This document shows, one piece after another, positions 1 to 60,443 of a stretch of DNA of 60,443 bases. The position numbers were made by a program, and so were the translations under genes. The DNA is from Spirochaetaceae bacterium (GTDB lineage: Bacteria > Spirochaetota > Spirochaetia > Treponematales > Rectinemataceae). Numbering within the stretch: position 1 is the stretch's first letter; the number at the start of each line of letters is the position of its first letter. The stretch is from NCBI GenBank assembly GCA_025355995.1, contig JANXYQ010000074.1, positions 1 through 60,443 of the forward strand, read 5' to 3'. Under the pieces are notes generated by a model. The model had not been told where the DNA came from. It worked only from the letters and a program-made list of their open reading frames with translations, and ran no database searches.

Positions 1-68
1 ACCGTGGATCCGGCTTCATGCTCGGCCAGGATTTTGATGATCTGCTCTTCCGTGTACTGCTTTTTCAT
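1..68 (-). CDS. IS3-family transposase OrfA, N-terminus only
   Basis: The frame starts at ATG 66-68 behind a good ribosome site (AAAGGAG) and reads MKKQYTEEQIIKILAEHE before leaving the window. This matches the start of the helix-turn-helix OrfA protein of IS3-family elements, which binds the element ends and is normally followed by an overlapping OrfB with the DDE integrase domain. Only 22 codons are visible, so the subgroup cannot be given. Confidence 0.65.
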   Translation of the reverse strand, partial: MKKQYTEEQIIKILAEHEAGST

Positions 69-136
69 ACCAGCTCCTTTTCGACAGGTTTCGAGCTGGA
101 TTTCACACATCTCGCTGGACTAGTTTTCGGGGCTCA
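1..136 (-). mobile_element. End of an IS3-family insertion sequence (partial)
   Basis: The 5' part of an IS3-type transposase gene runs off the left window edge. Read on the minus strand, the presumed terminal inverted repeat begins TGAGCCCCGAAAACTAGTCC with its outer end at 136, followed by about 65 bases of leader and the orfA start. A terminus starting TG and followed by a C-rich stretch is typical of IS3-family ends. The partner terminus lies outside the window, so the exact boundary and any target duplication cannot be confirmed here. Confidence 0.6.
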
Positions 137-138
137 GA

Positions 139-414
139 TCACAAACGGACTTTTTCGCTCGGGAGCTGGCGCTTCTCCTTTTTTCGGATGTACCAGTCAC
201 TTCCTTCATCGAAGAATCCAATAATAAGTGGAGCGAGAATGAGCGTTGGGCTCGCCTCCAGGAACGTTGTACGGTTTCGTCGTGCCCAGGCAATCGCCTT
301 GGGCTCAGTCTTCTCTGGCGACGAGTGCCAATGTTGGGGATCTTCAAGATAAGCAATACGGTATCGGCCATCGGACATGCGCTGGGCTCGAATGGCTTTT
401 AGTGGGCGGGGCAT
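139..414 (-). pseudogene. Truncated tyrosine-type site-specific integrase (N-terminal fragment)
   Basis: This 91-codon frame starts at ATG 414 and stops 3 bp outside the insertion sequence end at 136. The protein resembles the N-terminal and start of the core-binding part of phage or island integrases: a short substrate-mimic segment (DGRYRIAYLED) followed by a helix-rich region containing FFDEGSDWYIRKKEKR. The catalytic domain (R..HxxR..Y) is missing, so the gene is broken, most simply by the IS3 insertion. It lies 90 bp from a tRNA-derived direct repeat, the usual position for an island integrase. Assignment is by pattern only; another DNA-binding protein is possible. Confidence 0.5.
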
Positions 415-504
415 AGCTCAGGTTTATCATAACTAACTTGAATTGCAATAATATCACCATATCAAAATAAAAAGCCTTCCATAACAATGAGTTACAGAAG
501 ACTA

Positions 505-527
505 TTTAGCCCCTAGGAGAGTCGGAC
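505..527. repeat. Putative attachment site: copy of tRNA-Glu 3' end (distal copy)
   Basis: These 23 bp are identical to 704-726, which form the 3' end (T arm and acceptor stem) of the tRNA-Glu gene. Duplication of a tRNA 3' end next to an integrase fragment is the signature of tyrosine-recombinase integration. Only 176 bp separate the copies, so this is either a remnant or a stacked junction, not an intact island. Confidence 0.65.
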
Positions 528-703
528 CCTTCCGGCTTCGGACATCCTGTCCTCAGCCTCCAGGGCGCCTGCGCCCCTCGCGCCGGATCATCCGGCGCGC
601 CCTCATCCGCGCTCAAATGATCGCGCGTCTGAGGTACGGGGCTCCGGAGTCCGACTCTCCTGAAAATAAAAAAGCGAACCCGCCAGGTCGGCGGGTCCGC
701 TTT
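528..703. other. Spacer between the two tRNA-derived repeats
   Basis: No gene is visible in this stretch. It contains a palindrome at 579-599 (10-bp arms around one base), an inverted 13-bp copy of the tRNA T arm at 649-661 (complement of 515-527 and 713-725), and the A-rich side of the tRNA-Glu terminator from 668. An open frame on the minus strand here is GC-biased noise. Confidence 0.5.
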
Positions 704-706
704 TTT
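668..706 (-). terminator. Rho-independent terminator of tRNA-Glu
   Basis: A hairpin with 17-nt arms (668-684 and 690-706), one mismatch and a 5-nt loop. On the minus strand it begins directly after the tRNA discriminator base and ends in six T residues. The A6/T6 tracts on both sides make it bidirectional. Confidence 0.85.
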
Positions 707-726
707 AGCCCCTAGGAGAGTCGGAC
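704..726. repeat. Putative attachment site within the tRNA-Glu 3' end (tRNA-proximal copy)
   Basis: Identical to 505-527. It covers the tRNA discriminator, the acceptor 3' strand and part of the T arm, so recombination here leaves the tRNA intact. Confidence 0.65.
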
Positions 727-777
727 TCCTCTTTAAAGATTGAGAATCTTTTGTCCTAACCGATAGACGAAGGGGCC
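706..777 (-). tRNA. tRNA-Glu (anticodon CTC)
   Basis: The 72-nt gene folds fully. The acceptor stem is GGCCCCT with AGGGGCT plus discriminator A, and the D arm contains CGGTTAGG. The anticodon stem is AAAGA/TCTTT with loop TTCTCAA (CTC, reading GAG), and the T stem is AGGAG/CTCCT. The T loop reads TCCGACT, so the usual T at position 55 is C. No CCA is encoded. A terminator follows at once, and the 3' end is duplicated at 505-527 as a likely integration site. Confidence 0.9.
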
Positions 778-779
778 AT

Positions 780-818
780 CGAGAAGGAAATAATCTCATT
801 GAGATTATTTCCTTCTCG
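780..818. repeat. 39-bp perfect palindrome upstream of tRNA-Glu
   Basis: The arms 780-798 and 800-818 are perfect complements around a single central T at 799, and the sequence is A+T rich. It lies 2 bp upstream of the tRNA-Glu gene, where promoter elements would be expected. It could be a regulatory or processing hairpin or a mobile-element footprint. Confidence 0.8.
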
Positions 819-893
819 CGCTGAACTCGCGAAGCTCGTTCAGCGATTCATCGGGGTCGGGCTCGGTCGGGCCCTACCGCGTTATCGTCCTCT

Positions 894-925
894 GTAAAAG
901 ATCGGCGCCGCGGTTCTCGCGGCGC
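894..925 (-). terminator. Terminator of tRNA-Gln
   Basis: 8-bp perfect GC stem (905-912 with 918-925, 5-nt loop) followed on the minus strand by GATCTTTTACAG. It lies 19 nt after the tRNA-Gln 3' end. Confidence 0.75.
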
Positions 926-943
926 TTCCCCGGTCCCAGCTAG

Positions 944-1014
944 TTCCCCAGGGAGGATTTGAACCCCCACAAGCAGATCCAGAGTCTGCTGTGCTACCAT
1001 TACACAACCGGGGA
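944..1014 (-). tRNA. tRNA-Gln (anticodon CTG)
   Basis: The 71-nt gene has acceptor stem TCCCCGG with CTGGGGA (one G-T pair), discriminator A and D arm GTGTAATGGTAGCAC. The anticodon stem is GCAGA/TCTGC with loop CTCTGGA (CTG, reading CAG). The T arm is GGGGG-TTCAAAT-CCTCC. The 3' CCA is not encoded. A promoter overlaps the end of recJ, and a terminator follows. Confidence 0.9.
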
Positions 1015-1033
1015 AAGTACGAGCGATGCAGGT

Positions 1034-1063
1034 ACCTTACTTAAAATTCGAGCTTTTCGTCAA
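1034..1063 (-). promoter_or_regulatory. Promoter of tRNA-Gln
   Basis: On the minus strand, TTGACG (1058-1063) and TAAGGT (1034-1039) are separated by 18 nt, about 20 bp before the tRNA. The -35 box overlaps the recJ stop codon (1060-1062). Confidence 0.7.
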
Positions 1064-3198
1064 GTGGTCTTTCTGGCGTCGAATACCTCGAGCTGGGGCT
1101 GCTCCATGCCGTTGAAGCGGTTGATCGTGACCTTGAAGACGAGGTCGATCCGATCCCCCCTCTTGCTGTCGTAGTCGAAGGCGAAGTCGCGCTGGAGCCG
1201 CTGGGCGCCGTCCCAGAAGAGGGCCGGCCATTTGTGCTTGCCGAAATCGAGGGTGAGCTTGAGGTGGTTCTGCTCCTTCTTGCCGACGAGCTGGGCGTCG
1301 GCTATAGGCACGTTCCTGGCCAGGAAGACCAGGGGGTCGTTGGCCTCTCCGAAGGGCTCGAAGCGCTCCGAGACGGCGGCTATGTCGGGCTTGAGGTAGT
1401 CGTGGGGCAGCTCGGCGTCGATGTCGATGCTCTCCTCCCCGTCCTCGAGCTCGAGGGCCTCGCAGTAGGCCACCGTCCGCGCCTCGAACTCCGGCCAGTC
1501 CTTCATGCTCAGGCTGAAACCCGCCGCCGCGTCGTGGCCGCCGTAGTCGATGAAGAGGTCTGCGCAGGCCTCGAGGAAAGAGCTCACGGGGAAGCCGCGG
1601 ACCGAGCGTATGGAGCCGACGGCGGTGTCGTCCTCCTGGAAGCTGACGACTATGGCGGGAACCTTGAGGACGCCGGTCATCTTGGACGCGAGGAGGCCGG
1701 TGATGCCGCGGTGCACGTCGGCGGAGCCCACGAGCGCGAGCTTGTCCCCGCGCGCGGGGAGGCTCGCCCGCGCCAGCGGATAGATGATGTCCCAGGTCTC
1801 GCCGCCGAGGCGCCTGCGTTCGACGTTCATCTGGATGACCTCGTCGGCGAAGGCCTCCCGCTCGGGCCGGGTCGGCGCGCAGAGGAGGGAGACCGCCTTG
1901 TCGGCGGCGCCCATGCGGCCGGCCGCGTTGATGGTGGGAGTGACCTGCCAGGCTATGTCGCCCGCGCCGAGCCGCTTGCCGAGGAGGTTGTTCTTCTGGA
2001 AGAGCTCGGAGAGGCCGGGTCGGGGCTTCGCGTTGAGGGCCGCGAGGCCGCGGCGGACGAGGATGCGGTTCTCGTCGAGCAGTGGCATGATGTCGGCGAT
2101 TGTGCCCAGGGCGACGAGCTGGAGGGCGAGGAGGTCGTCCTCGCCGAACCAGTCGGCCTTCTTGAGCGCGAAGGAGACGAAGAGGTTCTCGAGGACGTCG
2201 ATCTCCTCGAGGGTCTCGCTCGAGTAGCGCCCTATCCTGGAGAGCTCCTTCAGCCTGAGGAGGCTCTGGCCCTTCGTCTGTGGGATGTACTCCCCGGCGT
2301 CGGGGGCGAGGTCGTAGAAGAGGACTTCCGCCCCCTTGCCCAGGGCCTTCTCGAGGAGGCGGCGCTGGAGGGCTCCGTCCCAGACGAAGATCTGCCTGCC
2401 TTGGAGGAAGGGGACCAGGCGCGTCCGGCCCAGGTCCACCATGCCGGGGACTATGGTCTCGCTGATGCGGCCGGTCGGGGCGAGGTTGGAGAGCCTGACC
2501 GCCTCGACGGTGTAGGCCTCGTTGACGGGCCTGACGTTGAGGAGGGCGATCTGCTGCTTGTAGATGCCCGTGCGGGCGAGCTTGAGGGCCGAGGCGAGCT
2601 TGTAGACCACGCCGCAGCCCGCGAGGTCGCGGAAGGGGTAGCCGGAGTCCGGCAGCTTGGGGTCTATGACGGCGAGGGCGGCGGGAGGGTCGCCCGCCTG
2701 CAGGCGATGGTGGTCCGCGACGATGACGTCGATGCCCAGGGCGGAGGCGCGCTCGATCTCGTCGTGGTTGGATATGCCGCAATCGACGGTGATAATGAGG
2801 GTGCCCCCCGCCGCGGCGAATTCCTCGACGGCCGCGACGGAGAGGCCGTAGGGTTCCTTGGCCAAGGGCACTCGCCAGGCGGCCTCGATGCCGGCCTCGC
2901 GCAGGGCCTCCACCATCAGCACCGTGCTCGTCACGCCGTCCGTGTCGCGGTCGCCGAACACGAGGACCTTCTCGCCCTCGTCGGCGGCGAGGAGGATGCG
3001 GTCCACGGCGTCCTCCATCTGCGCGAACAGGAAGGGATTGCGCAGGTAGCGCGGGTCGTCCTCGAGGAAATACAGGAGCTGGGCCGGGTCGGTGATGCCT
3101 CGGCGCGCGAGGATCGACGAGGTGAGCAGGTCGAGGCCGTAGCGAGAGGAGAGTTCCTTGACCGACTGCGGGGAGACTTCCTTCTTGTTCCAGTTCAT
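1060..3198 (-). CDS. recJ: Single-stranded-DNA-specific exonuclease RecJ
   Basis: RecJ degrades single-stranded DNA 5' to 3' in recombination and mismatch or base-excision repair in the cytoplasm. The 712-residue protein keeps the DHH-family metal motifs: GDRDTDG near residue 82 (the GDxDxDG motif) and ADHH near 160. It also has DPKLPDSGYPFRDLAGCGVVYK and a C-terminal nucleic-acid-binding half with a VRGFPVSSFLEAC segment and GGHDAAAGFSL. Roughly residues 215-350, between LAGCGVVYK and LVALGTIADIMPL, form a large insert absent from E. coli-type RecJ. The gene starts 10 bp after the phosphorylase stop, with AAGG as ribosome site, so the two form an operon. Confidence 0.93.
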   Translation of the reverse strand: MNWNKKEVSPQSVKELSSRYGLDLLTSSILARRGITDPAQLLYFLEDDPRYLRNPFLFAQMEDAVDRILLAADEGEKVLVFGDRDTDGVTSTVLMVEALREAGIEAAWRVPLAKEPYGLSVAAVEEFAAAGGTLIITVDCGISNHDEIERASALGIDVIVADHHRLQAGDPPAALAVIDPKLPDSGYPFRDLAGCGVVYKLASALKLARTGIYKQQIALLNVRPVNEAYTVEAVRLSNLAPTGRISETIVPGMVDLGRTRLVPFLQGRQIFVWDGALQRRLLEKALGKGAEVLFYDLAPDAGEYIPQTKGQSLLRLKELSRIGRYSSETLEEIDVLENLFVSFALKKADWFGEDDLLALQLVALGTIADIMPLLDENRILVRRGLAALNAKPRPGLSELFQKNNLLGKRLGAGDIAWQVTPTINAAGRMGAADKAVSLLCAPTRPEREAFADEVIQMNVERRRLGGETWDIIYPLARASLPARGDKLALVGSADVHRGITGLLASKMTGVLKVPAIVVSFQEDDTAVGSIRSVRGFPVSSFLEACADLFIDYGGHDAAAGFSLSMKDWPEFEARTVAYCEALELEDGEESIDIDAELPHDYLKPDIAAVSERFEPFGEANDPLVFLARNVPIADAQLVGKKEQNHLKLTLDFGKHKWPALFWDGAQRLQRDFAFDYDSKRGDRIDLVFKVTINRFNGMEQPQLEVFDARKTT

Positions 3199-3208
3199 TA
3201 TGCCGCCT

Positions 3209-4519
3209 TCATAGAGCGCTTATTTCCTTGATGACGAGCGGCCGCTCGGGCGGAGGCGCGGCCGCGAAGGAGAAGGCCGAGGCTATGAGGCCCCTCGCCG
3301 CCTCGAGGGAGGCCGCGTCCCTGCCGTAGACGGCGCAGATCGCCTCGCCCGCGACGACGGCGTCGCCCGTCTTCTTCGCGAAGACGAAGCCGACGTCGGG
3401 GAAGACCGGATCGGTGGTCTTGTCGCGGCCCACGCCAAGGTACACGCCGGCGAGGCCGATCTTGTAGGCGTCGATCCCGGCGACGAAGCCGCCCGTGGCG
3501 GCGAGGACGTCGTAGGAGAAGCGTGACCTCAGCTTCCCGCGAAGCTCGAGGAGGCGCTCGACCTGGCCGCCCTGACTGCGGACGTTGGCGAGGAAGAGCT
3601 CCTTCGCGATGCCCGACTTTATCGCCTTGCGGCAGAGCCTTTCGCCCTCGCCCAGGTCCTTCGCGGCGCCGCCGGCGATGAGCATCCAGGCGCCGAGGCG
3701 GTAGGTCACCTCCATGAGGTCGTCCGGGCCGAAGCCCTCGAGGCAGTCGAGGGTCTCCTCGATCTCGAGGAAATTCCCGACCTTGAGGCCGAGGGGCTCG
3801 GTCATGTCGGTTATCACCCCGACGATGCGCTTGCCCATCGCCGTGCCGGTGCTCACGAGGCTGCGGGCGAGGGCCTCGGCCCGCTCGGGCGTCTTCATGA
3901 AGGCCCCGGGTCCGGACTTGACGTCGAACACGAGGGCTTCGGCTCCCTCGGCCACCTTCTTGGAGAGGATCGAGGCGGTGATCAGTGGAATGGACTCGAC
4001 GGTCCCCGTGACGTCGCGCAGCGAATAGAGCTTCTTGTCCGCGGGGACGGTCTCGGCCGTCTGGCCCGTCATGGCGAAGCCGTCGCGGGACAGGAAGTCG
4101 CGGAATTCGGCCTCGGAGAGGCCGGTGCGGTAACCGGGTATGGACTCGAGCTTGTCGAGGGTGCCGCCCGTGTGCCCCAGGGCCCTGCCCGACATCATCG
4201 GTACCTTGAGCCCGCAGGCGGCGACCATGGGCGCGAGGACGAGAGAGACCTTGTCGCCGACGCCGCCGGTCGAATGCTTGTCGACGAAGGGGCCCGCGAT
4301 TCCCGAGAGGTCCATGGTCTTGCCCGAGCGGAGCATCACGTCGGTGAGGTCGGCGGTCTCGGCCGGGCTCATGCCCTTGAAGAAGACCGCCATCGCCCAA
4401 GCCGAGACCTGGTAATCGGGCACGGTGCCCGCGACGTAACCGTTTATCAGGGAGGCTATCTCCTCGCGGGAGAGCTCCCCCCCGTCTCGCTTCTTCATGA
4501 TGATGTCGACTGCTCGCAT
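3209..4519 (-). CDS. pdp: Pyrimidine-nucleoside (thymidine) phosphorylase
   Basis: Catalyses phosphate-dependent cleavage of thymidine, deoxyuridine and possibly uridine into base and sugar 1-phosphate, for salvage. The 436 residues fit the family length. Visible signatures are the helical N-domain, the phosphate and substrate loop KHSTGGVGDK (about residue 79) and SGRALGHTGGTLDKLESIPG (about 107). The C-terminal domain is present. It is the first gene of an operon with recJ. Whether it is PyNP-like (uridine accepted) or a strict thymidine phosphorylase (deoA) cannot be settled from sequence. The HAD nucleotidase and uracil phosphoribosyltransferase-like genes nearby fit a pyrimidine-salvage theme. 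Confidence 0.92.
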   Translation of the reverse strand: MRAVDIIMKKRDGGELSREEIASLINGYVAGTVPDYQVSAWAMAVFFKGMSPAETADLTDVMLRSGKTMDLSGIAGPFVDKHSTGGVGDKVSLVLAPMVAACGLKVPMMSGRALGHTGGTLDKLESIPGYRTGLSEAEFRDFLSRDGFAMTGQTAETVPADKKLYSLRDVTGTVESIPLITASILSKKVAEGAEALVFDVKSGPGAFMKTPERAEALARSLVSTGTAMGKRIVGVITDMTEPLGLKVGNFLEIEETLDCLEGFGPDDLMEVTYRLGAWMLIAGGAAKDLGEGERLCRKAIKSGIAKELFLANVRSQGGQVERLLELRGKLRSRFSYDVLAATGGFVAGIDAYKIGLAGVYLGVGRDKTTDPVFPDVGFVFAKKTGDAVVAGEAICAVYGRDAASLEAARGLIASAFSFAAAPPPERPLVIKEISAL

Positions 4520-4733
4520 GGTTCATCCTCCATCGATACGCCGGCGGCCTGGCCGGGCGCTTCAATCAGCCTTCAATATACGGACAGATCGACGCTTCGC
4601 AGCTCAGTATACACCGCCCCGGCCCTTCGAAGCTCGGACTTGTACAACGAACAGCGCCCGATGGTCCAGGTGCCCGCGGGGGCGGCCGGGCCAGTAGCGA
4701 GCCTCGGGAGGGGGGGGAGGGCCATGAAGCACC

Positions 4734-5507
4734 TCACGGGAAGGGACCCTCCGAGCCGAGGGTTCCAGCCCCCAGCGAGGCGAGGGGCGATTCCGCCGCG
4801 CTCCTCGCGAGGGCGAAGAGCAGGACCCTGAGTATCTCGAGGGTCTCGGGGAGGACGACCAGCCGTACGGCGTCGGCGTAACTGAGCTCCAGCACGCGGG
4901 TCAGCCAGCGCAGGACGCCGGTGCCCAGGGGCAGCACGCGCTCCTCCCTGGCCGCGCAATCGGGGCAGAGGAAGGCTTCCAGGGCGAAAGAATAGGCGCC
5001 CCCTTGGGAGGGACGGAGCTCCGCGCCGCAGCTCGAGCAGCTGGTGGGGTCGGGGCCCAGCCCGATCAGCTCGAGGTAGCGCCAGAGGAATTGCATGAGG
5101 GGCGGCCCGGCCGCTCTCAAGGGACAGGAATCGAGGGCGGTAAGGCAGTGGAGGGACAGGTCGAGGACCTGCCGGTAATCGCCTCCGCCCCCCGAGGTCT
5201 TGACGAGGAGCTCGGCGACCAACCCAGCCGACCAGAGCCGATCGAGCTCGTCCCTGAGCGCCGGGAAGGAATCCCTGACCTCGAAGTCGGAGAGCTTCTG
5301 GAAGTCCTTCACCGGGTCGAGGTAGACGAAGGCCCTGCCAGCCCCGTAGGGCGCCGCGAGGGAGCGCAGCTTGGACTTGGGTCCCCCGAAGACGAAGACG
5401 TCGACCAGCCCGGCCTCCGCCGTGAGCAGGGTGAGGATCCGGGAGCCCCCGGGGCTCTCCCTTGCGCGCAGGATGAGGGCTTCGTAGACCAGGTTCCTCG
5501 TCGGCAC
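4734..5507 (-). CDS. recO: DNA repair protein RecO
   Basis: RecO anneals single strands and helps RecR load RecA onto SSB-coated DNA. The 257-residue protein starts with the OB-fold N-domain (EALILRARE, LTLLTAEAGLVDVFVFGGPKSK). A mid-protein four-cysteine zinc site (CSSC and CPDC, about residues 153-180) and a helical C-domain follow. The chosen start is GTG 5505-5507; only 7 nt separate it from a -10 box, so the message is probably leaderless. It is divergent from the HAD gene. Confidence 0.88.
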   Translation of the reverse strand: MPTRNLVYEALILRARESPGGSRILTLLTAEAGLVDVFVFGGPKSKLRSLAAPYGAGRAFVYLDPVKDFQKLSDFEVRDSFPALRDELDRLWSAGLVAELLVKTSGGGGDYRQVLDLSLHCLTALDSCPLRAAGPPLMQFLWRYLELIGLGPDPTSCSSCGAELRPSQGGAYSFALEAFLCPDCAAREERVLPLGTGVLRWLTRVLELSYADAVRLVVLPETLEILRVLLFALARSAAESPLASLGAGTLGSEGPFP

Positions 5508-5514
5508 GCCGAGG

Positions 5515-5544
5515 AGTATCCGGCGCGCTCGCCGGCGCTGTCAA
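5515..5544 (-). promoter_or_regulatory. Promoter of recO (leaderless type)
   Basis: TTGACA (5539-5544), an 18-nt spacer and GATACT (5515-5520) read on the minus strand. The GTG start is 7 nt downstream, with no Shine-Dalgarno site. Confidence 0.7.
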
Positions 5545-5558
5545 TCGGCCGGGCCGCC

Positions 5559-5588
5559 TTGTAGGCGAACGCCCAGCCGTGCTATTAA
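5559..5588 (+). promoter_or_regulatory. Promoter of the HAD phosphatase gene (leaderless type)
   Basis: TTGTAG (5559-5564), an 18-nt spacer and TATTAA (5583-5588), followed after 6 nt by the ATG at 5595. There is no ribosome site. It lies back to back with the recO promoter. Confidence 0.6.
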
Positions 5589-5594
5589 CTGGGC

Positions 5595-6239
5595 ATGCTC
5601 CGCCTCATCCTCCTGGACCTCGACAATACCCTCTATCCCGAGTCCCTCGGCATGGACCGCGACATAGTCAGGCGCATGAACGAATATGTCGCCGGCTATC
5701 TCGGGATATCGGAGCGCGCGGCCCTCGAGCTGCGGCGGGAGCGGGCGAGGAACTATGGCACGACCCTCGAGTGGCTCATCGCGGAGCAGGGCTTCGCCGA
5801 CCCCGAAGCCTTCTTCGCCGCCGTGCATCCCGAGGGCGAGGAGTACTGCATAGCGGTCGACCCCGAGCTCGCCCGAACCCTCGACGCGGTCGAGCTACCC
5901 AAGGCCGTCCTCACCAACAGTCCCTCGGAGCACGCGCACCGAGTGCTCCGTAAGCTCGGCGTCGCCGACCGCTTCGCGGCGATCTACGACATCCGCTTCA
6001 ACTCCCTCAAGGGCAAGCCCTGGCCCGAAGCCTATCGCCGCGCCTGCGAGGCCTCCGGCGTCGGGGTCGACGAGGTCCTCTTCGTCGACGACATGCCTAA
6101 GTACGCGCGCGGCTTCCTGGACCTGGGCGGGAAGGCCCTCCTCGTCGACGAGGCGGACCGCTTCGGCGGCGAGGGACTACCTCGCATCCGCGGCCTCGCC
6201 GAGCTCCCCGCCTACGTAGCCTCGCTCGTTCTCGCTTGA
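5595..6239 (+). CDS. HAD-superfamily phosphatase, pyrimidine 5'-nucleotidase type
   Basis: The 214-residue protein carries the HAD motifs in order: DLDNTLYP (motif I, nucleophile Asp near residue 8), LTNSP (motif II, about 105), the lysine in KGKPWPEAY (about 139) and FVDDMPKYARG (motif IV, about 162). The DxDNTLYP form of motif I is typical of the SDT1/PHM8 group of pyrimidine nucleotidases, which hydrolyse UMP, CMP and related nucleotides. Neighbouring pyrimidine-salvage genes support this, but substrate choice is an inference. Confidence 0.8.
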   Translation: MLRLILLDLDNTLYPESLGMDRDIVRRMNEYVAGYLGISERAALELRRERARNYGTTLEWLIAEQGFADPEAFFAAVHPEGEEYCIAVDPELARTLDAVELPKAVLTNSPSEHAHRVLRKLGVADRFAAIYDIRFNSLKGKPWPEAYRRACEASGVGVDEVLFVDDMPKYARGFLDLGGKALLVDEADRFGGEGLPRIRGLAELPAYVASLVLA

Positions 6240-6312
6240 CGGCCACTACCTGCGGGTTTAGTCTTGGCCGGCCGGTCCCCTAGGCCGGCTCGCTCGCGAA
6301 GGAGGGCCGGTC

Positions 6313-6753
6313 GTGGCCTGTTCGATCACCGAAGCCTGTATCGGGTGCACGGCCTGCGCCCGAGCCTGCCCCGTCTCCGCGATCGCCGGCGAGAAGGGTT
6401 CCCTGCACGCGATCAATCCGAGCCGCTGCATCGAGTGCGAGGCCTGCGGGCGAGTCTGCCCCAAGTCCGCCGTGCTCGATCCCGAGGGTCGTTCGGTCGC
6501 GCGCCTCGCCAGGCCCGAATGGGCCAAGCCCGTCTTCGACCTGTCGCGCTGCATCTCCTGCGGAGCCTGCGCCGATAAATGCCCCGTATCCTGCATCGAG
6601 CTCGAGGGCGGCAGGGCCGGCGGCCTCGACTGCCGGCCTCGCCTCGCGCGGCCGGGCGCTTGCGTCTCCTGCGGATATTGCGCCTTCTACTGCCCGATGT
6701 CTTGCATCGAGATACTCGCCCCGACCGCCGTCGGGACCGAGGTCGCGCCATGA
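6313..6753 (+). CDS. Polyferredoxin with four 4Fe-4S motifs
   Basis: The 146-residue protein has four consecutive CxxCxxCxxxC(P) motifs: CIGCTACARACP (from residue 9), CIECEACGRVCP, CISCGACADKCP and CVSCGYCAFYCP. It is therefore an electron carrier with up to four cubane clusters. The start is GTG 6313 behind AAGGAGGG. Its stop overlaps the start of the oxidoreductase gene (ATGA), so it is almost certainly the redox partner or small subunit of that enzyme. Most AOR-associated ferredoxins of this type also carry four clusters. Confidence 0.9.
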   Translation: MACSITEACIGCTACARACPVSAIAGEKGSLHAINPSRCIECEACGRVCPKSAVLDPEGRSVARLARPEWAKPVFDLSRCISCGACADKCPVSCIELEGGRAGGLDCRPRLARPGACVSCGYCAFYCPMSCIEILAPTAVGTEVAP

Positions 6754-9176
6754 AGACCATAGTCGGCGAGTCCAAGCGCTACCTCGACATAGATCTCTCG
6801 AAGCGCTCTTTCATGGTCTTCTCGCCGAGCGAGGAGGACCTGCGCGACTACATCGGGGGCAAGGGCCTCGGCCTCAAGCTCTTCTACGATAGGGCTGGCG
6901 CGGAGGGCGACGGCCTCGACGCCATCGATCCCCTGGGGCCGGGGAACGTCCTCGCCTTCATGATGGGCGCCTTCGCCGGGAGCGGCGCGCCCTGCTCGGC
7001 CCGCTTCGCCGGCGTCACCAAGTCGCCCCTCACGGGCATCATGGTCTCCTCCTCCTGCGGCGGCCCCTTCGGCATAGCCTGCAAGACGGCGGGCTGGGAC
7101 GGCGTCCTCGTCTCCGGCGCGGCCGACGTCCCCCTCGTGGTCAGGCTGGATGAGGGCGGGGCCGCCTTCGAGGAGGCCGGCGAGCTCTGGGGCCTCGAGA
7201 CGGGCGCCGCCCAGGAGCGCCTCGTCGACAACCCGAGGCAGGGCGCCCTCGTCATAGGGCCCGCCGGCGAGAACGGGGTCCTCTACGCGAACATACGCTC
7301 CGGCACGCGCTATCTGGGGCGCGGCGGCATGGGAGCGGTCATGGGCGCCAAGCGGCTCAAGGCGATAGTCGCCACCGGCCGCGCCTACTCCATCGAGCCC
7401 GCCGACCCGAAGGCCTTCGCGAAATACAACGAGCGCGCGAGGAAATACATAAACCGCAACGCCTTCGTCCTCGGATACCGCGCCTACGGCACGAACTTCG
7501 GGGTGAATCCGGGCGTCGACTCCGGCTTCGCCCCCGTCCGAAATTTCCGCGACCGCACCGACGAGCGCTGCCGCGCCCTCTCCGGCGAGGCGATGGCGGA
7601 GCGCTACGACACGAGGCACGCGGCCTGCGCGCCCTGCACCGTCCTGTGCGGGCACAAGGGGACCTACCCCGACGGCGCGACGAGGCACATCCCCGAGTAC
7701 GAGACGGTCGGGCTCTGGGGCGGCAACGTCCTCAATTTCGACCCGGACCTCGTGGCGCTCTGGAACGACCGGATGAACGAGCTCGGCATCGATACCATCT
7801 CCTGCGGCGGCACCGCGAGCTGGGCCATGGAGGCCGCCGAAAAGGGGCTACGGCCCAGCGAGCTCGCCTTCGGGAAGACCGAGAACATCCCGGCGATGCT
7901 GGACGACATCGCGTACCGCAGGGGCGAGGGGGCGGAGCTGGCCGAGGGAACTCGCCGGCTGGCCCGAAGGTACGGCGGCCTCGATTTCGCCATCCAGGTG
8001 AAGGGCCTCGAGATGGCCGCCTACGACCCGCGGGCGGGCTGGGGCCAGGGCCTGAACTACGCCGTCGCCAACAAGGGCGGCTGCCACCTCAACGCCTATC
8101 CGATCGGCCTCGAGGCTCTCTTTCACTACATTCCCCAATACACCAGGCTCTCGAAGGCCAGCTGGGTCGCCTTCCTGGAGGACCTCTTCTCGGCGGTCAA
8201 CTCGACCCAGACCTGCCAGTTCTCCGTCTTCGGCTATCTCCTCGAGCCGCCGATCGCCAAGTACACGCCCAAATTCCTCCTCAAGCTGGCGATGACCTTC
8301 CTGCCGGGCGTCGCGCAGCGCCTCCTCGACTGGAGCGCCCTCTCCGGCCTCGTCTCCGCGATCACCGGCCGCAGGATCACCGCGCGCGGCTTCCTGGTCT
8401 CCGGGCGGCGCACCCACGTCTTGGAGCGCCGCATGAACGTGCTGATGGGCGTGACGCCGGAGGACGACACGCTCCCGGGGCGCTTCCTCGACGAGGCCGC
8501 CACCAAGCATGCCGTCAAGAGCGTGGTGCCGATAGCGCCGATGGTGAAGGCCTATTACCGCAAGAAGGGCTACGACTCGCGCGGCGTCCCCACGCCCAGG
8601 CTCCTCGCCTCCCTAGGCATTCCGGCCGGGTCGGGGCTCGCCGCCGCTTACCCCGACGCCATCCCGCCCGGTCGGCCGATCGCGCGCGCCTACGTCGGCA
8701 TCGCCCTCTCCCTCGTCGGACGGGCCTTCTCGGCCGCCCAGCGCATCGACCGCGACGCGCGCGCCGAGTTCTCTGCCCTCCCGCCGGGCTTCTCCTTCGC
8801 CCTGCGCGTCCACCCGCGCGGCCCGGGCGTCATACTGAGGCTGGGGATTGACGGAAGGCTGCGCAGCGTCAGGCGCGGCGGCGGCGCTCCCGACGTGGAC
8901 CTGCGCTTCTCCAGCCTGGGCTCGGCCCTCGAGGTGCTCACCTTCCGCTCGAGCTCCTTCGAGGTCTACGCGCGAGGCGGCCTCGCCGTCTCCGGCGACC
9001 TGCCCTCGACCATGGTCATAATGCGCGCCCTCGGCATCGTCGAGACCCTCCTCCTCCCCGCTTTCATCGCCAGGCGCATCCTCAAGCGGCTCCACCCCAT
9101 GGCACCCTTCCGCAAGCTCGGCGAGCGGATAGCCCTCTACCTGTCCCTGCCCTTCGAGGGACCCCGAAAGGAATAG
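6750..9176 (+). CDS. Aldehyde:ferredoxin oxidoreductase with SCP2-like C-terminal extension
   Basis: Tungsten- or molybdenum-pterin enzyme interconverting aldehydes and carboxylates with ferredoxin electrons. The 808-residue product has the N-terminal AOR domain (LDIDLSKRSF, IGGKGLGLKLFYD, CGGPFGIACKTAGWDG, RGGMGAVMGAKRLKAIV). It also has the 4Fe-4S ligands CAPCTVLC (about 293-300) and GGCHLNAYP (about 444). Characterised AORs are near 600 residues. Here residues about 680-780 add a segment (RVHPRGPGVILRLGIDGR, FRSSSFEVYARGGLAVSGDL) that resembles SCP2 sterol-carrier-like folds. The start is the ATG overlapping the ferredoxin stop. The gene is 4 bp from the alcohol dehydrogenase gene, giving a possible acid-aldehyde-alcohol relay. 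The substrate is unknown. Confidence 0.85.
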   Translation: MKTIVGESKRYLDIDLSKRSFMVFSPSEEDLRDYIGGKGLGLKLFYDRAGAEGDGLDAIDPLGPGNVLAFMMGAFAGSGAPCSARFAGVTKSPLTGIMVSSSCGGPFGIACKTAGWDGVLVSGAADVPLVVRLDEGGAAFEEAGELWGLETGAAQERLVDNPRQGALVIGPAGENGVLYANIRSGTRYLGRGGMGAVMGAKRLKAIVATGRAYSIEPADPKAFAKYNERARKYINRNAFVLGYRAYGTNFGVNPGVDSGFAPVRNFRDRTDERCRALSGEAMAERYDTRHAACAPCTVLCGHKGTYPDGATRHIPEYETVGLWGGNVLNFDPDLVALWNDRMNELGIDTISCGGTASWAMEAAEKGLRPSELAFGKTENIPAMLDDIAYRRGEGAELAEGTRRLARRYGGLDFAIQVKGLEMAAYDPRAGWGQGLNYAVANKGGCHLNAYPIGLEALFHYIPQYTRLSKASWVAFLEDLFSAVNSTQTCQFSVFGYLLEPPIAKYTPKFLLKLAMTFLPGVAQRLLDWSALSGLVSAITGRRITARGFLVSGRRTHVLERRMNVLMGVTPEDDTLPGRFLDEAATKHAVKSVVPIAPMVKAYYRKKGYDSRGVPTPRLLASLGIPAGSGLAAAYPDAIPPGRPIARAYVGIALSLVGRAFSAAQRIDRDARAEFSALPPGFSFALRVHPRGPGVILRLGIDGRLRSVRRGGGAPDVDLRFSSLGSALEVLTFRSSSFEVYARGGLAVSGDLPSTMVIMRALGIVETLLLPAFIARRILKRLHPMAPFRKLGERIALYLSLPFEGPRKE

Positions 9177-9180
9177 CGAT

Positions 9181-10368
9181 ATGGAGCGTGGCCAATACTT
9201 CGAGTTCCACAGCCCGGTGAAGATCCTCGCAGGGCGCGGCGCCCTCGGGTCCTTGAGCGTCGAGCTCGAGCGGCTCGGCTCCAAGCGCCCCCTACTCGTC
9301 ACCGACAAGGGCGTCCAGGGCGCCGGTCTCGTCGACGTGCTGCTCAAGGCGGCGGGCGAGTCCGCGCTGGTTTTCGGCGCCGTCTTCGACGAGGTGCCGC
9401 CGGACTCGGGCACCCGGACCGTCGCGGCGGCCGCGGCCGTCTACCGCGCCAAGCGCTGCGACGGCATCGTCGCGGTCGGCGGCGGCTCGGTCATCGACAC
9501 GGCCAAGGCCCTGAACATCCTCGTCACGAAGGGCGGCGAGGACCTCGTCGCCTATTCGGGGGCGGGGACGGTGACGGGCCGCCTCGCGCCCTTCGTCGTC
9601 GTCCCGACGACCGCGGGCACCGGCAGCGAGTGCACCCTCGTGGCCGTCGTGCGGGACGACGAGCGGCAGCGCAAGCTCTCCTTCGTGTCGGCCTCCCTCC
9701 TGCCCGACGCCGCCGTCCTCGACCCCAGGATGACCCTCACCCTCCCGCCCCTCGTCACCGCCGCGACCGGCATGGACGCCCTCACCCACGCGATCGAGGC
9801 CTCCTACTGCATCGGGAAGAATCCCCTGTCCGACGCCTACGCCGACCTGGCGATCGCCCTCGTCTCCAGGCGCCTCGTCGACGTCGTGAAGGACCCCGGC
9901 GACATCCAGGGCAGGCTCGACCTCGCCCTCGCCTCGACGATGGCCGGCATAGCCTTCTCCAATTCGATGGTCGGCCTCGTCCACAGCCTCGGCCACGCCG
10001 CGGGAGGGGTCTGTCACGTCGCCCACGGCGTCGCGATGAGCGTTTTCCTGCCCCATGTCCTGGAATACAATTTCGGGAAGCGCGGGAAGGAGATAGGCGC
10101 CCTCCTCCTGCCGCTCGCGGGCGCGGAGGCCTGCTTCGCCGTCCCCGTCGCCGACCGCCCGGCGGCCGTCGTCGAGAGGATCCGCGGCATGCAGGAATCC
10201 TTGCACCGGCTCGCCAAGCTGCCGCGCGCCCTCTCCGAGACGGGCAAGGTCAAGAGGGAGGACTTTCCGGACATCGCGCGCGCCGCCATCAACGACGCGT
10301 CCATCGCCTACAATCCCGCGGAGGCCGACTTCGACGACTGCATGGCGCTGCTCGAGAAGGCGTTCTAG
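9181..10368 (+). CDS. Iron-containing alcohol dehydrogenase
   Basis: NAD(P)H-dependent type III alcohol dehydrogenase of 395 residues, a normal length. Visible features are the GGGSVIDTAKALNIL nucleotide loop (about 100), PTTAGTGSECT (about 142), the metal-binding Asp in LPDAAVLDP, and the metal histidines in GMDALTHAIE, VHSLGHAAGG and CHVAHG. It is the last gene of the ferredoxin/AOR operon, 4 bp after AOR with ribosome site AAAGGAA. Paired with AOR it would reduce the aldehyde to an alcohol, or oxidise an alcohol in the reverse direction. The actual alcohol cannot be read from sequence. Confidence 0.9.
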   Translation: MERGQYFEFHSPVKILAGRGALGSLSVELERLGSKRPLLVTDKGVQGAGLVDVLLKAAGESALVFGAVFDEVPPDSGTRTVAAAAAVYRAKRCDGIVAVGGGSVIDTAKALNILVTKGGEDLVAYSGAGTVTGRLAPFVVVPTTAGTGSECTLVAVVRDDERQRKLSFVSASLLPDAAVLDPRMTLTLPPLVTAATGMDALTHAIEASYCIGKNPLSDAYADLAIALVSRRLVDVVKDPGDIQGRLDLALASTMAGIAFSNSMVGLVHSLGHAAGGVCHVAHGVAMSVFLPHVLEYNFGKRGKEIGALLLPLAGAEACFAVPVADRPAAVVERIRGMQESLHRLAKLPRALSETGKVKREDFPDIARAAINDASIAYNPAEADFDDCMALLEKAF

Positions 10369-10584
10369 GGGGCGGCCCGCTCGTATCGCTTCCTCGGGAG
10401 GCGGGATGTCGCCGTAGAGAGAGGCGGAGATCGCCTCGAAACCCCTGCGCCCCCGCATCATCCGGAAAATAGCCTTCCATGTGAAGGAAGCCTTCGTGCG
10501 GCCGATTCCGGAGGGGTAGAGCAGCACCAAGGCGCGCAGGCCCGCCGGCCTAGGAACCCGCTGACTTGAAGACTGGTCGATAGC

Positions 10585-11142
10585 TCATGGCAACTCCCTC
10601 AGCTTGGCCCTGAGGCTCCTCGCCCAGGCCAGCTCGCCCTCGTAGAAGGCGGCTCGGTTCTCGTCGATGCTGTCCCAGATGAGCCTCTCCCGCGCGCTGC
10701 GCCCCGGCGCGCCGCCGCCCGCGGGAGCCTCGCCCCTACGGCGTATGGTCTCGCGGCACATGATCGCCTGGTCCGCGATCTGCCGCTCGTAGGAGGCCAG
10801 GAGCCCGTCCAGCTCCTCTCCCGACAGACACTCGGACCAGGCCAGCTGGATGTGGGCGAGGCTACGCAATAGGGGCAGCTCGGGCTCGGTCAGCAGCCAT
10901 TCGCGCAGCTCCGCCCGGCCCCGATCCGTTATCGTATACAGCTTCTTGGCCGGGTACCTCTCCTGCTGGCGCACCTCGATGCTCACCGCCCCTGTCTTGT
11001 GGAGCTCGATGAGGCTCCCGTAGATCTGGTTGTTGTTGCCCGACCAGTGGAAGGAGAGGGCATCTGCGAAGATCTTCTTGAGCTCGTAGCCGGTAAGGGG
11101 CTTCCAGCTCAGGAAGCCGAGGATGGCGTGGCTTATGGACAT
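10585..11142 (-). CDS. PadR-family transcriptional regulator
   Basis: The 185-residue protein has the PadR winged helix at the N-terminus (ILGFLSWKPLTGYELKKIF, QIYGSLIELHKTGAVS, KKLYTITDRGRAELREWL). A helical C-terminal dimerisation part of the Vir_act_alpha_C type follows. PadR proteins usually repress neighbouring genes and themselves. The gene overlaps its upstream partner by 10 bp, and the shared promoter contains an ATGT-N8-ACAT dyad of the kind PadR proteins bind. The effector is unknown. Confidence 0.85.
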   Translation of the reverse strand: MSISHAILGFLSWKPLTGYELKKIFADALSFHWSGNNNQIYGSLIELHKTGAVSIEVRQQERYPAKKLYTITDRGRAELREWLLTEPELPLLRSLAHIQLAWSECLSGEELDGLLASYERQIADQAIMCRETIRRRGEAPAGGGAPGRSARERLIWDSIDENRAAFYEGELAWARSLRAKLRELP

Positions 11143-11447
11143 TCGATACTCCTCTCGCGGACCGAGAGCCTGCGCTTGAAGACCGTCACTACCCAGGCTT
11201 CGTCGCCGTCGAGGATGGCCGTAAAGCCGCCCGGCCGCCCCTCCTCGAGGTAGCCTATGAACCAGTGTGTGAATTTGTCCTCCTGGTATTTCCAGCCGAG
11301 CATCGTCCTGGCGACGTTGATGACGTTCAGCCTCGAGAGAGTCCGCTCGTCTCCGCGGCGAATCGCGTGGCCACGCAGCTTGAAGCCGTCGACCATCACT
11401 ATCTCGAGGATACGGGTCGCTTCCTCAGTCTTGACCATATCTCTCAT
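11133..11447 (-). CDS. Small uncharacterised protein, possibly DUF4258-like
   Basis: A 104-residue protein transcribed just before padR and overlapping it. The middle reads KLRGHAIRRGDERTLSRLNVINVARTMLGWKYQ and the end VVTVFKRRL. The H-A-x-x-R core, the following helix and the terminal strand recall the DUF4258 family, some of whose members resemble small RNase-like toxins. The match is loose and no function should be assumed. There is no obvious antitoxin other than the PadR partner. Confidence 0.55.
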   Translation of the reverse strand: MRDMVKTEEATRILEIVMVDGFKLRGHAIRRGDERTLSRLNVINVARTMLGWKYQEDKFTHWFIGYLEEGRPGGFTAILDGDEAWVVTVFKRRLSVRERSIECP

Positions 11448-11453
11448 TTACCA

Positions 11454-11489
11454 TATGTTAAATGTAACATAGTACCAGATAGTAATCAA
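11454..11489 (-). promoter_or_regulatory. Autoregulated promoter and candidate PadR operator
   Basis: On the minus strand TTGATT (11484-11489), a 17-nt spacer and TACATT (11461-11466) form a promoter for the DUF4258-like/padR pair. The -10 box lies inside a perfect dyad at 11454-11471 (TATGTTA-AATG-TAACATA), which contains ATGT-N8-ACAT. PadR-family operators commonly have ATGT/ACAT half-sites at such a spacing. The dyad is also about 50 bp upstream of the EF-Ts-like gene on the other strand. Confidence 0.65.
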
Positions 11490-11518
11490 TAGTACGTTCG
11501 GAAGGACCGGAGGACGAC

Positions 11519-12373
11519 ATGGGCAACGACATCGACGTAAACGGCATCAAGCTCCTGCGAAAAAGCACCGGGGCGGGGATGCTGGATTGCAGGAAGGCGC
11601 TCGCGCAGGCGGGGGGCGACGCCGCCGCTGCCGAGGCCCTGCTCAAGGAATGGGGCCTGGCCGGCGTCGAAAAGCGCTCCGAGCGCGCGACGAACGAAGG
11701 CAGGATCTTCGTCCGCGCGGCGAGCTCCAGGGTCGCCATGGTGGAAATCGCCTGCGAGACGGACTTCGTCGCCCGCAACGAGCTCTTCCTCGAGACCGGA
11801 GCGAGGATCGCCTCGCATGCCTGCGAGAATGGCCTCCGCGCCCCCGATGCCGAGGCGCAAAGCCAGATAGCCGGGATCGCGGGCGTCTTCAAGGAGAACC
11901 TCAGCCTGGGCAGAATGGCCTTCATGGAGGCGGGAGAGGGCGAGCGGATCGCCGACTACGTCCACGGAGACGGTCGGATAGGCGTCCTCGTGCGAGCTAG
12001 GGCGGACTCGGGAGCGGCCTTCGGCGACGAGAGAGTCTCCTCCTTCCTGCACGACCTCGCCCTGCACGTCGCCGCGTTCAAGCCCCTCTTCCTCGCGGAG
12101 GGCGCCGTGCCCGACTCGTACAAGGCCGAGATGGCCGAGGACTTCCGGAGGCAGATCGAGGAGGACGGGAAGGCGCGGGGCAAGAGCGCCGCGATCCTCG
12201 AGGGCATCGCCTCGGGCAAGATGAGGAAGCACCTCGCCGAAGTCTGCCTCCTCGGCCACGGCTTCGTGAGGGAGGAGAAGCTCCCCGTCTCCGAGGCTAT
12301 CCGGGCGCTCGCCGAGGAAACCGGGCATAGCCTGGAAGTCCTCGATTTCGAGTATCTCAAGATCGGGGAGTAG
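11519..12373 (+). CDS. Elongation factor Ts-like protein (stand-alone)
   Basis: EF-Ts exchanges GDP for GTP on EF-Tu. The 284-residue protein has the family UBA-like N-terminus (LLRKSTGAGMLDCRKALAQAGGD, LLKEWGLAG) and the diagnostic MVEIACETDFVARNELF segment near residue 75. A longer core and a C-terminal domain follow. The ribosome site GGAGG precedes ATG 11519. No rpsB is adjacent, although rpsB-tsf linkage is very common in bacteria, and the gene faces a PadR operator. It is therefore either the relocated tsf of this genome or a diverged paralogue; I cannot tell which from the window. Confidence 0.82.
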   Translation: MGNDIDVNGIKLLRKSTGAGMLDCRKALAQAGGDAAAAEALLKEWGLAGVEKRSERATNEGRIFVRAASSRVAMVEIACETDFVARNELFLETGARIASHACENGLRAPDAEAQSQIAGIAGVFKENLSLGRMAFMEAGEGERIADYVHGDGRIGVLVRARADSGAAFGDERVSSFLHDLALHVAAFKPLFLAEGAVPDSYKAEMAEDFRRQIEEDGKARGKSAAILEGIASGKMRKHLAEVCLLGHGFVREEKLPVSEAIRALAEETGHSLEVLDFEYLKIGE

Positions 12374-12382
12374 CGCGAGCGC

Positions 12383-12412
12383 TTGACCCTCCGCGCGCTC
12401 GCCGACTATTCT
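12383..12412 (+). promoter_or_regulatory. Promoter of pduL operon
   Basis: TTGACC (12383-12388), an 18-nt spacer and TATTCT (12407-12412), followed by a short leader with ribosome site AGGAGGAG ahead of ATG 12442. Confidence 0.6.
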
Positions 12413-12441
12413 TGACCGCATCCCCCACAGGAGGAGTCCCC

Positions 12442-13023
12442 ATGCCCGAGACCAAAGTGCTCATCAACCTCTCCAACCGCCACATACACGTTTCCGCCGA
12501 GGACCTCGAGGCCCTCTTCGGGAAGGGCCACCAGCTCACCAAGACCAAGGACCTGATGCAGCCCGGCCAGTTCGCCTGCGAGGAGACCGTCACCATCAAG
12601 GGCCCCAAGGGCGAGTTCAAGGGCGTACGCATCCTCGGGCCCGTCCGCCCCGAGACCCAGTGCGAGATCCTCGCCTCCGACCAGTTCAAGCTCGGCGTGC
12701 CGGGCTGCCCGACCAAGGAGTCCGGCCAGCTCGACGGCTCCTTCCCCATGGAGATCGTCGGCCCCGCCGGCGCGCTCAAGAAGGCGCGCGGCCTCATCAT
12801 AGCCAAGCGCCACATCCACTTCGACCCTCCCGCGGCCGACCGCTACGGCGTCAAGGACAAGGAGCTCGTCGGCCTCAGGATACCCGGCGAGCGCGGCGCC
12901 GTCTTCGAGAACGTCGTGTGCCGCGTCAGCCCGAGCTACGCCCTCGAGTGCCACCTCGACTTCGACGAGGGCAACGCCGTCGGCATCGGCAACGGGAGCC
13001 TCGGGGAGATAATGAAGAAATGA
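12442..13023 (+). CDS. pduL: Phosphate acyltransferase PduL (phosphotransacetylase)
   Basis: Zinc enzyme that converts acetyl- or propionyl-CoA plus phosphate to the acyl phosphate. The 193-residue product shows the two PduL repeats with their metal histidines: [16 protein letters not shown] near residue 13 and [16 protein letters not shown] near 122. The [10 protein letters not shown] motif lies between them. The ATG at 12442 is chosen for its ribosome site AGGAGGAG. There is no encapsulation-type N-terminal extension and no microcompartment gene nearby, so this is probably the cytosolic acetate-pathway enzyme. It overlaps the next gene by 4 bp. Confidence 0.9.
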
Positions 13024-14099
13024 GCGACAAGGTTGTGCTCAAGGCCCAGGACCTCGATGGCTTCCTCACGGACGCCGACAAGGCCAACCTGGGCCGGATG
13101 GACGCCCTGTACCGCCAGGCCATGGTCTCCTTCAACATCCTCTCCACCGCCGGCTCCCCGGCCGAGCGGAGCAGGGAGGAGAGGACCCTCATAGACCTCT
13201 ACGCCGACATCGGCTCGCAGCTGAAGGACATCTGCAAGGGCGAGAAGGGCGTGAAGGTCTACTCCTTCGTGACGCCCCACGAGAGCCACGGCGAGGCCTC
13301 GAGGCTCATCGCGAAGCTGCGCGACGTGCGCACCGGCAACCAGGAGTTCGTCTACTACATCCAACGCGCCTACGAGCTCCTGTTCAACCTCGCCTACGGC
13401 TCCCACGCCGAGGGAGGCAACAAGCCCTCGAGGAACCACCTCATCGTGAAGACGCCGGTCAACGTGCCCGTGCAAAACTACGCGGTGCATAGGATCCCGG
13501 ACGTCGATGCCGCGATCGGCAACACCGTGATGTGCGTCATGCTCCGGGGCGCCCTCCTGCCCTCGATCATCATGTCCAAGGAGATCCAGGAATACTCCTC
13601 CTCCGGCTACGTCACGCCCTTCGCCCTGTTCAAGATCAAGCGCGACGACACGAGGAGCGAGACGGACATGGAGTACATCATGGACCTCGGCCGCTCCTAC
13701 TTCAGGCCCGAGGACCTGGATGGCAAGGACCTCGTCTTCGCCGACCCCATGAACGCGACGGGCGGGAGCCTCGTCACCGTCGTGAAGTACCTCCTTGACC
13801 TCGGCATCAAGCCCAAGTCCGTGAAGTGCTTCAACGTCATAGCCGCGCTCAAGGGCTCCTTGCGCATCGCCCGCGCCGTCGAGAACGCGACCGTCTACAC
13901 GCTCTGGATGGACCCGGTCCTCAACGATCGCGCCTACATCATGCCGGGCCTGGGCGACGCCGGGGACCGCATCAACGGCAAGGACGAGGACTCGATCCCC
14001 CGCGACATCCTGCAGCTCGTCGCGGACTACGGCTCGAACGTGACTGGGCTGTACAGGTCGCAATTACGCACGATCGAGGGGACGGTGCTGAGGAGATGA
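13020..14099 (+). CDS. Uracil phosphoribosyltransferase-like protein with N-terminal extension
   Basis: The C-terminal half carries the PRPP loop [11 protein letters not shown] (about residue 240) and the uracil-site loop [12 protein letters not shown] (about 305) of uracil phosphoribosyltransferases, which make UMP from uracil and PRPP. The product is 359 residues, whereas normal Upp proteins are near 210. About 130 residues at the N-terminus (for example [18 protein letters not shown]) have no function I recognise. The start overlaps the pduL stop (ATGA), so the two are translationally coupled. UPRTase activity is likely but not certain given the divergence. Confidence 0.8.
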
Positions 14100-14499
14100 T
14101 ATAGGGGGAGCGCGGCCGCGTTGTGCGAAATCGAATGCGGCGCGGCGAATGGCCTCCCGAATGACAGGTTCGGGCGGGTCCTGTCGTACGAATCCACGTA
14201 CTCCGCTTCGCGAGTAAATCGGCGCTCCGAGGAGTCCGCGGTTCGTGCGACACCCGCCGCCCTGCGTCAGTTGTCGTGTCAGAGCCGCGTCTAGGCCGAC
14301 TAACGCCGCAGGCATTTCCTCCCAGTTTCTATCTTCCCGATACCGTGACATTCCCAACCGAAGAACCCGCTGCCCCCCCTCGCTTCGCCCTCCTCGCGCG
14401 CCGCGACAACGGTATTGCGGCGCGCCGCAGGGTCGATCATGCAAAGTGACGCGCTGCGGTGGGCTTCGCTCCCCCCACTCCGCGTTGGTGGGCTTTGCT
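14100..14499. other. 400-bp stretch without a convincing gene
   Basis: Lies between the convergent UPRTase-like gene and the GH43 remnant. It contains a 9-bp perfect stem (14396-14404 with 14417-14425, 12-nt loop). On the minus strand it also holds two imperfect direct copies of GAGCAAAGCCCACC about 15 bp apart (near 14463-14501), and two GACTAACGC words (near 14299 and 14541). A minus-strand open frame crosses it but shows no family resemblance. Decayed 3' sequence of the GH43 gene or a structured RNA are both possible. Confidence 0.4.
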
Positions 14500-14860
14500 C
14501 GCCGAGGGACGCGAAGGGACTCGTCGGCCTCTACGAAGTCGACTAACGCTTCCTCGCCTCCCTTCCCGGGGGCCATGCAGACGCTCCCCCTCAGATGGCA
14601 GGCGCGTAAGGCCTCGATGCTCTCTCCGAGGCCGAAGGGCCTCCCCGCTCCCTGCGGGGTCATGGGCATCTCCGCTATGAGGCCCCGTCGTCGAAGGAGA
14701 TAGGCTCGATGCGGAGCCTCCGCCGGGTCTCCCGGTTCCTCGAGCTGCGATGGTAGAAGACGAACCAGCCACGGCCGTCTGGCATCAGGTGGGCCTCGGG
14801 ATCGAGTATATGGAGCTCGGGGGGGAGGACGGGATTGCGGCAGTCCCGATAGGCCCTCAT
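14500..14860 (-). pseudogene. Remnant of a GH43-family glycosidase
   Basis: ATG 14860 overlaps the rhamnosidase stop. The frame begins CRNPVLPPELHILDPEAHLMPDGRGW, the N-terminal strand and catalytic Asp region of GH43 enzymes. It passes straight into FYHRSSRNRETRRRLRIEPISFDDG, which resembles the C-terminal part of the family. The several hundred residues between are missing. After a stop near 14675, the text continues in another frame as EMPMTPQGAGRPFGLGESIEA. The gene therefore has a large internal deletion plus a frameshift or stop, and cannot make a glycosidase. Its position shows the operon once had two glycosidases. Confidence 0.6.
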
Positions 14861-17685
14861 GGCTGTTGCCCTGAAAGCCGGTAACTTAACTCGTAGATGC
14901 CGCTCGGGAGGACGAAAGGAAGGTTATGCGATACCGGTTCATCGAGCTCCGTCGTCCCGTCCCCCGCGCCCGCCGCTCCTCTCTGCTTCCATTCGCGCGT
15001 TTCGGCGCAGCGCAGGAGCAGGGCCTCGTCGAGGTGCAGCTCGGCTTCGCAGCCCTGGGGGACCTCGAGGGCTAGGAAGAGCAGCGCGCCCTCGCGCTCC
15101 CAGCGGACGCGGATGAGCCCGTGGGGGGAACGGTGGCTGGCCTCGGCCCAGGATAGCCGCGAGTCGAGGCGGGGATGGACGAGGATGCGCTTGAAGCCGG
15201 GCTCGAGGGGTCGCAGTCCCGCCGCGACGCGGTAGAGCCACTGGCCCACGCAGCCGAAGGCGTAGTGGTTGAACGAGAAGGCGCCCACCTTCCTGTCCGG
15301 CGCGATGCCGCTCCAGCTCTCCCAGACGCTGGTCGCCCCGCGATCCACCTCGTAGAGCCAGGAAGGGCAGTCGGTCTGGAAGAGGAGGTCGTAGGCCCTG
15401 CCGACATGGCCATGGTCCGTGAGGACGTCCATCAGGAATGGGATCGAGACGAAGCCCGCGTCGAGCCGTCCGCCGAAGGCTTCTATCGATTCGACGAGCT
15501 GCGCGGCTACTTTGCCCCGACGCTCGACGGGGACGAGCTCCGCGGCCAGGGCTAAAATAAAGGCGCCTTGGAAATCGGCCTGCAGCCTGCCCTCGCCGTC
15601 CATGTACTCCTCGGCGAAGGCCTTCTGGATATTGCTCAAGAGGGCCCGATAGGCCGCCGCGTCCCCGCGCTTGCCGAGGATGCCCGCGATCTCGATCATC
15701 CTCCCCACGGAGTAGGCGAAGCTGCAGCTGGCGACGATCGCGCCCGTCATGGCGGCGATGGCGAAGGGATCGAGACCGGCCATCAACTTGCTCGGCTCGA
15801 GCCAGTCGCCGAATTGGAAACCCGTGTTCCAGAGGTAGCCGGTAGCCTGCCGCTCTGCGTAGGCCAGCCAGGAGCGCATCGCGGGGTAATTGCTCTCGAG
15901 GAGGCTCCTGTCGCCGCGCATGCGATAGAGCCGCCAGGGCACGAGGATCGCGGCGTCGCCCCAGCCCGCGGAGCTATGCGCGCCCTGGAGGGGGTAGAAG
16001 GTCTCGATATAGGATTTCCAGTAGGGCACGTTATTCGGCACCTGTCCGTCGGGCAGCTGCTCGGCCGCGAGGTTCTTCAGCCAGCTCTCGAAGAAGAGCT
16101 GCACGTCCTGATTGAAGGCGGCGGTCTCGACGAAGACCTGGGCGTCCCCGGTAAAGCCCGCCCGCTCGCGCTGGGGGCAGTCGGTGGGGATCGAGAAGAA
16201 GTTGGACCTCTGGCTCCAGACTATGTTCTCGAACAGTCGGTTGACCCTCGGGTCGGAGCAGGCGAAGCTCCCCGCGACCCTGAGCTCGCTCCCGAGGACG
16301 ACCGCGACGTAACGGCCCCCGATATCGGCCCTCGAGTCGCCCGAAACCCGGAGGTAGCGGAAGCCGTGGTAGGTGAAGCGCGGCTCCCACTCCTCCTCGT
16401 CGCCGCCCGCGCAGACGTAGATGTCCCGCTGGTCCTTGTTGCGCCCGACGATGTTGCTGAAGAAGTTGCCCTCGGCGTCGAGGCACTCGCAGTGGTCGAG
16501 GACTATGGTAGTTCCCGCCGGCCTCCGGCATCTCAGCCTGACCCTGCCGGCTATCACCTGGCCGAAGTCGAGGACGGTCTCGCCTCTCGGCGTGGCTAGC
16601 ACGCAGGCGACGGGAAGCTCCTCGAGGGGCCGGACCGGCCCTCCCTGCTGGGCGACGAGATTGGCGAGGGCGTGCTCGATCGCCCTGGCGCGGGCCCAGG
16701 CGCCGTCGTCGAAACCGGGGGAGTCCCAGCCGGGCAGGATCCGCCGCGCGTCGAAGCGCTCCCCGATGAAGAGGTCGGCGTAGTCCCAGGGGCCGACGCC
16801 GCAGCGGCAGGCCTCGTCCGAGACGACGAGCTGCCCGCTTCCGTCGGCGTACTCGATCTCGAGCTGGAAGAGGAGGCCGAGCCTGTCGCCGTACTGACAG
16901 CTGGCCCCCGGCAAGCCGATGCGCCCGGCCCACCAGCCGTCGGCGAGGACGAAGCCGAGGACGTTCTCCCGCGGCCCGCCATCCGCGGCGGGGCATATGA
17001 GGCCGGTGACATCGTAGACCTGGAACTGCAGGCGGCTCTGATAGGCCGTCGGCTCGGGCGCCAAGGCCCTATCGTCGGGAGCCCTCCCGTTGATCGTGGC
17101 TCGATAGACCCCATGGGCCGTCGCGTAGAGTCGAGCTCGCCTAACGTTTTTCGCGACGTGGAACGGGCGTCTCACCAATAGGCAAGGCTTGAGCTTGTCG
17201 CGGCGATCGATGCGCGAGCTGTCCTCGGGGGCGAGGATCTGGCCGATGGACGCCGGCGGCTCCGGTCGGACGGCCTCTTGCTCTGGCTCTATCCACGAGG
17301 CGCTCCAATCGCTCGCCGCGAGGAGGGCCATCTCCCATCGGGCCTCGGGGCTCCACGCGGAGACGCGGCCGAGCTCGTCCCAGACACGGAGCCTCCACGA
17401 GTAGATCGCCCTCGAGACGAGGGCGGGCCCCTCGTAGTGGACGAGGATGTCGTCCCCGACGCGCTTGCCGGAGTCCCACAAAACCGCATCCGTGCCCTTC
17501 GCGGCCTCCGCGGAACGGCCGCCCGCGATCGACCGGACCTCCGCCTGCCAGGCGGACTGGCGGGCCCCCGCGCGCGATGCGCGCAATTCCCAGCCGAGGC
17601 GGGGCCCGGGGGCGTCGATGCCCATGGGCGCGACCTGGTGCTCGCAGCGGAGATCCACGACTTCCAGGGCCGAGGGTTCTGGCAT
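14857..17685 (-). CDS. Alpha-L-rhamnosidase (GH78)
   Basis: Releases terminal alpha-L-rhamnose from glycosides. The 942-residue protein shows the family layout: a beta-sandwich N-part (LRCEHQVAPMGIDAPGPRLGWEL), a galactose-binding-like region, then the (alpha/alpha)6 barrel. The general-acid region is TDCPQRERAGFTGDAQ (about 520) and the second catalytic Glu is in TSVWESWSG (about 790). A C-terminal sandwich follows. I start at ATG 17685 because AAGGAAGG lies 9 nt before it; an upstream ATG at 17745 lacks such a site. There is no signal peptide, so it is cytoplasmic and acts on imported oligosaccharides, matching the ABC transporter genes before it. Confidence 0.9.
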   Translation of the reverse strand: MPEPSALEVVDLRCEHQVAPMGIDAPGPRLGWELRASRAGARQSAWQAEVRSIAGGRSAEAAKGTDAVLWDSGKRVGDDILVHYEGPALVSRAIYSWRLRVWDELGRVSAWSPEARWEMALLAASDWSASWIEPEQEAVRPEPPASIGQILAPEDSSRIDRRDKLKPCLLVRRPFHVAKNVRRARLYATAHGVYRATINGRAPDDRALAPEPTAYQSRLQFQVYDVTGLICPAADGGPRENVLGFVLADGWWAGRIGLPGASCQYGDRLGLLFQLEIEYADGSGQLVVSDEACRCGVGPWDYADLFIGERFDARRILPGWDSPGFDDGAWARARAIEHALANLVAQQGGPVRPLEELPVACVLATPRGETVLDFGQVIAGRVRLRCRRPAGTTIVLDHCECLDAEGNFFSNIVGRNKDQRDIYVCAGGDEEEWEPRFTYHGFRYLRVSGDSRADIGGRYVAVVLGSELRVAGSFACSDPRVNRLFENIVWSQRSNFFSIPTDCPQRERAGFTGDAQVFVETAAFNQDVQLFFESWLKNLAAEQLPDGQVPNNVPYWKSYIETFYPLQGAHSSAGWGDAAILVPWRLYRMRGDRSLLESNYPAMRSWLAYAERQATGYLWNTGFQFGDWLEPSKLMAGLDPFAIAAMTGAIVASCSFAYSVGRMIEIAGILGKRGDAAAYRALLSNIQKAFAEEYMDGEGRLQADFQGAFILALAAELVPVERRGKVAAQLVESIEAFGGRLDAGFVSIPFLMDVLTDHGHVGRAYDLLFQTDCPSWLYEVDRGATSVWESWSGIAPDRKVGAFSFNHYAFGCVGQWLYRVAAGLRPLEPGFKRILVHPRLDSRLSWAEASHRSPHGLIRVRWEREGALLFLALEVPQGCEAELHLDEALLLRCAETREWKQRGAAGAGDGTTELDEPVSHNLPFVLPSGIYELSYRLSGQQP

Positions 17686-17759
17686 AGGAGAGGTCCTTCC
17701 TTTTCCGAATTCCGGATGCGCGATGGGCTCGGCCACGAGGCCCATGCCCAGGCCCAGGC

Positions 17760-18773
17760 CTAAACGGTCTTTTCGCGGGCGGCGATGGCCGCGAGGCGCT
17801 TCGCCTTCATCATGCGGAATTCCTCGAGCTTGTAGCTATTCGACGTAAAGAGCAGGAACGCGAGCACTATGAGGGTATTGAGCACTGACTGCAGCGATAC
17901 CGAGAGCCCCAATATCGCGAAGCCCGAGATTATGCAGGCTTGCACGAAGGAGCCGGCTATGATGCCGACGTTGCGGTCCGAGTAGCGGGCCAGGAAGCCG
18001 CCGAGGAAGAGGGGCAGGAACGCGTTCATCATGTAGGACGAGCTCCCGAGGGAGAGCTTGGGCGCCATCGTGCCGAGGATGGAGAGGCTGATGACGCCGG
18101 CCGCCGCCAGCAGGAGGCCCGCGATGGCGTAGCAGGCCAGGGCGTTCCTCTTTTCGTCGATGCCGATATTGACCGCCGTCGCCTGCCCACCGCGCAGCGA
18201 GTTCGTGTTGTAGCCGAACTTCGTGAAGTTGAGGAGGAGGACCAATAGGGCCACGATGGCGGCGGCAAGGATCGTGATCGTGGGCTGCCGGGCGAAGATC
18301 GGCAGGTCGGGATGCATGATGACGCTGACGCCGCTCCCGCCGTTCATCAAGAAGGCCGCCGCCTCGTAGATCATCGCCACCCCGATGGAGACCACGATGG
18401 GGGGTAGGCGCAAGAGGACGTAGGCGAGGCCGGAGAGGCCGCCGAGGATGGCGCCGGTGGCCAGGCAGGCGAGGAGCATGGGCACCGGCCCCAGGCCCAG
18501 GGCGAGGGCGGCGTCGACGCCGAGGATGACCGACAGGATCAGGATCGAGCCCACGCTGAAATCGAAGCGGCCCGAGGTCAGGTTGAAGGAGAGGGCGAGG
18601 GAGATCAGGCCCGAGTAGACGGTATTGCGCCAGATGATCGCGAGGTCGGAGCCGACGCCGAAGCCGGCCTTGCCGCTCGCGGAGCATAGAACCGCAAAGA
18701 AGCAATAGGCCAGCGCCGGCAAAGCCAGGGTCCCGGCCAGGCAGCGCGCAAACTTTCCGAGCCTCGATCCCAT
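17760..18773 (-). CDS. Sugar ABC transporter permease (RbsC type), second copy
   Basis: A 337-residue membrane protein with 8 to 10 hydrophobic segments and the BPD_transp_2 pattern (SLALSFNLTSGRFDFSVGSILILS near residue 58, and a FGYNTNSLRGGQATAVNIGIDEKRN cytoplasmic loop). It imports sugar together with the ATPase and the other permease, probably as a heterodimeric channel like rhamnose RhaP/RhaQ. It starts 28 bp after the binding-protein stop with a good ribosome site. The substrate is not visible in the sequence; the adjacent rhamnosidase suggests rhamnose or a rhamnoside. Confidence 0.87.
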   Translation of the reverse strand: MGSRLGKFARCLAGTLALPALAYCFFAVLCSASGKAGFGVGSDLAIIWRNTVYSGLISLALSFNLTSGRFDFSVGSILILSVILGVDAALALGLGPVPMLLACLATGAILGGLSGLAYVLLRLPPIVVSIGVAMIYEAAAFLMNGGSGVSVIMHPDLPIFARQPTITILAAAIVALLVLLLNFTKFGYNTNSLRGGQATAVNIGIDEKRNALACYAIAGLLLAAAGVISLSILGTMAPKLSLGSSSYMMNAFLPLFLGGFLARYSDRNVGIIAGSFVQACIISGFAILGLSVSLQSVLNTLIVLAFLLFTSNSYKLEEFRMMKAKRLAAIAAREKTV

Positions 18774-18801
18774 CTCGCCCCTCCAGTGCCTCTCGGCCGC
18801 C

Positions 18802-19938
18802 TTATTTTTTGGCTCTGATCGTCTCGAGCGAGAAGCCCTTGATCAGATCGAGCAGCGTGGCGTTGCCGGCGGAGGGATCGATGCTCTTCACCAGCTTGGT
18901 CAGGTCCTTGGAATAGGCGGTGCGGCCGGCGCCGAGCTCGAAGTCGACGATCTTCGCGAGATCCTGGGGATTCGTGATGACCCAGAGCGACTCGGCCTCG
19001 CGCGTGGCCTCCCCGTTCTTCTTGAGGGCTGCGGCGTTGCCCTCGGCCGCGTTGACTATCATGGCCACGGCGATGCCGAAGCGCTCGGTGGGCTCGGTAG
19101 CGATGGCGGAGAAGAGGCCGCTCGCGTACATGCCCTTGAAGAGGTCGACGGTCGAGGGGCCGATCGCCCCGAAGGAGCCGATCGTGACCGCCCGAGCCTT
19201 GCCGGCCGCGGTTATCGGCTGGATCCAGACCTCGGGGCCGAAGCTCGAGACCACCGCGTCGATGTCGCCGGCGAGGGCGGCGCCCTGGGCGGCGAACCAG
19301 GCCTCGTTCGGGAATCCGGGGACCTCGGTCGCGGTTATCCTCGCGCCCTTGGCCTTGGCCTCGTTGATCGCGTCCTGAAAGCCGAGGCGGCGGTTGACGA
19401 ACATCGTGATGCCGAAGTCGGCCCCGCCGTTGGCGTAGACGAACTTGGTCTTGCCCTCGGCGAGGAGGGCCTTGGTCACGCCGTACATGCCGTCGTGGTC
19501 CCCGTTGCCGAGTATGACGCTGCCGAGGAAGTAGGGGTTGGCCTTATACTGGTCGTAGATGTCCTTTTCCTCCGCGGTGCCCCAGTAGAACATCTTGAGC
19601 TCGGCGGCCTTGGCGACCGCCTGTCCCTTGGAGACGTTGTAGTAGGCGATGATCCCCTTGGCGCCGGCCGCGGCGCAGTTCTCGATGAACTGCAGCTCCT
19701 GCTCCGCGGAGTCGATCCTCTCGGAGAAGATGAATTCCACGTTGAAGATGCCCTTGGAGAGGGACTTGAGGTAGCTCTGCACCCCCATGTAGCCGCCGTC
19801 GGACGGATCGAAGGTCTCGACGCCGATCTTGATCGTCTTCGCCGGGTAGCGCCCGTCGGCCGCGTACTTGGCCTGGCCGAAAGCCGACATGCCCGCGACC
19901 GTCGCGATGAGCGCGATCGCGCAGGCAGCCTTTTTCAC
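18802..19938 (-). CDS. Periplasmic sugar-binding protein of the ABC transporter
   Basis: A 378-residue protein with a cleavable signal peptide (KKAACAIALIATVAGMSAFGQA) and a type I periplasmic-binding fold (KTIKIGVETFDPSDGG, GAKGIIAYYNVSKGQAVAKAAE, DIDAVVSSFGPEV). It delivers sugar to the flanking permeases. The start is GTG 19938, directly preceded by a two-codon frame ATG-GAT-TAG. The strong GAGGAGGAAG site is spaced for that ATG rather than for the GTG, so initiation may involve termination and restart. The ligand is unknown. Confidence 0.85.
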   Translation of the reverse strand: MKKAACAIALIATVAGMSAFGQAKYAADGRYPAKTIKIGVETFDPSDGGYMGVQSYLKSLSKGIFNVEFIFSERIDSAEQELQFIENCAAAGAKGIIAYYNVSKGQAVAKAAELKMFYWGTAEEKDIYDQYKANPYFLGSVILGNGDHDGMYGVTKALLAEGKTKFVYANGGADFGITMFVNRRLGFQDAINEAKAKGARITATEVPGFPNEAWFAAQGAALAGDIDAVVSSFGPEVWIQPITAAGKARAVTIGSFGAIGPSTVDLFKGMYASGLFSAIATEPTERFGIAVAMIVNAAEGNAAALKKNGEATREAESLWVITNPQDLAKIVDFELGAGRTAYSKDLTKLVKSIDPSAGNATLLDLIKGFSLETIRAKK

Positions 19939-20046
19939 CTAATCCATGACTTCCTCCTCTGGACTAATCGTCTCGGGGATCGACTCGCGTTCCCCATGAA
20001 CCGAAAGAATGGACTGATTCCCGCGGCCCGAAGCGACGCGCGCCAC

Positions 20047-21048
20047 TCATCTCGGTAGCAGCCTCGTCCTGTAGCTCAGGCTGGCCACGAAGACCACCGC
20101 GATGAAGGTGATTCCCCGGAAACCCTGGATGACGCCGGGGCCCGCGCCCATGATCGCGAGGCCGCTGTTGAGCACCGTGATCGTCGCCGCGCCGACCAGG
20201 GCGGCGCCGATCCTCGAGCGCGGGCCGCCGGAAAGCGGCATGCCTCCTAGGACGAGGGCCACCATGATGTCGGTGCCGACCGTCCCGCCGGTGAGGGCGC
20301 TCGCGGTCTTCGTGCGCAGGAGGATGACGATGGCCGCTATGGAGACGGTCAGGGCCGACACGAGGAAGGCCAGGAGCTTCGTGCGGCGCACGTCGATGCC
20401 CGATTGCCGGGCCGCGCGCTCGTTCCCCCCGACCAGCTTGCAGCTCTTCCCGAGGCTCGTGAGATTGAAGAGGACGAGGCCCCCGAGGAAGACGGAGGCG
20501 AGGGAGCCGAGGTTGATCGGCGTCATGTCCCGTATCCTCGGGAGGGCGGAGATCGTCAGCACCGTCTCCTTGCCCATCGCGAGCAGGCCCAGCGCCCCGA
20601 GGAATACGCCGATGACGATGGTCACGATGAAGAAGGGAACCTCGACATAGGCCGCCAGCAGGCCCTTGACGATGCCGATCAGGAGGGAGACCGCCACGCA
20701 GGCGACGACCATCGCGGCGATCGAGCCCGTGGCCATCGCCACCTTGGCCCCGATGATAGCGGTCAGGCAGAGGCTCCCGCTCATGGACATGTCGAAGGCC
20801 CCGGCGCCGAAGACGAAGACCGCCCCCGCGGCCACCAGCGCCGTGATCAGCTCCTGGTTCGTGAGGCTCCGCAGGTTGATCGGCCCGAAGATTCTGCCCT
20901 CGGTGAGGACGAGGAAGAGGGTCGAGATGAGCAGCAGGCCCAGGAGGGGAGCGAGCTCGCCCAAGGCCGCGGCGGAGGGGCGCCGCCTCTTTTTGGGCGC
21001 GCCGTCCGGGGTCCGTCCCGGCTCGTCGTGGTTCAACGTATCCTCCAT
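20047..21048 (-). CDS. Sugar ABC transporter permease (RbsC type), first copy
   Basis: A 333-residue protein with a basic cytoplasmic N-tail (KKRRRPS) and about ten hydrophobic segments. It carries family hallmarks GAGAFDMSMSGSLCLTAIIGAKVA (about 80), VPFFIVTIVIGVFLGALGLL and GGNERAARQSGIDVRRTKL. It pairs with the second permease and the tandem ATPase. Ten bp separate it from the ATPase gene. The alpha-helical segment before the first membrane span is charged, as in other RbsC relatives. Confidence 0.87.
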   Translation of the reverse strand: MEDTLNHDEPGRTPDGAPKKRRRPSAAALGELAPLLGLLLISTLFLVLTEGRIFGPINLRSLTNQELITALVAAGAVFVFGAGAFDMSMSGSLCLTAIIGAKVAMATGSIAAMVVACVAVSLLIGIVKGLLAAYVEVPFFIVTIVIGVFLGALGLLAMGKETVLTISALPRIRDMTPINLGSLASVFLGGLVLFNLTSLGKSCKLVGGNERAARQSGIDVRRTKLLAFLVSALTVSIAAIVILLRTKTASALTGGTVGTDIMVALVLGGMPLSGGPRSRIGAALVGAATITVLNSGLAIMGAGPGVIQGFRGITFIAVVFVASLSYRTRLLPR

Positions 21049-21057
21049 TCCCGCATC

Positions 21058-22581
21058 CTAGATCATCGTCTCGATGATCGCGGTCTCGGTGAGGCCCTGG
21101 CCGCGGGGGAATTCGCCGGCCAGATGGCCGTCCTTCAGGACCAGCAGCCTGTCGCTCATGCCGATGAGCTCCGTGAGCTCCTCGGAGATGAGGACGATGG
21201 ACCTTCCCTCGCGCTTCATCCGGTACATGAGATCGTACATCGCGGCCTTCACCCCGACGTCGATGCCGCGGGTCGGGCAATCGAGGACGAGGATGTCGCA
21301 ACCCCTCCCGATCCATTTGCCGAAAACGACCTTCTGCTTGTTCCCGCCCGAGAGGTACTGCACTCCCTGGTGCATCGAGGCGCACTTGATGTCGAGCGCC
21401 TTGATCTGGGCCTCGACGTAGGCTTTTTCCCCGCGCGGCCAGATCAGGCCCGAGGGCGAGGCAATCCTGTCCAGGGCCGCCGCCGCGATGTTGTCCTTGA
21501 TGCTCGCGGCGAGGACGAGGGCCTCGACGTCGCGGTTCTTGGAGACGTAGCCGATCCCGAGCCCCATCGCGGCTATCGGCGAGGACACCGCCCTGCCCGT
21601 GGCGACGTGCTGGACGGTCCCGGTCATGAGCCTCTCCTCGCCGAAGAGGGCGCGCCCCAGCTCGTGCATGCCGCAGTGCGAGAGCCCGCCGATGCCGAGT
21701 ATCTCCCCCCGGTGCAGCGCGAGCGAGAAGTTCTCGAGGAGGCCGGTGCCCGTCGTCACTTCGCTGGCGCGGAGCACCACCTCCTCGCCGAACCTGCCGT
21801 CGAAATCGCCGCGGTAGTAGTGGTCACCCGTCTGGCGGCCCACCATGAGGTGCTTGATCCTCCGTTCGCTCATCTCGTCCTTGGGTGTCGTGGCCACGTA
21901 TTCGCCGTCGCGCAGCACGGTGAGGGTGTCGCACAACGCGAAGAGCTCGGGGAGGTCGTGGGATATGAAGAGGACGGCCTTGCCCTCCAGGGCCATCCGC
22001 CTCATCACGGCGTAGAGCATCTCGCGGCCGTGGTGGGAGAGGGCCGTGGTCGTCTCGTCCACGATCAGGAGCGAAGGATCGCCGTACATCACCTTCGCGA
22101 GCTCGACGAGCTTCCGGTCCTGCATGTCGAGGCCGTCGATCGGCGCGGCGCTCTCGATGTCGGAGCCGATGGCGCGCAGCGCCTCGCGGGCGGCCTCGAT
22201 CATCCGCTTCCTGCCGATCAGGCCGAAGCGCCGGAACCGCCCCTCCTCGCCGAGGAAGATGTTCTCCGCCACGCCGATGCCGGGCACCGTGCCCATCTCC
22301 TGCACGACCATGCCCACGCCGAGCCTCGCGCCCTCGGTCATCGTGGCCGGCGCGTGGGACCTTCCGAGCAGGGACATCTCGCCGGAGTCCGGCCGCAGCA
22401 TGCCCGCGATGATCGAGGAGAGGGTGGACTTTCCCGAGCCGTTCTCCCCGATGAGGCCCGTGATCTCCCCCCGATAAATCGAGAGATCCACGTCGTACAG
22501 GGCGCGCACCGGCCCGAAGCTCTTGCGCATGCCCTTCGCGGCGAAGAGGAGCTCTCGGGCGCCGTCCGCGGATCCCGCCAT
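21058..22581 (-). CDS. Tandem-domain sugar ABC transporter ATPase (RbsA type)
   Basis: A 507-residue protein with two nucleotide-binding domains, as in RbsA/MglA. Domain 1 has Walker A GENGSGKS (about 46) and Walker B LLIVDETTTALS, with Thr where the usual motif has Pro. Domain 2 has the degenerate Walker A typical of the family (GGLSHCGMHELGRALFG), the signature LSGGNKQKV and Walker B ILVLDCPTRGIDVG. It powers the import by the two permeases. It lies 4 bp after tetR in the operon. Confidence 0.92.
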   Translation of the reverse strand: MAGSADGARELLFAAKGMRKSFGPVRALYDVDLSIYRGEITGLIGENGSGKSTLSSIIAGMLRPDSGEMSLLGRSHAPATMTEGARLGVGMVVQEMGTVPGIGVAENIFLGEEGRFRRFGLIGRKRMIEAAREALRAIGSDIESAAPIDGLDMQDRKLVELAKVMYGDPSLLIVDETTTALSHHGREMLYAVMRRMALEGKAVLFISHDLPELFALCDTLTVLRDGEYVATTPKDEMSERRIKHLMVGRQTGDHYYRGDFDGRFGEEVVLRASEVTTGTGLLENFSLALHRGEILGIGGLSHCGMHELGRALFGEERLMTGTVQHVATGRAVSSPIAAMGLGIGYVSKNRDVEALVLAASIKDNIAAAALDRIASPSGLIWPRGEKAYVEAQIKALDIKCASMHQGVQYLSGGNKQKVVFGKWIGRGCDILVLDCPTRGIDVGVKAAMYDLMYRMKREGRSIVLISEELTELIGMSDRLLVLKDGHLAGEFPRGQGLTETAIIETMI

Positions 22582-22585
22582 TCGC

Positions 22586-23260
22586 CTACCTCGCCTTCAG
22601 CCCGTCGAGGAAGTATCTCCCGATTTGCGAGAATATCGCCCTCGAGGCGAAGCCGAATTCCTTGTCCACCTTATCGCCCATCTCGCCCAGACGGCTGATC
22701 ATGCCGGAGAGGAAGTTGAAGAAAACCGCGACAACCAAGCTCGGCTCGACATCGCCCTTCAAGCTTCGGTCCGCGATGCCCTCGCGTACGCAGATCTCCA
22801 CGAAGCGGTGGTCTTCCTCGAGGTTCTCGAGCATCCGGCTCGCGAAGGTCTCAGCCTCGATCCTCTTGCCGTAGAGGTAGTTGAACTCGGCCACGAAGCT
22901 CGCCTCGCGGGGATTCTCGAAAAGCTGGTTGAGGAAGGAATCGACGAACCTCTCGAGCTTTTCGTAGCCCTTTCCCTGGAAGCACCAGACCTCGCGCTCG
23001 TTCCGGTCCCGCCAGGCCCTGGTCGTCAGCTTGAATATCTCCCCGGCGACTTGCTCCTTGTTGGAGAAATATTTGTAGATGGTGGCCCTGGACAGCTTCG
23101 TCGACTCGGCTATGTCTCCCATGGTCACCAATTCGATGCCTCTATTGATGAATAGGTCTTCCGCGACTTCGAGTATCCATTCGCGCTGGTTTTCTCGGTG
23201 GGCTGCGTAGATCCCTGCCGGCATGGGCTCCCTCAATGGAAAACTGGACATGGCATCCAA
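22586..23260 (-). CDS. TetR-family regulator of the sugar operon
   Basis: A 224-residue protein with a TetR helix-turn-helix near residues 28-70 (ILEVAEDLFINRGIELVTMGDIAE, LSRATIYKYFSNKEQV) and a helical ligand-binding domain. It is the first gene of the operon, so it likely represses itself and the transport genes. The ligand may be the imported sugar or a derivative, which is unusual for TetR, where LacI or AraC types are commoner for sugars. An alternative ATG at 23251 gives a slightly shorter N-terminus. Confidence 0.85.
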   Translation of the reverse strand: MDAMSSFPLREPMPAGIYAAHRENQREWILEVAEDLFINRGIELVTMGDIAESTKLSRATIYKYFSNKEQVAGEIFKLTTRAWRDRNEREVWCFQGKGYEKLERFVDSFLNQLFENPREASFVAEFNYLYGKRIEAETFASRMLENLEEDHRFVEICVREGIADRSLKGDVEPSLVVAVFFNFLSGMISRLGEMGDKVDKEFGFASRAIFSQIGRYFLDGLKAR

Positions 23261-23285
23261 AAATGGACACGAAGTACAGATTGTG

Positions 23286-23312
23286 ATTATATCCGTTTCC
23301 GCTATCTGTCAA
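23286..23312 (-). promoter_or_regulatory. Promoter of the tetR-sugar operon
   Basis: TTGACA (23307-23312) and TATAAT (23286-23291) are both consensus but only 15 nt apart, shorter than the ideal 17. Downstream, between the -10 box and the start, TGGACA occurs twice (near 23245 and 23265) and TCCA-AAAA-TGGA forms a small dyad, a possible operator. Confidence 0.65.
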
Positions 23313-23393
23313 TAAAAAAAGCATTGGGAGTTCGCCGCTCGCGGGCCGTCGCGGCGAGGTGGCCTATTCGACCTTAGGCTTTTTTCCCAAAGG

Positions 23394-23422
23394 TTGCGGC
23401 TAGCCCGCGATTCCGCTAAGGT
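23394..23422 (+). promoter_or_regulatory. Promoter of the chemoreceptor gene
   Basis: TTGCGG (23394-23399), a 17-nt spacer and TAAGGT (23417-23422), then a short leader with AAGGGG before GTG 23440. Confidence 0.55.
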
Positions 23423-23439
23423 GTAGGCAAGGGGATGCC

Positions 23440-25419
23440 GTGAAAAAGACTTCATTCGGGCTGCGCGTGGCCTCCGACGTGACGATCATCGCCTTCATCG
23501 CGGCGATGCTGATGATGGCCGTTCTGGGGTTCTACCTCTACCGCGACATCAAGCAGGTCCTGCCCATACTGCAGATCTTCATCCCGCTCGTCCTCTGCCT
23601 CTGCCTCGCCCTCTACTTGATCGTCAGGCTTTCCCTTCGAGGGGCGGAATCGGTCGTCCGCAGGATAGATGCCGGCGAGGTCGTGCCGCAGGACGATCGG
23701 GCCACGGCGAGGAGGGGCTTATCCCGCCTCACGCGGATAGTCATCGCCTTCGACGTGATCGCCTTCATCCTCGGCCCCGTCTTCCAGATCGCGGTCCAGT
23801 CCCTGGTCCTGAAGATGCCCCAGGATCCGACCATCAACCTGCTCTCGGTGATCCTCAGCTTCGCCTTCGGGCTTTCCTGCGCGCCCCAGCAGATCGCCCT
23901 CGCCGAGATCAGGCTCCTCCCCGAGCGGCGCAAGCTGGCCGTCGCCGGCATCGAGGCCGGGAAACGGGAGATGAGCATCACCACCCGCATCCTGGTGTCC
24001 ACCATAGCTTCGGTCTTCATAGCCTCGGTATCGATGGGCGTGGGCGGCATCGGGATCTACCGCGAGTACGCCCGCTGGGTCGCCTCCTCGGCGGCTGCTA
24101 CCGATTCCACGAGCTCGGCGACGGCCTCCGCCGCCGAGGCTACCGGCGACCAGACCAGCTACCGGGCCGCGGAGGCGAGGATCATCCTCCATCTCGGGCT
24201 GCTGGCCCTCGGCCTGCTGGCCTGGGGCGCCTTCGCTGCGAGCAGGACCGTGCGCCTTCTCTTCGGCCAGGTCGACATCCTCGCCGAGCGCATGAAGGAG
24301 ATCAAGAGCGGGGCCTCCGACCTGACCGCCCGGGCCACCATCGCCTTCAACGACGAGATAGGCCGGCTGACCGCCGATTTCAACGGGGTTCTCGGGGCCC
24401 TGCAGGCCCTCCTCGCCTCGGTCAAGGACCTGTCCACTTCCGTGGCCGGCTCGTCGCGCGCCCTGGACGGCTCCGCGAGGGAGGCCGAGACCTCCCTGGG
24501 CTCATTCGAGGAGGCCAGCGCCCGCCTCAGCGAGGCGATCCAGGCCCAGGGCGGCTCGGTCTCCGCCGGACGCTCGGTGATCGGGCGGATGGCGGAGTCG
24601 ATCGAGACCGTCACCGAGCAAGTCGCGACCCAGGCCAGCTACGTCGAGGAGAACTCGGCGAGCGTCGAGCAGATGGTCGCCAACATCGCCAGCGTCAGCC
24701 GCTCGGCCGAGAGGGCCGGGGAGCTGACCCAGTCCCTCACCGGACTCACGGCGGCCGGCCACCAGGTCCTGCAGGACAGCCTCCGCGGAATGAGCGAGAT
24801 CCAGGAGGCCTCGGCCTCGGTGCGCACCATCATCGGCTCGATCTCCAAGATCGCCAGCCAGACCAACCTCCTCGCGATGAACGCGGCCATCGAGGCCGCC
24901 CACGCGGGGGACGCCGGCCGCGGCTTCTCCGTCGTCGCCGACGAGGTCCGCAGCTTGGCCGAGAGCAGCGCGAAGAGCTCCCGCGAGATCATCGACCTCG
25001 TCCGGGCTATGGACCGCAAGATCGCGAGCGGCGCCGATCTGACCGGCAGGGCCGGGGAGGCCTTCGACAAGATCGCCTCCGGGGTAAAGGACGCGAGCGA
25101 GCTCGTCCAGAGCATCGCGCGGTCGATGACCGAGCAGAGCCAGGGCGCCCAGGAGATCCTCTCGTCCGTGAAGTCGCTGATCGACGCGACCTCGCGCATC
25201 AAGGGACTCTCGGTCGACCAGCGCGAGCAGTCCGCCGCCGTCATGGAGGCCATCGCCGCGATCGAGGGCTCGGCCGCCCAGATCGAGGAGGCCATCCAGG
25301 AGCAGGCCGGGGCCACCCAGGCCCTGTCGCGGATCACCGCCCTGATATTCAGCGAGGCCGAGAACAACAAGACGGCCGCCGAGAGCCTCGACTCGCGGAT
25401 CGGCGGCTTCAAGCTCTGA
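23440..25419 (+). CDS. Methyl-accepting chemotaxis protein
   Basis: A 659-residue chemoreceptor. Instead of the usual two membrane spans and periplasmic sensor, the N-terminal 270 residues contain about six hydrophobic segments (near 12-34, 42-64, 98-120, 131-152, 180-205 and 245-268). A short Ser/Ala/Thr-rich loop lies at 212-238. A HAMP-like linker and the coiled-coil signalling domain follow, with the conserved tip [31 protein letters not shown] cut by the residue limit only in name; its key residues are E-A-A-H-A-G and the VVADEVR helix. The sensor is thus probably membrane-embedded. Start is GTG with ribosome site AAGGGG. Confidence 0.9.
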
Positions 25420-25712
25420 AGCCGAGGCGCGGCGAGACTCAGGATATCGCTCTCCGACATGACCCCGTCGAGGACGCTCAGCGCCTTCGGGCTCGTCCCG
25501 GGATCGCCCATCATGGAGAGCGACAATTCGTTCTCCGCGAGCAGGGCGTCGAGTCTCGAGCGCACGATCACGCGGAAGCGCCCCGTCTTCAGCAACTCGG
25601 CCCCCAGCTCCTCGTCCCAGGACCTCGAGCCGGATGGCGCGTTCTCGATGCCGGCGAGGGCCGCGGCCGCGGCCGCGACCAGCCCGGCGGCCAGGGCCAT
25701 GCATGTTTTCAA
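25420..25712 (-). pseudogene. N-terminal fragment of a CsgG/LpoB-like lipoprotein-type gene
   Basis: From TTG 25712 (ribosome site AGGA) the frame reads as a signal-like segment (KTCMALAAGLVAAAAAALAG) and then DEELGAELLKTGRFRVIVRSRLDALLAENELSLSMMGDPG. This resembles the part of CsgG-like outer-membrane-associated proteins that describes regulators of variable penicillin-binding or secretion systems. After about 90 codons it meets the oppositely oriented chemoreceptor gene, and family resemblance stops. It looks like the front of a gene whose rest was lost. The A+T-rich leader at 25735-25800 could hold its old promoter. Confidence 0.45.
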
Positions 25713-25893
25713 GGTATCCTCATCATTCAAAGGCGCAAAAAGCGCGAATGGCTGAGCGAAAAAGTAATATATAATAACAAATGAATGCAACGAATTTCCG
25801 GCGGATCGGATGCGGGCTTCGGTACGAATATCGCCGAGTGGCTTGTCCTCCGCAGGCTCGCGCTCGTCTCGCTCCGGTGCTACAGTAGGCGTC

Positions 25894-27933
25894 ATGAATA
25901 GCACCTACAATCCGCTGACGGCCGCCTGGGACGCTCCCTACGGTCTGCCTCCCTTCGACAAGATCCGCGCGGAGCACTTCGGTCCCGCCCTGGACGCAGC
26001 CATGGCCGAGCACGTCTCCGAGGTCGCGGCGATAGCCGCCTCGAAGGAACCGTCGAGCTTCGAGAACACCATTGCCGCCTTCGACCGCTCGGGGGAAGCG
26101 CTCTCCCGCGTCGCGCTCGTCTTCCACAACCTGACGAGCTCCATGACCGACGAGGCGCTGCAGGCGGTCGAGCGCGACTACATGCCCAAGCTGGCCCTCC
26201 ACGTCGCCCGCTTCCTCCTCGATCCCGGCTTATTCGCCCGGGTCGACGCGGTGCACGAGCGGCGCGGCGACTCGGGCCTGAGCCCGATCCAGGTCCGCCT
26301 GGTCGAGAAGATGCACCTCGACTTCGTGCTGGCGGGCGCCCGCCTCGACGAGGCCGGCAAGAGGCGGGCGGCCGAGCTGGTCGAGGCCCTGTCGGTCAAG
26401 TGCACGGCCTTCGGCCAGGCGGTCCTGGCCGACGAGGACGAGGCCTATGTGCTCATAGAGGACAGGGCCGGCCTGGCCGGCCTGCCGCCCGACCTCGTAG
26501 ACGCGGCGGCCGAGGCCGCCAAGGCCAAGGGCCACGAGGGGCAGTGGGCCATCACGGTGGGCCGCTCCTTCGTCGAGCCCTTCCTCACCGCCTCGAAGAA
26601 CCGCGAGCTACGGAAAAAAGTCTGGGAAGCCTTCTCGGCCCGAGGCGAAATGCGCGCGGATAGGGACACCAAGCCTATTATCAAACAGATCCTCGAACTG
26701 CGAGCCGAGCAGGCCCGACTCCTCGGCTACTCGAGCTACGCCGACTTCGCCCTGGTCGACCGGATGGCCAAGACGCCGGCCAGGGTGGCCGAGCTGCTCG
26801 ACGCCGTATGGCCGCCGGCCCTCGCCAGGGCCGCGGAGGCGGCGGCGGGCCTCGCCGCTATCGCGCGGGAGTCCGACGGCATCGGAGCCCTCGAGCCCTG
26901 GGACTGGCTGTACTACTCCGACCAGGTCAAGCGCAGGGACTACGCCCTGGACGAGGCCGAGATCAAGCCCTACTTCAGCGTGGACAACATGGTGAAGGCG
27001 ATGTTCTGGGCAGCCGGCCGCCTCTTCGGCGTCGATTTCGTCGAGGTGAAGGGCGTTCCCCTCTACCATCCCGACGTCAGGCTCTTCGAGGTCCGCGACA
27101 GGGCGAAGGGAACGCTCAAGGGCGTGTTCCTCAACGACAACTACAGCCGCGCGGGCAAGCGCTCCGGGGCTTGGATGAGCAATTACCGCGAGCAGAGCGC
27201 CGGCGTCGTCCCCATTGTCGTGAACAACAACAACTTCACCCCGGGGAAGGTCGGCGAGAGCGTCCTCATAAGCTTCGACGACGCTGCGACCCTCTTCCAC
27301 GAATTCGGGCACGGCCTGCACGGCCTCCTCAGCGAGGTGGACTACCAGGGCCTATCCGGCACCAACGTTCTGCGGGACTTCGTCGAGCTGCCCAGCCAAC
27401 TCTTCGAGCACTGGGCCCTGGCCCCCGAGCTCCTCGAGAAATTCGCCGTCCACGTCGAGACGGGCACGAGTATCCCCGCCGACCTGGTGGCCAGGATCCG
27501 GAAGGCCCGCACCTTCAACATGGGCTGGGAGACGGTACAGTACCTCGGGCCGGCCCTCCTCGACATGAGGCTCCACGCCCTGACCGCCCTCGCTTCCTTC
27601 GACGCCGCCCGCTTCGAGAGGGAAGAGCGCGCCAGGCTCGGAGTGCCGCCGGTCGTGGGACTGAGGCACCGCCTGCCACACTTCCAGCACCTCTTCGCCG
27701 ACAATGGCTACGCCGCCGGATACTACGTCTACATGTGGGCCGAGGTTCTCGAGGCCGACGCCTTCGAGGCCTTCGAGGAGAAGGGCGACCTCTTCGACCC
27801 CGATCTCGCGGCCAGGCTCAAGCGCTGCATCTACGCCGCCGGCAACTCGGCCGACCCGGCCGAGGCCTTCCGCGCCTTCAGGGGAAGGGATCCGCGGATC
27901 GGGGCCCTGCTCAAGCAGCGGGGACTCGGCTAA
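25894..27933 (+). CDS. dcp: M3-family zinc peptidase (peptidyl-dipeptidase Dcp type)
   Basis: A cytoplasmic metallopeptidase of 679 residues that removes dipeptides from the C-terminus of short peptides. The zinc motif HEFGHGLHGLL lies near residue 470 (HExxH form), with the third ligand Glu expected in ELPSQLFEHW just after. LRHRLPHFQHLF and AAGYYVYMWAEVLEADAFE near the end are typical of Dcp. I start at ATG 25894 because a TACAGT box sits 7 nt upstream and no ribosome site is present, suggesting leaderless expression. OpdA-like oligopeptidase A is the alternative within the family. Confidence 0.9.
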   Translation: MNSTYNPLTAAWDAPYGLPPFDKIRAEHFGPALDAAMAEHVSEVAAIAASKEPSSFENTIAAFDRSGEALSRVALVFHNLTSSMTDEALQAVERDYMPKLALHVARFLLDPGLFARVDAVHERRGDSGLSPIQVRLVEKMHLDFVLAGARLDEAGKRRAAELVEALSVKCTAFGQAVLADEDEAYVLIEDRAGLAGLPPDLVDAAAEAAKAKGHEGQWAITVGRSFVEPFLTASKNRELRKKVWEAFSARGEMRADRDTKPIIKQILELRAEQARLLGYSSYADFALVDRMAKTPARVAELLDAVWPPALARAAEAAAGLAAIARESDGIGALEPWDWLYYSDQVKRRDYALDEAEIKPYFSVDNMVKAMFWAAGRLFGVDFVEVKGVPLYHPDVRLFEVRDRAKGTLKGVFLNDNYSRAGKRSGAWMSNYREQSAGVVPIVVNNNNFTPGKVGESVLISFDDAATLFHEFGHGLHGLLSEVDYQGLSGTNVLRDFVELPSQLFEHWALAPELLEKFAVHVETGTSIPADLVARIRKARTFNMGWETVQYLGPALLDMRLHALTALASFDAARFEREERARLGVPPVVGLRHRLPHFQHLFADNGYAAGYYVYMWAEVLEADAFEAFEEKGDLFDPDLAARLKRCIYAAGNSADPAEAFRAFRGRDPRIGALLKQRGLG

Positions 27934-27944
27934 CAGAGCCGCGA

Positions 27945-28502
27945 GTGAGCCGGGCCTTCGTCGACGAGGACGCGTCGCGGGACGACGAGGTCCCCGAGAT
28001 ACCCCTGCCGCTGCCGCCGGGGGCGCGCAACTACCTGACGCCGGAAGGCGCGCTGCGGCTGCAGGGCGAGTTCCGCGGCCTCCTCGACTCGGGGAGGCCC
28101 GCGCTCGAGGCCGAGATCGCCCGGCTGTCGGCCTCCGACGACAGCGCCGACCTAGACGCCCTGTCGTCAGCGCGAAGGAGGCTCGCGACAGCCGATAGGC
28201 GCATCGAATATCTCGGCCGCATGGCCTCCCTCGCGGAGGTAGTCGAGCCGGCCGGCGTCGGGGACCGCGTCGTATTCGGGTCCACCGTCCGTGTGCGCGA
28301 GGGAGGCGGGACGGAGGCGAGCTACCGCATAGTCGGCGTGGACGAGAGCGACCCCGAGCGCGGGCTGCTCAGCTGGGCCTCGCCAGTGGCGCGGGCCCTG
28401 ATGGGAAGGAAGCCGGGCGACACCGCCCTGCTCCATCTGCCGGGAGGCGATAGGAGCCTGGAGATCCTCGGGATCGAGCATAAGGAGCGAACCGGCGCTT
28501 GA
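27945..28502 (+). CDS. GreA/GreB-family transcription factor, atypical
   Basis: Gre factors enter the RNA polymerase secondary channel and help cleave backtracked RNA. The 185-residue protein starts at GTG 27945 (SRAFVDEDA) and has a proline-rich lead-in, a coiled-coil region (LTPEGALRLQGEFRGLL to RRRLATADRRIEYLG) and the FKBP-like C-domain (VVFGSTVRVREG, YRIVGVDESDPERGLLSWASPVARALMGRKPGD). At the coil tip, where GreA has GDLSENAEY with Asp41 and Glu44 needed for cleavage, this protein reads SDDSADLDA, so the Glu is replaced by Ala. It may bind polymerase without full cleavage activity. It lies 11 bp after the peptidase gene. Confidence 0.78.
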   Translation: MSRAFVDEDASRDDEVPEIPLPLPPGARNYLTPEGALRLQGEFRGLLDSGRPALEAEIARLSASDDSADLDALSSARRRLATADRRIEYLGRMASLAEVVEPAGVGDRVVFGSTVRVREGGGTEASYRIVGVDESDPERGLLSWASPVARALMGRKPGDTALLHLPGGDRSLEILGIEHKERTGA

Positions 28503-28526
28503 CGAATCGGCGCCCGCGATTACCAT
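28499..28526 (+). promoter_or_regulatory. Promoter of the toroid-fold gene (leaderless type)
   Basis: TTGACG (28499-28504), a 16-nt spacer and TACCAT (28521-28526), then 6 nt to ATG 28533. The -35 box overlaps the end of the Gre-like gene. Confidence 0.6.
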
Positions 28527-28532
28527 ATCGGT

Positions 28533-29537
28533 ATGTCGGATAAAAGCAGGGATACGCCGGCCCGGGCGGACGAAGCGGTCCTCGATTGGCTGCTCGAGGA
28601 CTCCGACCCCTCGGTCCGGCTCTACGCGCTCACGAGGCTCTTGGGCAAGGGCGAGGGCAGCCCCGAGGCGACGGCCGCGAGGAAGGCCGTCATGCGCTCG
28701 GGGCCGGTCGCCGAGATCCTCGAGCTCCAGTCCGAGGGCGGCTTCTGGGGAGAGGGCCCCGACTATTACCGGGCGAAATACTCCGGGACCTCCTGGCAGC
28801 TCCTCATCCTCGCCGAGCTCGGGGCCGACGGAAGCGACCCGCGCGTGCGCTCCGCCTGCGAATACATACTAGCCCGCTCGCAGGACGCTGAATCGGGCGG
28901 CTTCTCGGTGGACTCGAGCGCGGGAGGCGGGGGGCGGCACGGGATGGTGATCCCCTGCCTCACGGGCAACATGGTCTCCAGCCTCGCCAGGCTGGGCTGG
29001 GGCGAGGACGAGCGCGTCGCGAGGGCGATCGATTGGATTTGCGACTACCAGCGCGCCGACGACGGGATCGCCGATCCGCCGGGCGGCTGGCCCTACGACC
29101 GAATGGAAGGATGCTACGGCAGGCACAGCTGCTTCATGGGCGTCGTCAAATCCCTCAAGGCCCTCGCCGCTATCCCGCCCGAGAGGCGCGGGAAGAGGGT
29201 CAAGGCCAAGATCGCGGAGCTGGTAGAGTTCATCCTCGCGCACCGGGTGCACAAGAGGAGCCACGACCTCGCGCAGGTATCCCGTCCGGGCTGGCTCAAG
29301 CTGGGTTTCCCCCTCATGTACCAGACCGACGTCCTCGAGATACTCTGCGTCCTGGCGGAGCTGGGCGTTCGCGACGCGAGGATGTCCGAGGCCTTGGCCG
29401 CCGTAGCCTCGAAGCGGGGCGCCGACGGCCGCTGGAAGCTCGAGAGCAGCTTCAACGGGAAGACTCTCGTCGACATCGAGCGCAAGGGCGCGGCCTCCAA
29501 GTGGATTACGGCCAGGGCCCTCTACGCCCTCGCCTAG
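28533..29537 (+). CDS. Alpha/alpha-toroid protein related to terpene cyclases and prenyltransferases
   Basis: A 334-residue soluble protein with repeated helix pairs and QxxDGxW-like turns (ELQSEGGFWGEG, DYQRADDGIADPPGGWPYDR, SKRGADGRWKLESS). This is the pattern of squalene-cyclase-like alpha/alpha toroids. The catalytic DxDD-type motif of squalene-hopene cyclase is not seen, so it is probably not a cyclase. An HSCFMGVVKSLKAL segment with Cys and His near 200-210 might bind a metal. I do not recognise a specific function. It ends convergent with the cupin-like gene, overlapping it by 4 bp. Confidence 0.65.
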   Translation: MSDKSRDTPARADEAVLDWLLEDSDPSVRLYALTRLLGKGEGSPEATAARKAVMRSGPVAEILELQSEGGFWGEGPDYYRAKYSGTSWQLLILAELGADGSDPRVRSACEYILARSQDAESGGFSVDSSAGGGGRHGMVIPCLTGNMVSSLARLGWGEDERVARAIDWICDYQRADDGIADPPGGWPYDRMEGCYGRHSCFMGVVKSLKALAAIPPERRGKRVKAKIAELVEFILAHRVHKRSHDLAQVSRPGWLKLGFPLMYQTDVLEILCVLAELGVRDARMSEALAAVASKRGADGRWKLESSFNGKTLVDIERKGAASKWITARALYALA

Positions 29538-29983
29538 CCGGATTTCGCCCAAAGGGCGCGCGCCAGCTCGGCGGTGCGGGCCTTGACCGCGGCGTCGCTC
29601 GCTATCCGAGGCGAGTTGCCGTCCGTCGTGTCGCGGTTCTCCACGATGAGGACGGTCGAGCCCGGCTCTAGGGCGTGGCTATGATAGACGCCGCGCTTGA
29701 CGTTGTAGAGCCTGAGCGGCTCCATATCCACGGCGCGGATGAGCGAGGGATCGACGGGGCCACCCCCGGGAACCTCGCCCTCGACGGCGAAGAGGACGCA
29801 GCGGCCGGCGAGGAGGGCGAAGGTCTCGTCGGTCTCGTCGTGCCTCTGGAACCAGGGGATGTTCTCCGGCAGGAGCTCGTCTATGGCGTTCAGGAAGGCG
29901 ACGCGCCAGGCCCCGAAATCGATCAGGGGCTTGTAGCCGGGCTCGCCGAATCCGGCGACTTCGATGAGGCGGGGATCGATCAT
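29534..29983 (-). CDS. Small cupin-like protein
   Basis: A 149-residue protein with strands and turns typical of the single-domain cupin fold: WFQRHDETDETFALLAGRCVLF (about 44-65, with His-x5-Glu like metal motif 1) and NVKRGVYHSHAL near 92 (motif 2, with PGSTVLIVENRDT after it). It resembles cupins of unknown function rather than a named enzyme. It has a consensus promoter only 5 nt from its ATG. Confidence 0.65.
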   Translation of the reverse strand: MIDPRLIEVAGFGEPGYKPLIDFGAWRVAFLNAIDELLPENIPWFQRHDETDETFALLAGRCVLFAVEGEVPGGGPVDPSLIRAVDMEPLRLYNVKRGVYHSHALEPGSTVLIVENRDTTDGNSPRIASDAAVKARTAELARALWAKSG

Positions 29984-29988
29984 GGCCC

Positions 29989-30017
29989 AATCTAGCCGCC
30001 GCCGGATCGCCTGTCAA
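29989..30017 (-). promoter_or_regulatory. Promoter of the cupin-like gene (leaderless type)
   Basis: TTGACA (30012-30017), a 17-nt spacer and TAGATT (29989-29994) on the minus strand, then 5 nt (GGGCC) to ATG 29983. This is the clearest leaderless promoter in the window. Confidence 0.8.
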
Positions 30018-30115
30018 CGAAGATCGGCCCCGAGCCGGCCGAGGGGAGGGACCTCCCCTCGACCGGGTGGACGGTCTATAATCCAACTCGCAGGACGCCA
30101 ACGAGAGGAGCCAAC

Positions 30116-30619
30116 ATGAGCAAGAGGATTTTCGTGGGTTATGCGACGAAGACCGGATCCACGAAGGAGACGGCCGAGGCCATCGCGAAGACCCTGAGCG
30201 GCCGCGGCTTCGGCGTCGACGTAAAACCCTTCGCCCAGGCGGGCGACCTCGGCGCCTACGACGGTTTCGTCCTGGGGGCGCCCGTCAACGGCATGGCCTG
30301 GCATCCCGACGCCTCGGCCTTCGTCCGCGCGAACGCCTCGACGCTCGCCGCGAAGCCGACGGCCTACTTCCTTCTCTCCCTGGCCTACGGCGTCGGCCGC
30401 GCGAGCATGAAGAGGGCCATACCGGCCCGCCTGGCTCCCTCCTCCGCCCTGGCGAAGCCGGTCGCCACCGCCTGCTTCGGCGGCGTCATCGCGACCGAGC
30501 CGCCCATCGTCCTAAGGCTCCTCTTCGGAATCAAGAAGGGCTCGCCCCGCGATAGCCGGAACTGGGACGATATCCACGCCTTCGCGGAAGGGCTCGCCGC
30601 CAAGCTGGCCCCCCGATGA
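30116..30619 (+). CDS. Flavodoxin-domain protein (HemG-like)
   Basis: A 167-residue protein with the flavodoxin FMN phosphate loop (VGYATKTGSTKETAEAIAKTL, residues 7-27) and AYDGFVLGAPVNGMAWHPDASAFV near 48, as in the Flavodoxin_5 group that contains protoporphyrinogen oxidase HemG. Electron carrier or menaquinone-dependent oxidase roles are possible. A TATAAT box at 30077-30082 precedes a leader with ribosome site GAGAGGAG. It overlaps the deaminase gene by 4 bp (ATGA). Confidence 0.78.
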   Translation: MSKRIFVGYATKTGSTKETAEAIAKTLSGRGFGVDVKPFAQAGDLGAYDGFVLGAPVNGMAWHPDASAFVRANASTLAAKPTAYFLLSLAYGVGRASMKRAIPARLAPSSALAKPVATACFGGVIATEPPIVLRLLFGIKKGSPRDSRNWDDIHAFAEGLAAKLAPR

Positions 30620-31647
30620 CCGACCTGGATTTCCTCCGGGCCATGCCCAAGACCGAGCTCCACCTCCACCTCGAGGGCACGATAAGCCCCGAGACCCTCT
30701 GGGCCCTCGCCGAGCGCAACCATGTCGCCCTGCCCGTCGGCGGCCTCGACGAGCTGCGCGGCCTGTACGTCTTCGAAGACTTCGACAAATTCGTCAAGGT
30801 CTGGCTGATGATGTGCTCCTGCCTCAAGACGGAGGCCGACTACGTCGGGATGGCGGACGGCTACCTCGCCGAATGCCGGCGCCAGAATATCCGCTACGCC
30901 GAGGTCCACTTCACGCCCTACAACCACGAGAAATTCGGGATCGGCGCCGAGAGGGCCCTCGGCATTGTGACGAAGCGCCTCCTCGAGGCCGAGCTCTCGG
31001 GCGGGCCCGTCACGCGCATCATCGCCGACATACCGAGCGAGGCCTTCCCCGAGAGCGGCGTCTTCACCGTCGATTTCCTCGAGAGGCTCGCCAATCCCCT
31101 CATCGTCGCGATAGGCCTCGGCGGGCCCGAGAAGGGCTTTCCCCGAGCCGCCTTCGCGCCTTGGTTCGAGCGCGCCAGGCGAGCCGGCTACCCGGCGGTG
31201 GCGCACGCGGGCGAGACGGGCGGCGCCGAGCACGTCCGCGAGGCAGTCGTCCAGCTGAAGGCCCGCCGCATCCAGCACGGCGTGCGCGCGGTCGAGGATG
31301 AGGGCCTGCTCCGCTTCCTCGCCGAGCGCGAGATCTGCTGCGACGTCTGCCTCACCAGCAACACCTGCCTCACGGCCTTCACCGACCTGGGAAATCAGCC
31401 CATCCTTCGGATGATCGAGGCGGGGATCCCGGTCACCCTCTCGACGGACGACCCGCCCTTCTTCGGGACGGACCTCGTCAACGAGTACCGGCGCGCCCGC
31501 GAGGAAGTGGGCTTGAGCATGGAGGAGCTCTGGCGGATAAACCTGAACGGGCTGCGCTTCGGCCTGGCCGACGTGGGGCTTCGCAGGCGCCTGATGCTCG
31601 AGTTCGAGGCGGAGCGCCTGGCCCTCGGCGGGGGAAAGGGTGCCTAG
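30616..31647 (+). CDS. add: Adenosine (or adenine) deaminase
   Basis: A zinc amidohydrolase of 343 residues that deaminates adenosine to inosine for purine salvage. Visible are HLHLEG near residue 16 (two metal His), HAGET near 198 (metal His and catalytic Glu), the second catalytic-site His in RRIQHGVRAV and STDDPPFFGTDL near 276 (metal Asp). Adenine deaminases of the same family share these motifs, so the substrate is not certain. It is translationally coupled to the flavodoxin gene and 51 bp before xdhC. Confidence 0.88.
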   Translation: MTDLDFLRAMPKTELHLHLEGTISPETLWALAERNHVALPVGGLDELRGLYVFEDFDKFVKVWLMMCSCLKTEADYVGMADGYLAECRRQNIRYAEVHFTPYNHEKFGIGAERALGIVTKRLLEAELSGGPVTRIIADIPSEAFPESGVFTVDFLERLANPLIVAIGLGGPEKGFPRAAFAPWFERARRAGYPAVAHAGETGGAEHVREAVVQLKARRIQHGVRAVEDEGLLRFLAEREICCDVCLTSNTCLTAFTDLGNQPILRMIEAGIPVTLSTDDPPFFGTDLVNEYRRAREEVGLSMEELWRINLNGLRFGLADVGLRRRLMLEFEAERLALGGGKGA

Positions 31648-31698
31648 GCCCGAGTTCATGTCCCGGCGCGCGGAGCTCGAGATCAGGAGGAACCGAAG

Positions 31699-32676
31699 GT
31701 GCCGAAGCTGCTAGAAAGCGCCGCGCGGGACGCGGGACGGGCCGCGCTCGTGACGATCGTGGAAGTGAAGGGCTCCGCCCCCCGCCATCCGGGAAGCAAG
31801 ATGCTCGTTCGAGCCTCGGGCGAGATCGAAGGCACGGTCGGGGGAGGCAAGGGAGAAGCCCTCGCTATCGAGGCCGCCAAGGCCGCGATCGCCTCGCGGG
31901 AGTCTTCCTTCCTGGAAGTGGAGATGCTCGGCGACCAGGCCGAGGGGAAGGACCTCGTCTGCGGCGGCGTGAACCGGATGCTCGTGGAATTCATCGCCGA
32001 CGGGGCGGTCTACGACCAGGCTCTGGCCTCCCTCCGCGAGGGGAGGCGCGTACTCTTACAAAAGCGCCTAACGCGTTCCGGGGGAAGGCTCGGGGTGGCG
32101 GTTTCGCTCCGCCGCGAGGGCGAGGTGCTCCCCGAGGCGGCGGCCAAGGCCCTCTCCAGCGGGAAATCCTATTTCCAGGAAGCCGAGGGGCTTTTCCTCG
32201 ATCCCCTCCTGCCCCAGGAGAAGCTGCTCATCGTCGGCGCGGGTCACGTTGGCCTGGCGCTCGCTCGCGCGGCCACGTCCCTCGGCTTCCGAGTGAGCGT
32301 GGCGGATGACAGGGAGGAGCTGCTCGTCGAGGAGAGGTTCGGAAAGGAGGTGCGGCGGATTCTCGGCCCCTATACCGAGACGATCGGCGGCTTTCCCTTC
32401 GACGGCGCCACGTACGCGGTCATACTCACGCGGGGCCACCTTTTCGACCTCGAAGCGAGCAGGGCAGTCCTGAAGCGCGCGTTCCGCTACGCCGGCCTCA
32501 TCGGCAGCAAGCGGAAGGTGGCGCTGCTGGTCGAGCAGCTGCGCTCCGACGGTTTCCCGGAGGAGGCCGTCGCGTCGCTGCACGCGCCCATCGGCCTCGC
32601 CATCGGCGCCGAGACTCCCGAGGAGATCGCCGTGTCCATCCTCGCCCAGATGATCGCGGTCAGGCACGGCCGGTAA
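31699..32676 (+). CDS. xdhC: XdhC/CoxI-family molybdenum-enzyme maturation protein
   Basis: XdhC proteins bind molybdenum cofactor and insert it into xanthine dehydrogenase-type enzymes. The 325-residue protein has the N-terminal XdhC_CoxI segment (EVKGSAPRHPGSKMLV, GTVGGGKGEALAIEAA, with Lys where many members have Cys). A Rossmann domain follows (LLIVGAGHVGLALARAA near residue 177, ending AGLIGSKRK and IGLAIGAETPEEIAVSILA). Start is GTG 31699 with GAGGAA as ribosome site. No molybdenum hydroxylase gene is in the window; the adjacent purine deaminase fits a xanthine/hypoxanthine pathway. Confidence 0.85.
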   Translation: MPKLLESAARDAGRAALVTIVEVKGSAPRHPGSKMLVRASGEIEGTVGGGKGEALAIEAAKAAIASRESSFLEVEMLGDQAEGKDLVCGGVNRMLVEFIADGAVYDQALASLREGRRVLLQKRLTRSGGRLGVAVSLRREGEVLPEAAAKALSSGKSYFQEAEGLFLDPLLPQEKLLIVGAGHVGLALARAATSLGFRVSVADDREELLVEERFGKEVRRILGPYTETIGGFPFDGATYAVILTRGHLFDLEASRAVLKRAFRYAGLIGSKRKVALLVEQLRSDGFPEEAVASLHAPIGLAIGAETPEEIAVSILAQMIAVRHGR

Positions 32677-32738
32677 CGCGTCGCTCGCCCTGGGCCCGGG
32701 GGGCGCGGAAGTGATAGGATAGCTGCCAGGAGGGGATC

Positions 32739-34007
32739 ATGATCTACCACGAGGCGGGCTCCGAGTCCGCGGACTTGAGCGCCGAGGACCTGAGGCGCGG
32801 GCTCTTCGAGGCGCTGCGCGCGTTAGGTGATCGAAAGCGCGTGCTCATCGTACCCCCGGACGCCACGAGGTTCCACTCGCGCGCGGGCGAGCTGACGCGC
32901 ATGGCCTACGACTACTACGGCGACCGGGTGACCGACATCCTCCCCGCCCTCGGCACGCATTCCCCCATGTCGGCCGAGGCGATAGCGCGAATGTTCCCCG
33001 GCGTCCCCGCCTCCCTGTTCCGGGTGCACGACTGGCGCCGCGACGCGGTCGACGTGGGCGTCATACCCGCCGACCGGGTCTCGAGGGCGACGGGCGGCGC
33101 GGTGAGCCTCGACTGGACCGCCCAGCTGAACCGGCTGATCGTCGAGGGCGGGCACGACCTCGTCCTGTCGATCGGCCAGGTCGTGCCGCACGAGGTCATG
33201 GGGATGGCCAATTACAACAAGAACCTCTTCGTCGGTACCGGCGGGGCGGAGGGCATCAATAAGAGCCATTTCATCGGGGCCGCCTACGGGATGGAGCGGC
33301 TCATGGGCCGGGCTGACAATCCCCTCAGGTCCCTGCTCGACTACGCGTCGGAGCATTTCATCAAGGGCCTGCCCGTAGTCTACGTCCACACGGTGATCGG
33401 CCGCTCCGCGGGCGGGGAGCTCGCGACGAGGGGTCTCTTCGTCGGCGACGGGCGGGAGGTCTTCGAGCGCGCGGCCGCCCTGTCGGTCAAGGTGAACTTC
33501 ACCGTCCTGGCGGAGCCGATCCGCAAGGCGGTCGTCTACCTCGATCCCTCCGAGTACAAGAGCACCTGGCTCGGCAACAAGAGCATCTACCGGACGAGGA
33601 TGGCTATGGCCGACGGCGGCGAGCTACTCGTCCTCGCGCCGGGCCTCCGGGAGTTCGGCGAGGATCCCGAGATCGACGCCCTGATCCGCAAGTACGGCTA
33701 CCGGGGAAGGGAGGCGGTCCTGAAGGCGGTCGAGGCGAACGAGGACCTGCGGCGGAACCTGAGTGCGGCGGCCCACCTGATACACGGCAGCACGGAGGGG
33801 CGCTTCTCCGTGACCTACTGCCCCGGCTTCCTGACGAGGGTCGAGATCGAGTCGGTCGGCTTCCGCTACGAGGAGCCGGGGACCATGGCGAAGGCCTACG
33901 ACCCGAAGGCGCTCGGCGACGGCTGGAACGACCTGCCCTCGGGAGAGAGGATCTTCTTCGTCCCCAACCCGGCGATCGGGCTGTGGGCGAGCGAGGGCAG
34001 GGTATAG
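32739..34007 (+). CDS. larA: LarA-family nickel-pincer racemase/epimerase
   Basis: Relative of lactate racemase, which carries the nickel pincer nucleotide on a lysine. In the 422-residue product, GTHSPMS (His near residue 72) and PHEVMGMANYNKNLFVG (about 147) keep the His and, ten residues on, the cofactor Lys. The substrate could be lactate or another 2-hydroxy acid or sugar acid such as mannonate or gluconate, as family members differ. LarB, LarC and LarE for cofactor synthesis are not in the window. The start follows a ribosome site (AGGAGGGG). Confidence 0.8.
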   Translation: MIYHEAGSESADLSAEDLRRGLFEALRALGDRKRVLIVPPDATRFHSRAGELTRMAYDYYGDRVTDILPALGTHSPMSAEAIARMFPGVPASLFRVHDWRRDAVDVGVIPADRVSRATGGAVSLDWTAQLNRLIVEGGHDLVLSIGQVVPHEVMGMANYNKNLFVGTGGAEGINKSHFIGAAYGMERLMGRADNPLRSLLDYASEHFIKGLPVVYVHTVIGRSAGGELATRGLFVGDGREVFERAAALSVKVNFTVLAEPIRKAVVYLDPSEYKSTWLGNKSIYRTRMAMADGGELLVLAPGLREFGEDPEIDALIRKYGYRGREAVLKAVEANEDLRRNLSAAAHLIHGSTEGRFSVTYCPGFLTRVEIESVGFRYEEPGTMAKAYDPKALGDGWNDLPSGERIFFVPNPAIGLWASEGRV

Positions 34008-34026
34008 GCTCCGGGCGCGGCCGAGG

Positions 34027-35043
34027 CTACTGGAAGCTCGTGTAGTTCTCCCGCGTGACCTTCTGGTAGGGGACGATGACGTACCTGCCCTCGGTGATGG
34101 TCCAGCCGGCGGCAAGCGGATCCTGTCCGGTCGCCAGGGCGTAGGCGAGGTCGAAGGCGGCCTTTCCCTGGCTGTCGGCGTCGCCGCGCACCGTCCCGAG
34201 GAGGCTTCCGTCAGCGATGGCCTCCAGGGCGAATCGGGTCGCGTCGATGCCGAGGACCGGCACGTAGCTGTCCGGGCCCTTCATCTGGCCGGCCAGCCTG
34301 AGGGCGGCGATCGCGCCGATGGCCATCTCGTCGTTCGCGCAGATCACCGCCTCGATGCGCTTCGCCTTCGGGGCCTGCAGGATCGCCGTAATGGCGGCCT
34401 GCGCGTCCAGCCTGCTCCAGTTGGCTATCGACTCGGCTCGGGAGACCGCGCGGATCCCGGCCGCCGCGAAGGCCTTGTCCCTCCTGAGGTCGGCGGCCTC
34501 GGCCGCCGCCAGGTTCTTGTCGCCCCTGAGGAGCGCGTAGCCGAGGAATCCGTCCTTGTCCTGGTCCGCCTCGGGATGCGCCTTCCAATAGTCGGCGAGG
34601 ATCTGAACCTGCAGCTCCGCTGCCTCAGCCGAGTCGGCGCCGACGAAGTAGGCCTTGCCCCAGCCCTGGATCGCGAAGGCGGCGGGGTCCCGGCCGAAGA
34701 ACACGATCGGCACGTTGCCGGCCTTCGCCATGAAGGTCAGGGCGGTCAATGCCGAGCTGTCGACGGGATTGACGACGATGGCCTTGGCCTTGTCGGCGAT
34801 CATCGCGTCGATCTGGGCGTTCTGCACGACCTGCTGGCTCTGCCCGTCGAGGACCGAGATCTTGGCCTTGCCCTCGGCGTTGGCCTCGAGGGAGCGGCGG
34901 GCGGCCCCGACGAAGGTATCGTCCACGCTGGCCAGGGCTACGCCGATCCTGGGCTTTCCGCCAGAGGGATCGCAACCGGCGAGGATGGCCGATAAGCCGG
35001 CGGCTATGACGAGGAGGGAGAGGGGAAGCGAGGCTCTGTTCAT
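34027..35043 (-). CDS. MglB-like sugar-binding lipoprotein, copy 1
   Basis: A 338-residue exported lipoprotein (signal ending LAGC) of the galactose-binding MglB type. It lines up along its length with E. coli MglB as I recall it: KAYFVGADSAEAAELQ, the EF-hand-like calcium loop DQDKDGFLG, ANWSRLDA with the stacking Trp, ANDEMAIGAIAAL and VLGIDATRFAL. However, the NK pair of the MglB FFNK strand reads GR here, and the HxD motif after LLRGD is lost, so the ligand probably differs from galactose. TAGAAT lies 9 nt before the ATG. No ABC partner genes are adjacent. Confidence 0.87.
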   Translation of the reverse strand: MNRASLPLSLLVIAAGLSAILAGCDPSGGKPRIGVALASVDDTFVGAARRSLEANAEGKAKISVLDGQSQQVVQNAQIDAMIADKAKAIVVNPVDSSALTALTFMAKAGNVPIVFFGRDPAAFAIQGWGKAYFVGADSAEAAELQVQILADYWKAHPEADQDKDGFLGYALLRGDKNLAAAEAADLRRDKAFAAAGIRAVSRAESIANWSRLDAQAAITAILQAPKAKRIEAVICANDEMAIGAIAALRLAGQMKGPDSYVPVLGIDATRFALEAIADGSLLGTVRGDADSQGKAAFDLAYALATGQDPLAAGWTITEGRYVIVPYQKVTRENYTSFQ

Positions 35044-35106
35044 GGTATGCGGATTCTAGCACGCCATCTCGCCCTTGTCCCCCCGAATGCGGCGCCGGCC
35101 GCCGCC

Positions 35107-36120
35107 CTATTGGGCGAAGTCGCGGTAATTCGCCTGCGTCACCTTCACGTAGGAGACGAGGACGTTGTTGCCCGCCGCCAGCGACCAGTCCCCGAAGAGC
35201 AGGAAGTCTCCCCTTGCGAGGGCGAAGGCGAGATCGAAGGCTTCCTTGCCCTGCTTCTCGGCGTCGTTGCGGACCGTTCCGAGGAGGCTGCCCTCGGCTA
35301 TCGCGTCCAGGGCGAACCGGGTCCCGTCGATGCCGACCACGGGCACGTAGCCGTCGGCCCCCTTGAAGTAGCCCGCCACCTTCAGCGCCTCGATCGCGCC
35401 CAGGGCCATCTCGTCGCTGGCCGATATCACCGCCTCTATCCGCCTCTGCCCGAGGGTCTTGAGGAGGTCGCCGACCTTCGCGAGCGCCTCGGCCCTGTTC
35501 CAATTCGCGGTGAGCTCCGAGACCTTGACGGCGGCGAGGGCGTCGCTGGCGAAGGCCTTCTCCCGCCTGTCGGAGCTGGCGAGCGCGCTCTGGTGGTCCG
35601 AGTCGCCGCGGATGAGCAGGTACTGGACCCGGCCGTCCTTGTCCTTGTCCGCCTCGGGATGGTCCTTCCAGTAATCGGCGAGGATATCGACCTGGAACTG
35701 CTCTGCCTCCTCCCCGCGAGCCCTGACGAAATAGGCCTTTTCCCAGGATATAGCCTGCATGGTCGAGGGATTGCGGACGAAGAACACCACCGGCACATCG
35801 GCCTTCATGGCCTTTTGCGCGATGCCGCCCATGGCCGAGGGGTCCACGGGGGCGACGATGATCGCCTTGGCCTTGTCGGCGATCATCGCGTCTATCTGGG
35901 CGTCCTGTATCTCCTGCTTGTTCTGACCGTCGAGGATGGAGAGCCGGGCCTTCCCCTCCACCTTGGCCTCGAGGCCCCTGCGGGCGGTGGAGACGAAGAA
36001 GTCGTCGACGCTGGAGAAGGCCACGCCGATGCGGGGCTTGCCGCCGGAGGGGTCGCAGCCGGCGAGGCCGATCGAGAGGGTGGCGGCGAGGAAGAGGTAC
36101 GATAGGGCTGTGCGCTTCAT
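35107..36120 (-). CDS. MglB-like sugar-binding lipoprotein, copy 2
   Basis: A 337-residue paralogue of copy 1 with the same plan: lipobox LAGC, DPSGGKPRIGVAFSSVDDFFV, calcium loop DKDKDGRVQ, ANWNRAEA, SDEMALGAIEAL and VVGIDGTRFALDAIAEGSLLGTV. The pocket strand reads FFVRNP and the following motif GDSDHQSAL, different from both MglB and copy 1. I use ATG 36120 because the lipoprotein signal starts there and TAGAAT (36129-36134) is 8 nt upstream; an earlier in-frame GTG would overlap that box. Copy 2 precedes copy 1, and each has its own near-identical promoter end. Confidence 0.87.
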   Translation of the reverse strand: MKRTALSYLFLAATLSIGLAGCDPSGGKPRIGVAFSSVDDFFVSTARRGLEAKVEGKARLSILDGQNKQEIQDAQIDAMIADKAKAIIVAPVDPSAMGGIAQKAMKADVPVVFFVRNPSTMQAISWEKAYFVRARGEEAEQFQVDILADYWKDHPEADKDKDGRVQYLLIRGDSDHQSALASSDRREKAFASDALAAVKVSELTANWNRAEALAKVGDLLKTLGQRRIEAVISASDEMALGAIEALKVAGYFKGADGYVPVVGIDGTRFALDAIAEGSLLGTVRNDAEKQGKEAFDLAFALARGDFLLFGDWSLAAGNNVLVSYVKVTQANYRDFAQ

Positions 36121-36163
36121 GGTGGACGATTCTAGCACGGCCGCGCGCGCCTGTCCTCACGAT

Positions 36164-36505
36164 TCACGTCGACGCCAGAAAGGCCTTCCAGGACGCGGGA
36201 TCGAATCCGACGGCGGCCCTGCGCCCATCGCGCAGCACCGGGGTCCTGAGGAGGAGGGGGTCCTTCAGGATCTCCTCCTCGCCGTCGAAGTCCATGTAGG
36301 CGAGGCCCCTGTCCTTGTACCGGGGACCCTCGGCATCGATGAGCCCGGCCGCGCCGACGGCCGCGGCTATCGAGCGCAACTCGCCCGGGCTTATGCCCTT
36401 CTCGGCGAGGTCGATGAATTGATAGTCCAGGCCCCGCTCCTTCAGGTAGCGCTCGGCCTTCCTCGTGTCGGGGCACTTCTTGGTGCCGAAGACTTGCAGT
36501 CCCAT
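36164..36505 (-). CDS. ArsC/Spx-like thioredoxin-fold protein
   Basis: A 113-residue protein with the ArsC-family N-terminus (LQVFGTKKCPDTRKAERYLKERGLDYQFIDL), one conserved Cys at position 11 followed by PDT, and a later ILKDPLLLRTPVLRDGRRAAVGFD. These proteins are usually annotated as arsenate reductase-related or Spx-like; true arsenate reduction is not implied, because the YffB-like branch lacks it. TAAGCT lies 6 nt before the ATG. It is divergent from the ACT-domain gene. Confidence 0.8.
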   Translation of the reverse strand: MGLQVFGTKKCPDTRKAERYLKERGLDYQFIDLAEKGISPGELRSIAAAVGAAGLIDAEGPRYKDRGLAYMDFDGEEEILKDPLLLRTPVLRDGRRAAVGFDPASWKAFLAST

Positions 36506-36533
36506 GATCCCAGCTTATCACATCGTCCGCCGA

Positions 36534-36562
36534 TTGCCTCGGGCGCCGATACGTGGCACAAT
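36534..36562 (+). promoter_or_regulatory. Promoter of the ACT-domain gene (leaderless type)
   Basis: TTGCCT (36534-36539), a 17-nt spacer and CACAAT (36557-36562), then 7 nt to ATG 36570. Confidence 0.6.
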
Positions 36563-36569
36563 GCACCGC

Positions 36570-37115
36570 ATGGGCAAGGCATTCGCGGTGTTCTCCGCCA
36601 TAGGCGCGGACAGGGTCGGCATAGTCGACGATATCTCGGGCGTAGTCTCCGAGGGCGGCGGCAACATAGAAGAGAGCAAGATGGCCGTCCTCGGCGGCGA
36701 ATTCGCGGTGATGATGCTCATCTCGATGGATGCCGGCGCCCTCGAGGCCTTGATCGCCCGCGTCGGCGAGTTCGAGTCCAGGCTGTCCCTCAAGATCGGC
36801 GTCGTGCGGACTCGCGAGACCTCTCAGGCTGAGCGGGGCAGGCCCTATTCCCTCGAGACCGTATCGCTCGACGGCGCGGGCATCGTCCACTCGGTCAGCA
36901 CCGTGCTGCGCAAGTACGGCATCAATATCGAGGATCTCGAGACGCGCACTGAGCGCGCCCCCCTCACCGGCGCCCCCCTCTTCCGCATGACGGCCAATGT
37001 CGTCCTCGGCCCCGGCGTGGCGATTGGCGCGCTCAGGCGGGAGCTCGAGGAGCTCCAGGCCGAGCAGGACCTCGACATCCTCCTCATGCCCCTCGTGCCG
37101 ACGAGGCGGGATTAG
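36570..37115 (+). CDS. Two-ACT-domain protein (GcvR-like)
   Basis: A 181-residue protein made of two ACT domains: GKAFAVFSAIGADRVGIVDDISGVVSEGGGNIEESKM at the start and VSLDGAGIVHSVSTVLRKYGINIEDLETRTE in the second half (about 95-125). The layout is that of GcvR and related regulators that bind amino acids such as glycine. There is no DNA-binding domain, so it must act through a partner. The ATG at 36570 fits the -10 box at 36557-36562; an ATG nine bases earlier would sit against that box. Confidence 0.82.
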   Translation: MGKAFAVFSAIGADRVGIVDDISGVVSEGGGNIEESKMAVLGGEFAVMMLISMDAGALEALIARVGEFESRLSLKIGVVRTRETSQAERGRPYSLETVSLDGAGIVHSVSTVLRKYGINIEDLETRTERAPLTGAPLFRMTANVVLGPGVAIGALRRELEELQAEQDLDILLMPLVPTRRD

Positions 37116-37121
37116 GAACCG

Positions 37122-38036
37122 ATGCCCGCCGATCGGGCCCGGGCGGCGATCCTCGCGGTCGCGCTAGCGACGGCGCTCGCCCTCGGCGCGCTGCTCTCCT
37201 CCTGCGCCTCCGCGGGCCCCAGTCCCGCCGCGCAGGAATGGTACGACCTCGGCAACGCCTGGCTCGACAAGGGCGATTGGAAGAGGGCCGGCCAGGCCTA
37301 CTCGCGCGCCCTCGCCCTCGAGCCCTCCTTCGCCGGTGCTTCCTTCAATCTCGCCCGCGCCCTCGCCGAGGCCGGCGACTACGACGGCTCCCTGTCGGCC
37401 CTGGGCGCCCTCGCCAAGCGCGATCCCGGCAACGTCAGGATCATCGCGGCCCGCGCCTACGCGCTATACAAGAAGGGCGACTTCGTCGCGGCGCTGGCCG
37501 CCTACCGCGAGGCCCTCGCCCTCGACCCCTTCGCCCCGGACGCCGTGTACAACGCGGCCCTCCTCGAGCTGGCCGCGGGCGACGCCGCGGGGGCGGCCTC
37601 CGACCTCGAGCGGCTGACCCAGGCCAAGGGGGACGACGGCCAGGCCTTCCTCCTCCTCGGCCGCGCTCGCGACAAGTTGGGCGACGCCGAAGCCCTCGCG
37701 GCCTACGAGAGGGCCAATGCCCTCGGCAAGGCCGATGCCGCGGCCATGGAGAGGATGGGCGCCCTCTACGGGGACGCCAAGCGCTATCCCGAGGCGATGG
37801 ACGCCCTCGACGCGGCGGTCAAGGCGGATCCCAAGCTCGCCTCGGCCTGGTTTTCCCTCGCGCGCCTGAGGCTCGTCGTCGCCGCCGACTCGGATAAGGG
37901 GCTCGCCGCCCTCAAGGGAGCACTCGACGCCGGCTTCTCCGACAAGGAGGCGGCCGCCGCCCTCCTGGCGGAGCCCGATCTCGTCGAGCGGGAGAAGGTC
38001 ATCGAGCTCCTCAAGTCGAAGAGCCTAGAGGAATGA
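37122..38036 (+). CDS. TPR-repeat lipoprotein
   Basis: A 304-residue exported lipoprotein (signal segment ending LLSSC at Cys 28). It is followed by about six tetratricopeptide-like repeats, clearest at AAQEWYDLGNAWLDKGDWKRAGQAYSRALALEP (from 37) and FVAALAAYREALALDP. TPR arrays mediate protein-protein contacts; here at the cell envelope. It starts 6 bp after the ACT gene and overlaps the beta-propeller gene by 4 bp, suggesting an operon. The partner is unknown. Confidence 0.8.
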   Translation: MPADRARAAILAVALATALALGALLSSCASAGPSPAAQEWYDLGNAWLDKGDWKRAGQAYSRALALEPSFAGASFNLARALAEAGDYDGSLSALGALAKRDPGNVRIIAARAYALYKKGDFVAALAAYREALALDPFAPDAVYNAALLELAAGDAAGAASDLERLTQAKGDDGQAFLLLGRARDKLGDAEALAAYERANALGKADAAAMERMGALYGDAKRYPEAMDALDAAVKADPKLASAWFSLARLRLVVAADSDKGLAALKGALDAGFSDKEAAAALLAEPDLVEREKVIELLKSKSLEE

Positions 38037-39331
38037 GTCGAGCCCTCGCCGTCCTCGCCTTGGCGATGGCCGCCGCCGCCGATTCGGGAGCGGAGACCGT
38101 CTACTTCCGGCTCTCGCCTCCGGAGGCCTCCGTCTACGAGCTCGCCCCCGCGGCCGGCGGCGAGGCGGTTCCCCTCGAGCTCGCCCTCGCCCCCGGCCCC
38201 AACGGCTCCCGCGTGGCCTCCGTCGAGAAGGGCTCCCACGAGTACGTCATCGTAGCCGACGGCTGCGTGGCCGCCCGCGCCGCCCTCGTCGTCTCCTCGG
38301 CCCGAGGGGAGCTGCAGGCCAAGCTCGAGCGCGCGGGGTCCCCGCTTCGCTTCGCCCTCGAAGGCACGACCGGGAAGCGTCCCAAGAGCGCCGCCTTTAC
38401 GCCCGACGGCAGGTTTCTCGTGCTCCCCCTCCTCTCGGGCCCGGGAGCCGACCTCCTCGACGCGAGGACGCTCGAGCGCGCGGGCGCCCTGCTGCCCCCG
38501 CCCTCCTATGCCAAGGCCGAGGGCTTCGTCGAGAGCGCCTTCTTCCCCGCGGCACGCGAGATCTGGATCTCGCAGATGTACAATTCGACGATACACGCCT
38601 TCGACCTCGATACCTTCGCCTACAAGGCCAGCTTCCCCTCGGGCGGATCCTACCCCAAGGTGATAGCCGCCTCGAGCGACGGGACGAGGGCCTTCGTGAC
38701 CAATTGGGCGAGCGAGGACCTGAGCGTCATAGACGTAGCGACCAGGAAGGTCCTGGCCAAGGTAAAGTTAGGCGGCACTCCTCGCGGCCTCGCCGCGAGC
38801 TCGAACGGCCGCTACTTATATATCGCGCGCTTCGCCGGTCCCGGCGGGGCCTCCTCCGGGGGAGGCGCGATACTTCGTCTGCGCCTGGATGACCTCTACC
38901 TCGAGACGCTGCGGGCCGCCGACGGCGGCGCCAAGCGGCACCTTGTCCTCGACGAGGCCCGCGGGCGGCTCTACGCGACCGACATGGCGCGCGACTCGCT
39001 CTTCGTCATCGAGGCGGCCACCGGCCGCCTCGTCAAGGAGATCCGCCTCGGCCCGAACCCGAACACCTGCGCGCAAAGCCCCGACGGCCGCACCCTATAC
39101 GCCTGCACGAGGGGGACCAACGGGGCCGCGGGCTACGAGGCGGAGGGGCCGGACTCGGGCGAGCTCGTCGCGGTGGACGCCGAGAGCCTCGAGGTCGTCG
39201 CGCGGCAGTGGGGGGGCGACCAGCCCACGGGCCTCGCCGTCTCGCCCGACGGCCGGCGGCTGGCCTTCACCGATTTCCTCGACGCCAGGGTCGAGGCCTA
39301 CGATATCGCCGAGAAAGGAAGCCGACGATGA
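38033..39331 (+). CDS. Exported YVTN-type beta-propeller protein
   Basis: A 432-residue protein with a signal peptide (ending about residue 21, SGAET) and an N-terminal beta domain up to about 115. A seven-bladed-type propeller follows, with repeated D-G-R or D-A-x-x-x strands (TPDGRFLVLPL, SSDGTRAFVTNWASEDLSVIDVATRKVL, SSNGRYLYIARF, SPDGRTLYACTRG, SPDGRRLAFTDFLDARVEAYDI). The frame and overlap with the TPR lipoprotein suggest they work together at the envelope. No catalytic motif is visible. Confidence 0.78.
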   Translation: MSRALAVLALAMAAAADSGAETVYFRLSPPEASVYELAPAAGGEAVPLELALAPGPNGSRVASVEKGSHEYVIVADGCVAARAALVVSSARGELQAKLERAGSPLRFALEGTTGKRPKSAAFTPDGRFLVLPLLSGPGADLLDARTLERAGALLPPPSYAKAEGFVESAFFPAAREIWISQMYNSTIHAFDLDTFAYKASFPSGGSYPKVIAASSDGTRAFVTNWASEDLSVIDVATRKVLAKVKLGGTPRGLAASSNGRYLYIARFAGPGGASSGGGAILRLRLDDLYLETLRAADGGAKRHLVLDEARGRLYATDMARDSLFVIEAATGRLVKEIRLGPNPNTCAQSPDGRTLYACTRGTNGAAGYEAEGPDSGELVAVDAESLEVVARQWGGDQPTGLAVSPDGRRLAFTDFLDARVEAYDIAEKGSRR

Positions 39332-40125
39332 ACCGCTATATTTTCGCTGGCCAGGACATCATCGTCCCGGCGGCGGGGCCCTCCTTCGACGATGCGAGCG
39401 GGGCCTGGGCAGCCGCGGCGGAGGCCGCGACGGGCAGCAGGGAATACGAGGCCGGGTGCGGGCGCTGCGTCGCGGTCATGCTGGACGAGGGAGGCGCCGA
39501 GGCCGCGATGCTCGGCGCCCTCTCCGAGGTCGAGGGCCTGCGACGCATCCCCCTCCGGCAGGCCCTCTCGGAGTATCCGGCCGAGGCGATCAAGGGAGCG
39601 CTGCGCGGCGCGGCCCTCCTGCGCTGGCTCGAGACGGCGCGCTACTGCGGCGCCTGCGGAGCGCCCCTGGCCGACAAGGACGCGGGCAGCGAGGATTACG
39701 GGGCCCGGTCCTGCGCCGCCTGCGGCCGGGCCTATTTCCCGCGCATCAGCCCGGCGGTGATCGTGCTGATACGGAAGGGGCCGAGGGCCCTGTTGGCGCA
39801 TAACGCGCGCTTCAAATCCGGCTTCTTCGGGCTCATCGCCGGCTTCGTCGAGGCGGGCGAGACCCTGGAGGAGGCCGCCGCGCGCGAGGCGCTGGAGGAG
39901 GCGGGCATCGTCATCGAGAACCTGCGCTACGCGAAGTCCCAGCCCTGGCCCTTCCCGGACTCGCTCATGGTCGCCTTCACGGCGGACTGGGCCTCGGGCG
40001 AGGCGAGGCCGGACGGGGTCGAGATAGGGGAGCTGCGCTGGTGCCTGCCCTCCGAGCTCCCGGAGATACCCCCGAGGGGCAGCGTCGCGCGCTACTTGCT
40101 CGACGAGTTCGCCAAGGAAGGCTGA
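39328..40125 (+). CDS. nudC: NAD+ diphosphatase / RNA decapping Nudix hydrolase NudC
   Basis: Hydrolyses NAD(H), and NAD caps on RNA, to nicotinamide mononucleotide and AMP. The 265-residue protein has a four-Cys zinc ribbon (CGACGAPL near 109 and CAACGRAYFPRISP near 129) and the Nudix box GFVEAGETLEEAAAREALEEAGI (Gx5Ex7REUxEExGU, about 172-194). The NudC signature SQPWPFPDS (about 206) follows. It starts inside the stop of the propeller gene (ATGA). The final 34 bp overlap the convergent membrane-protein gene. Confidence 0.93.
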   Translation: MNRYIFAGQDIIVPAAGPSFDDASGAWAAAAEAATGSREYEAGCGRCVAVMLDEGGAEAAMLGALSEVEGLRRIPLRQALSEYPAEAIKGALRGAALLRWLETARYCGACGAPLADKDAGSEDYGARSCAACGRAYFPRISPAVIVLIRKGPRALLAHNARFKSGFFGLIAGFVEAGETLEEAAAREALEEAGIVIENLRYAKSQPWPFPDSLMVAFTADWASGEARPDGVEIGELRWCLPSELPEIPPRGSVARYLLDEFAKEG

Positions 40126-40745
40126 GGGACCGGCTGCCTGAGCCTGGCTTGCAGGCCGAGCAGCAGGAAGGCCACGGGCAGGGCCGCGGCCGCCACGATC
40201 GCCGACCAGGTCAGGGACATGGCGCCGCTGGAATGCAGCGAGGTTATCGCGTCGACCGCGAGGCAGGCCAGGACGCAGCCGAAGAGCGCGAAAGCGCCGA
40301 TATTCGGGCCGCGCCGGCTCGCCTTCAGGCAGAGCAGGGTCGAGAGCGTCCCAGAGGCCATCGCCGACAAGGCGATGGGAAGGGCGAGGGGAAGGAACCA
40401 GCCCGAGGCGCCGGTCAAGGCGTCGAGCGCCCAGAGGTAGGCGAGGGCGGCGGCTCCCATGACGGGCAGGAAGAGCCCGGGCTTGCGGTAGGTCAACATG
40501 GGGAAGCCGATGAGTATCCAGCCCAGGGCCGAGGAAGCCAGCCCGACGAGGGACCAGCCGAAATGGCCGCTGCGCGCGAAGTCGACGATGAGCTCGACCG
40601 AGGCCGCGAGGCCGCAGACTGTGCCTATGATGCCGGAGGCGAGGGCGAGGGCCTTCGCCGAGCGATATGCCGGGAGGGCGGCTCCGCAGCGGGGACAGGT
40701 AGCTCCGCCCTCGCTCTCGGCCCCGCATTTCTCGCACATTATCAT
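40092..40745 (-). CDS. Zinc-ribbon membrane protein of unknown function
   Basis: A 217-residue protein opening with a zinc ribbon (CEKCGAESEGGATCPRCGAAL). Five or six hydrophobic segments follow between residues 32 and 200. Such ribbon-plus-membrane proteins are common but uncharacterised. I use ATG 40745 behind AGGAGA; a longer reading from upstream has no ribosome site. Its 3' end overlaps nudC by 34 bp tail to tail. Confidence 0.7.
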   Translation of the reverse strand: MIMCEKCGAESEGGATCPRCGAALPAYRSAKALALASGIIGTVCGLAASVELIVDFARSGHFGWSLVGLASSALGWILIGFPMLTYRKPGLFLPVMGAAALAYLWALDALTGASGWFLPLALPIALSAMASGTLSTLLCLKASRRGPNIGAFALFGCVLACLAVDAITSLHSSGAMSLTWSAIVAAAALPVAFLLLGLQARLRQPVPQPSLANSSSK

Positions 40746-40824
40746 ATTGCCATCTCCTGGGACGCTTCCGTCGGCCTCGCAGGGATAGACCCCGAAGGCG
40801 CGCAAAAGGGTGCGGCCAATCGGC

Positions 40825-42039
40825 CTAGCCCCTTCCCCCGAGGGCCACCACCGCATTCTGCCATTTCCTCGCGGACGCGGAAAGGTGGGCGAACCTCGCC
40901 TGGTAGAGGTCCTTGCCGACGTAGAATTCGAGGGTGCTCTTCTTGAGGACGCTTATCCCCTCGATCGAGGAGACGGGGAAGCGGAGGCGCTCGCCGGAGA
41001 AGGTGGCGAGCTCGATCCTGTCGGGGTAGAGGATGAGGGTGCCCGACCGGAGGCGGCGCAGGGGGTTCATCTTGCGCCCGTGGAGGAGGAGGGCCCCCGC
41101 GTCGGAGAAGAGGGGCCTGTCGGGGCGCGCCGCCGCGTCGGCCCTGACCTTGGCCTCGAAGGCGATCCCCTGCCAGCGGTCCCAATCCCTGATGCCCGAG
41201 AAGGGCGGCGGGTCGCCCCGCCTGGCCCTGAAGCGACCGAAGCCGTCGAGCTTGAGCGCCATGCCGCAGGAGAGGCAGTTGAGGCGGGTGCGGGCGCTCC
41301 GGAGCTGGCCGACCGCCTCGCAGCGCGGGCACATGAAGAGGGCGAGCTCGAGGTGCTCCGCCCGGCGTAGGGCTTCGAAGGGGACGCGGGCCTCCTCCTG
41401 CCACGCGGACTCGTCGTGGGCGAGGACGGCTTCGAGCCGGGCGCGGATCTCGTCGACTCCCAGGGACCTCAGTTCCTCGGCCGTAAAGGCGAGCTTCCAT
41501 TCGATTTCCACGCGGCCGCGGCGCCGCGCTCCCGTCCAGCGCGGCAGCGAGGAGTACCCCCCCTTGATGACCGCGGCCAGCACCGGCACCTTGAGCAGCT
41601 TAAGGAGCTTGGCAGTCGACGGGACGAGGGGGAGGGTGGTCCCGTCCCAGGTCTGCTGCCCCTCGGGGAAGATGCCCACGATGCCGCGGCGCTTGCGTAT
41701 GACGTCGACCGTCCAGCCCACCGTCTCGAGGTCGGGTATCGCCTTGGATTTGGGAATGGAGCCGACGAGGCGAAGCAGGGCCCTCATTAGTCGGGTCCGC
41801 ATGTTGCCGTCGCTGGTAATCCAGTAGACGGGCTCGCGGACGAGGGTGCCCAGGAGGAAGGGGTCGATGATCGTTACGTGGTTCGCGACGAGGACAAAGG
41901 GAGGCTTCAGGGCCTTGGCGACCTGGGCGTCCTTCTCCTCAGCGCGGAAGAATAGGCGCAGCCAGAGCCCGTAGGTACTGCGGATGAGGCGGCCGAACCA
42001 GCGGACATTTTGCGGGACGTAGCGGCTGTGGTGCTGCAA
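40825..42039 (-). CDS. PlsC-type acyltransferase with zinc ribbon and PH-like C-terminus
   Basis: A 404-residue protein. Residues about 45-200 are a 1-acyl-glycerol-3-phosphate acyltransferase domain (NHVTIID near 53, giving the NHx4D motif, and the FPEG motif near 122 in GIFPEGQQTWDG). It should acylate lysophosphatidate or a related acceptor for membrane lipid synthesis. Normal PlsC proteins are near 240 residues. Here a two-CxxC zinc ribbon (CPRCE and CLSCG, about 232-255) and a further 140 residues with GRAM/PH-like strands (GTLILYPDRIELATFSGERLRFPVSSIEGI) follow. The start is TTG 42039 with GGGGTGAG as ribosome site. Confidence 0.8.
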   Translation of the reverse strand: MQHHSRYVPQNVRWFGRLIRSTYGLWLRLFFRAEEKDAQVAKALKPPFVLVANHVTIIDPFLLGTLVREPVYWITSDGNMRTRLMRALLRLVGSIPKSKAIPDLETVGWTVDVIRKRRGIVGIFPEGQQTWDGTTLPLVPSTAKLLKLLKVPVLAAVIKGGYSSLPRWTGARRRGRVEIEWKLAFTAEELRSLGVDEIRARLEAVLAHDESAWQEEARVPFEALRRAEHLELALFMCPRCEAVGQLRSARTRLNCLSCGMALKLDGFGRFRARRGDPPPFSGIRDWDRWQGIAFEAKVRADAAARPDRPLFSDAGALLLHGRKMNPLRRLRSGTLILYPDRIELATFSGERLRFPVSSIEGISVLKKSTLEFYVGKDLYQARFAHLSASARKWQNAVVALGGRG

Positions 42040-42093
42040 GACTCACCCCTGCGGGGATCTTACCCCAGGGCCCGCCCCCGCGCCAAGGCGGAA

Positions 42094-42137
42094 GCCGCGT
42101 TCCTGCCCCTGGGTCGGAACGCGGCCTTGTGTATAAT
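42094..42137 (+). promoter_or_regulatory. Promoter region of the aminotransferase gene with dyad
   Basis: TATAAT at 42132-42137 lies just downstream of a 10-bp inverted repeat (42094-42103 with 42116-42125) that occupies the -35 region. It could be an operator or a terminator-like hairpin. No clear -35 box is seen. Confidence 0.5.
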
Positions 42138-42175
42138 CGCGGCTCGGCGATAAAGTGGCGCTATAGGGGGACAGC

Positions 42176-43255
42176 ATGGGTTTTTCTCTGGCGCTTTATC
42201 CATTCGCCTATCGCGCGCGCTTCGACGGAACGTCGTGGAGCGAGGAATATATCGAGCAGCCGCATCGGTCGCCCGCCGAGGAGGCGGCCCTTCCGGCGGC
42301 TGAGCGCGACGAGATCAACGAGCGCCGCAATCAGTTCTCCGGCGTTCCCCTCGTCAACTACACGACCCAGTACGGCATGGGCTGCTTCGAGGGGCTCAAG
42401 GCCTTTCCGCATAAGGGCGGGGAGCTCGAGATATTCAGGCCGGGCGAGAACGCCGCCCGCTTCGCCAGATCGATGAGGGGCCTCGGCATGCCCGCCTTTC
42501 CCGAGGAGCTCTTCGTGCGAGCCTGCCTGGAGGTGACCGCGCGCAACGCGGCCCTCGGCTTCAGGCCCTCCTATAAAAGCGAATGGGAAGCCGAGGGCTT
42601 CGCGGGCGCGGAGGCGGTGTACCTCCGCCCCTTCTCCTACGCCGAGGGCGGCATCGGGGTGGGCATCTCCGAGCGGCCGAGCGTATTCATCGTCGCCAAC
42701 CCCGTCGGCTCATACTTCAAGCCGGGCTCGTCCTCCGCGGTCACGACGGAGCGCGTCAGGGCTACGCCCAAGGGCACGGGCTGGATCAAGGCCGACTCCA
42801 ACTACGTGATCTCGGCCCTCGCCAAGAAGGAGGCGGAGAGCGCGGGCTTCATGGAGGTCCTCTTCCTCGACGCCCGCGAGCGCCGTTTCGTCGAGGAGGG
42901 CTCCTCCTGCAACGCCTTCTTCTACCTGAAGTCGGGCGAGCTGGTCACGCCCGAGCTCGGCGACACCGTCCTACCCGGCATCACGCGCAAGAGCGCCATC
43001 GAACTGGCTCGAGCCATGGGCGTCAAGGTGAGCGAGCGCAAGATCACGATCGACAAGGTGCTCTCGGACGCCAGGGAGGTCTTCTTCACCGGCACCGCCG
43101 CCGGCGTGACCTTCGTCGACTCGGTCACGCACAAGGGCAAGACGGCGAAATTCGGGGACCGGCCGGGAGAGCTCACCTCCAAGCTCGCCCGAGAGCTCAA
43201 GGGCATACAATACGGCTCGGTCCCGGATACGAGAGGCTGGATGGTGAAGGTATAG
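42176..43255 (+). CDS. ilvE: Branched-chain amino acid aminotransferase
   Basis: PLP-dependent enzyme of the fold-type IV group that forms leucine, isoleucine and valine from their oxo acids. The 359-residue protein has VNYTTQYGMGCFEGLKAF near 60, RATPKGTGWIKADSNY near 197 (PLP lysine), FVEEGSSCNAFF near 240 and PGITRKSAIELA near 265. This length and pattern match the eukaryote-like and actinobacterial type II BCAT rather than the 310-residue E. coli type. The ribosome site AGGGGGA is 4 nt before ATG 42176. Confidence 0.92.
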   Translation: MGFSLALYPFAYRARFDGTSWSEEYIEQPHRSPAEEAALPAAERDEINERRNQFSGVPLVNYTTQYGMGCFEGLKAFPHKGGELEIFRPGENAARFARSMRGLGMPAFPEELFVRACLEVTARNAALGFRPSYKSEWEAEGFAGAEAVYLRPFSYAEGGIGVGISERPSVFIVANPVGSYFKPGSSSAVTTERVRATPKGTGWIKADSNYVISALAKKEAESAGFMEVLFLDARERRFVEEGSSCNAFFYLKSGELVTPELGDTVLPGITRKSAIELARAMGVKVSERKITIDKVLSDAREVFFTGTAAGVTFVDSVTHKGKTAKFGDRPGELTSKLARELKGIQYGSVPDTRGWMVKV

Positions 43256-43256
43256 G

Positions 43257-44801
43257 CTAGGCTCGGGCGGCGGCGGCGCAGACGGCCTGCGCCACCTTCA
43301 GGCCGTCGGAGGCCGAGCTCACGATCCCTCCCGACCAGCCCGAGCCCTCGCCCGCCACGTACAGGTTCTCGTAGCGGGAGTAGAGGAGCTCGGGGTGGCG
43401 TAGTGCCTGGATCGGGGCGCTCGTCTTGCTCTCGAGGCCGAGTATCTGCCCGGACTCGTAGCCCCTGAGCTTCCCGCAAAAATCGCCCAGGCCCTCGCGC
43501 AGGGGCGCGACCAGGCTCGCGGGCAGCAGCTCCCGGAAATCGGCGCGGGCCAGGGCGAGGGGATAGCTGGAGTCCGGGAGGGCGCTCCCGGACGCGCCCG
43601 ACAGGAAGTCGCGCACGGTCATCGCAGGGGCGCGGTAGCTCCCCGAGAAGGAATAGTAGCGGCGTTCCAGGGCCTCGAGCCAGTCGAGGGCCTCGCCCGC
43701 GGCCAGCTCGCGCTCGAGCAGGGCCTCGAGGTTGAGCTCGGCGACGACGGCGGCGTTGGCCCAGCGGCCGTCCCGCGCGTAGTCGCTCTTGCCGTTGACC
43801 ACGAGCGTGCCCTCGTAGGCGGAGGCCGGCACGACGACGCCGCCCGGGCACATGCAGAAGGAGTAGACGCCCCTGCCGTCGCGACCGCGGGAAGTCAGGC
43901 GATACTCGGCGGCCTTGACCCCGGGGATCGAGTCCGCTCCCCACTGCGCCCTGTTGATGAGGGCCTGCTCGTGCTCCGCGCGGAAGCCTATCGCGAAATT
44001 CTTGGCCCTGAAGGGCACGCCCCTCCCCATCAGCATCCGGTAGGTCTCCGTGGCAGAATGCCCGCAGGCGAAGACCAGGTAGTCGGCGTCCACGACGCCC
44101 GAGCCCGTGATCGCCGCGTCGACCCGGTCGCCTTTCGCCCTGATGTCGAGGGCCATGGTATCGAACAGGAACTCCACGCCGAGGGCGGAGAGCGAGTCGC
44201 GCATCCTTCGCGTCATCGTTATGAGGTTGTCGCTGCCCAGGTGGGGATGGGTCATGTAGGATATCTCCGCAGGGGCGCCCGCGGCGATGAAGTCCGAGAA
44301 CACGTAGTTGCGCTCGGGCCCGATGCCCTTGCTCCTGGAGCTGAGCTTGCCGTCGGAGAAGGTTCCCGCGCCGCCCTCGCCGAAGGAATAGTTGTTCGTC
44401 GCCGGGAAGGGGCCGCCGCGCTCGAAGGCCCCTATGGCCGCCGAGCGCTCCTCGACGCGGCCTCCGCGCTCGAGCACCGCGACGCGGAAGCCGGAACGCG
44501 CGAGGTAGGCCGCCGCGAAGATGCCGGCGGGCCCAGAGCCCACGACGGCGACTCGGGCGCCGCGCCCGACTCGCTCGTGCGCGAGGGTCGAGGGAACCGG
44601 CGCCTCGCCGCCCCGGATTCCCGCGGCGCTGACCCCCACCCGGTACTGCCACTCGATGCGGCCCTTCCTGCGGGCGTCCAGGCTCTTGTTCAGGATGGCA
44701 AGGCGGAATTCCCTCTGGCCGGAGACCCTGGCGACCGCCGCTCTCAGTTCCTCCTCGCCCGAGAGGGCGGGAAGCCTCACATCGTATTCCGCGTAGCCCA
44801 T
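43257..44801 (-). CDS. FAD-dependent dehydrogenase (NAD(FAD)-utilising family)
   Basis: A 514-residue flavoprotein with a leading helical part, then the FAD-binding Rossmann motif VVGSGPAGIFAAAYLARSGFRVAVLERGG near residue 85. YVFSDFIAAGAPAEISYMTHPHLGSDNL, SFCMCPGGVVVPAS (about 315) and a C-terminal YVAGEGSGWSGGI FAD contact follow. It belongs to the large family of uncharacterised FAD dehydrogenases often annotated as COG2509. The physiological substrate is unknown. It converges on ilvE, with one base between the stop codons, and has its own leaderless-type promoter. Confidence 0.82.
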   Translation of the reverse strand: MGYAEYDVRLPALSGEEELRAAVARVSGQREFRLAILNKSLDARRKGRIEWQYRVGVSAAGIRGGEAPVPSTLAHERVGRGARVAVVGSGPAGIFAAAYLARSGFRVAVLERGGRVEERSAAIGAFERGGPFPATNNYSFGEGGAGTFSDGKLSSRSKGIGPERNYVFSDFIAAGAPAEISYMTHPHLGSDNLITMTRRMRDSLSALGVEFLFDTMALDIRAKGDRVDAAITGSGVVDADYLVFACGHSATETYRMLMGRGVPFRAKNFAIGFRAEHEQALINRAQWGADSIPGVKAAEYRLTSRGRDGRGVYSFCMCPGGVVVPASAYEGTLVVNGKSDYARDGRWANAAVVAELNLEALLERELAAGEALDWLEALERRYYSFSGSYRAPAMTVRDFLSGASGSALPDSSYPLALARADFRELLPASLVAPLREGLGDFCGKLRGYESGQILGLESKTSAPIQALRHPELLYSRYENLYVAGEGSGWSGGIVSSASDGLKVAQAVCAAAARA

Positions 44802-44807
44802 GAATCG

Positions 44808-44836
44808 ATGCTACGCGCTTTGGCGGCGAGGGGCAA
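44808..44836 (-). promoter_or_regulatory. Promoter of the FAD dehydrogenase gene (leaderless type)
   Basis: TTGCCC (44831-44836), a 17-nt spacer and TAGCAT (44808-44813), then 6 nt to ATG 44801 on the minus strand. Confidence 0.65.
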
Positions 44837-44887
44837 GAGCGTTGATATCCCGCCGCGCATGATATAGGATGAAAAAAAGGGGGAGCG

Positions 44888-47197
44888 ATGACCAAGCTGG
44901 ACCTCGCGAACGGCATGACCTTGGTCGAGATGCCGGAAGCGGACCTCTCGGTGCTCTGCGGCTGCCCCGAGAACGCAGTCAAATTCCTGATCAAGCGCGG
45001 CGTCATCCGAGAGATCGAGCGGGCCGGAGTCCGCTTCGAGACTGGCCCCAACGCCATACTCCTCTCCGAGCTGCCCGTCCAAGCCGGCCGCTTCCGCAAC
45101 CTGGGCGAATTCCCCGTCCTCCAGATGCTCTACCGCCAGGGCATGATCATACCCGGCCACCCCGGCAATACCGGCCTCAGGCCCATGATCATCGGGATGC
45201 GCGACCAGGTCGAGGCGCAGAGCCGCTACATCTACTCCGGCAACTACGGCCTCGGCTCCGTCGATGAGCTCATGGCCGCGGGGCTCTCTCGGGCGGACGC
45301 GGAAGAGCAGTTCCGGATGAAGCTCAAGTTCGCGTTCGGCTCGATCAGGAGGACCGAGGAGCTCCTCGACCTGCGCGTCTTCGACGGCCACGCGATCGAG
45401 CTCCGCGGGGGCGCCTTCGTCAGCCGGATCGGGCTGAACCGCTACGAGTTCCTCTGCGCCGGAGAATCGGTCCGCGTCGACCTCGACCCCGGGGAGAGGC
45501 ACGAGCTCCCCTACGAACTCTCGCGCCTTGGAGAGGCGCGTCGCCTTGGAGAGGCGGGCAGAGCCGTCTCCAGGGACGCCTTCTCGGTCGTCCACCTGGG
45601 CGAGGGCGACGGCTGGGACACCGAGAGGCCCTGCATGTCCTCCCTCGTCGTATTCCGAGGCGATTATTATCTGGTGGACGCGGGGCCCGACATCGAGGCG
45701 AGCCTCGCGTCCTTGGGCGTCGGCATCAACGAGCTCCGCGGCATTTTCCACACGCACGCCCACGACGATCACTTCGTCGGGCTCACCGCCCTCCTCCGCG
45801 CCGAGCGGAGGCTGGGCTATTTCGCGGCGCCTTGGGTCCGCGCCTCGGTCGAGGCCAAGCTCCGCGCCCTCACCGGCATAGGCGAGAGCGAGTTCCGCCG
45901 GTACTTCGACGTGCGCGACCTCGATGCCGGCCGATGGAACGACGTGAACGGCCTCGAGGTCTTCCCGACGATGTCCCCCCACCCGGTGGAGACGACCATC
46001 CTGCGCTTCCGCGCCCGGGACGGCGAGGGCTACCGCAGCTACGCCCACCTCGCCGACGTCGCCTCCTTCGCCGTCCTCGACTCGATGGTCACGGCCGATC
46101 CTTCTCTCCCAGGCATCTCGGCGGAGCTCGCGGAGAGGACCAAGGCCGCCTATCTGGAACCGGCAGACGTCAAGAAGATAGACGCCGGAGGGGGCATGAT
46201 CCACGGAGCGGCCGCCGATTTCTCGGGAGACACGTCGGGACGGGTTCTCCTGAGCCACAACGCGGCCGACCTAGGCTCCGGGGGAAGCTCCGAAGTCGCC
46301 CGCTTCGGCGAGATCGACGCCCTCATCCCCGGCGCCTTCGAACGGATCAGGGCGGCCGACTCCGCGGCCCCTCCGGGCCTGAGCGGGCTCGAGGCCCTTG
46401 TCGCCCTCCTCGGCGGGAGCCCCGTCTTCGCCTCTCTCTCCGGGGAGTCGCTCAACCGCATCGCGGCGTCCGCGATTCGCTGCGCGAGGCCGGAGGGACG
46501 GAGACTCTGCGGCGAAGACGGCCCTCCGGCCCTCCTCCTGGTCGCGAGTGGCAGCGCGCGGGTGGTCTCGGGCGACAGGACGATCGGCTACCTCCGCCCG
46601 GGCGATTGCTTCGGCGAGGAAGGCATCCTCGTGGAGGGCCGCTGCCTCTTCGAGGGCTGGGCGGCGGAGAGCGTCGAGGGCTACCTCGTCCCCGCCGCCG
46701 AGCTGGAGTCCAGGCCCATACTCCTATGGAGGCTTCGCGAGGCGCTGGAGGGCAGGCTCGCGGCGGTGAAATGCGACTTCGATTTCTCGTGGCGCCGCGC
46801 GTACTCGGTGGGGGAGGACGCGCTGGATCGTCAGCACGAGAGGCTCTTCGCCCTCATAGGCGCTCTCGACGCGGCGATGAAGCGCCCGGAGTCCTGCCCC
46901 GACTCGGCGGGGCTCTTCGAGGAGCTCGCGGACTTCGCCGCCCTGCACTTTGCCTCGGAGGCCAGCTACATGCGCGCCGGCGGCTGTCCCGAGATCGCGG
47001 CCCACGCCCGCGAGCATGAGGCGCTGCTCCGCGATTTCTGGGCCTTCCGCGAGCGCCTGGACTGCGGCGACGCCGGCGTCCTCGAGGACTTCGACGGCTT
47101 CCTCAAGGACTGGGCGATCAAGCACACCCTGCTTATCGACAGGCAGTACATGCCTTTCCTACCCTCCGCCCTTGCCTCCGGAGGCTCCTCCCGTTAG
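44888..47197 (+). CDS. Metallo-beta-lactamase / cyclic-nucleotide-binding / hemerythrin fusion
   Basis: A 769-residue cytoplasmic protein. Residues 1-230 form an uncharacterised N-domain (VLQMLYRQGMIIPGHPGNTG). Residues 240-490 are a metallo-beta-lactamase fold with HTHAHDDH near 288, MSPHPVE, AHLAD and LLSHNAAD as metal ligands. Residues about 500-610 are a cNMP-binding-like barrel (YLRPGDCFGEEGIL). Residues 635-765 are a hemerythrin with DRQHERLF, HFASEASYM, HAREHE and HTLLIDRQY. Both ends can carry di-iron sites, so oxygen or nitric-oxide sensing or detoxification is plausible. I recall similar layouts in other bacteria, with no proven role. Ribosome site GGGGGAG. Confidence 0.8.
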   Translation: MTKLDLANGMTLVEMPEADLSVLCGCPENAVKFLIKRGVIREIERAGVRFETGPNAILLSELPVQAGRFRNLGEFPVLQMLYRQGMIIPGHPGNTGLRPMIIGMRDQVEAQSRYIYSGNYGLGSVDELMAAGLSRADAEEQFRMKLKFAFGSIRRTEELLDLRVFDGHAIELRGGAFVSRIGLNRYEFLCAGESVRVDLDPGERHELPYELSRLGEARRLGEAGRAVSRDAFSVVHLGEGDGWDTERPCMSSLVVFRGDYYLVDAGPDIEASLASLGVGINELRGIFHTHAHDDHFVGLTALLRAERRLGYFAAPWVRASVEAKLRALTGIGESEFRRYFDVRDLDAGRWNDVNGLEVFPTMSPHPVETTILRFRARDGEGYRSYAHLADVASFAVLDSMVTADPSLPGISAELAERTKAAYLEPADVKKIDAGGGMIHGAAADFSGDTSGRVLLSHNAADLGSGGSSEVARFGEIDALIPGAFERIRAADSAAPPGLSGLEALVALLGGSPVFASLSGESLNRIAASAIRCARPEGRRLCGEDGPPALLLVASGSARVVSGDRTIGYLRPGDCFGEEGILVEGRCLFEGWAAESVEGYLVPAAELESRPILLWRLREALEGRLAAVKCDFDFSWRRAYSVGEDALDRQHERLFALIGALDAAMKRPESCPDSAGLFEELADFAALHFASEASYMRAGGCPEIAAHAREHEALLRDFWAFRERLDCGDAGVLEDFDGFLKDWAIKHTLLIDRQYMPFLPSALASGGSSR
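45524..45556 (+). repeat. Tandem 18-bp duplication inside the fusion gene
   Basis: CGCCTTGGAGAGGCG occurs at 45524-45538 and again at 45542-45556, giving RLGEA-R-RLGEA in the protein between the N-domain and the metallo-beta-lactamase domain. It keeps frame and looks recent. Confidence 0.85.
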
Positions 47198-47221
47198 TAT
47201 TGCGCCACAAGGAGGGCGGCC

Positions 47222-48256
47222 GTGGAGTCAAAGCCCGATACAGGCCTCGCGCTCGAAGCGGGAGCGCTCTGCGGCCGAGTCCGCGCCGAGATGGCGAAGC
47301 GGATCGTCGGCAAGGACGAGATAGTCAGGGGCATCCTGATGGGTGTCATCGCGGGGGGCCATGTCCTCCTCGAGGGCGTTCCCGGCCTCGCCAAGACCCT
47401 CGCCGCGAAGACCTTCGCGGAGATAGCGGGCCTCGATTTCGGCCGCATCCAGTTCACCCCCGACCTCCTTCCCGCCGACATCACCGGCTCCATGATCTAC
47501 GAGCAGGCGACGGGCCGCTTCGTGCCGAGGCGGGGGCCGGTCTTCGCCAATATCATCCTGGCGGACGAGGTCAACCGCGCACCTGCCAAGGTCCAGTCCG
47601 CCCTCCTCGAGGCCATGGAGGAGAGGCAGGTCACGATAGGCGACGCCAGCCTGCCCCTGCCGGAGCCCTTCTTCGTGCTCGCGACCCAGAACCCCATCGA
47701 GCACGAAGGAACCTATCCCCTTCCCGAGGCCCAGCTGGACCGTTTCCTCGTCAAGGTGCGCGCTACCTACCCGAGCCAGTCCGAGGAGGAGCGCATCGTG
47801 CGCCGCATCGGCGCCGAGAAGCCCGAGGCGGTGAGCCGCGTGCTCGGGGCGGGAGAGATAGCCCGGCTTCGCGCGGCCGCCGAGTCGGTGCGCGTGGACG
47901 ACGCGCTCGCGGCCTACGCGGTGCGGATAGTGCGCGCTACGAGGCCGCGCGGCCGCGTGACCTCCGCCGGCGCGGCAGCCGGCGAGGCTTCCTCCCACGA
48001 GAGCGCCGACCTCGCCCGCGACATCTCCCGCTGGGTCGAGTACGGCGCCTCGCCCCGCGCCTCCATACATCTTTTCAGGTGCGCCCGGATATCGGCCCTC
48101 CTGGACGGCCGATCCTATGTCCTGCCGGAGGACGTGAAGTCCGCCGCCCCAGACGTGCTCCGGCATCGCGTGGTCCTCTCCTACGAGGCCGAGGCCGAGG
48201 GCGTCGGGGCCGAAGCGGTCATCGCCCGCGTGCTCTCGTCCCTGACCCTCCCGTAG
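47222..48256 (+). CDS. MoxR-family AAA+ ATPase
   Basis: A 344-residue AAA+ chaperone-like ATPase: Walker A GVPGLAKTLAAK near residue 57, Walker B ILADEVNRAPAKVQSALLEAMEE near 118, and FVLATQNPIEHEGTYPLPEAQLDRFLVK near 158 (sensor 1 and the MoxR signature). MoxR proteins mature or regulate VWA-domain partners, and the VWA proteins here lie downstream. An EASSHESADLARDIS stretch replaces the usual GASPRA lead-in region but the rest is normal. The start is GTG 47222 behind AAGGAGG; first gene of the Bat operon. Confidence 0.92.
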   Translation: MESKPDTGLALEAGALCGRVRAEMAKRIVGKDEIVRGILMGVIAGGHVLLEGVPGLAKTLAAKTFAEIAGLDFGRIQFTPDLLPADITGSMIYEQATGRFVPRRGPVFANIILADEVNRAPAKVQSALLEAMEERQVTIGDASLPLPEPFFVLATQNPIEHEGTYPLPEAQLDRFLVKVRATYPSQSEEERIVRRIGAEKPEAVSRVLGAGEIARLRAAAESVRVDDALAAYAVRIVRATRPRGRVTSAGAAAGEASSHESADLARDISRWVEYGASPRASIHLFRCARISALLDGRSYVLPEDVKSAAPDVLRHRVVLSYEAEAEGVGAEAVIARVLSSLTLP

Positions 48257-48262
48257 AGTCGC

Positions 48263-49186
48263 GTGGAACGGGACGAGCTTCACGACAGGATCCGGCGGCT
48301 GCTCTTCGCGTCGCCCGCCCTCGCGCGCGCCTTCGCGCGGGGGGACTTCCGTTCGGTCTTCAGAGGCAAGGGCATCGAATTCGACTCGCTCCGCGAATAC
48401 TATCCCGAAGACGACGCGCGCCTCGTCGATTGGAGCGCGACCGCCAGGCTCGGGAAGCCCTTCGTCCGGACCTATCGAGAGGATCGCTCCCTCACGGTAT
48501 TCCTCGTCGTCGACGTCTCCCCCTCCATGGACCAGGGCTCCGGTACTCTCTCCAAGCTCGACGAGGCGGTGCTCGTCTCCTCGCTCGTCGCATACGCCGC
48601 CCAGCTGCGCGGGCTTCCCGTGGGCTGCCTGCTCTTCGCCGACGGCATCAAGCGGAGCCTCCCCCCGAGGAGGGGCAAGGCCCATGCCCTGGCCGTAGCC
48701 TCATGCGCGAGCGCTACCGCGCGCGGCGGCGGCCAAAGGTCGACCGACCCTGGCCCGGCCGCCCGTAACCCTTCGGACGGAAGGCCGACCGACCTCGCTC
48801 TGGCCCTCCGGACCGTGAGCCAGGTGCTCAAGCGCCGAAGCCTCGTCCTGATCCTCTCGGACTTCCGCGCCGAGGCCTGGGCTCGGCCCCTCGGCGAGCT
48901 CGCACGGAAGCACGACGCCGTGGCGGTCAGGATCTCCGACCGCTCCGACCTCGAGCTTCCCCGGGCCGGCTCCTTCTTCGCGGCCGACCCCGAGACCGGC
49001 GCCCAGGCCTGGCTGCCCCTCGGGAGCCCCGCCTATCGCGAGCGCTGGCGCTCGGGCGGCAGGGCGAGGCGGAAGGCCGACCTCGAGGCCTGCGCCCGCG
49101 CCCGCGTGAGCGTCCTCGAAATCGGCACCGAGGAGGACCCCGCCCTCAAGCTCCTCGAGTTCTTCGAGCGCAGGAGGGCGAGGTGA
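48263..49186 (+). CDS. DUF58-family protein (VWA-like)
   Basis: A 307-residue protein with the DUF58 core FDSLREYYPEDDARLVDWSATARLGKPFVRTY near residue 37 and a VWA-like MIDAS start VVDVSPSMDQGS near 87. A Gly/Ser/Pro-rich loop near 155-175 (ARGGGQRSTDPG) precedes LVLILSDF. DUF58 proteins sit between moxR and bat genes and are thought to act with them at the membrane. Start is GTG 48263, 6 bp after moxR; it overlaps the next gene by 4 bp. Confidence 0.88.
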   Translation: MERDELHDRIRRLLFASPALARAFARGDFRSVFRGKGIEFDSLREYYPEDDARLVDWSATARLGKPFVRTYREDRSLTVFLVVDVSPSMDQGSGTLSKLDEAVLVSSLVAYAAQLRGLPVGCLLFADGIKRSLPPRRGKAHALAVASCASATARGGGQRSTDPGPAARNPSDGRPTDLALALRTVSQVLKRRSLVLILSDFRAEAWARPLGELARKHDAVAVRISDRSDLELPRAGSFFAADPETGAQAWLPLGSPAYRERWRSGGRARRKADLEACARARVSVLEIGTEEDPALKLLEFFERRRAR

Positions 49187-50106
49187 CCCGGACGAGGCCC
49201 GCCCTCGCCCTGGCGGCGCTGCTGGCCGCGCCCCATGGCGCGCCGCTCTACGGGGCGACGATCGACGCTCGCAGCCTGGCGTACATTCCGGCCAGCTATT
49301 CCCCCGGAGAGGAGCTCGTCGCGCAGGCGACCATCCTCCCCGAAGCAGGGGAGAAACTCGAGGCGCTCGACCTGAAGGCCGGCGCGGGCTTGCCGGCCCA
49401 GGGCCCGGAGGCCGATCCCGAAATCCGCGAGCTCCGAATCTCGCGAGCCGGCGCGATCTGGCAACTCAGTCTGCGGTTCGTGCCCTGGTCCCCGGGCCGT
49501 CTGCTCGTCCCCGCGATCCGCGTCAAAGGCCTGCAGATACCCGCCATACCCTATTCGGCGATCTCCGTCCTCGGTTCCGAGGACAGGGATCCCTCCCCGC
49601 CGCGGCGACAGCGCGACCCGCCGGGAACCGCGCTCTTCCTTTACGGCTTCGCCGGGCTCCTCCTGGTCCTGGTCCTGGGCGGGGCCGGCGTCGCCGCCTA
49701 CCTGGTGCCGGCCGCCCGCGCCCTGCTCGCCCGCCGCCGCGCGGCCCAGGCCTTCAGGCGCTTCGTCACCAGCCTCGACTATCTCGCCGCCGAGGCGGGG
49801 TCCGCCGCGCCCGCGAGCTTCTTCGCCGCCCTGTCGAGGGCCTTCAGGCTCTACCTGGCGACGCGGGTCCTCCCCTCGGCCCCGGCCCTCACCGCCGCCG
49901 AGATATCGGCCCTTCCGGATACGGCCTTCCCCGCGCCGGCGACGAAGGATAGGGCGGCCGCCTTCTTCGCCCAAGCCGACAGGGCGCGCTTCGGTGGCGA
50001 GGGCGCGGGATCGGCGAAGGCGCGCGAGGCGGCGGCCACCGCCGCGATAAGCGAGACCCGAATCCTGGCCGAGGCGAACGAGGAGGCCCTCCTTGCTCGT
50101 CTTTGA
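49183..50106 (+). CDS. Single-pass membrane protein of the Bat cluster (DUF4381-like)
   Basis: A 307-residue protein with a signal segment (residues 6-24), a beta-rich external region (SLAYIPASYSPGEELVAQATIL) and one membrane span near 148-172 (LFLYGFAGLLLVLVLGGAGVAA). A helical cytoplasmic tail follows (AFRRFVTSLDYLAAEA, DRARFGGEG near the end). The tail resembles DUF4381 proteins that sit with MoxR and Bat genes. Its exact role is unknown. Overlaps the DUF58 stop and the BatA start. Confidence 0.7.
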   Translation: MTRTRPALALAALLAAPHGAPLYGATIDARSLAYIPASYSPGEELVAQATILPEAGEKLEALDLKAGAGLPAQGPEADPEIRELRISRAGAIWQLSLRFVPWSPGRLLVPAIRVKGLQIPAIPYSAISVLGSEDRDPSPPRRQRDPPGTALFLYGFAGLLLVLVLGGAGVAAYLVPAARALLARRRAAQAFRRFVTSLDYLAAEAGSAAPASFFAALSRAFRLYLATRVLPSAPALTAAEISALPDTAFPAPATKDRAAAFFAQADRARFGGEGAGSAKAREAAATAAISETRILAEANEEALLARL

Positions 50107-51079
50107 TCGCCCCTGGGCCCTGGCCTTCATCGGCCTCGTCCCCGCCTTCATGGCCCTAGGCCGCTATCTCCGCACGCGCGGGGGCGCCGCCGCCTTCCCC
50201 CTGCCCGAGTCCCCGCCCGGGGTCCCCGTCCTCTCGAGGCTGGCCCGCTTCGCGCGGGCTAGCGCCCTCTGGCTCGGCCTCGCCGCCGCGGCGCTGGCGG
50301 CCGCCGGCCCCGCCCTGGTCTCCAAGCGGGTCGTCTACCTGGGCAGGGGCAACGAGGCGATCATCGTCCTCGACGTCTCGCCGAGCATGGCCGCCTCCGA
50401 CTTCGCGCCCACGAGGCTCGACGCGGCCAAGGCGATAATCGGCGACTTCCTCGCGACGAGGCGCAACGAGAGCGTCGGCCTCGTCGCCTTCGGGGGCGAG
50501 GCGGCCCTCGTGTGCCCTCCGACTACCGACTACGCGTCCATCGCGGCGCGGCTCGGCAGCCTCGAGCCGGGGCTCTACGGCGAGGGCACGGCGATCGGCG
50601 CGGGCATAGCCACCGCCATCGCCCACGCCGCGCGATCTTCGGCTCCCGAGAAGCAGCTCATCCTCCTCACCGACGGGGAGAACAACGCCGGGTCCATGGA
50701 CCCGGCGACGGCGGCCCGCGCGGCCGCGCGCTTCGGGATCGCCCTCTCGGTGATAGGCGTGGGGAGCGCCGGGGAGATACCCGTCACCTACGTCGATCCC
50801 GTCACGCGCCAGAAGCGCAGCGGCATTTACCGCTCGGATTTCAACGGCGCCTCCCTGGAAGCGCTTTCCCGCACGGGGGGCGGATCCTACTACGGCGCCG
50901 AGAACAAGGCGGCCCTCGCCGCTGCCTTCGTCGCCCTCGCCGAGCGCAGCTCCTCCCTCGCCCGTTCGCGGAGCCTCTCCTCGGAGGAGGGCTACACTGC
51001 GATGGCTCTCGCCCTCTCCCTGGCCCTCCTCGTCCTCGCCCGCCTCCTCGGCCTCGCGGGCGGGGGAGGGCGAGCGTGA
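50093..51079 (+). CDS. batA: BatA-type VWA-domain membrane protein
   Basis: A 328-residue protein with two N-terminal membrane segments (about 5-20 and 55-77), a VWA domain with a complete MIDAS (DVSPS at 94, PTTD near 142, LTDGENN near 192) and a C-terminal membrane segment (302-320). In Bacteroides bat genes are linked to aerotolerance; in spirochaetes similar operons are linked to envelope stress, though the mechanism is unclear. The start is TTG 50093 with AGGAGG, overlapping the upstream gene by 14 bp. Confidence 0.85.
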   Translation: MLVFDRPWALAFIGLVPAFMALGRYLRTRGGAAAFPLPESPPGVPVLSRLARFARASALWLGLAAAALAAAGPALVSKRVVYLGRGNEAIIVLDVSPSMAASDFAPTRLDAAKAIIGDFLATRRNESVGLVAFGGEAALVCPPTTDYASIAARLGSLEPGLYGEGTAIGAGIATAIAHAARSSAPEKQLILLTDGENNAGSMDPATAARAAARFGIALSVIGVGSAGEIPVTYVDPVTRQKRSGIYRSDFNGASLEALSRTGGGSYYGAENKAALAAAFVALAERSSSLARSRSLSSEEGYTAMALALSLALLVLARLLGLAGGGGRA

Positions 51080-52059
51080 GCTTCTCCCGCCCCGAGCTGC
51101 TGTGGCTCGCCCTCCTCGCCCTCCCGGAGCTGGCCCTCTCCCTGCGCCGCGGGCCCAGGCTCCGCGCCTCCGTCGAGGGCCTGGCGGGCCCGCGCAGGCG
51201 CGCGCGCGCGGGCAGGCTCTTCGCCGCGCTGTCCGCAGCCTCGGCGGCCTCGGCGGCCCTCTTCATTGCCTGCGCCGCGCTGGCCATGGCGGGACCGTCC
51301 TGGGGATCCCGCGGAGCCGCCGCCGAGCGCAGGGGCCTCGAGTCGGCCGTCGTCCTCGACGTGTCGCGCAGCATGGAGGCGACGGACGTCAAGCCTTCGC
51401 GCCTCGAGGCGGCGAAGGGACTCGTCCGCTCCATCCTCTCCGGATCCGATGGCGCCTCCTTCTCCCTGGTCGCCGCGAAGGGCGCGGGCGTCCTGCTCGT
51501 CCCGATGACCGAGGACTCCTTCGCCTTCGAGGACGCCCTGGACTACGCGAATCCGGAGGCGACCACCGCCCCCGGCACCGACCTCGAGAGCGGGATCCGC
51601 GCCGGCTTGGCCTCCTTCACGCCCTCGGGCGCCCAGGGCAGGATACTCTTCCTCTTCTCGGACGGCGGAGAGCTCTCTGGCTCGAGCCGGAGGGCGATCG
51701 AGGAGGCGGCGTCCGCGAGGGTCCGCCTCGTCGTGGTCGGCGTGGGCGGGAGCGAGGCCGTCCAGGTGCCCGGACCCGAAGGCGCGCCGCTCACCGGTCC
51801 CAAGGGCCCGGTCAGGAGCGCACAGGACGCCGCGCGCCTCAAGGCGCTCGCGGCCGTCTCGGGCGGACGCTACCTCGATGCCGCGGACGCGGGAACGGGC
51901 GCCGCCCTCGCCCTGGAGCTCTCGTCCGCGCGGGGAACGGGCACCCGAATCGAGTACTCGCGCGTCGACAGGCGCGGCCTCTTCGCCCTCCTCGCGCTGG
52001 CCTTCCTGGCCGCCGCGATCCTCTGCGGCCTGCTGTCGACCCGGGGGGCGCGAACATGA
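51076..52059 (+). CDS. batB: BatB-type VWA-domain membrane protein
   Basis: A 327-residue paralogue of BatA: membrane segments near 6-20 and 50-75, MIDAS residues in VLDVSRSMEATD (about 95), PGTDLESG and LFSDGGELSG, and a C-terminal segment (301-320). Start at GTG 51076, overlapping the batA stop (GTGA), so the two are coupled. BatA and BatB probably assemble together, with MoxR remodelling them. Confidence 0.85.
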   Translation: MSFSRPELLWLALLALPELALSLRRGPRLRASVEGLAGPRRRARAGRLFAALSAASAASAALFIACAALAMAGPSWGSRGAAAERRGLESAVVLDVSRSMEATDVKPSRLEAAKGLVRSILSGSDGASFSLVAAKGAGVLLVPMTEDSFAFEDALDYANPEATTAPGTDLESGIRAGLASFTPSGAQGRILFLFSDGGELSGSSRRAIEEAASARVRLVVVGVGGSEAVQVPGPEGAPLTGPKGPVRSAQDAARLKALAAVSGGRYLDAADAGTGAALALELSSARGTGTRIEYSRVDRRGLFALLALAFLAAAILCGLLSTRGART

Positions 52060-52661
52060 GGGGCGTCGCCGTCCTGCTCGCCCTATCGGCGGCGGCCCTC
52101 TCGGGCTGCGCGCGCGTCGCCGACTACGCCCGCGTCGTCGAGGCCAACCGCCTCCACGAGCGGGGCGACTACCAGGGCGCGATGGTCTCCTACCTGGGCG
52201 CCGCTCGGTCCTCCTTTTCCGCGACCCTCGACTACGATCTCGCCAACGTCTACGCGCGGCTCGGCGAATACGGCGCGGCCTCCGAGCTCTACTCCGCAGC
52301 AGTCCGGGAGAGCGAATCGCCCCTTTCCGGCGAGCGGGCAATAGCCGCGGATGCCCGCTTCAACGAGGGCTACGCCCTCTTCGAGCGAGGCAGCTACGAA
52401 GAGTCGTGGAAGTCCTTCCGGACCGCCCTCGCCGGCGCGGATCCGGGAGGGGCCTTCGCGCGCGAGGCCAGGCGCAACCTGGAGCTCGCCTGGCGCGCGT
52501 GGAAGAAGAGCGCCCTCGCCCAGCCCCAGGCCATCGCGCCCAGCTCGCGCGGCGCCCCGGGAGGGGACGAGAGCGAGCTGAGGCTCCTCCAGCGCCTCGA
52601 GACCGGGCGATGGCGGCCGGGAAACGCCGCCCCGGGACCCTCTGCGGCGTCGGACTACTAG
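52056..52661 (+). CDS. batC: BatC/E-type TPR lipoprotein
   Basis: A 201-residue lipoprotein (signal ending LSGC at Cys 17) with two or three TPR-like repeats (ANRLHERGDYQGAMVSYLGAA, YDLANVYARLGEYGAASELYSAAV, FNEGYALFERGSYEESWKSF). The C-terminal tail is Pro/Ser-rich. It overlaps batB by 4 bp, and batD follows after one base. In Bat systems such proteins bridge the VWA proteins and BatD. Confidence 0.78.
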   Translation: MRGVAVLLALSAAALSGCARVADYARVVEANRLHERGDYQGAMVSYLGAARSSFSATLDYDLANVYARLGEYGAASELYSAAVRESESPLSGERAIAADARFNEGYALFERGSYEESWKSFRTALAGADPGGAFAREARRNLELAWRAWKKSALAQPQAIAPSSRGAPGGDESELRLLQRLETGRWRPGNAAPGPSAASDY

Positions 52662-52662
52662 G

Positions 52663-54270
52663 ATGACGAGCATGAGCATCAGCCGATCCCGAGCCTTGCC
52701 CCTCCTCGCCCTCGCGCTCGCCCTCGCGCTCGGCGGCGCCTCGCAGGCCGCCCCCCAGGCTTCCCCCAAGCCGAAGGGCCTCAAATATTCGATAAGCATC
52801 GACCCGCCCCGGCCCGCCGTCGGCTCCCGCATCGTCCTCGAGCTCCTGGTCGAGGGCATCGCGCCCTCAGCCTCTCGCGTCGCGGAATTGCGCCTCGGCT
52901 CCGCCCTCGTCCTCGAGTCCGAGAGCATACGCCCCGTCGTCATCGGCTCCTCTCGCGGCGCCGCCTTTCGCTTCGAACTCCGGCTTCTCGATTCGGGCGA
53001 GCGGAGACTAGAAACCCTCGTGATAGATTCGCCCGAGGGAAGCCTGCGCCTCGACTCTATTGCCGTCGGGGAGCCGGGGCCCGCGGCCGCGCAGGGCGGT
53101 CCTGCCCCGGCGTGGCGATGGGTAGTCCCCGCCGAGGCGCTGCGTTACGAGGCCTTCGGCGCCCTCCTCGAGGCGTCGGACGGGAGCGCCGCGCCGCCGG
53201 GGCTGGCGCCCTCCTTCGTCCCGCCCGCCGGCGCCTCCTTCGAGCGCTCGGGGCCCCTGTCGTGGACGGTCATCGCCTTCGATGAGGGCAGCCTCGACCT
53301 CCCGGGCCTCCGGCTCGGGGAGGGAAGGGGCGCGGGCGAGGCGCTCCCCGCGAAGGTCGCCATCGAGGCTCTGCCGCCTCCCATCGCGTCGACGCGCGCG
53401 ATAGGCAGCTTCGCGCTGTCCTTGAAACGGCTTCCGGGAGCGGCACTCCGCTTCGCCCTCGTCCTCGAGGGCAGGGGCAACCTCCCCGCCGTCCTCCTGC
53501 CCGAGCCCGTCGTCAGCCTGGGCGGAACCGCCCTCCCGCGCGGGGAGGCGCCCCGCCTCGCCTGGACCTCGAGCCGCTTCGACGACGCGAGGGCGGCGCA
53601 GGGCAGCTACGAGGGGACAGCCTCCCTCATCGTCGAGGTCTTTCCCCCGAGGCCCGGCCTCCTGAGCATCGGCTTCCCCCCCCTGGCCGTCTTCGACCCG
53701 AAATCCGGCCCGAGTACGCTCGAGGTTCAGGCGCTCGAGCTCAAGGCCGCGCAATCCGCCCCGGCGAAGGCGCTTCGGCCGCTGGGAGGAGGCAAGGCCC
53801 TAGCCGAGCTCTACGGCGCCCTGCGGCGCGCGCCGCCCCTGTCGAGCGCGACGCGCGCCGCGCGTAAGGCCGCCCTCGCCCGAGCCGCCGAGCTGGGAAC
53901 GGGGCCGCCCCTCATGGACGCGCTGCCTCCGCCGGGATTTTTCGCCTGGCCCGCTTTTGCCCTTACCTTGGGCTTTCTCTGCTTGTTTATCCTGAGGAAG
54001 CGGGATGCGCGGATCCTGCTGTCCCTCGTCGCGCTGTCCATGATCCTAGGCTCCCTCGGCCTCGCCTCGGCCTCCGAGAGGCGGGCGAAATACGCCGTCG
54101 TCTGGGCCGACGAGCTCCGCGCCGTGCCTTCCTCCGCCTCCGTCCTCCGTGCGGCGGTGATCAGGGGCAGCACGGCCAGGGCCCGCGGCGCCTCGGGAGA
54201 CTACGTGAGCGTGGTCCTCTCCGACGGGGCCGAGGGTTGGGCGCTTCGAGATTCGCTATTCTGGTATTGA
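52663..54270 (+). CDS. batD: BatD-type exported protein
   Basis: A 535-residue protein with a signal peptide (about 10-30), repeated beta-sandwich-like regions (PPRPAVGSRIVLELLVEG) and a proline-rich middle. A membrane span lies near 425-445 (FFAWPAFALTLGFLCLFIL), and a second hydrophobic stretch near 450-466. The final 65 residues form a bacterial SH3-like tail (YAVVWADELRAVPSSASVLRAAVIRGSTARARGASGDYVSVVLSDGAEGW), with key positions around W-A and the closing W. The SH3 tail suggests peptidoglycan or partner binding. Last gene of the operon. Confidence 0.8.
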   Translation: MTSMSISRSRALPLLALALALALGGASQAAPQASPKPKGLKYSISIDPPRPAVGSRIVLELLVEGIAPSASRVAELRLGSALVLESESIRPVVIGSSRGAAFRFELRLLDSGERRLETLVIDSPEGSLRLDSIAVGEPGPAAAQGGPAPAWRWVVPAEALRYEAFGALLEASDGSAAPPGLAPSFVPPAGASFERSGPLSWTVIAFDEGSLDLPGLRLGEGRGAGEALPAKVAIEALPPPIASTRAIGSFALSLKRLPGAALRFALVLEGRGNLPAVLLPEPVVSLGGTALPRGEAPRLAWTSSRFDDARAAQGSYEGTASLIVEVFPPRPGLLSIGFPPLAVFDPKSGPSTLEVQALELKAAQSAPAKALRPLGGGKALAELYGALRRAPPLSSATRAARKAALARAAELGTGPPLMDALPPPGFFAWPAFALTLGFLCLFILRKRDARILLSLVALSMILGSLGLASASERRAKYAVVWADELRAVPSSASVLRAAVIRGSTARARGASGDYVSVVLSDGAEGWALRDSLFWY

Positions 54271-54279
54271 GGAAGCATC

Positions 54280-54894
54280 ATGGATTTCGGTGACATACTC
54301 GACGAGTGGGACAAGATCAAGCGGGAGCACAAGGACTCGGTACCCCCGCTCGACCCCGCGGCCGAGGCCGCCACGCCGGCCGCGCCGAAGGCCCCCAGCG
54401 GGCAGAAGCCCGCTCCCGGGCAGCAGCCCGCTCCCGGGCAGCAGCCCGCTCCCGGGCAGCAGCCCGCTCCCGGGCAGCAGCCCGCGACCGAGAAGAAAGG
54501 CGCGGCGACCCGTGCCCTCGAAGCCTGGCTCGCCGCGAACGTAGTCGGCGACAAGGACGCCGTCCCGGCACCCGACCAGGGCTCCGGGGAACCGCGCGAG
54601 GAATCGCGCCGCCTCGCGGAGCTCAAGCCCCAGGCCGTCCTCGATCTGCACGGGATGACCGCCGAGGAGGCGGAGGACGCGATAGGCGATTTCCTATACT
54701 CCGCCTCGCGCATGGGGCTCGAGAAGGTATTGCTGATCCACGGCAAGGGCTTGCATTCCGCCGGCGCGCCCGTCCTGAAGAAGGCTGCGCGCAGGGCCCT
54801 CGAGGCCCACCCCGTCGCGGGGCGCTTCGGCGAGGCGGAAAAATCCGAGGGGGGCTCCGGGGCTCTGTGGGTAATGATCAGAAAACGGGGCTGA
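54280..54894 (+). CDS. Smr-domain protein with Pro-Gln repeat linker
   Basis: A 204-residue protein. The C-terminal Smr domain (DLHGMTAEEAEDAIGDFL near 125, LIHGKGLHSAGAPVLKK near 151, WVMIRKRG at the end) is related to the MutS2 nicking domain and may cut branched nucleic acid or collided-ribosome mRNA. The N-terminal half is disordered and contains four exact copies of a six-residue PAPGQQ unit. The stop codon lies in the loop of a terminator hairpin. Ten bp separate it from batD. Confidence 0.85.
   Translation: MDFGDILDEWDKIKREHKDSVPPLDPAAEAATPAAPKAPSGQKPAPGQQPAPGQQPAPGQQPAPGQQPATEKKGAATRALEAWLAANVVGDKDAVPAPDQGSGEPREESRRLAELKPQAVLDLHGMTAEEAEDAIGDFLYSASRMGLEKVLLIHGKGLHSAGAPVLKKAARRALEAHPVAGRFGEAEKSEGGSGALWVMIRKRG
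54409..54480 (+). repeat. Four tandem 18-bp repeats in the Smr gene
   Basis: The unit CCCGCTCCCGGGCAGCAG occurs four times in a row without change at 54409, 54427, 54445 and 54463. It encodes PAPGQQ and preserves frame, so copy number can vary without destroying the protein. Confidence 0.95.
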
Positions 54895-54904
54895 GCTCCG
54901 TTTT
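54882..54904. terminator. Bidirectional terminator between smr and infA
   Basis: 10-bp stem (54882-54891 with 54895-54904, one G-T pair) whose 3-nt loop is the TGA stop of the Smr gene. T-tracts on both sides (the arm ends are AAAA/TTTT) serve the convergent smr and infA genes. Confidence 0.65.
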
Positions 54905-54916
54905 CGCTTGATTCCG

Positions 54917-55135
54917 CTATTTTTCGCGGTAAATTATACGTCCGCGGTTGAGGTCGTAGGGAGAGAGAGCGACTTTTACCTTATCGCCCGGCACGATGCG
55001 TATGTAATGCTTACGCATCTTGCCCGAAAGATGGGCGAGAATTACGTGGCCGTTCTGGAGCTCCACGCGGAACATGGTGTTGGGAAGGGATTCCCGAACT
55101 ACGCCCTCGACCTCGATCGCTTCTTCCTTGGCCAC
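54917..55135 (-). CDS. infA: Translation initiation factor IF-1
   Basis: The 72-residue length and OB-fold sequence ([42 protein letters not shown] with the conserved [18 protein letters not shown]) identify IF-1, which occupies the ribosomal A site during initiation. The start is GTG 55135 behind GAGGAG; a longer open reading to 55207 has no ribosome site and extends beyond the family length. The promoter is at 55228-55256. Confidence 0.95.
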
Positions 55136-55227
55136 GTTTGCTCCTCGTAAGATTGGCGTCCCGAGCGGAGAAAGTCCCCTCGGAAACATGCGCGGAGACG
55201 GTTGCAATCCGGCTCCGGGCGCATAAA

Positions 55228-55256
55228 ATAGTATTTGCTATCGGGGGGAATGTCAA
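55228..55256 (-). promoter_or_regulatory. Promoter of infA
   Basis: TTGACA (55251-55256), a 17-nt spacer and TACTAT (55228-55233) on the minus strand, leaving a leader of about 85 nt. Confidence 0.8.
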
Positions 55257-55394
55257 CCATTGCGCAAAGACGCGGCCCGGCGCGAGGGAAGGGCCGGTAT
55301 TCATCGAAATTCCACGACTTGACTTTTTTATCGGTTTATTGCATCGTGCCGATCTTTCTGGGCTAATGTCGGGTTCAACGGTAGGAGGTGGCGA

Positions 55395-55751
55395 ATGGAC
55401 AAAGTTACGATCGAGAAGATGAGGGATCTGCTCCTCGCGCAGAAGCGAGAGATCCTGGACACCCTCATCTCGACGAACGCCGATTTCCGCGCCATCGTCG
55501 AGGAGATGGACCCCAAGGATTTCGCGGATGTCGCCTCGGACGACATCGACAGGAAGATGATCGAGGCCCTGGGCTCGCAGGAAATCAAGCGCATCCGCGC
55601 GATCGACGCGGCCTTGAGCAGGATCAACCAGGGCAAATACGGTTCTTGCATGAAATGCAACAAGAAGATTCCCCCCGAGCGCCTCCAGGCCATTCCCTAT
55701 GCGGTCCTCTGCGTAGATTGCCAGAAGGGCGAGGAGAGGCGGAACCGCTAA
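55395..55751 (+). CDS. DksA/TraR-type zinc-finger protein
   Basis: A 118-residue protein with a helical coiled-coil N-part (DLLLAQKREILDTLISTNADFRAIVEEMDPKDFADVASDDIDRKM, key acidic pair at the tip) and the C-terminal zinc finger CMKCNKKIPPERLQAIPYAVLCVDC (four Cys, C-x2-C-x17-C-x2-C). It should bind RNA polymerase, possibly with ppGpp, to tune transcription. It is close to 55-bp consensus length for short DksA-like proteins. Ribosome site GGAGG, promoter candidate TTGACT at 55318-55323. Confidence 0.87.
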   Translation: MDKVTIEKMRDLLLAQKREILDTLISTNADFRAIVEEMDPKDFADVASDDIDRKMIEALGSQEIKRIRAIDAALSRINQGKYGSCMKCNKKIPPERLQAIPYAVLCVDCQKGEERRNR

Positions 55752-55777
55752 GCGGACCGGATACCGAAGCCATTGCA

Positions 55778-55822
55778 GATTCCAATGAAAACCGCCCAAT
55801 CGGGCGGTTTTTCATTGGAATC
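55778..55822 (+). terminator. Strong terminator after the dksA-like gene
   Basis: A long hairpin: arms 55778-55797 and 55802-55822 pair almost fully (one extra T) around a 4-nt loop. GC core CCGCCC/GGGCGG is followed by five T residues. The complementary A-tract makes it work in both directions. Confidence 0.9.
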
Positions 55823-55866
55823 GCTATTGTTGGGGCATTTCGCATGACTCGATCATGCAAGCGCGG

Positions 55867-56136
55867 CTATTTCCTGGAGAAGACTGTGGTGACGCTCCCG
55901 CCACCGGGGATCGTCCCGGTCGTGGTGAGGGTAGCGTTGCCGGCGGAAAGGTTGCCCGTCGAGGTCATGGGGGCGCTGTCCGTGCTGGAGGCCTGGCTCC
56001 CGTATGAAGTCAGGGTATAGCCGCCTCCCGAGGTGGTCCATGCGCCGACGCTCACGCCCTGGGAATACGCGCCCGTAGTGCCCGATAGATAGCCGGCGAG
56101 GAAGGTTCCGTCGCTCAGGAGGAACCACTGCCTCTG
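55867..56136 (-). pseudogene. C-terminal fragment of a repetitive secreted-type protein
   Basis: Directly after the stop of the aldo/keto reductase gene and in the same frame, about 86 codons read QWFLLSDGTFLAGYLSGTTG and continue as a Ser/Thr/Gly-rich chain (GGGYTLTSYGSQASSTDSA, GNATLTTTGTIPGGG) to a stop at 55867. The composition is that of an exported beta-rich surface protein and unlike the reductase. There is no start or ribosome site, so it is probably the remains of another gene. Confidence 0.45.
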
Positions 56137-57231
56137 CTATTCGACCTTCTCCTTGGCCGCGATCTCCTGGAGCCTCTCGATGATGGGCAGGTGCTGGGTG
56201 CAGGCTTCCTCGCATTGGCCGCACTCCACGCAGGCGGCGGCCTCGGAGGCCTTGATGCTCCAGTGCCAGGCGAGCCGGTCGAGGATCGCGTTCTTGCCCT
56301 GGGTCAGGATCTGCTGGTTGTAGGCGTCCATCAGCTTCGGTATGGGTATGCCCTGGGGGCAGTCGTCGCAGTAGCCGCAGCCTGTGCAGATGCCCTCGAA
56401 GGAGGAGGCGGCCGCGGACTTGAGCGCCGCGAGCTCGCCCTCGTCGCGGGGCTCGTAGCCCTCGACCGCTTCGAGCGCCTCCTTGACCTCGGTGTCGTTG
56501 CCGAAGCCCACGAGGGTCGTGGATATCTCCCGGTGGTCCCAGAGGAAGCGTAGGGCGGCGGCGACGACGCCCTCGGAGGGATGGCGCTTGAGGAAGGCGA
56601 AGAGCTCGGGGTGCTGGGGGATGAGTCCCCCGCCCAGGGGATTCATCACCACCGCGCCCAGGCCCTTCGCTCGGATCGCGTCGAAGGCCGCCTCCCGCGT
56701 CCTGAAGTTGTAGGCCGAGTAGCCGAAAAGCACTCCCTCGAAGACGCCCTCCATCAGGAGCTCCTTGATCTCGTCGCCGATGAGGTGGCTGGACACGCAG
56801 ATGTGCTTGATGAGCCCCTCGTCCTTCAGGCGGAGGAATTCCTCGAGGGCCCCGTCGGCCTTCCGCTCCTGCCAGTTCGCGAGATTTGTGACGCACCAGA
56901 TATGGTAGAAGTCGATGGAGTCGACCCGGAGGCGCTTCAGCTGCGCCTCGATCTCGGCGCGGATCTCGGACGGCTTCGATTTGAAGGTCTTCGTGGACAC
57001 GAAATAGTCGTGGCCGCGCCTCTTGATCTCGGCGAGTCCCTCTCCGAAGGTCTCCTCGCTCTTCGTCCCGAAATAGGCCGGGGCAGTGTCGAAATAGTTG
57101 ACTCCGCCCTCCGCCGCCGCGACCATCGCGCGCACGCCGGCCTCCCTGTTCTCGATGTCGGCGAAGCGCATGCCGCCGAAGCCGAGTATGGATACTTCCT
57201 TGCCCGTCTTTCCGTAGGTCCTGTACAGCAT
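56137..57231 (-). CDS. Aldo/keto reductase with C-terminal 4Fe-4S domain
   Basis: A 364-residue protein. The N-terminal 270 residues are an aldo/keto reductase barrel (LGFGGMRFADIENREAG, the DTAPAYFGTKSEE segment with catalytic Tyr near 53, FYHIWCVTNLANW with catalytic His near 110). The end carries two cysteine clusters, CTGCGYCDDCPQGIP (about 290) and CVECGQCEEACTQHLP (about 335). The cysteine spacing fits 4Fe-4S ferredoxin clusters. It reduces aldehydes or ketones, probably with ferredoxin input. The ribosome site GGAGG precedes ATG 57231. Confidence 0.9.
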   Translation of the reverse strand: MLYRTYGKTGKEVSILGFGGMRFADIENREAGVRAMVAAAEGGVNYFDTAPAYFGTKSEETFGEGLAEIKRRGHDYFVSTKTFKSKPSEIRAEIEAQLKRLRVDSIDFYHIWCVTNLANWQERKADGALEEFLRLKDEGLIKHICVSSHLIGDEIKELLMEGVFEGVLFGYSAYNFRTREAAFDAIRAKGLGAVVMNPLGGGLIPQHPELFAFLKRHPSEGVVAAALRFLWDHREISTTLVGFGNDTEVKEALEAVEGYEPRDEGELAALKSAAASSFEGICTGCGYCDDCPQGIPIPKLMDAYNQQILTQGKNAILDRLAWHWSIKASEAAACVECGQCEEACTQHLPIIERLQEIAAKEKVE

Positions 57232-57250
57232 GGCCCATCCTCCCTATCCG

Positions 57251-58123
57251 CTAAGTCTCTTCGATCCCGACTTCCATCCAGCGTCCCTTGGTCAGCACGG
57301 CTATCGAATCGTAGCCCGCGGCGGCCGCCAGCTCGCGCGCCGCCTCGATATTGACTCCCAGGTGCTCAGGCGCGTGGGCGTCGGCCGAGAAGGTTATGCG
57401 AACTCCGATCGTGCGGAGCTCGCGCAGGATCGGCAGGCTGGGGTAGGGGGACTTCACCTTGCCCCGGCTCATGCCGCCGACGTTGATCTCCACCACGATG
57501 TCCCTGCCCCGGAGCAGGCGCGCCGCGCCGAGGGCGGCGTCGAGGTAGCCGCGGGAGCCCTCGTCGAACCAGCGGCCTTGGCCCGCGGCCTCGGCGGCGT
57601 TGTTCTTCTTCACGAGGTCGAAGTGGGCCAGGATGTCGAAGCCGCCTTCATCGATCAGCCGGGAGAGCTTGGCGTAGTAGTCCTCGTACACCGCGCGGCC
57701 CAAGAGCGCGGCGTCGCCCCGATAGGCCTCGGCGGCCGCCTCGAACGCGTCGCCCCCCAGGTCGACCGCGAAGCGGCCCGGGCCGGGCAGGTCGACGAAA
57801 TGCAGGGCTCCGATCGAGTAATCGAGGCCGGCGTCGCGGAAGAGCGGGTCGCGAGGCGAGCAGGCGCCGGGCACCCATTCGATCTCCAGGCCGAGCAGTA
57901 CCTCGAGGCCCCGCCCTTCCCAGTCGGCCGCGACCCTTCGGATCTCGTTCCTATACTCCCCGAAGCGGGAGAGCTCCATGTTGCCCTCGTTGGGGAAGGG
58001 CAGGGGGCCGTGGGAGGAAAAGCCGAGGACCGCGTAGCCCTTGGCGGCCGCCGCCTCGGCCATCTCGGCCGCGGTAGCGCGGCCGTCGCAGAATTCGGTG
58101 TGTGTATGGTAGTTGGCGCGCAC
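57251..58123 (-). CDS. PHP-domain phosphatase (histidinol-phosphatase type)
   Basis: A 290-residue metal phosphatase with NYHTHTEFCDG at the start (two metal His), FSSHGPLPFPNEGN, LLGLEIEWVPG (metal Glu), GALHFVDLPG, ILAHFDLVKKN, VVEINVGG and FSADAHAPEHLG, in order and spacing of HisK/HisJ-type histidinol phosphatases. The start is GTG 58123, supported by TAGTAT 5 nt upstream (58129-58134). It may act in histidine synthesis or as another PHP phosphatase. No other his gene is near. Confidence 0.82.
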   Translation of the reverse strand: MRANYHTHTEFCDGRATAAEMAEAAAAKGYAVLGFSSHGPLPFPNEGNMELSRFGEYRNEIRRVAADWEGRGLEVLLGLEIEWVPGACSPRDPLFRDAGLDYSIGALHFVDLPGPGRFAVDLGGDAFEAAAEAYRGDAALLGRAVYEDYYAKLSRLIDEGGFDILAHFDLVKKNNAAEAAGQGRWFDEGSRGYLDAALGAARLLRGRDIVVEINVGGMSRGKVKSPYPSLPILRELRTIGVRITFSADAHAPEHLGVNIEAARELAAAAGYDSIAVLTKGRWMEVGIEET

Positions 58124-58164
58124 GCGGCATACTACCCGGTAGGTGCGGGGAATGGGAAGACGGA

Positions 58165-60443
58165 TCAGCCCTTGGTGTAGGCCGAGGCCGCCTCGGCGAA
58201 ATCGGCGTAGGCCGATCGGATCGCCGAGAGGGCGCGGGCCGCGGCGGCCAGGTCGCCCTCCCTCCCCGCCGTCTCGCCGGCGAGGGCTGCGTCGCCGAGG
58301 CGCCTGGCGCTCAGGTTCCAGGCGGCGCCTTTCAGCGAGTGCGATATCTCCATGAAGCGGCCCGAGTCCCTGGCGGCGAGGGCCTCGGCCAGCTCGCCCG
58401 CCTGGGCGCCGGCCTTGGCGACGAAGCGCCTGAGCAGGCCCACGACCGTCTCGGCCTGGCCGAGGAAGGTATCGAGGACCCCCGCCCAATCGAAGACGGA
58501 GCTGTCGGGGCCTCCTCGCGAGGCGAAGGGGGCCTCGCTCGGGGGCGGGACGGGGAAAGGCTCTCCCTCCCCGGCGCCGGCCGCGGGCAGGTGGGCGGCG
58601 AGGACGACGGCGAGGTCCTCCTTCTTGAAGGGCTTCACGAGGATGTCGTTCATCCCCGCCTCGATGCAATTCTCCCTCTCTCCCTTGAGCGCGCTCGCCG
58701 TGACCGCCACGATCGGCCCCGAGTAGCCCTTGTCGCGCAGCGCCCGCGCCGCCTCGTAGCCGTCCATCCTCGGCATGAAGATGTCCATGAGGACGAGATC
58801 GAAGGCGCGGGAGGAGCCGATCTCCACCGCCTCGACCCCGTCGCGCGCGGTGACGACGCGGCAGCCCATCTTGCCGAGGAGGAGGGTGAAGAGCTCGCGG
58901 TTGACCTCGTGGTCCTCGGCGAGGAGGACGTCGCCCTCGAAGCGAGGCTCGGCCGGCTTGGGCGCCGAGGGTCCCTCCGCCTCGGCGCCTTCGAGGTCCA
59001 GCTCCGAGGAGAGGGCCCGCGCGAGGGCATCGAGGAGCTCGCCCGGCTTGACCGGCTTGGATATGTAGCCGTTGAACCAGCGCAGCAGCTTCATCTTGGC
59101 GTCCGCCCCGATCGTGCCGACGGGGGCCATGAGGATGAGGCGGACGACGTTGATCGCGGTGTCCCCGGTGATCTCGCTCGCGAGGCGCCAGCCGTCCATC
59201 CTCGGCATGTTCTGGTCGACGAGGCAAACCGCGAAGGGCTCGCCTTCCGCGGCGGCCAGGCGAAGCGCCTCGAGGGCCTCCTCGCCGGAGCCGGCCTCGC
59301 TCACTCGGTAGCCGGCCGAGGCCGCGGACCGGGCGGCGAAGGCCCGGGAGAGGGGATAGTCGTCGACGACGAGGAGGCGCGCCCCGCCGCCCGCGGGCCC
59401 CTGCTTGGGGGGAGCCGAGTACTCCGGCGCGTCGAGGGGCAGCTCGAACCAGAAGACCGACCCCCGGCCAGTTTCCATCTCGCGGACCCCTATGGCGCCG
59501 CCCATGAGCTCGACGAGGTGACGCGAGATGGCGAGGCCGAGGCCGGTCCCGCCCGCCTTGCGCGCCTGCGTCGGGTCCCCCTGGAAGAATGGCGTGAACA
59601 GCCGCTCGCGAGTCGCCTCGCTCATGCCCGGGCCCGTGTCGGCCACCTCGAAGCGCGTCCGCGGGCCCGAGGGCGAGCGGACGCCCCGGAGGGTCAGGGC
59701 TATCCCGCCCTCCCGCGTGAATTTGACCGCGTTCTTGAAGAGGTTGACGATGACCTGCCTGAGCCTGCCGGGGTCGCCTCGGACGAGGGCGGGCAGGGTC
59801 TCGTCCACGTCGACGATTATCTCGAGCCCCTTTCGGTTCGCCTCCATCGCGAGGAGGTCGACCGATCGGAACACCCAGGAGCGCAGGTCGAAGCTCGTCG
59901 TCTCGAGGTCGAGGCGGCCCGCCTCGATCTTGGAGAAATCGAGGATGTCGTTGATGAGGCCGAGGAGGACGTCCGCGGAGAAGCGGACCTGGTTGACGTA
60001 GTCGGACTGCTCGCTGTCGAGCTCGGTCTCGTGCAGGAGCTCGACCACGCCGAGGATCGTCTGGATGGGCGTCCGTATCTCGTGGCTCATGTTCGCCAGG
60101 AACTGGCTCTTCGTGTGCGTGGCCTTCTCGGCCTCGTCCTTGGCGTCCCTGAGGCGCCGCTCGCGCAGGACCCGGTCGGTGACCTCGTCCACCGCGCACA
60201 GGAGGAAGCGCTGGCCCGAGTCGGCGCGCCCCGCGGGCGAGTCGACCCGGGAGAGGGCGAGCCTGAGCCAGCGCACGGCGCCGTCCGCCGACCGTATCGG
60301 GGTCTCCACGGTGGCCGTCGCCCTGCCGCCGAGGAGTATCTCGGCCGCGTAGTAATCGAACTTGGCGCCCTCGCGGAGGGAGATGAATTCGAAGAAGGAG
60401 ATGGTCAGCCTGTCCGGGTCCGCGCCGGCTATGCCGCGGAAGA
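58165..60443 (-). CDS. Hybrid sensor histidine kinase (5' end outside the window)
   Basis: A multi-domain phosphorelay kinase. Entering from the right edge, part of a PAS domain (SFFEFISLREGAKFDYYAAEI), an HisKA helix with the phospho-His in SHEIRTP, an ATPase domain (NLFKNAVKFT, DTGPGMSE, GGTGLGLAIS) and two receiver domains follow. Receiver phospho-Asp residues are in CLVDQNMPRMDG and LVLMDIFMPRMDG. A C-terminal Hpt-like helix bundle carries its His in EISHSLKGAAW. In the first receiver the usual Thr before the PVG loop is Ala. The gene is still open at 60443, so the start and sensor are missing. Confidence 0.92.
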   Translation of the reverse strand, partial: FRGIAGADPDRLTISFFEFISLREGAKFDYYAAEILLGGRATATVETPIRSADGAVRWLRLALSRVDSPAGRADSGQRFLLCAVDEVTDRVLRERRLRDAKDEAEKATHTKSQFLANMSHEIRTPIQTILGVVELLHETELDSEQSDYVNQVRFSADVLLGLINDILDFSKIEAGRLDLETTSFDLRSWVFRSVDLLAMEANRKGLEIIVDVDETLPALVRGDPGRLRQVIVNLFKNAVKFTREGGIALTLRGVRSPSGPRTRFEVADTGPGMSEATRERLFTPFFQGDPTQARKAGGTGLGLAISRHLVELMGGAIGVREMETGRGSVFWFELPLDAPEYSAPPKQGPAGGGARLLVVDDYPLSRAFAARSAASAGYRVSEAGSGEEALEALRLAAAEGEPFAVCLVDQNMPRMDGWRLASEITGDTAINVVRLILMAPVGTIGADAKMKLLRWFNGYISKPVKPGELLDALARALSSELDLEGAEAEGPSAPKPAEPRFEGDVLLAEDHEVNRELFTLLLGKMGCRVVTARDGVEAVEIGSSRAFDLVLMDIFMPRMDGYEAARALRDKGYSGPIVAVTASALKGERENCIEAGMNDILVKPFKKEDLAVVLAAHLPAAGAGEGEPFPVPPPSEAPFASRGGPDSSVFDWAGVLDTFLGQAETVVGLLRRFVAKAGAQAGELAEALAARDSGRFMEISHSLKGAAWNLSARRLGDAALAGETAGREGDLAAAARALSAIRSAYADFAEAASAYTKG

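Follow-up and report, generated by a model that had tools for sequence, protein, structure and literature searches.

The class II cyclic nucleotide phosphodiesterases, which are built on the metallo-beta-lactamase (MBL) fold, include Apyc1, YhfI and yeast PDE1 (PMC9117128). Apyc1 is a homodimer in which two residues, E74 and Y112, act on the opposing protomer, and both of them are needed (PMC9117128). GbpA and GbpB of Dictyostelium are class IIb cNMP phosphodiesterases in which the MBL domain is followed by two cyclic nucleotide-binding (CNB) domains, and both enzymes are activated by cNMPs (PMC11988041). In human ELAC2, the long form of RNase Z and a tRNA endonuclease, a degenerate MBL domain is fused ahead of a catalytic one. 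Regulation by bacteriohemerythrin is found elsewhere, i.e. in Bhr-HD-GYP of Ferrovum, a cyclic-dinucleotide phosphodiesterase controlled by the redox state of its hemerythrin, and in VcBhr-DGC, where a cyclic-nucleotide enzyme is likewise regulated by redox state or O2 (PMC8846402). The DcrH hemerythrin domain, for its part, is attached to a chemoreceptor, and the single-domain bacteriohemerythrins are free proteins.

The gene described here lies in a Spirochaetaceae genome, at 44888-47197 of the forward strand of the window (the whole stretch of 60,443 nucleotides analysed), and its product consists of four parts: a degenerate MBL domain (pseudoMBL), a catalytic MBL domain, a degenerate CNB and a hemerythrin. 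By analogy, the nearest described layout would be that of GbpA/GbpB and the nearest logic that of Bhr-HD-GYP. With confidence about evenly divided, we read the protein as a class II (MBL) cyclic-nucleotide-like phosphodiesterase, a fused pseudo-dimer with a regulatory tail that ends in an O2/redox-sensing hemerythrin.

The gene and its product

The open reading frame is real: a single uninterrupted frame of 769 amino acids with an ATG start, preceded by AGGGGGAG at 44878-44885, just 5' of the start codon, and by a promoter-like TTGATA-N17-TAGGAT at 44842-44870 on the same strand, which is a consensus match only (one found against 0.1 expected). The protein aligns end to end with relatives from many phyla. 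Pfam finds Lactamase_B (9.5e-10), Hemerythrin (9.1e-8) and cNMP_binding (3e-6), and together with the NCBIfam match discussed below this bears out the initial annotation, which had placed an MBL domain, a cNMP-type barrel and a hemerythrin in one protein. The full-length AlphaFold2 model is confident, with a pLDDT of 86.5 and a pTM of 0.86. The 67 relatives examined in the following were taken from the best 80 and from Spirochaete genomes, so that counts of architectures are biased to close relatives.

The catalytic MBL domain

The second domain (residues 228-482, 45569-46333, forward strand) is a probable phosphodiesterase according to its Lactamase_B and Apyc1 matches. Its HAHDDH motif (residues 290-295, 45755-45772, forward strand) is conserved in 67/67 relatives, and the whole set of metal ligands, i.e. 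H290, H292, D294, H295, H365, D390 and H457, is invariant among them, as is H439. The domain has everything that characterizes the binuclear hydrolases of the MBL superfamily: the HxHxDH motif and the downstream His, bridging Asp and His.

Sequence profiles and structure both point to the class II cNMP phosphodiesterases as the closest relatives. A PDB search with the family profile returned Apyc1 as the best match (E 1e-6), hhalign of the MBL domain against an Apyc1-like profile built here gave 97% and E 2e-11 over 184 columns, and the structural match to Apyc1 (7u2r) reached Z 22.8 in VIA; YhfI, PqqB, PhnP-type proteins and the GMP/AMP-bound structures 3md7/3qh8 came next, within 1-2 Z units, and then yeast PDE1. 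Apyc1 and YhfI are the closest solved relatives of the domain and have identical metal ligands, but they are single-domain homodimers without a tail, in place of the pseudo-dimer proposed here. Judged by its sequence score the window protein is not an Apyc1, because it obtains 16.2 bits with PF23023 against a curated cut-off of 50 bits. We consider phosphodiesterase chemistry fairly likely; a cyclic mononucleotide as the substrate is less certain.

It counts against the phosphodiesterase reading that MBL-fold phosphoesterases vary widely in substrate. The scores of PqqB, the PhnP-family diphosphatase 6b9v and the arylsulfatase 8gyg come close to that of Apyc1 itself. The domain could accordingly belong to a hydrolase of another small molecule (a phosphonate or pyrophosphate diester, a lactone or a sulfate ester) with the same kind of tail, in which case the phosphodiesterase-like score would reflect the shared MBL core only. 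We regard this as unlikely, though as a serious competitor, given that Apyc1 ranks first by all three methods and that GbpA/GbpB provide a precedent with a similar domain order.

The N-terminal domain and a proposed fused dimer

The initial annotation had left the first 230 residues as an unknown domain. Residues 1-212 (44888-45523, forward strand) are, as far as the predicted structure goes, a second, degenerate MBL fold. The domain folded alone by AlphaFold2 reached a pLDDT of 82; Foldseek gave Apyc1 (7u2r, E 7e-4) as the best match to this model, and in VIA-align all top 50 rows were MBL folds, the best being Apyc1 7t28 with Z 11.8 over 154 residues, with RNase Z 1y44 at Z 11.6. For residues 1-230 there was no Pfam family match above chance and no PDB sequence match, and profile-profile comparison of the N-domain with the MBL domain of the same protein and with Apyc1 detected no relation. 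Since sequence profiles do not detect it, the kinship of the two domains is one of predicted structure.

The N-domain contains no metal ligands. The HxHxDH segment is absent: the strand leading there runs on as the loop LSELPVQAGRFRN, which is followed by a helix starting at E74. The invariant residues are C24, E74, Y82, H91, N94, Y114, G118 and K145. A search of Spirochaetota for the N-domain outside the family gave three weak matches (E about 1e-4 to 7e-4), which we take as chance, as no long family-like open frame was found at these places, one of them being a LamG/ankyrin-like frame.

The comparison with Apyc1 is instructive at the positions that act in trans. In Apyc1 of phage SBSphiJ these residues sit in GGLE(74)EV and GGLRY(112). 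The catalytic MBL domain of the window protein has GLTAL at the place of Apyc1's E74, i.e. T/A instead of the trans-acting Glu, and the N-domain has its own invariant E74 opening the equivalent helix, followed after the next helix by a strongly conserved GNYGL loop; the conserved tyrosines Y114/Y120 lie by this RGNYGL loop. A Glu in the N-domain and T/A in the catalytic copy suggest that the fused halves share out the catalytic residues between them, as judged from the order of secondary structure elements and not from measured distances. We speculate, tentatively, that these proteins are class II phosphodiesterases of a bacterial family so far without description, derived from a homodimer by fusion and a split of functions between the copies, the N-terminal copy being metal-less and lending residues in trans, the C-terminal copy keeping the metals, and the whole often being gated by hemerythrin.

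The fused arrangement itself resembles ELAC2. Residues 1-481 of the model superpose on residues 58-755 of the human enzyme (366-384 residues, rmsd 4.2-4.7, Z 19-20), so that a degenerate MBL domain precedes a catalytic one in the same relative arrangement as in the long form of RNase Z. An enzyme of this type, with the two MBL domains processing or degrading RNA ends under control of the tail, would also account for the weak similarity to RNase Z profiles (TIGR02651, 3.3e-9). We consider it rather improbable. The TIGR02651 match covers only the surroundings of the HxHxDH motif and reaches 36.2 bits where the cut-off is 293 bits, by which measure the window protein is not an RNase Z; a separate RNase Z is encoded elsewhere in the genome (335 bits, over the cut-off); ELAC2 has neither CNB nor hemerythrin, and a tail of this composition is of the small-molecule signalling type.

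The CNB domain

The reading as a phosphodiesterase with a regulatory tail leads to the CNB region. One barrel remains (residues 505-629, 46400-46774, forward strand, with the C-helix at 610-629), assigned from Pfam, the model and column composition, and corresponding to the second CNB of the family (CNB2); its cNMP_binding score of 27.5 bits is exactly at the cut-off. According to the alignment, residues 483-504 (46334-46399, forward strand) form a linker at the place of the first CNB (CNB1), and the pLDDT of the model is below 50 at 483-498. CNB1, of about 126 amino acids, is absent from the window protein and from two relatives (L086 and L006), while the pair of CNBs is complete in 64 of the 67 relatives. 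At least two independent changes are required to explain this on the tree, and the window protein has lost its first CNB. The order of an MBL domain and two CNBs, common to these 64 relatives, is that of GbpA/GbpB, a likeness of domain layout; compared with the Dictyostelium enzymes the window protein has one CNB, not two, and an added hemerythrin.

Another difference concerns ligand binding. The CNBs of GbpA/GbpB respond to cGMP/cAMP, whereas the family CNBs mostly lack the phosphate-binding Arg: the position is C586 in the window protein, mostly S/C/A in CNB2 across the family (Arg in 9/67) and S or A in CNB1, with Arg rare. Because this Arg is missing here and seldom occurs in either CNB of the relatives, canonical sensing of cAMP or cGMP is doubtful. 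It is more likely that the residual CNB serves as a coupling element, or that its pocket takes a ligand other than canonical cAMP/cGMP. Of the cyclic-nucleotide sensor proposed in the initial annotation the barrel is thus retained and the sensing weakened.

The degenerate N-domain and CNB pockets, together with the lack of a conserved operon, would also fit a protein that is mainly a sensor or scaffold, one whose MBL part is no meaningful enzyme and which signals through conformational changes to protein partners. Against this very unlikely alternative stands the invariance of all catalytic ligands in 67/67 relatives, as well as the distribution of conservation along the chain. The MBL domain is conserved at 69% and the N-domain equally so (68%), as opposed to the 42-46% of the tail (CNB2 46%, hemerythrin 42%), which is what one would expect if a catalytic pair carried a drifting regulatory tail.

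The hemerythrin domain

The C-terminal domain (residues 633-758, 46784-47161, forward strand) is a bacteriohemerythrin according to NCBIfam NF033749 (2.7e-24, 85.7 bits, with a cut-off of 84 bits), to its closest PDB sequence, the bacteriohemerythrin 4xq1 (4.8e-12), and to the model. Five His, one Glu and one Asp make up the complete set of seven Fe ligands, namely H650, H687, E691, H706, H710, H746 and D751, and this part of the AlphaFold2 model is a four-helix bundle. DcrH-Hr and the single-domain bacteriohemerythrins, which are the closest solved sequences, likewise have all seven. The view of the initial annotation that the metal ligands are intact in the MBL and hemerythrin domains was correct for both.

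Among the relatives the hemerythrin is carried by 38/67 and absent in 29/67, and well-supported branches of the tree force at least six gains or losses. As the domain is missing in so many relatives and has been repeatedly gained or lost, the core function does not depend on control by O2 or redox state. Of the 37 complete hemerythrin domains, 25 retain the full set of ligands and in the other 12 a single ligand is missing: Gln is found at 706 in five relatives (L006, L009, L058, L077, L090), Asp/Glu at 746 in another five (L022, L025, L034, L041, L051) and Cys at 687 in two (L059, L079). These domains that are one ligand short, with their lineage-specific patterns, possibly have an altered O2 or redox behaviour.

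A second potential di-iron site in the MBL part, as suggested in the initial annotation, is not supported. Flavodiiron proteins have a Glu at the second position of the metal motif, and a redox protein made of a flavodiiron-like MBL reductase and a hemerythrin, for which one may cite the metal-binding nature of both domains and the flavodiiron MBL folds low in the structural list of the N-domain, is hardly credible, since the motif is HxHxDH and not HxExDH, with His at 292 in 67/67 relatives, flavodoxin and rubredoxin domains are absent, and Zn/Mn hydrolases lead the list of structural matches. From the suggested regulated hydrolase or reductase we accordingly keep the phosphodiesterase-like hydrolase and drop the reductase; the coupling of the hydrolase to an oxygen or redox switch is partly supported, by a hemerythrin with all seven ligands.

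A possible mechanism

The phosphodiesterase reading can be put together as follows. The protein would be a cytosolic class II (MBL) phosphodiesterase-type enzyme in the form of a fused, asymmetric pseudo-dimer. The MBL domain at 228-482 would hold the dinuclear metal site and perform catalysis, its substrate being most likely a cyclic mononucleotide or another small phosphodiester of similar kind. The domain at 1-212, its metals lost, would stand where Apyc1 and other dimeric relatives have their second subunit, and would possibly lend residues to the active site. The C-helix of the degenerate CNB runs towards the C-terminal hemerythrin, and we speculate that oxidation of, or O2 binding to, the di-iron hemerythrin might shift the CNB and C-helix and so change the activity. 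Bhr-HD-GYP and VcBhr-DGC offer the comparison for such control, even though their cyclic nucleotide is c-di-GMP, their enzymatic domains are HD-GYP or GGDEF, and both lack MBL and CNB.

If this is true, turnover of a cyclic mononucleotide is tied to the oxygen or redox state within one chain, in anaerobes and microaerophiles of several phyla, and the family is a bacterial counterpart of the Dictyostelium MBL-CNB-CNB phosphodiesterases as well as a clear example of an enzyme dimer that was fused and whose halves share out the catalytic residues. Gating by hemerythrin, if true, would be the first O2/redox control of an MBL phosphodiesterase for mononucleotides, not c-di-GMP.

Distribution and gene surroundings

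A survey of the architecture across genomes, as the initial annotation had proposed, found relatives encoded at 252 loci in GTDB species genomes, in Spirochaetota, Thermodesulfobacteriota, Pseudomonadota including Magnetococcales, Nitrospirota, Planctomycetota, Bacteroidota, SAR324 and others; Desulfonema magnum and Paramagnetospirillum marisnigri are among the carriers. Most sampled relatives are pseudoMBL-MBL-CNB-CNB, with or without hemerythrin. In Spirochaetota the N-domain is patchy, clearly carried by 11 of 296 genomes, chance matches aside, and every clear match lies in an open frame of family size (737-893 amino acids). The family is widespread in bacteria and no description of it was found in the literature searched, which also contained none that joins hemerythrin, metallo-beta-lactamase and cyclic nucleotide-binding domains; the architecture of the window protein may be among the 56 listed by a 2016 hemerythrin survey. 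Among plasmids there was no match to the family, and every phage match fell on an Apyc1-like or other MBL gene, at E 0.03 or worse.

The source genome (4.5 Mb) encodes 14 class III nucleotidyl cyclase domains. Co-occurrence with cyclases is uninformative as support, because cyclases are ubiquitous (55/55 Spirochaetes tested) and their excess in carriers of the family is not significant once corrected for genome size (t = 1.85). The genome also has a paralogue of 736 amino acids (L002 727-2937, reverse strand, G000:C5) with N-terminal pseudoMBL, MBL and two CNBs and no hemerythrin. There are six hemerythrin places in all, one of them at the C-terminus of a chemoreceptor-like protein (L003 73-1974, forward strand, G000:C7).

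No conserved gene neighbourhood was found across 90 loci, and so the neighbours do not point to a pathway. In the window, a MoxR-DUF58-VWA-TPR (Bat-like) operon at 47222-52658 (forward strand) starts 24 bp past the stop codon of the gene and may be co-transcribed with it. L139, L059, L073 and L021 also have MoxR within their flanks, its distance and orientation differing from case to case, and we do not count the operon as a conserved neighbour.

Stand-alone proteins above the cut-off of the Pfam family 'Anti-Pycsar Apyc1' occur in 43/99 relatives (L112-L131, e.g. L130, G000:C128), which makes the family name misleading for these host genes. In a SAR324 relative (L082 5992-8673, forward strand) another C-terminal extension replaces the hemerythrin, and this is probably the family member in which a Zn_protease-like domain (PF05618, 4e-24) was found.
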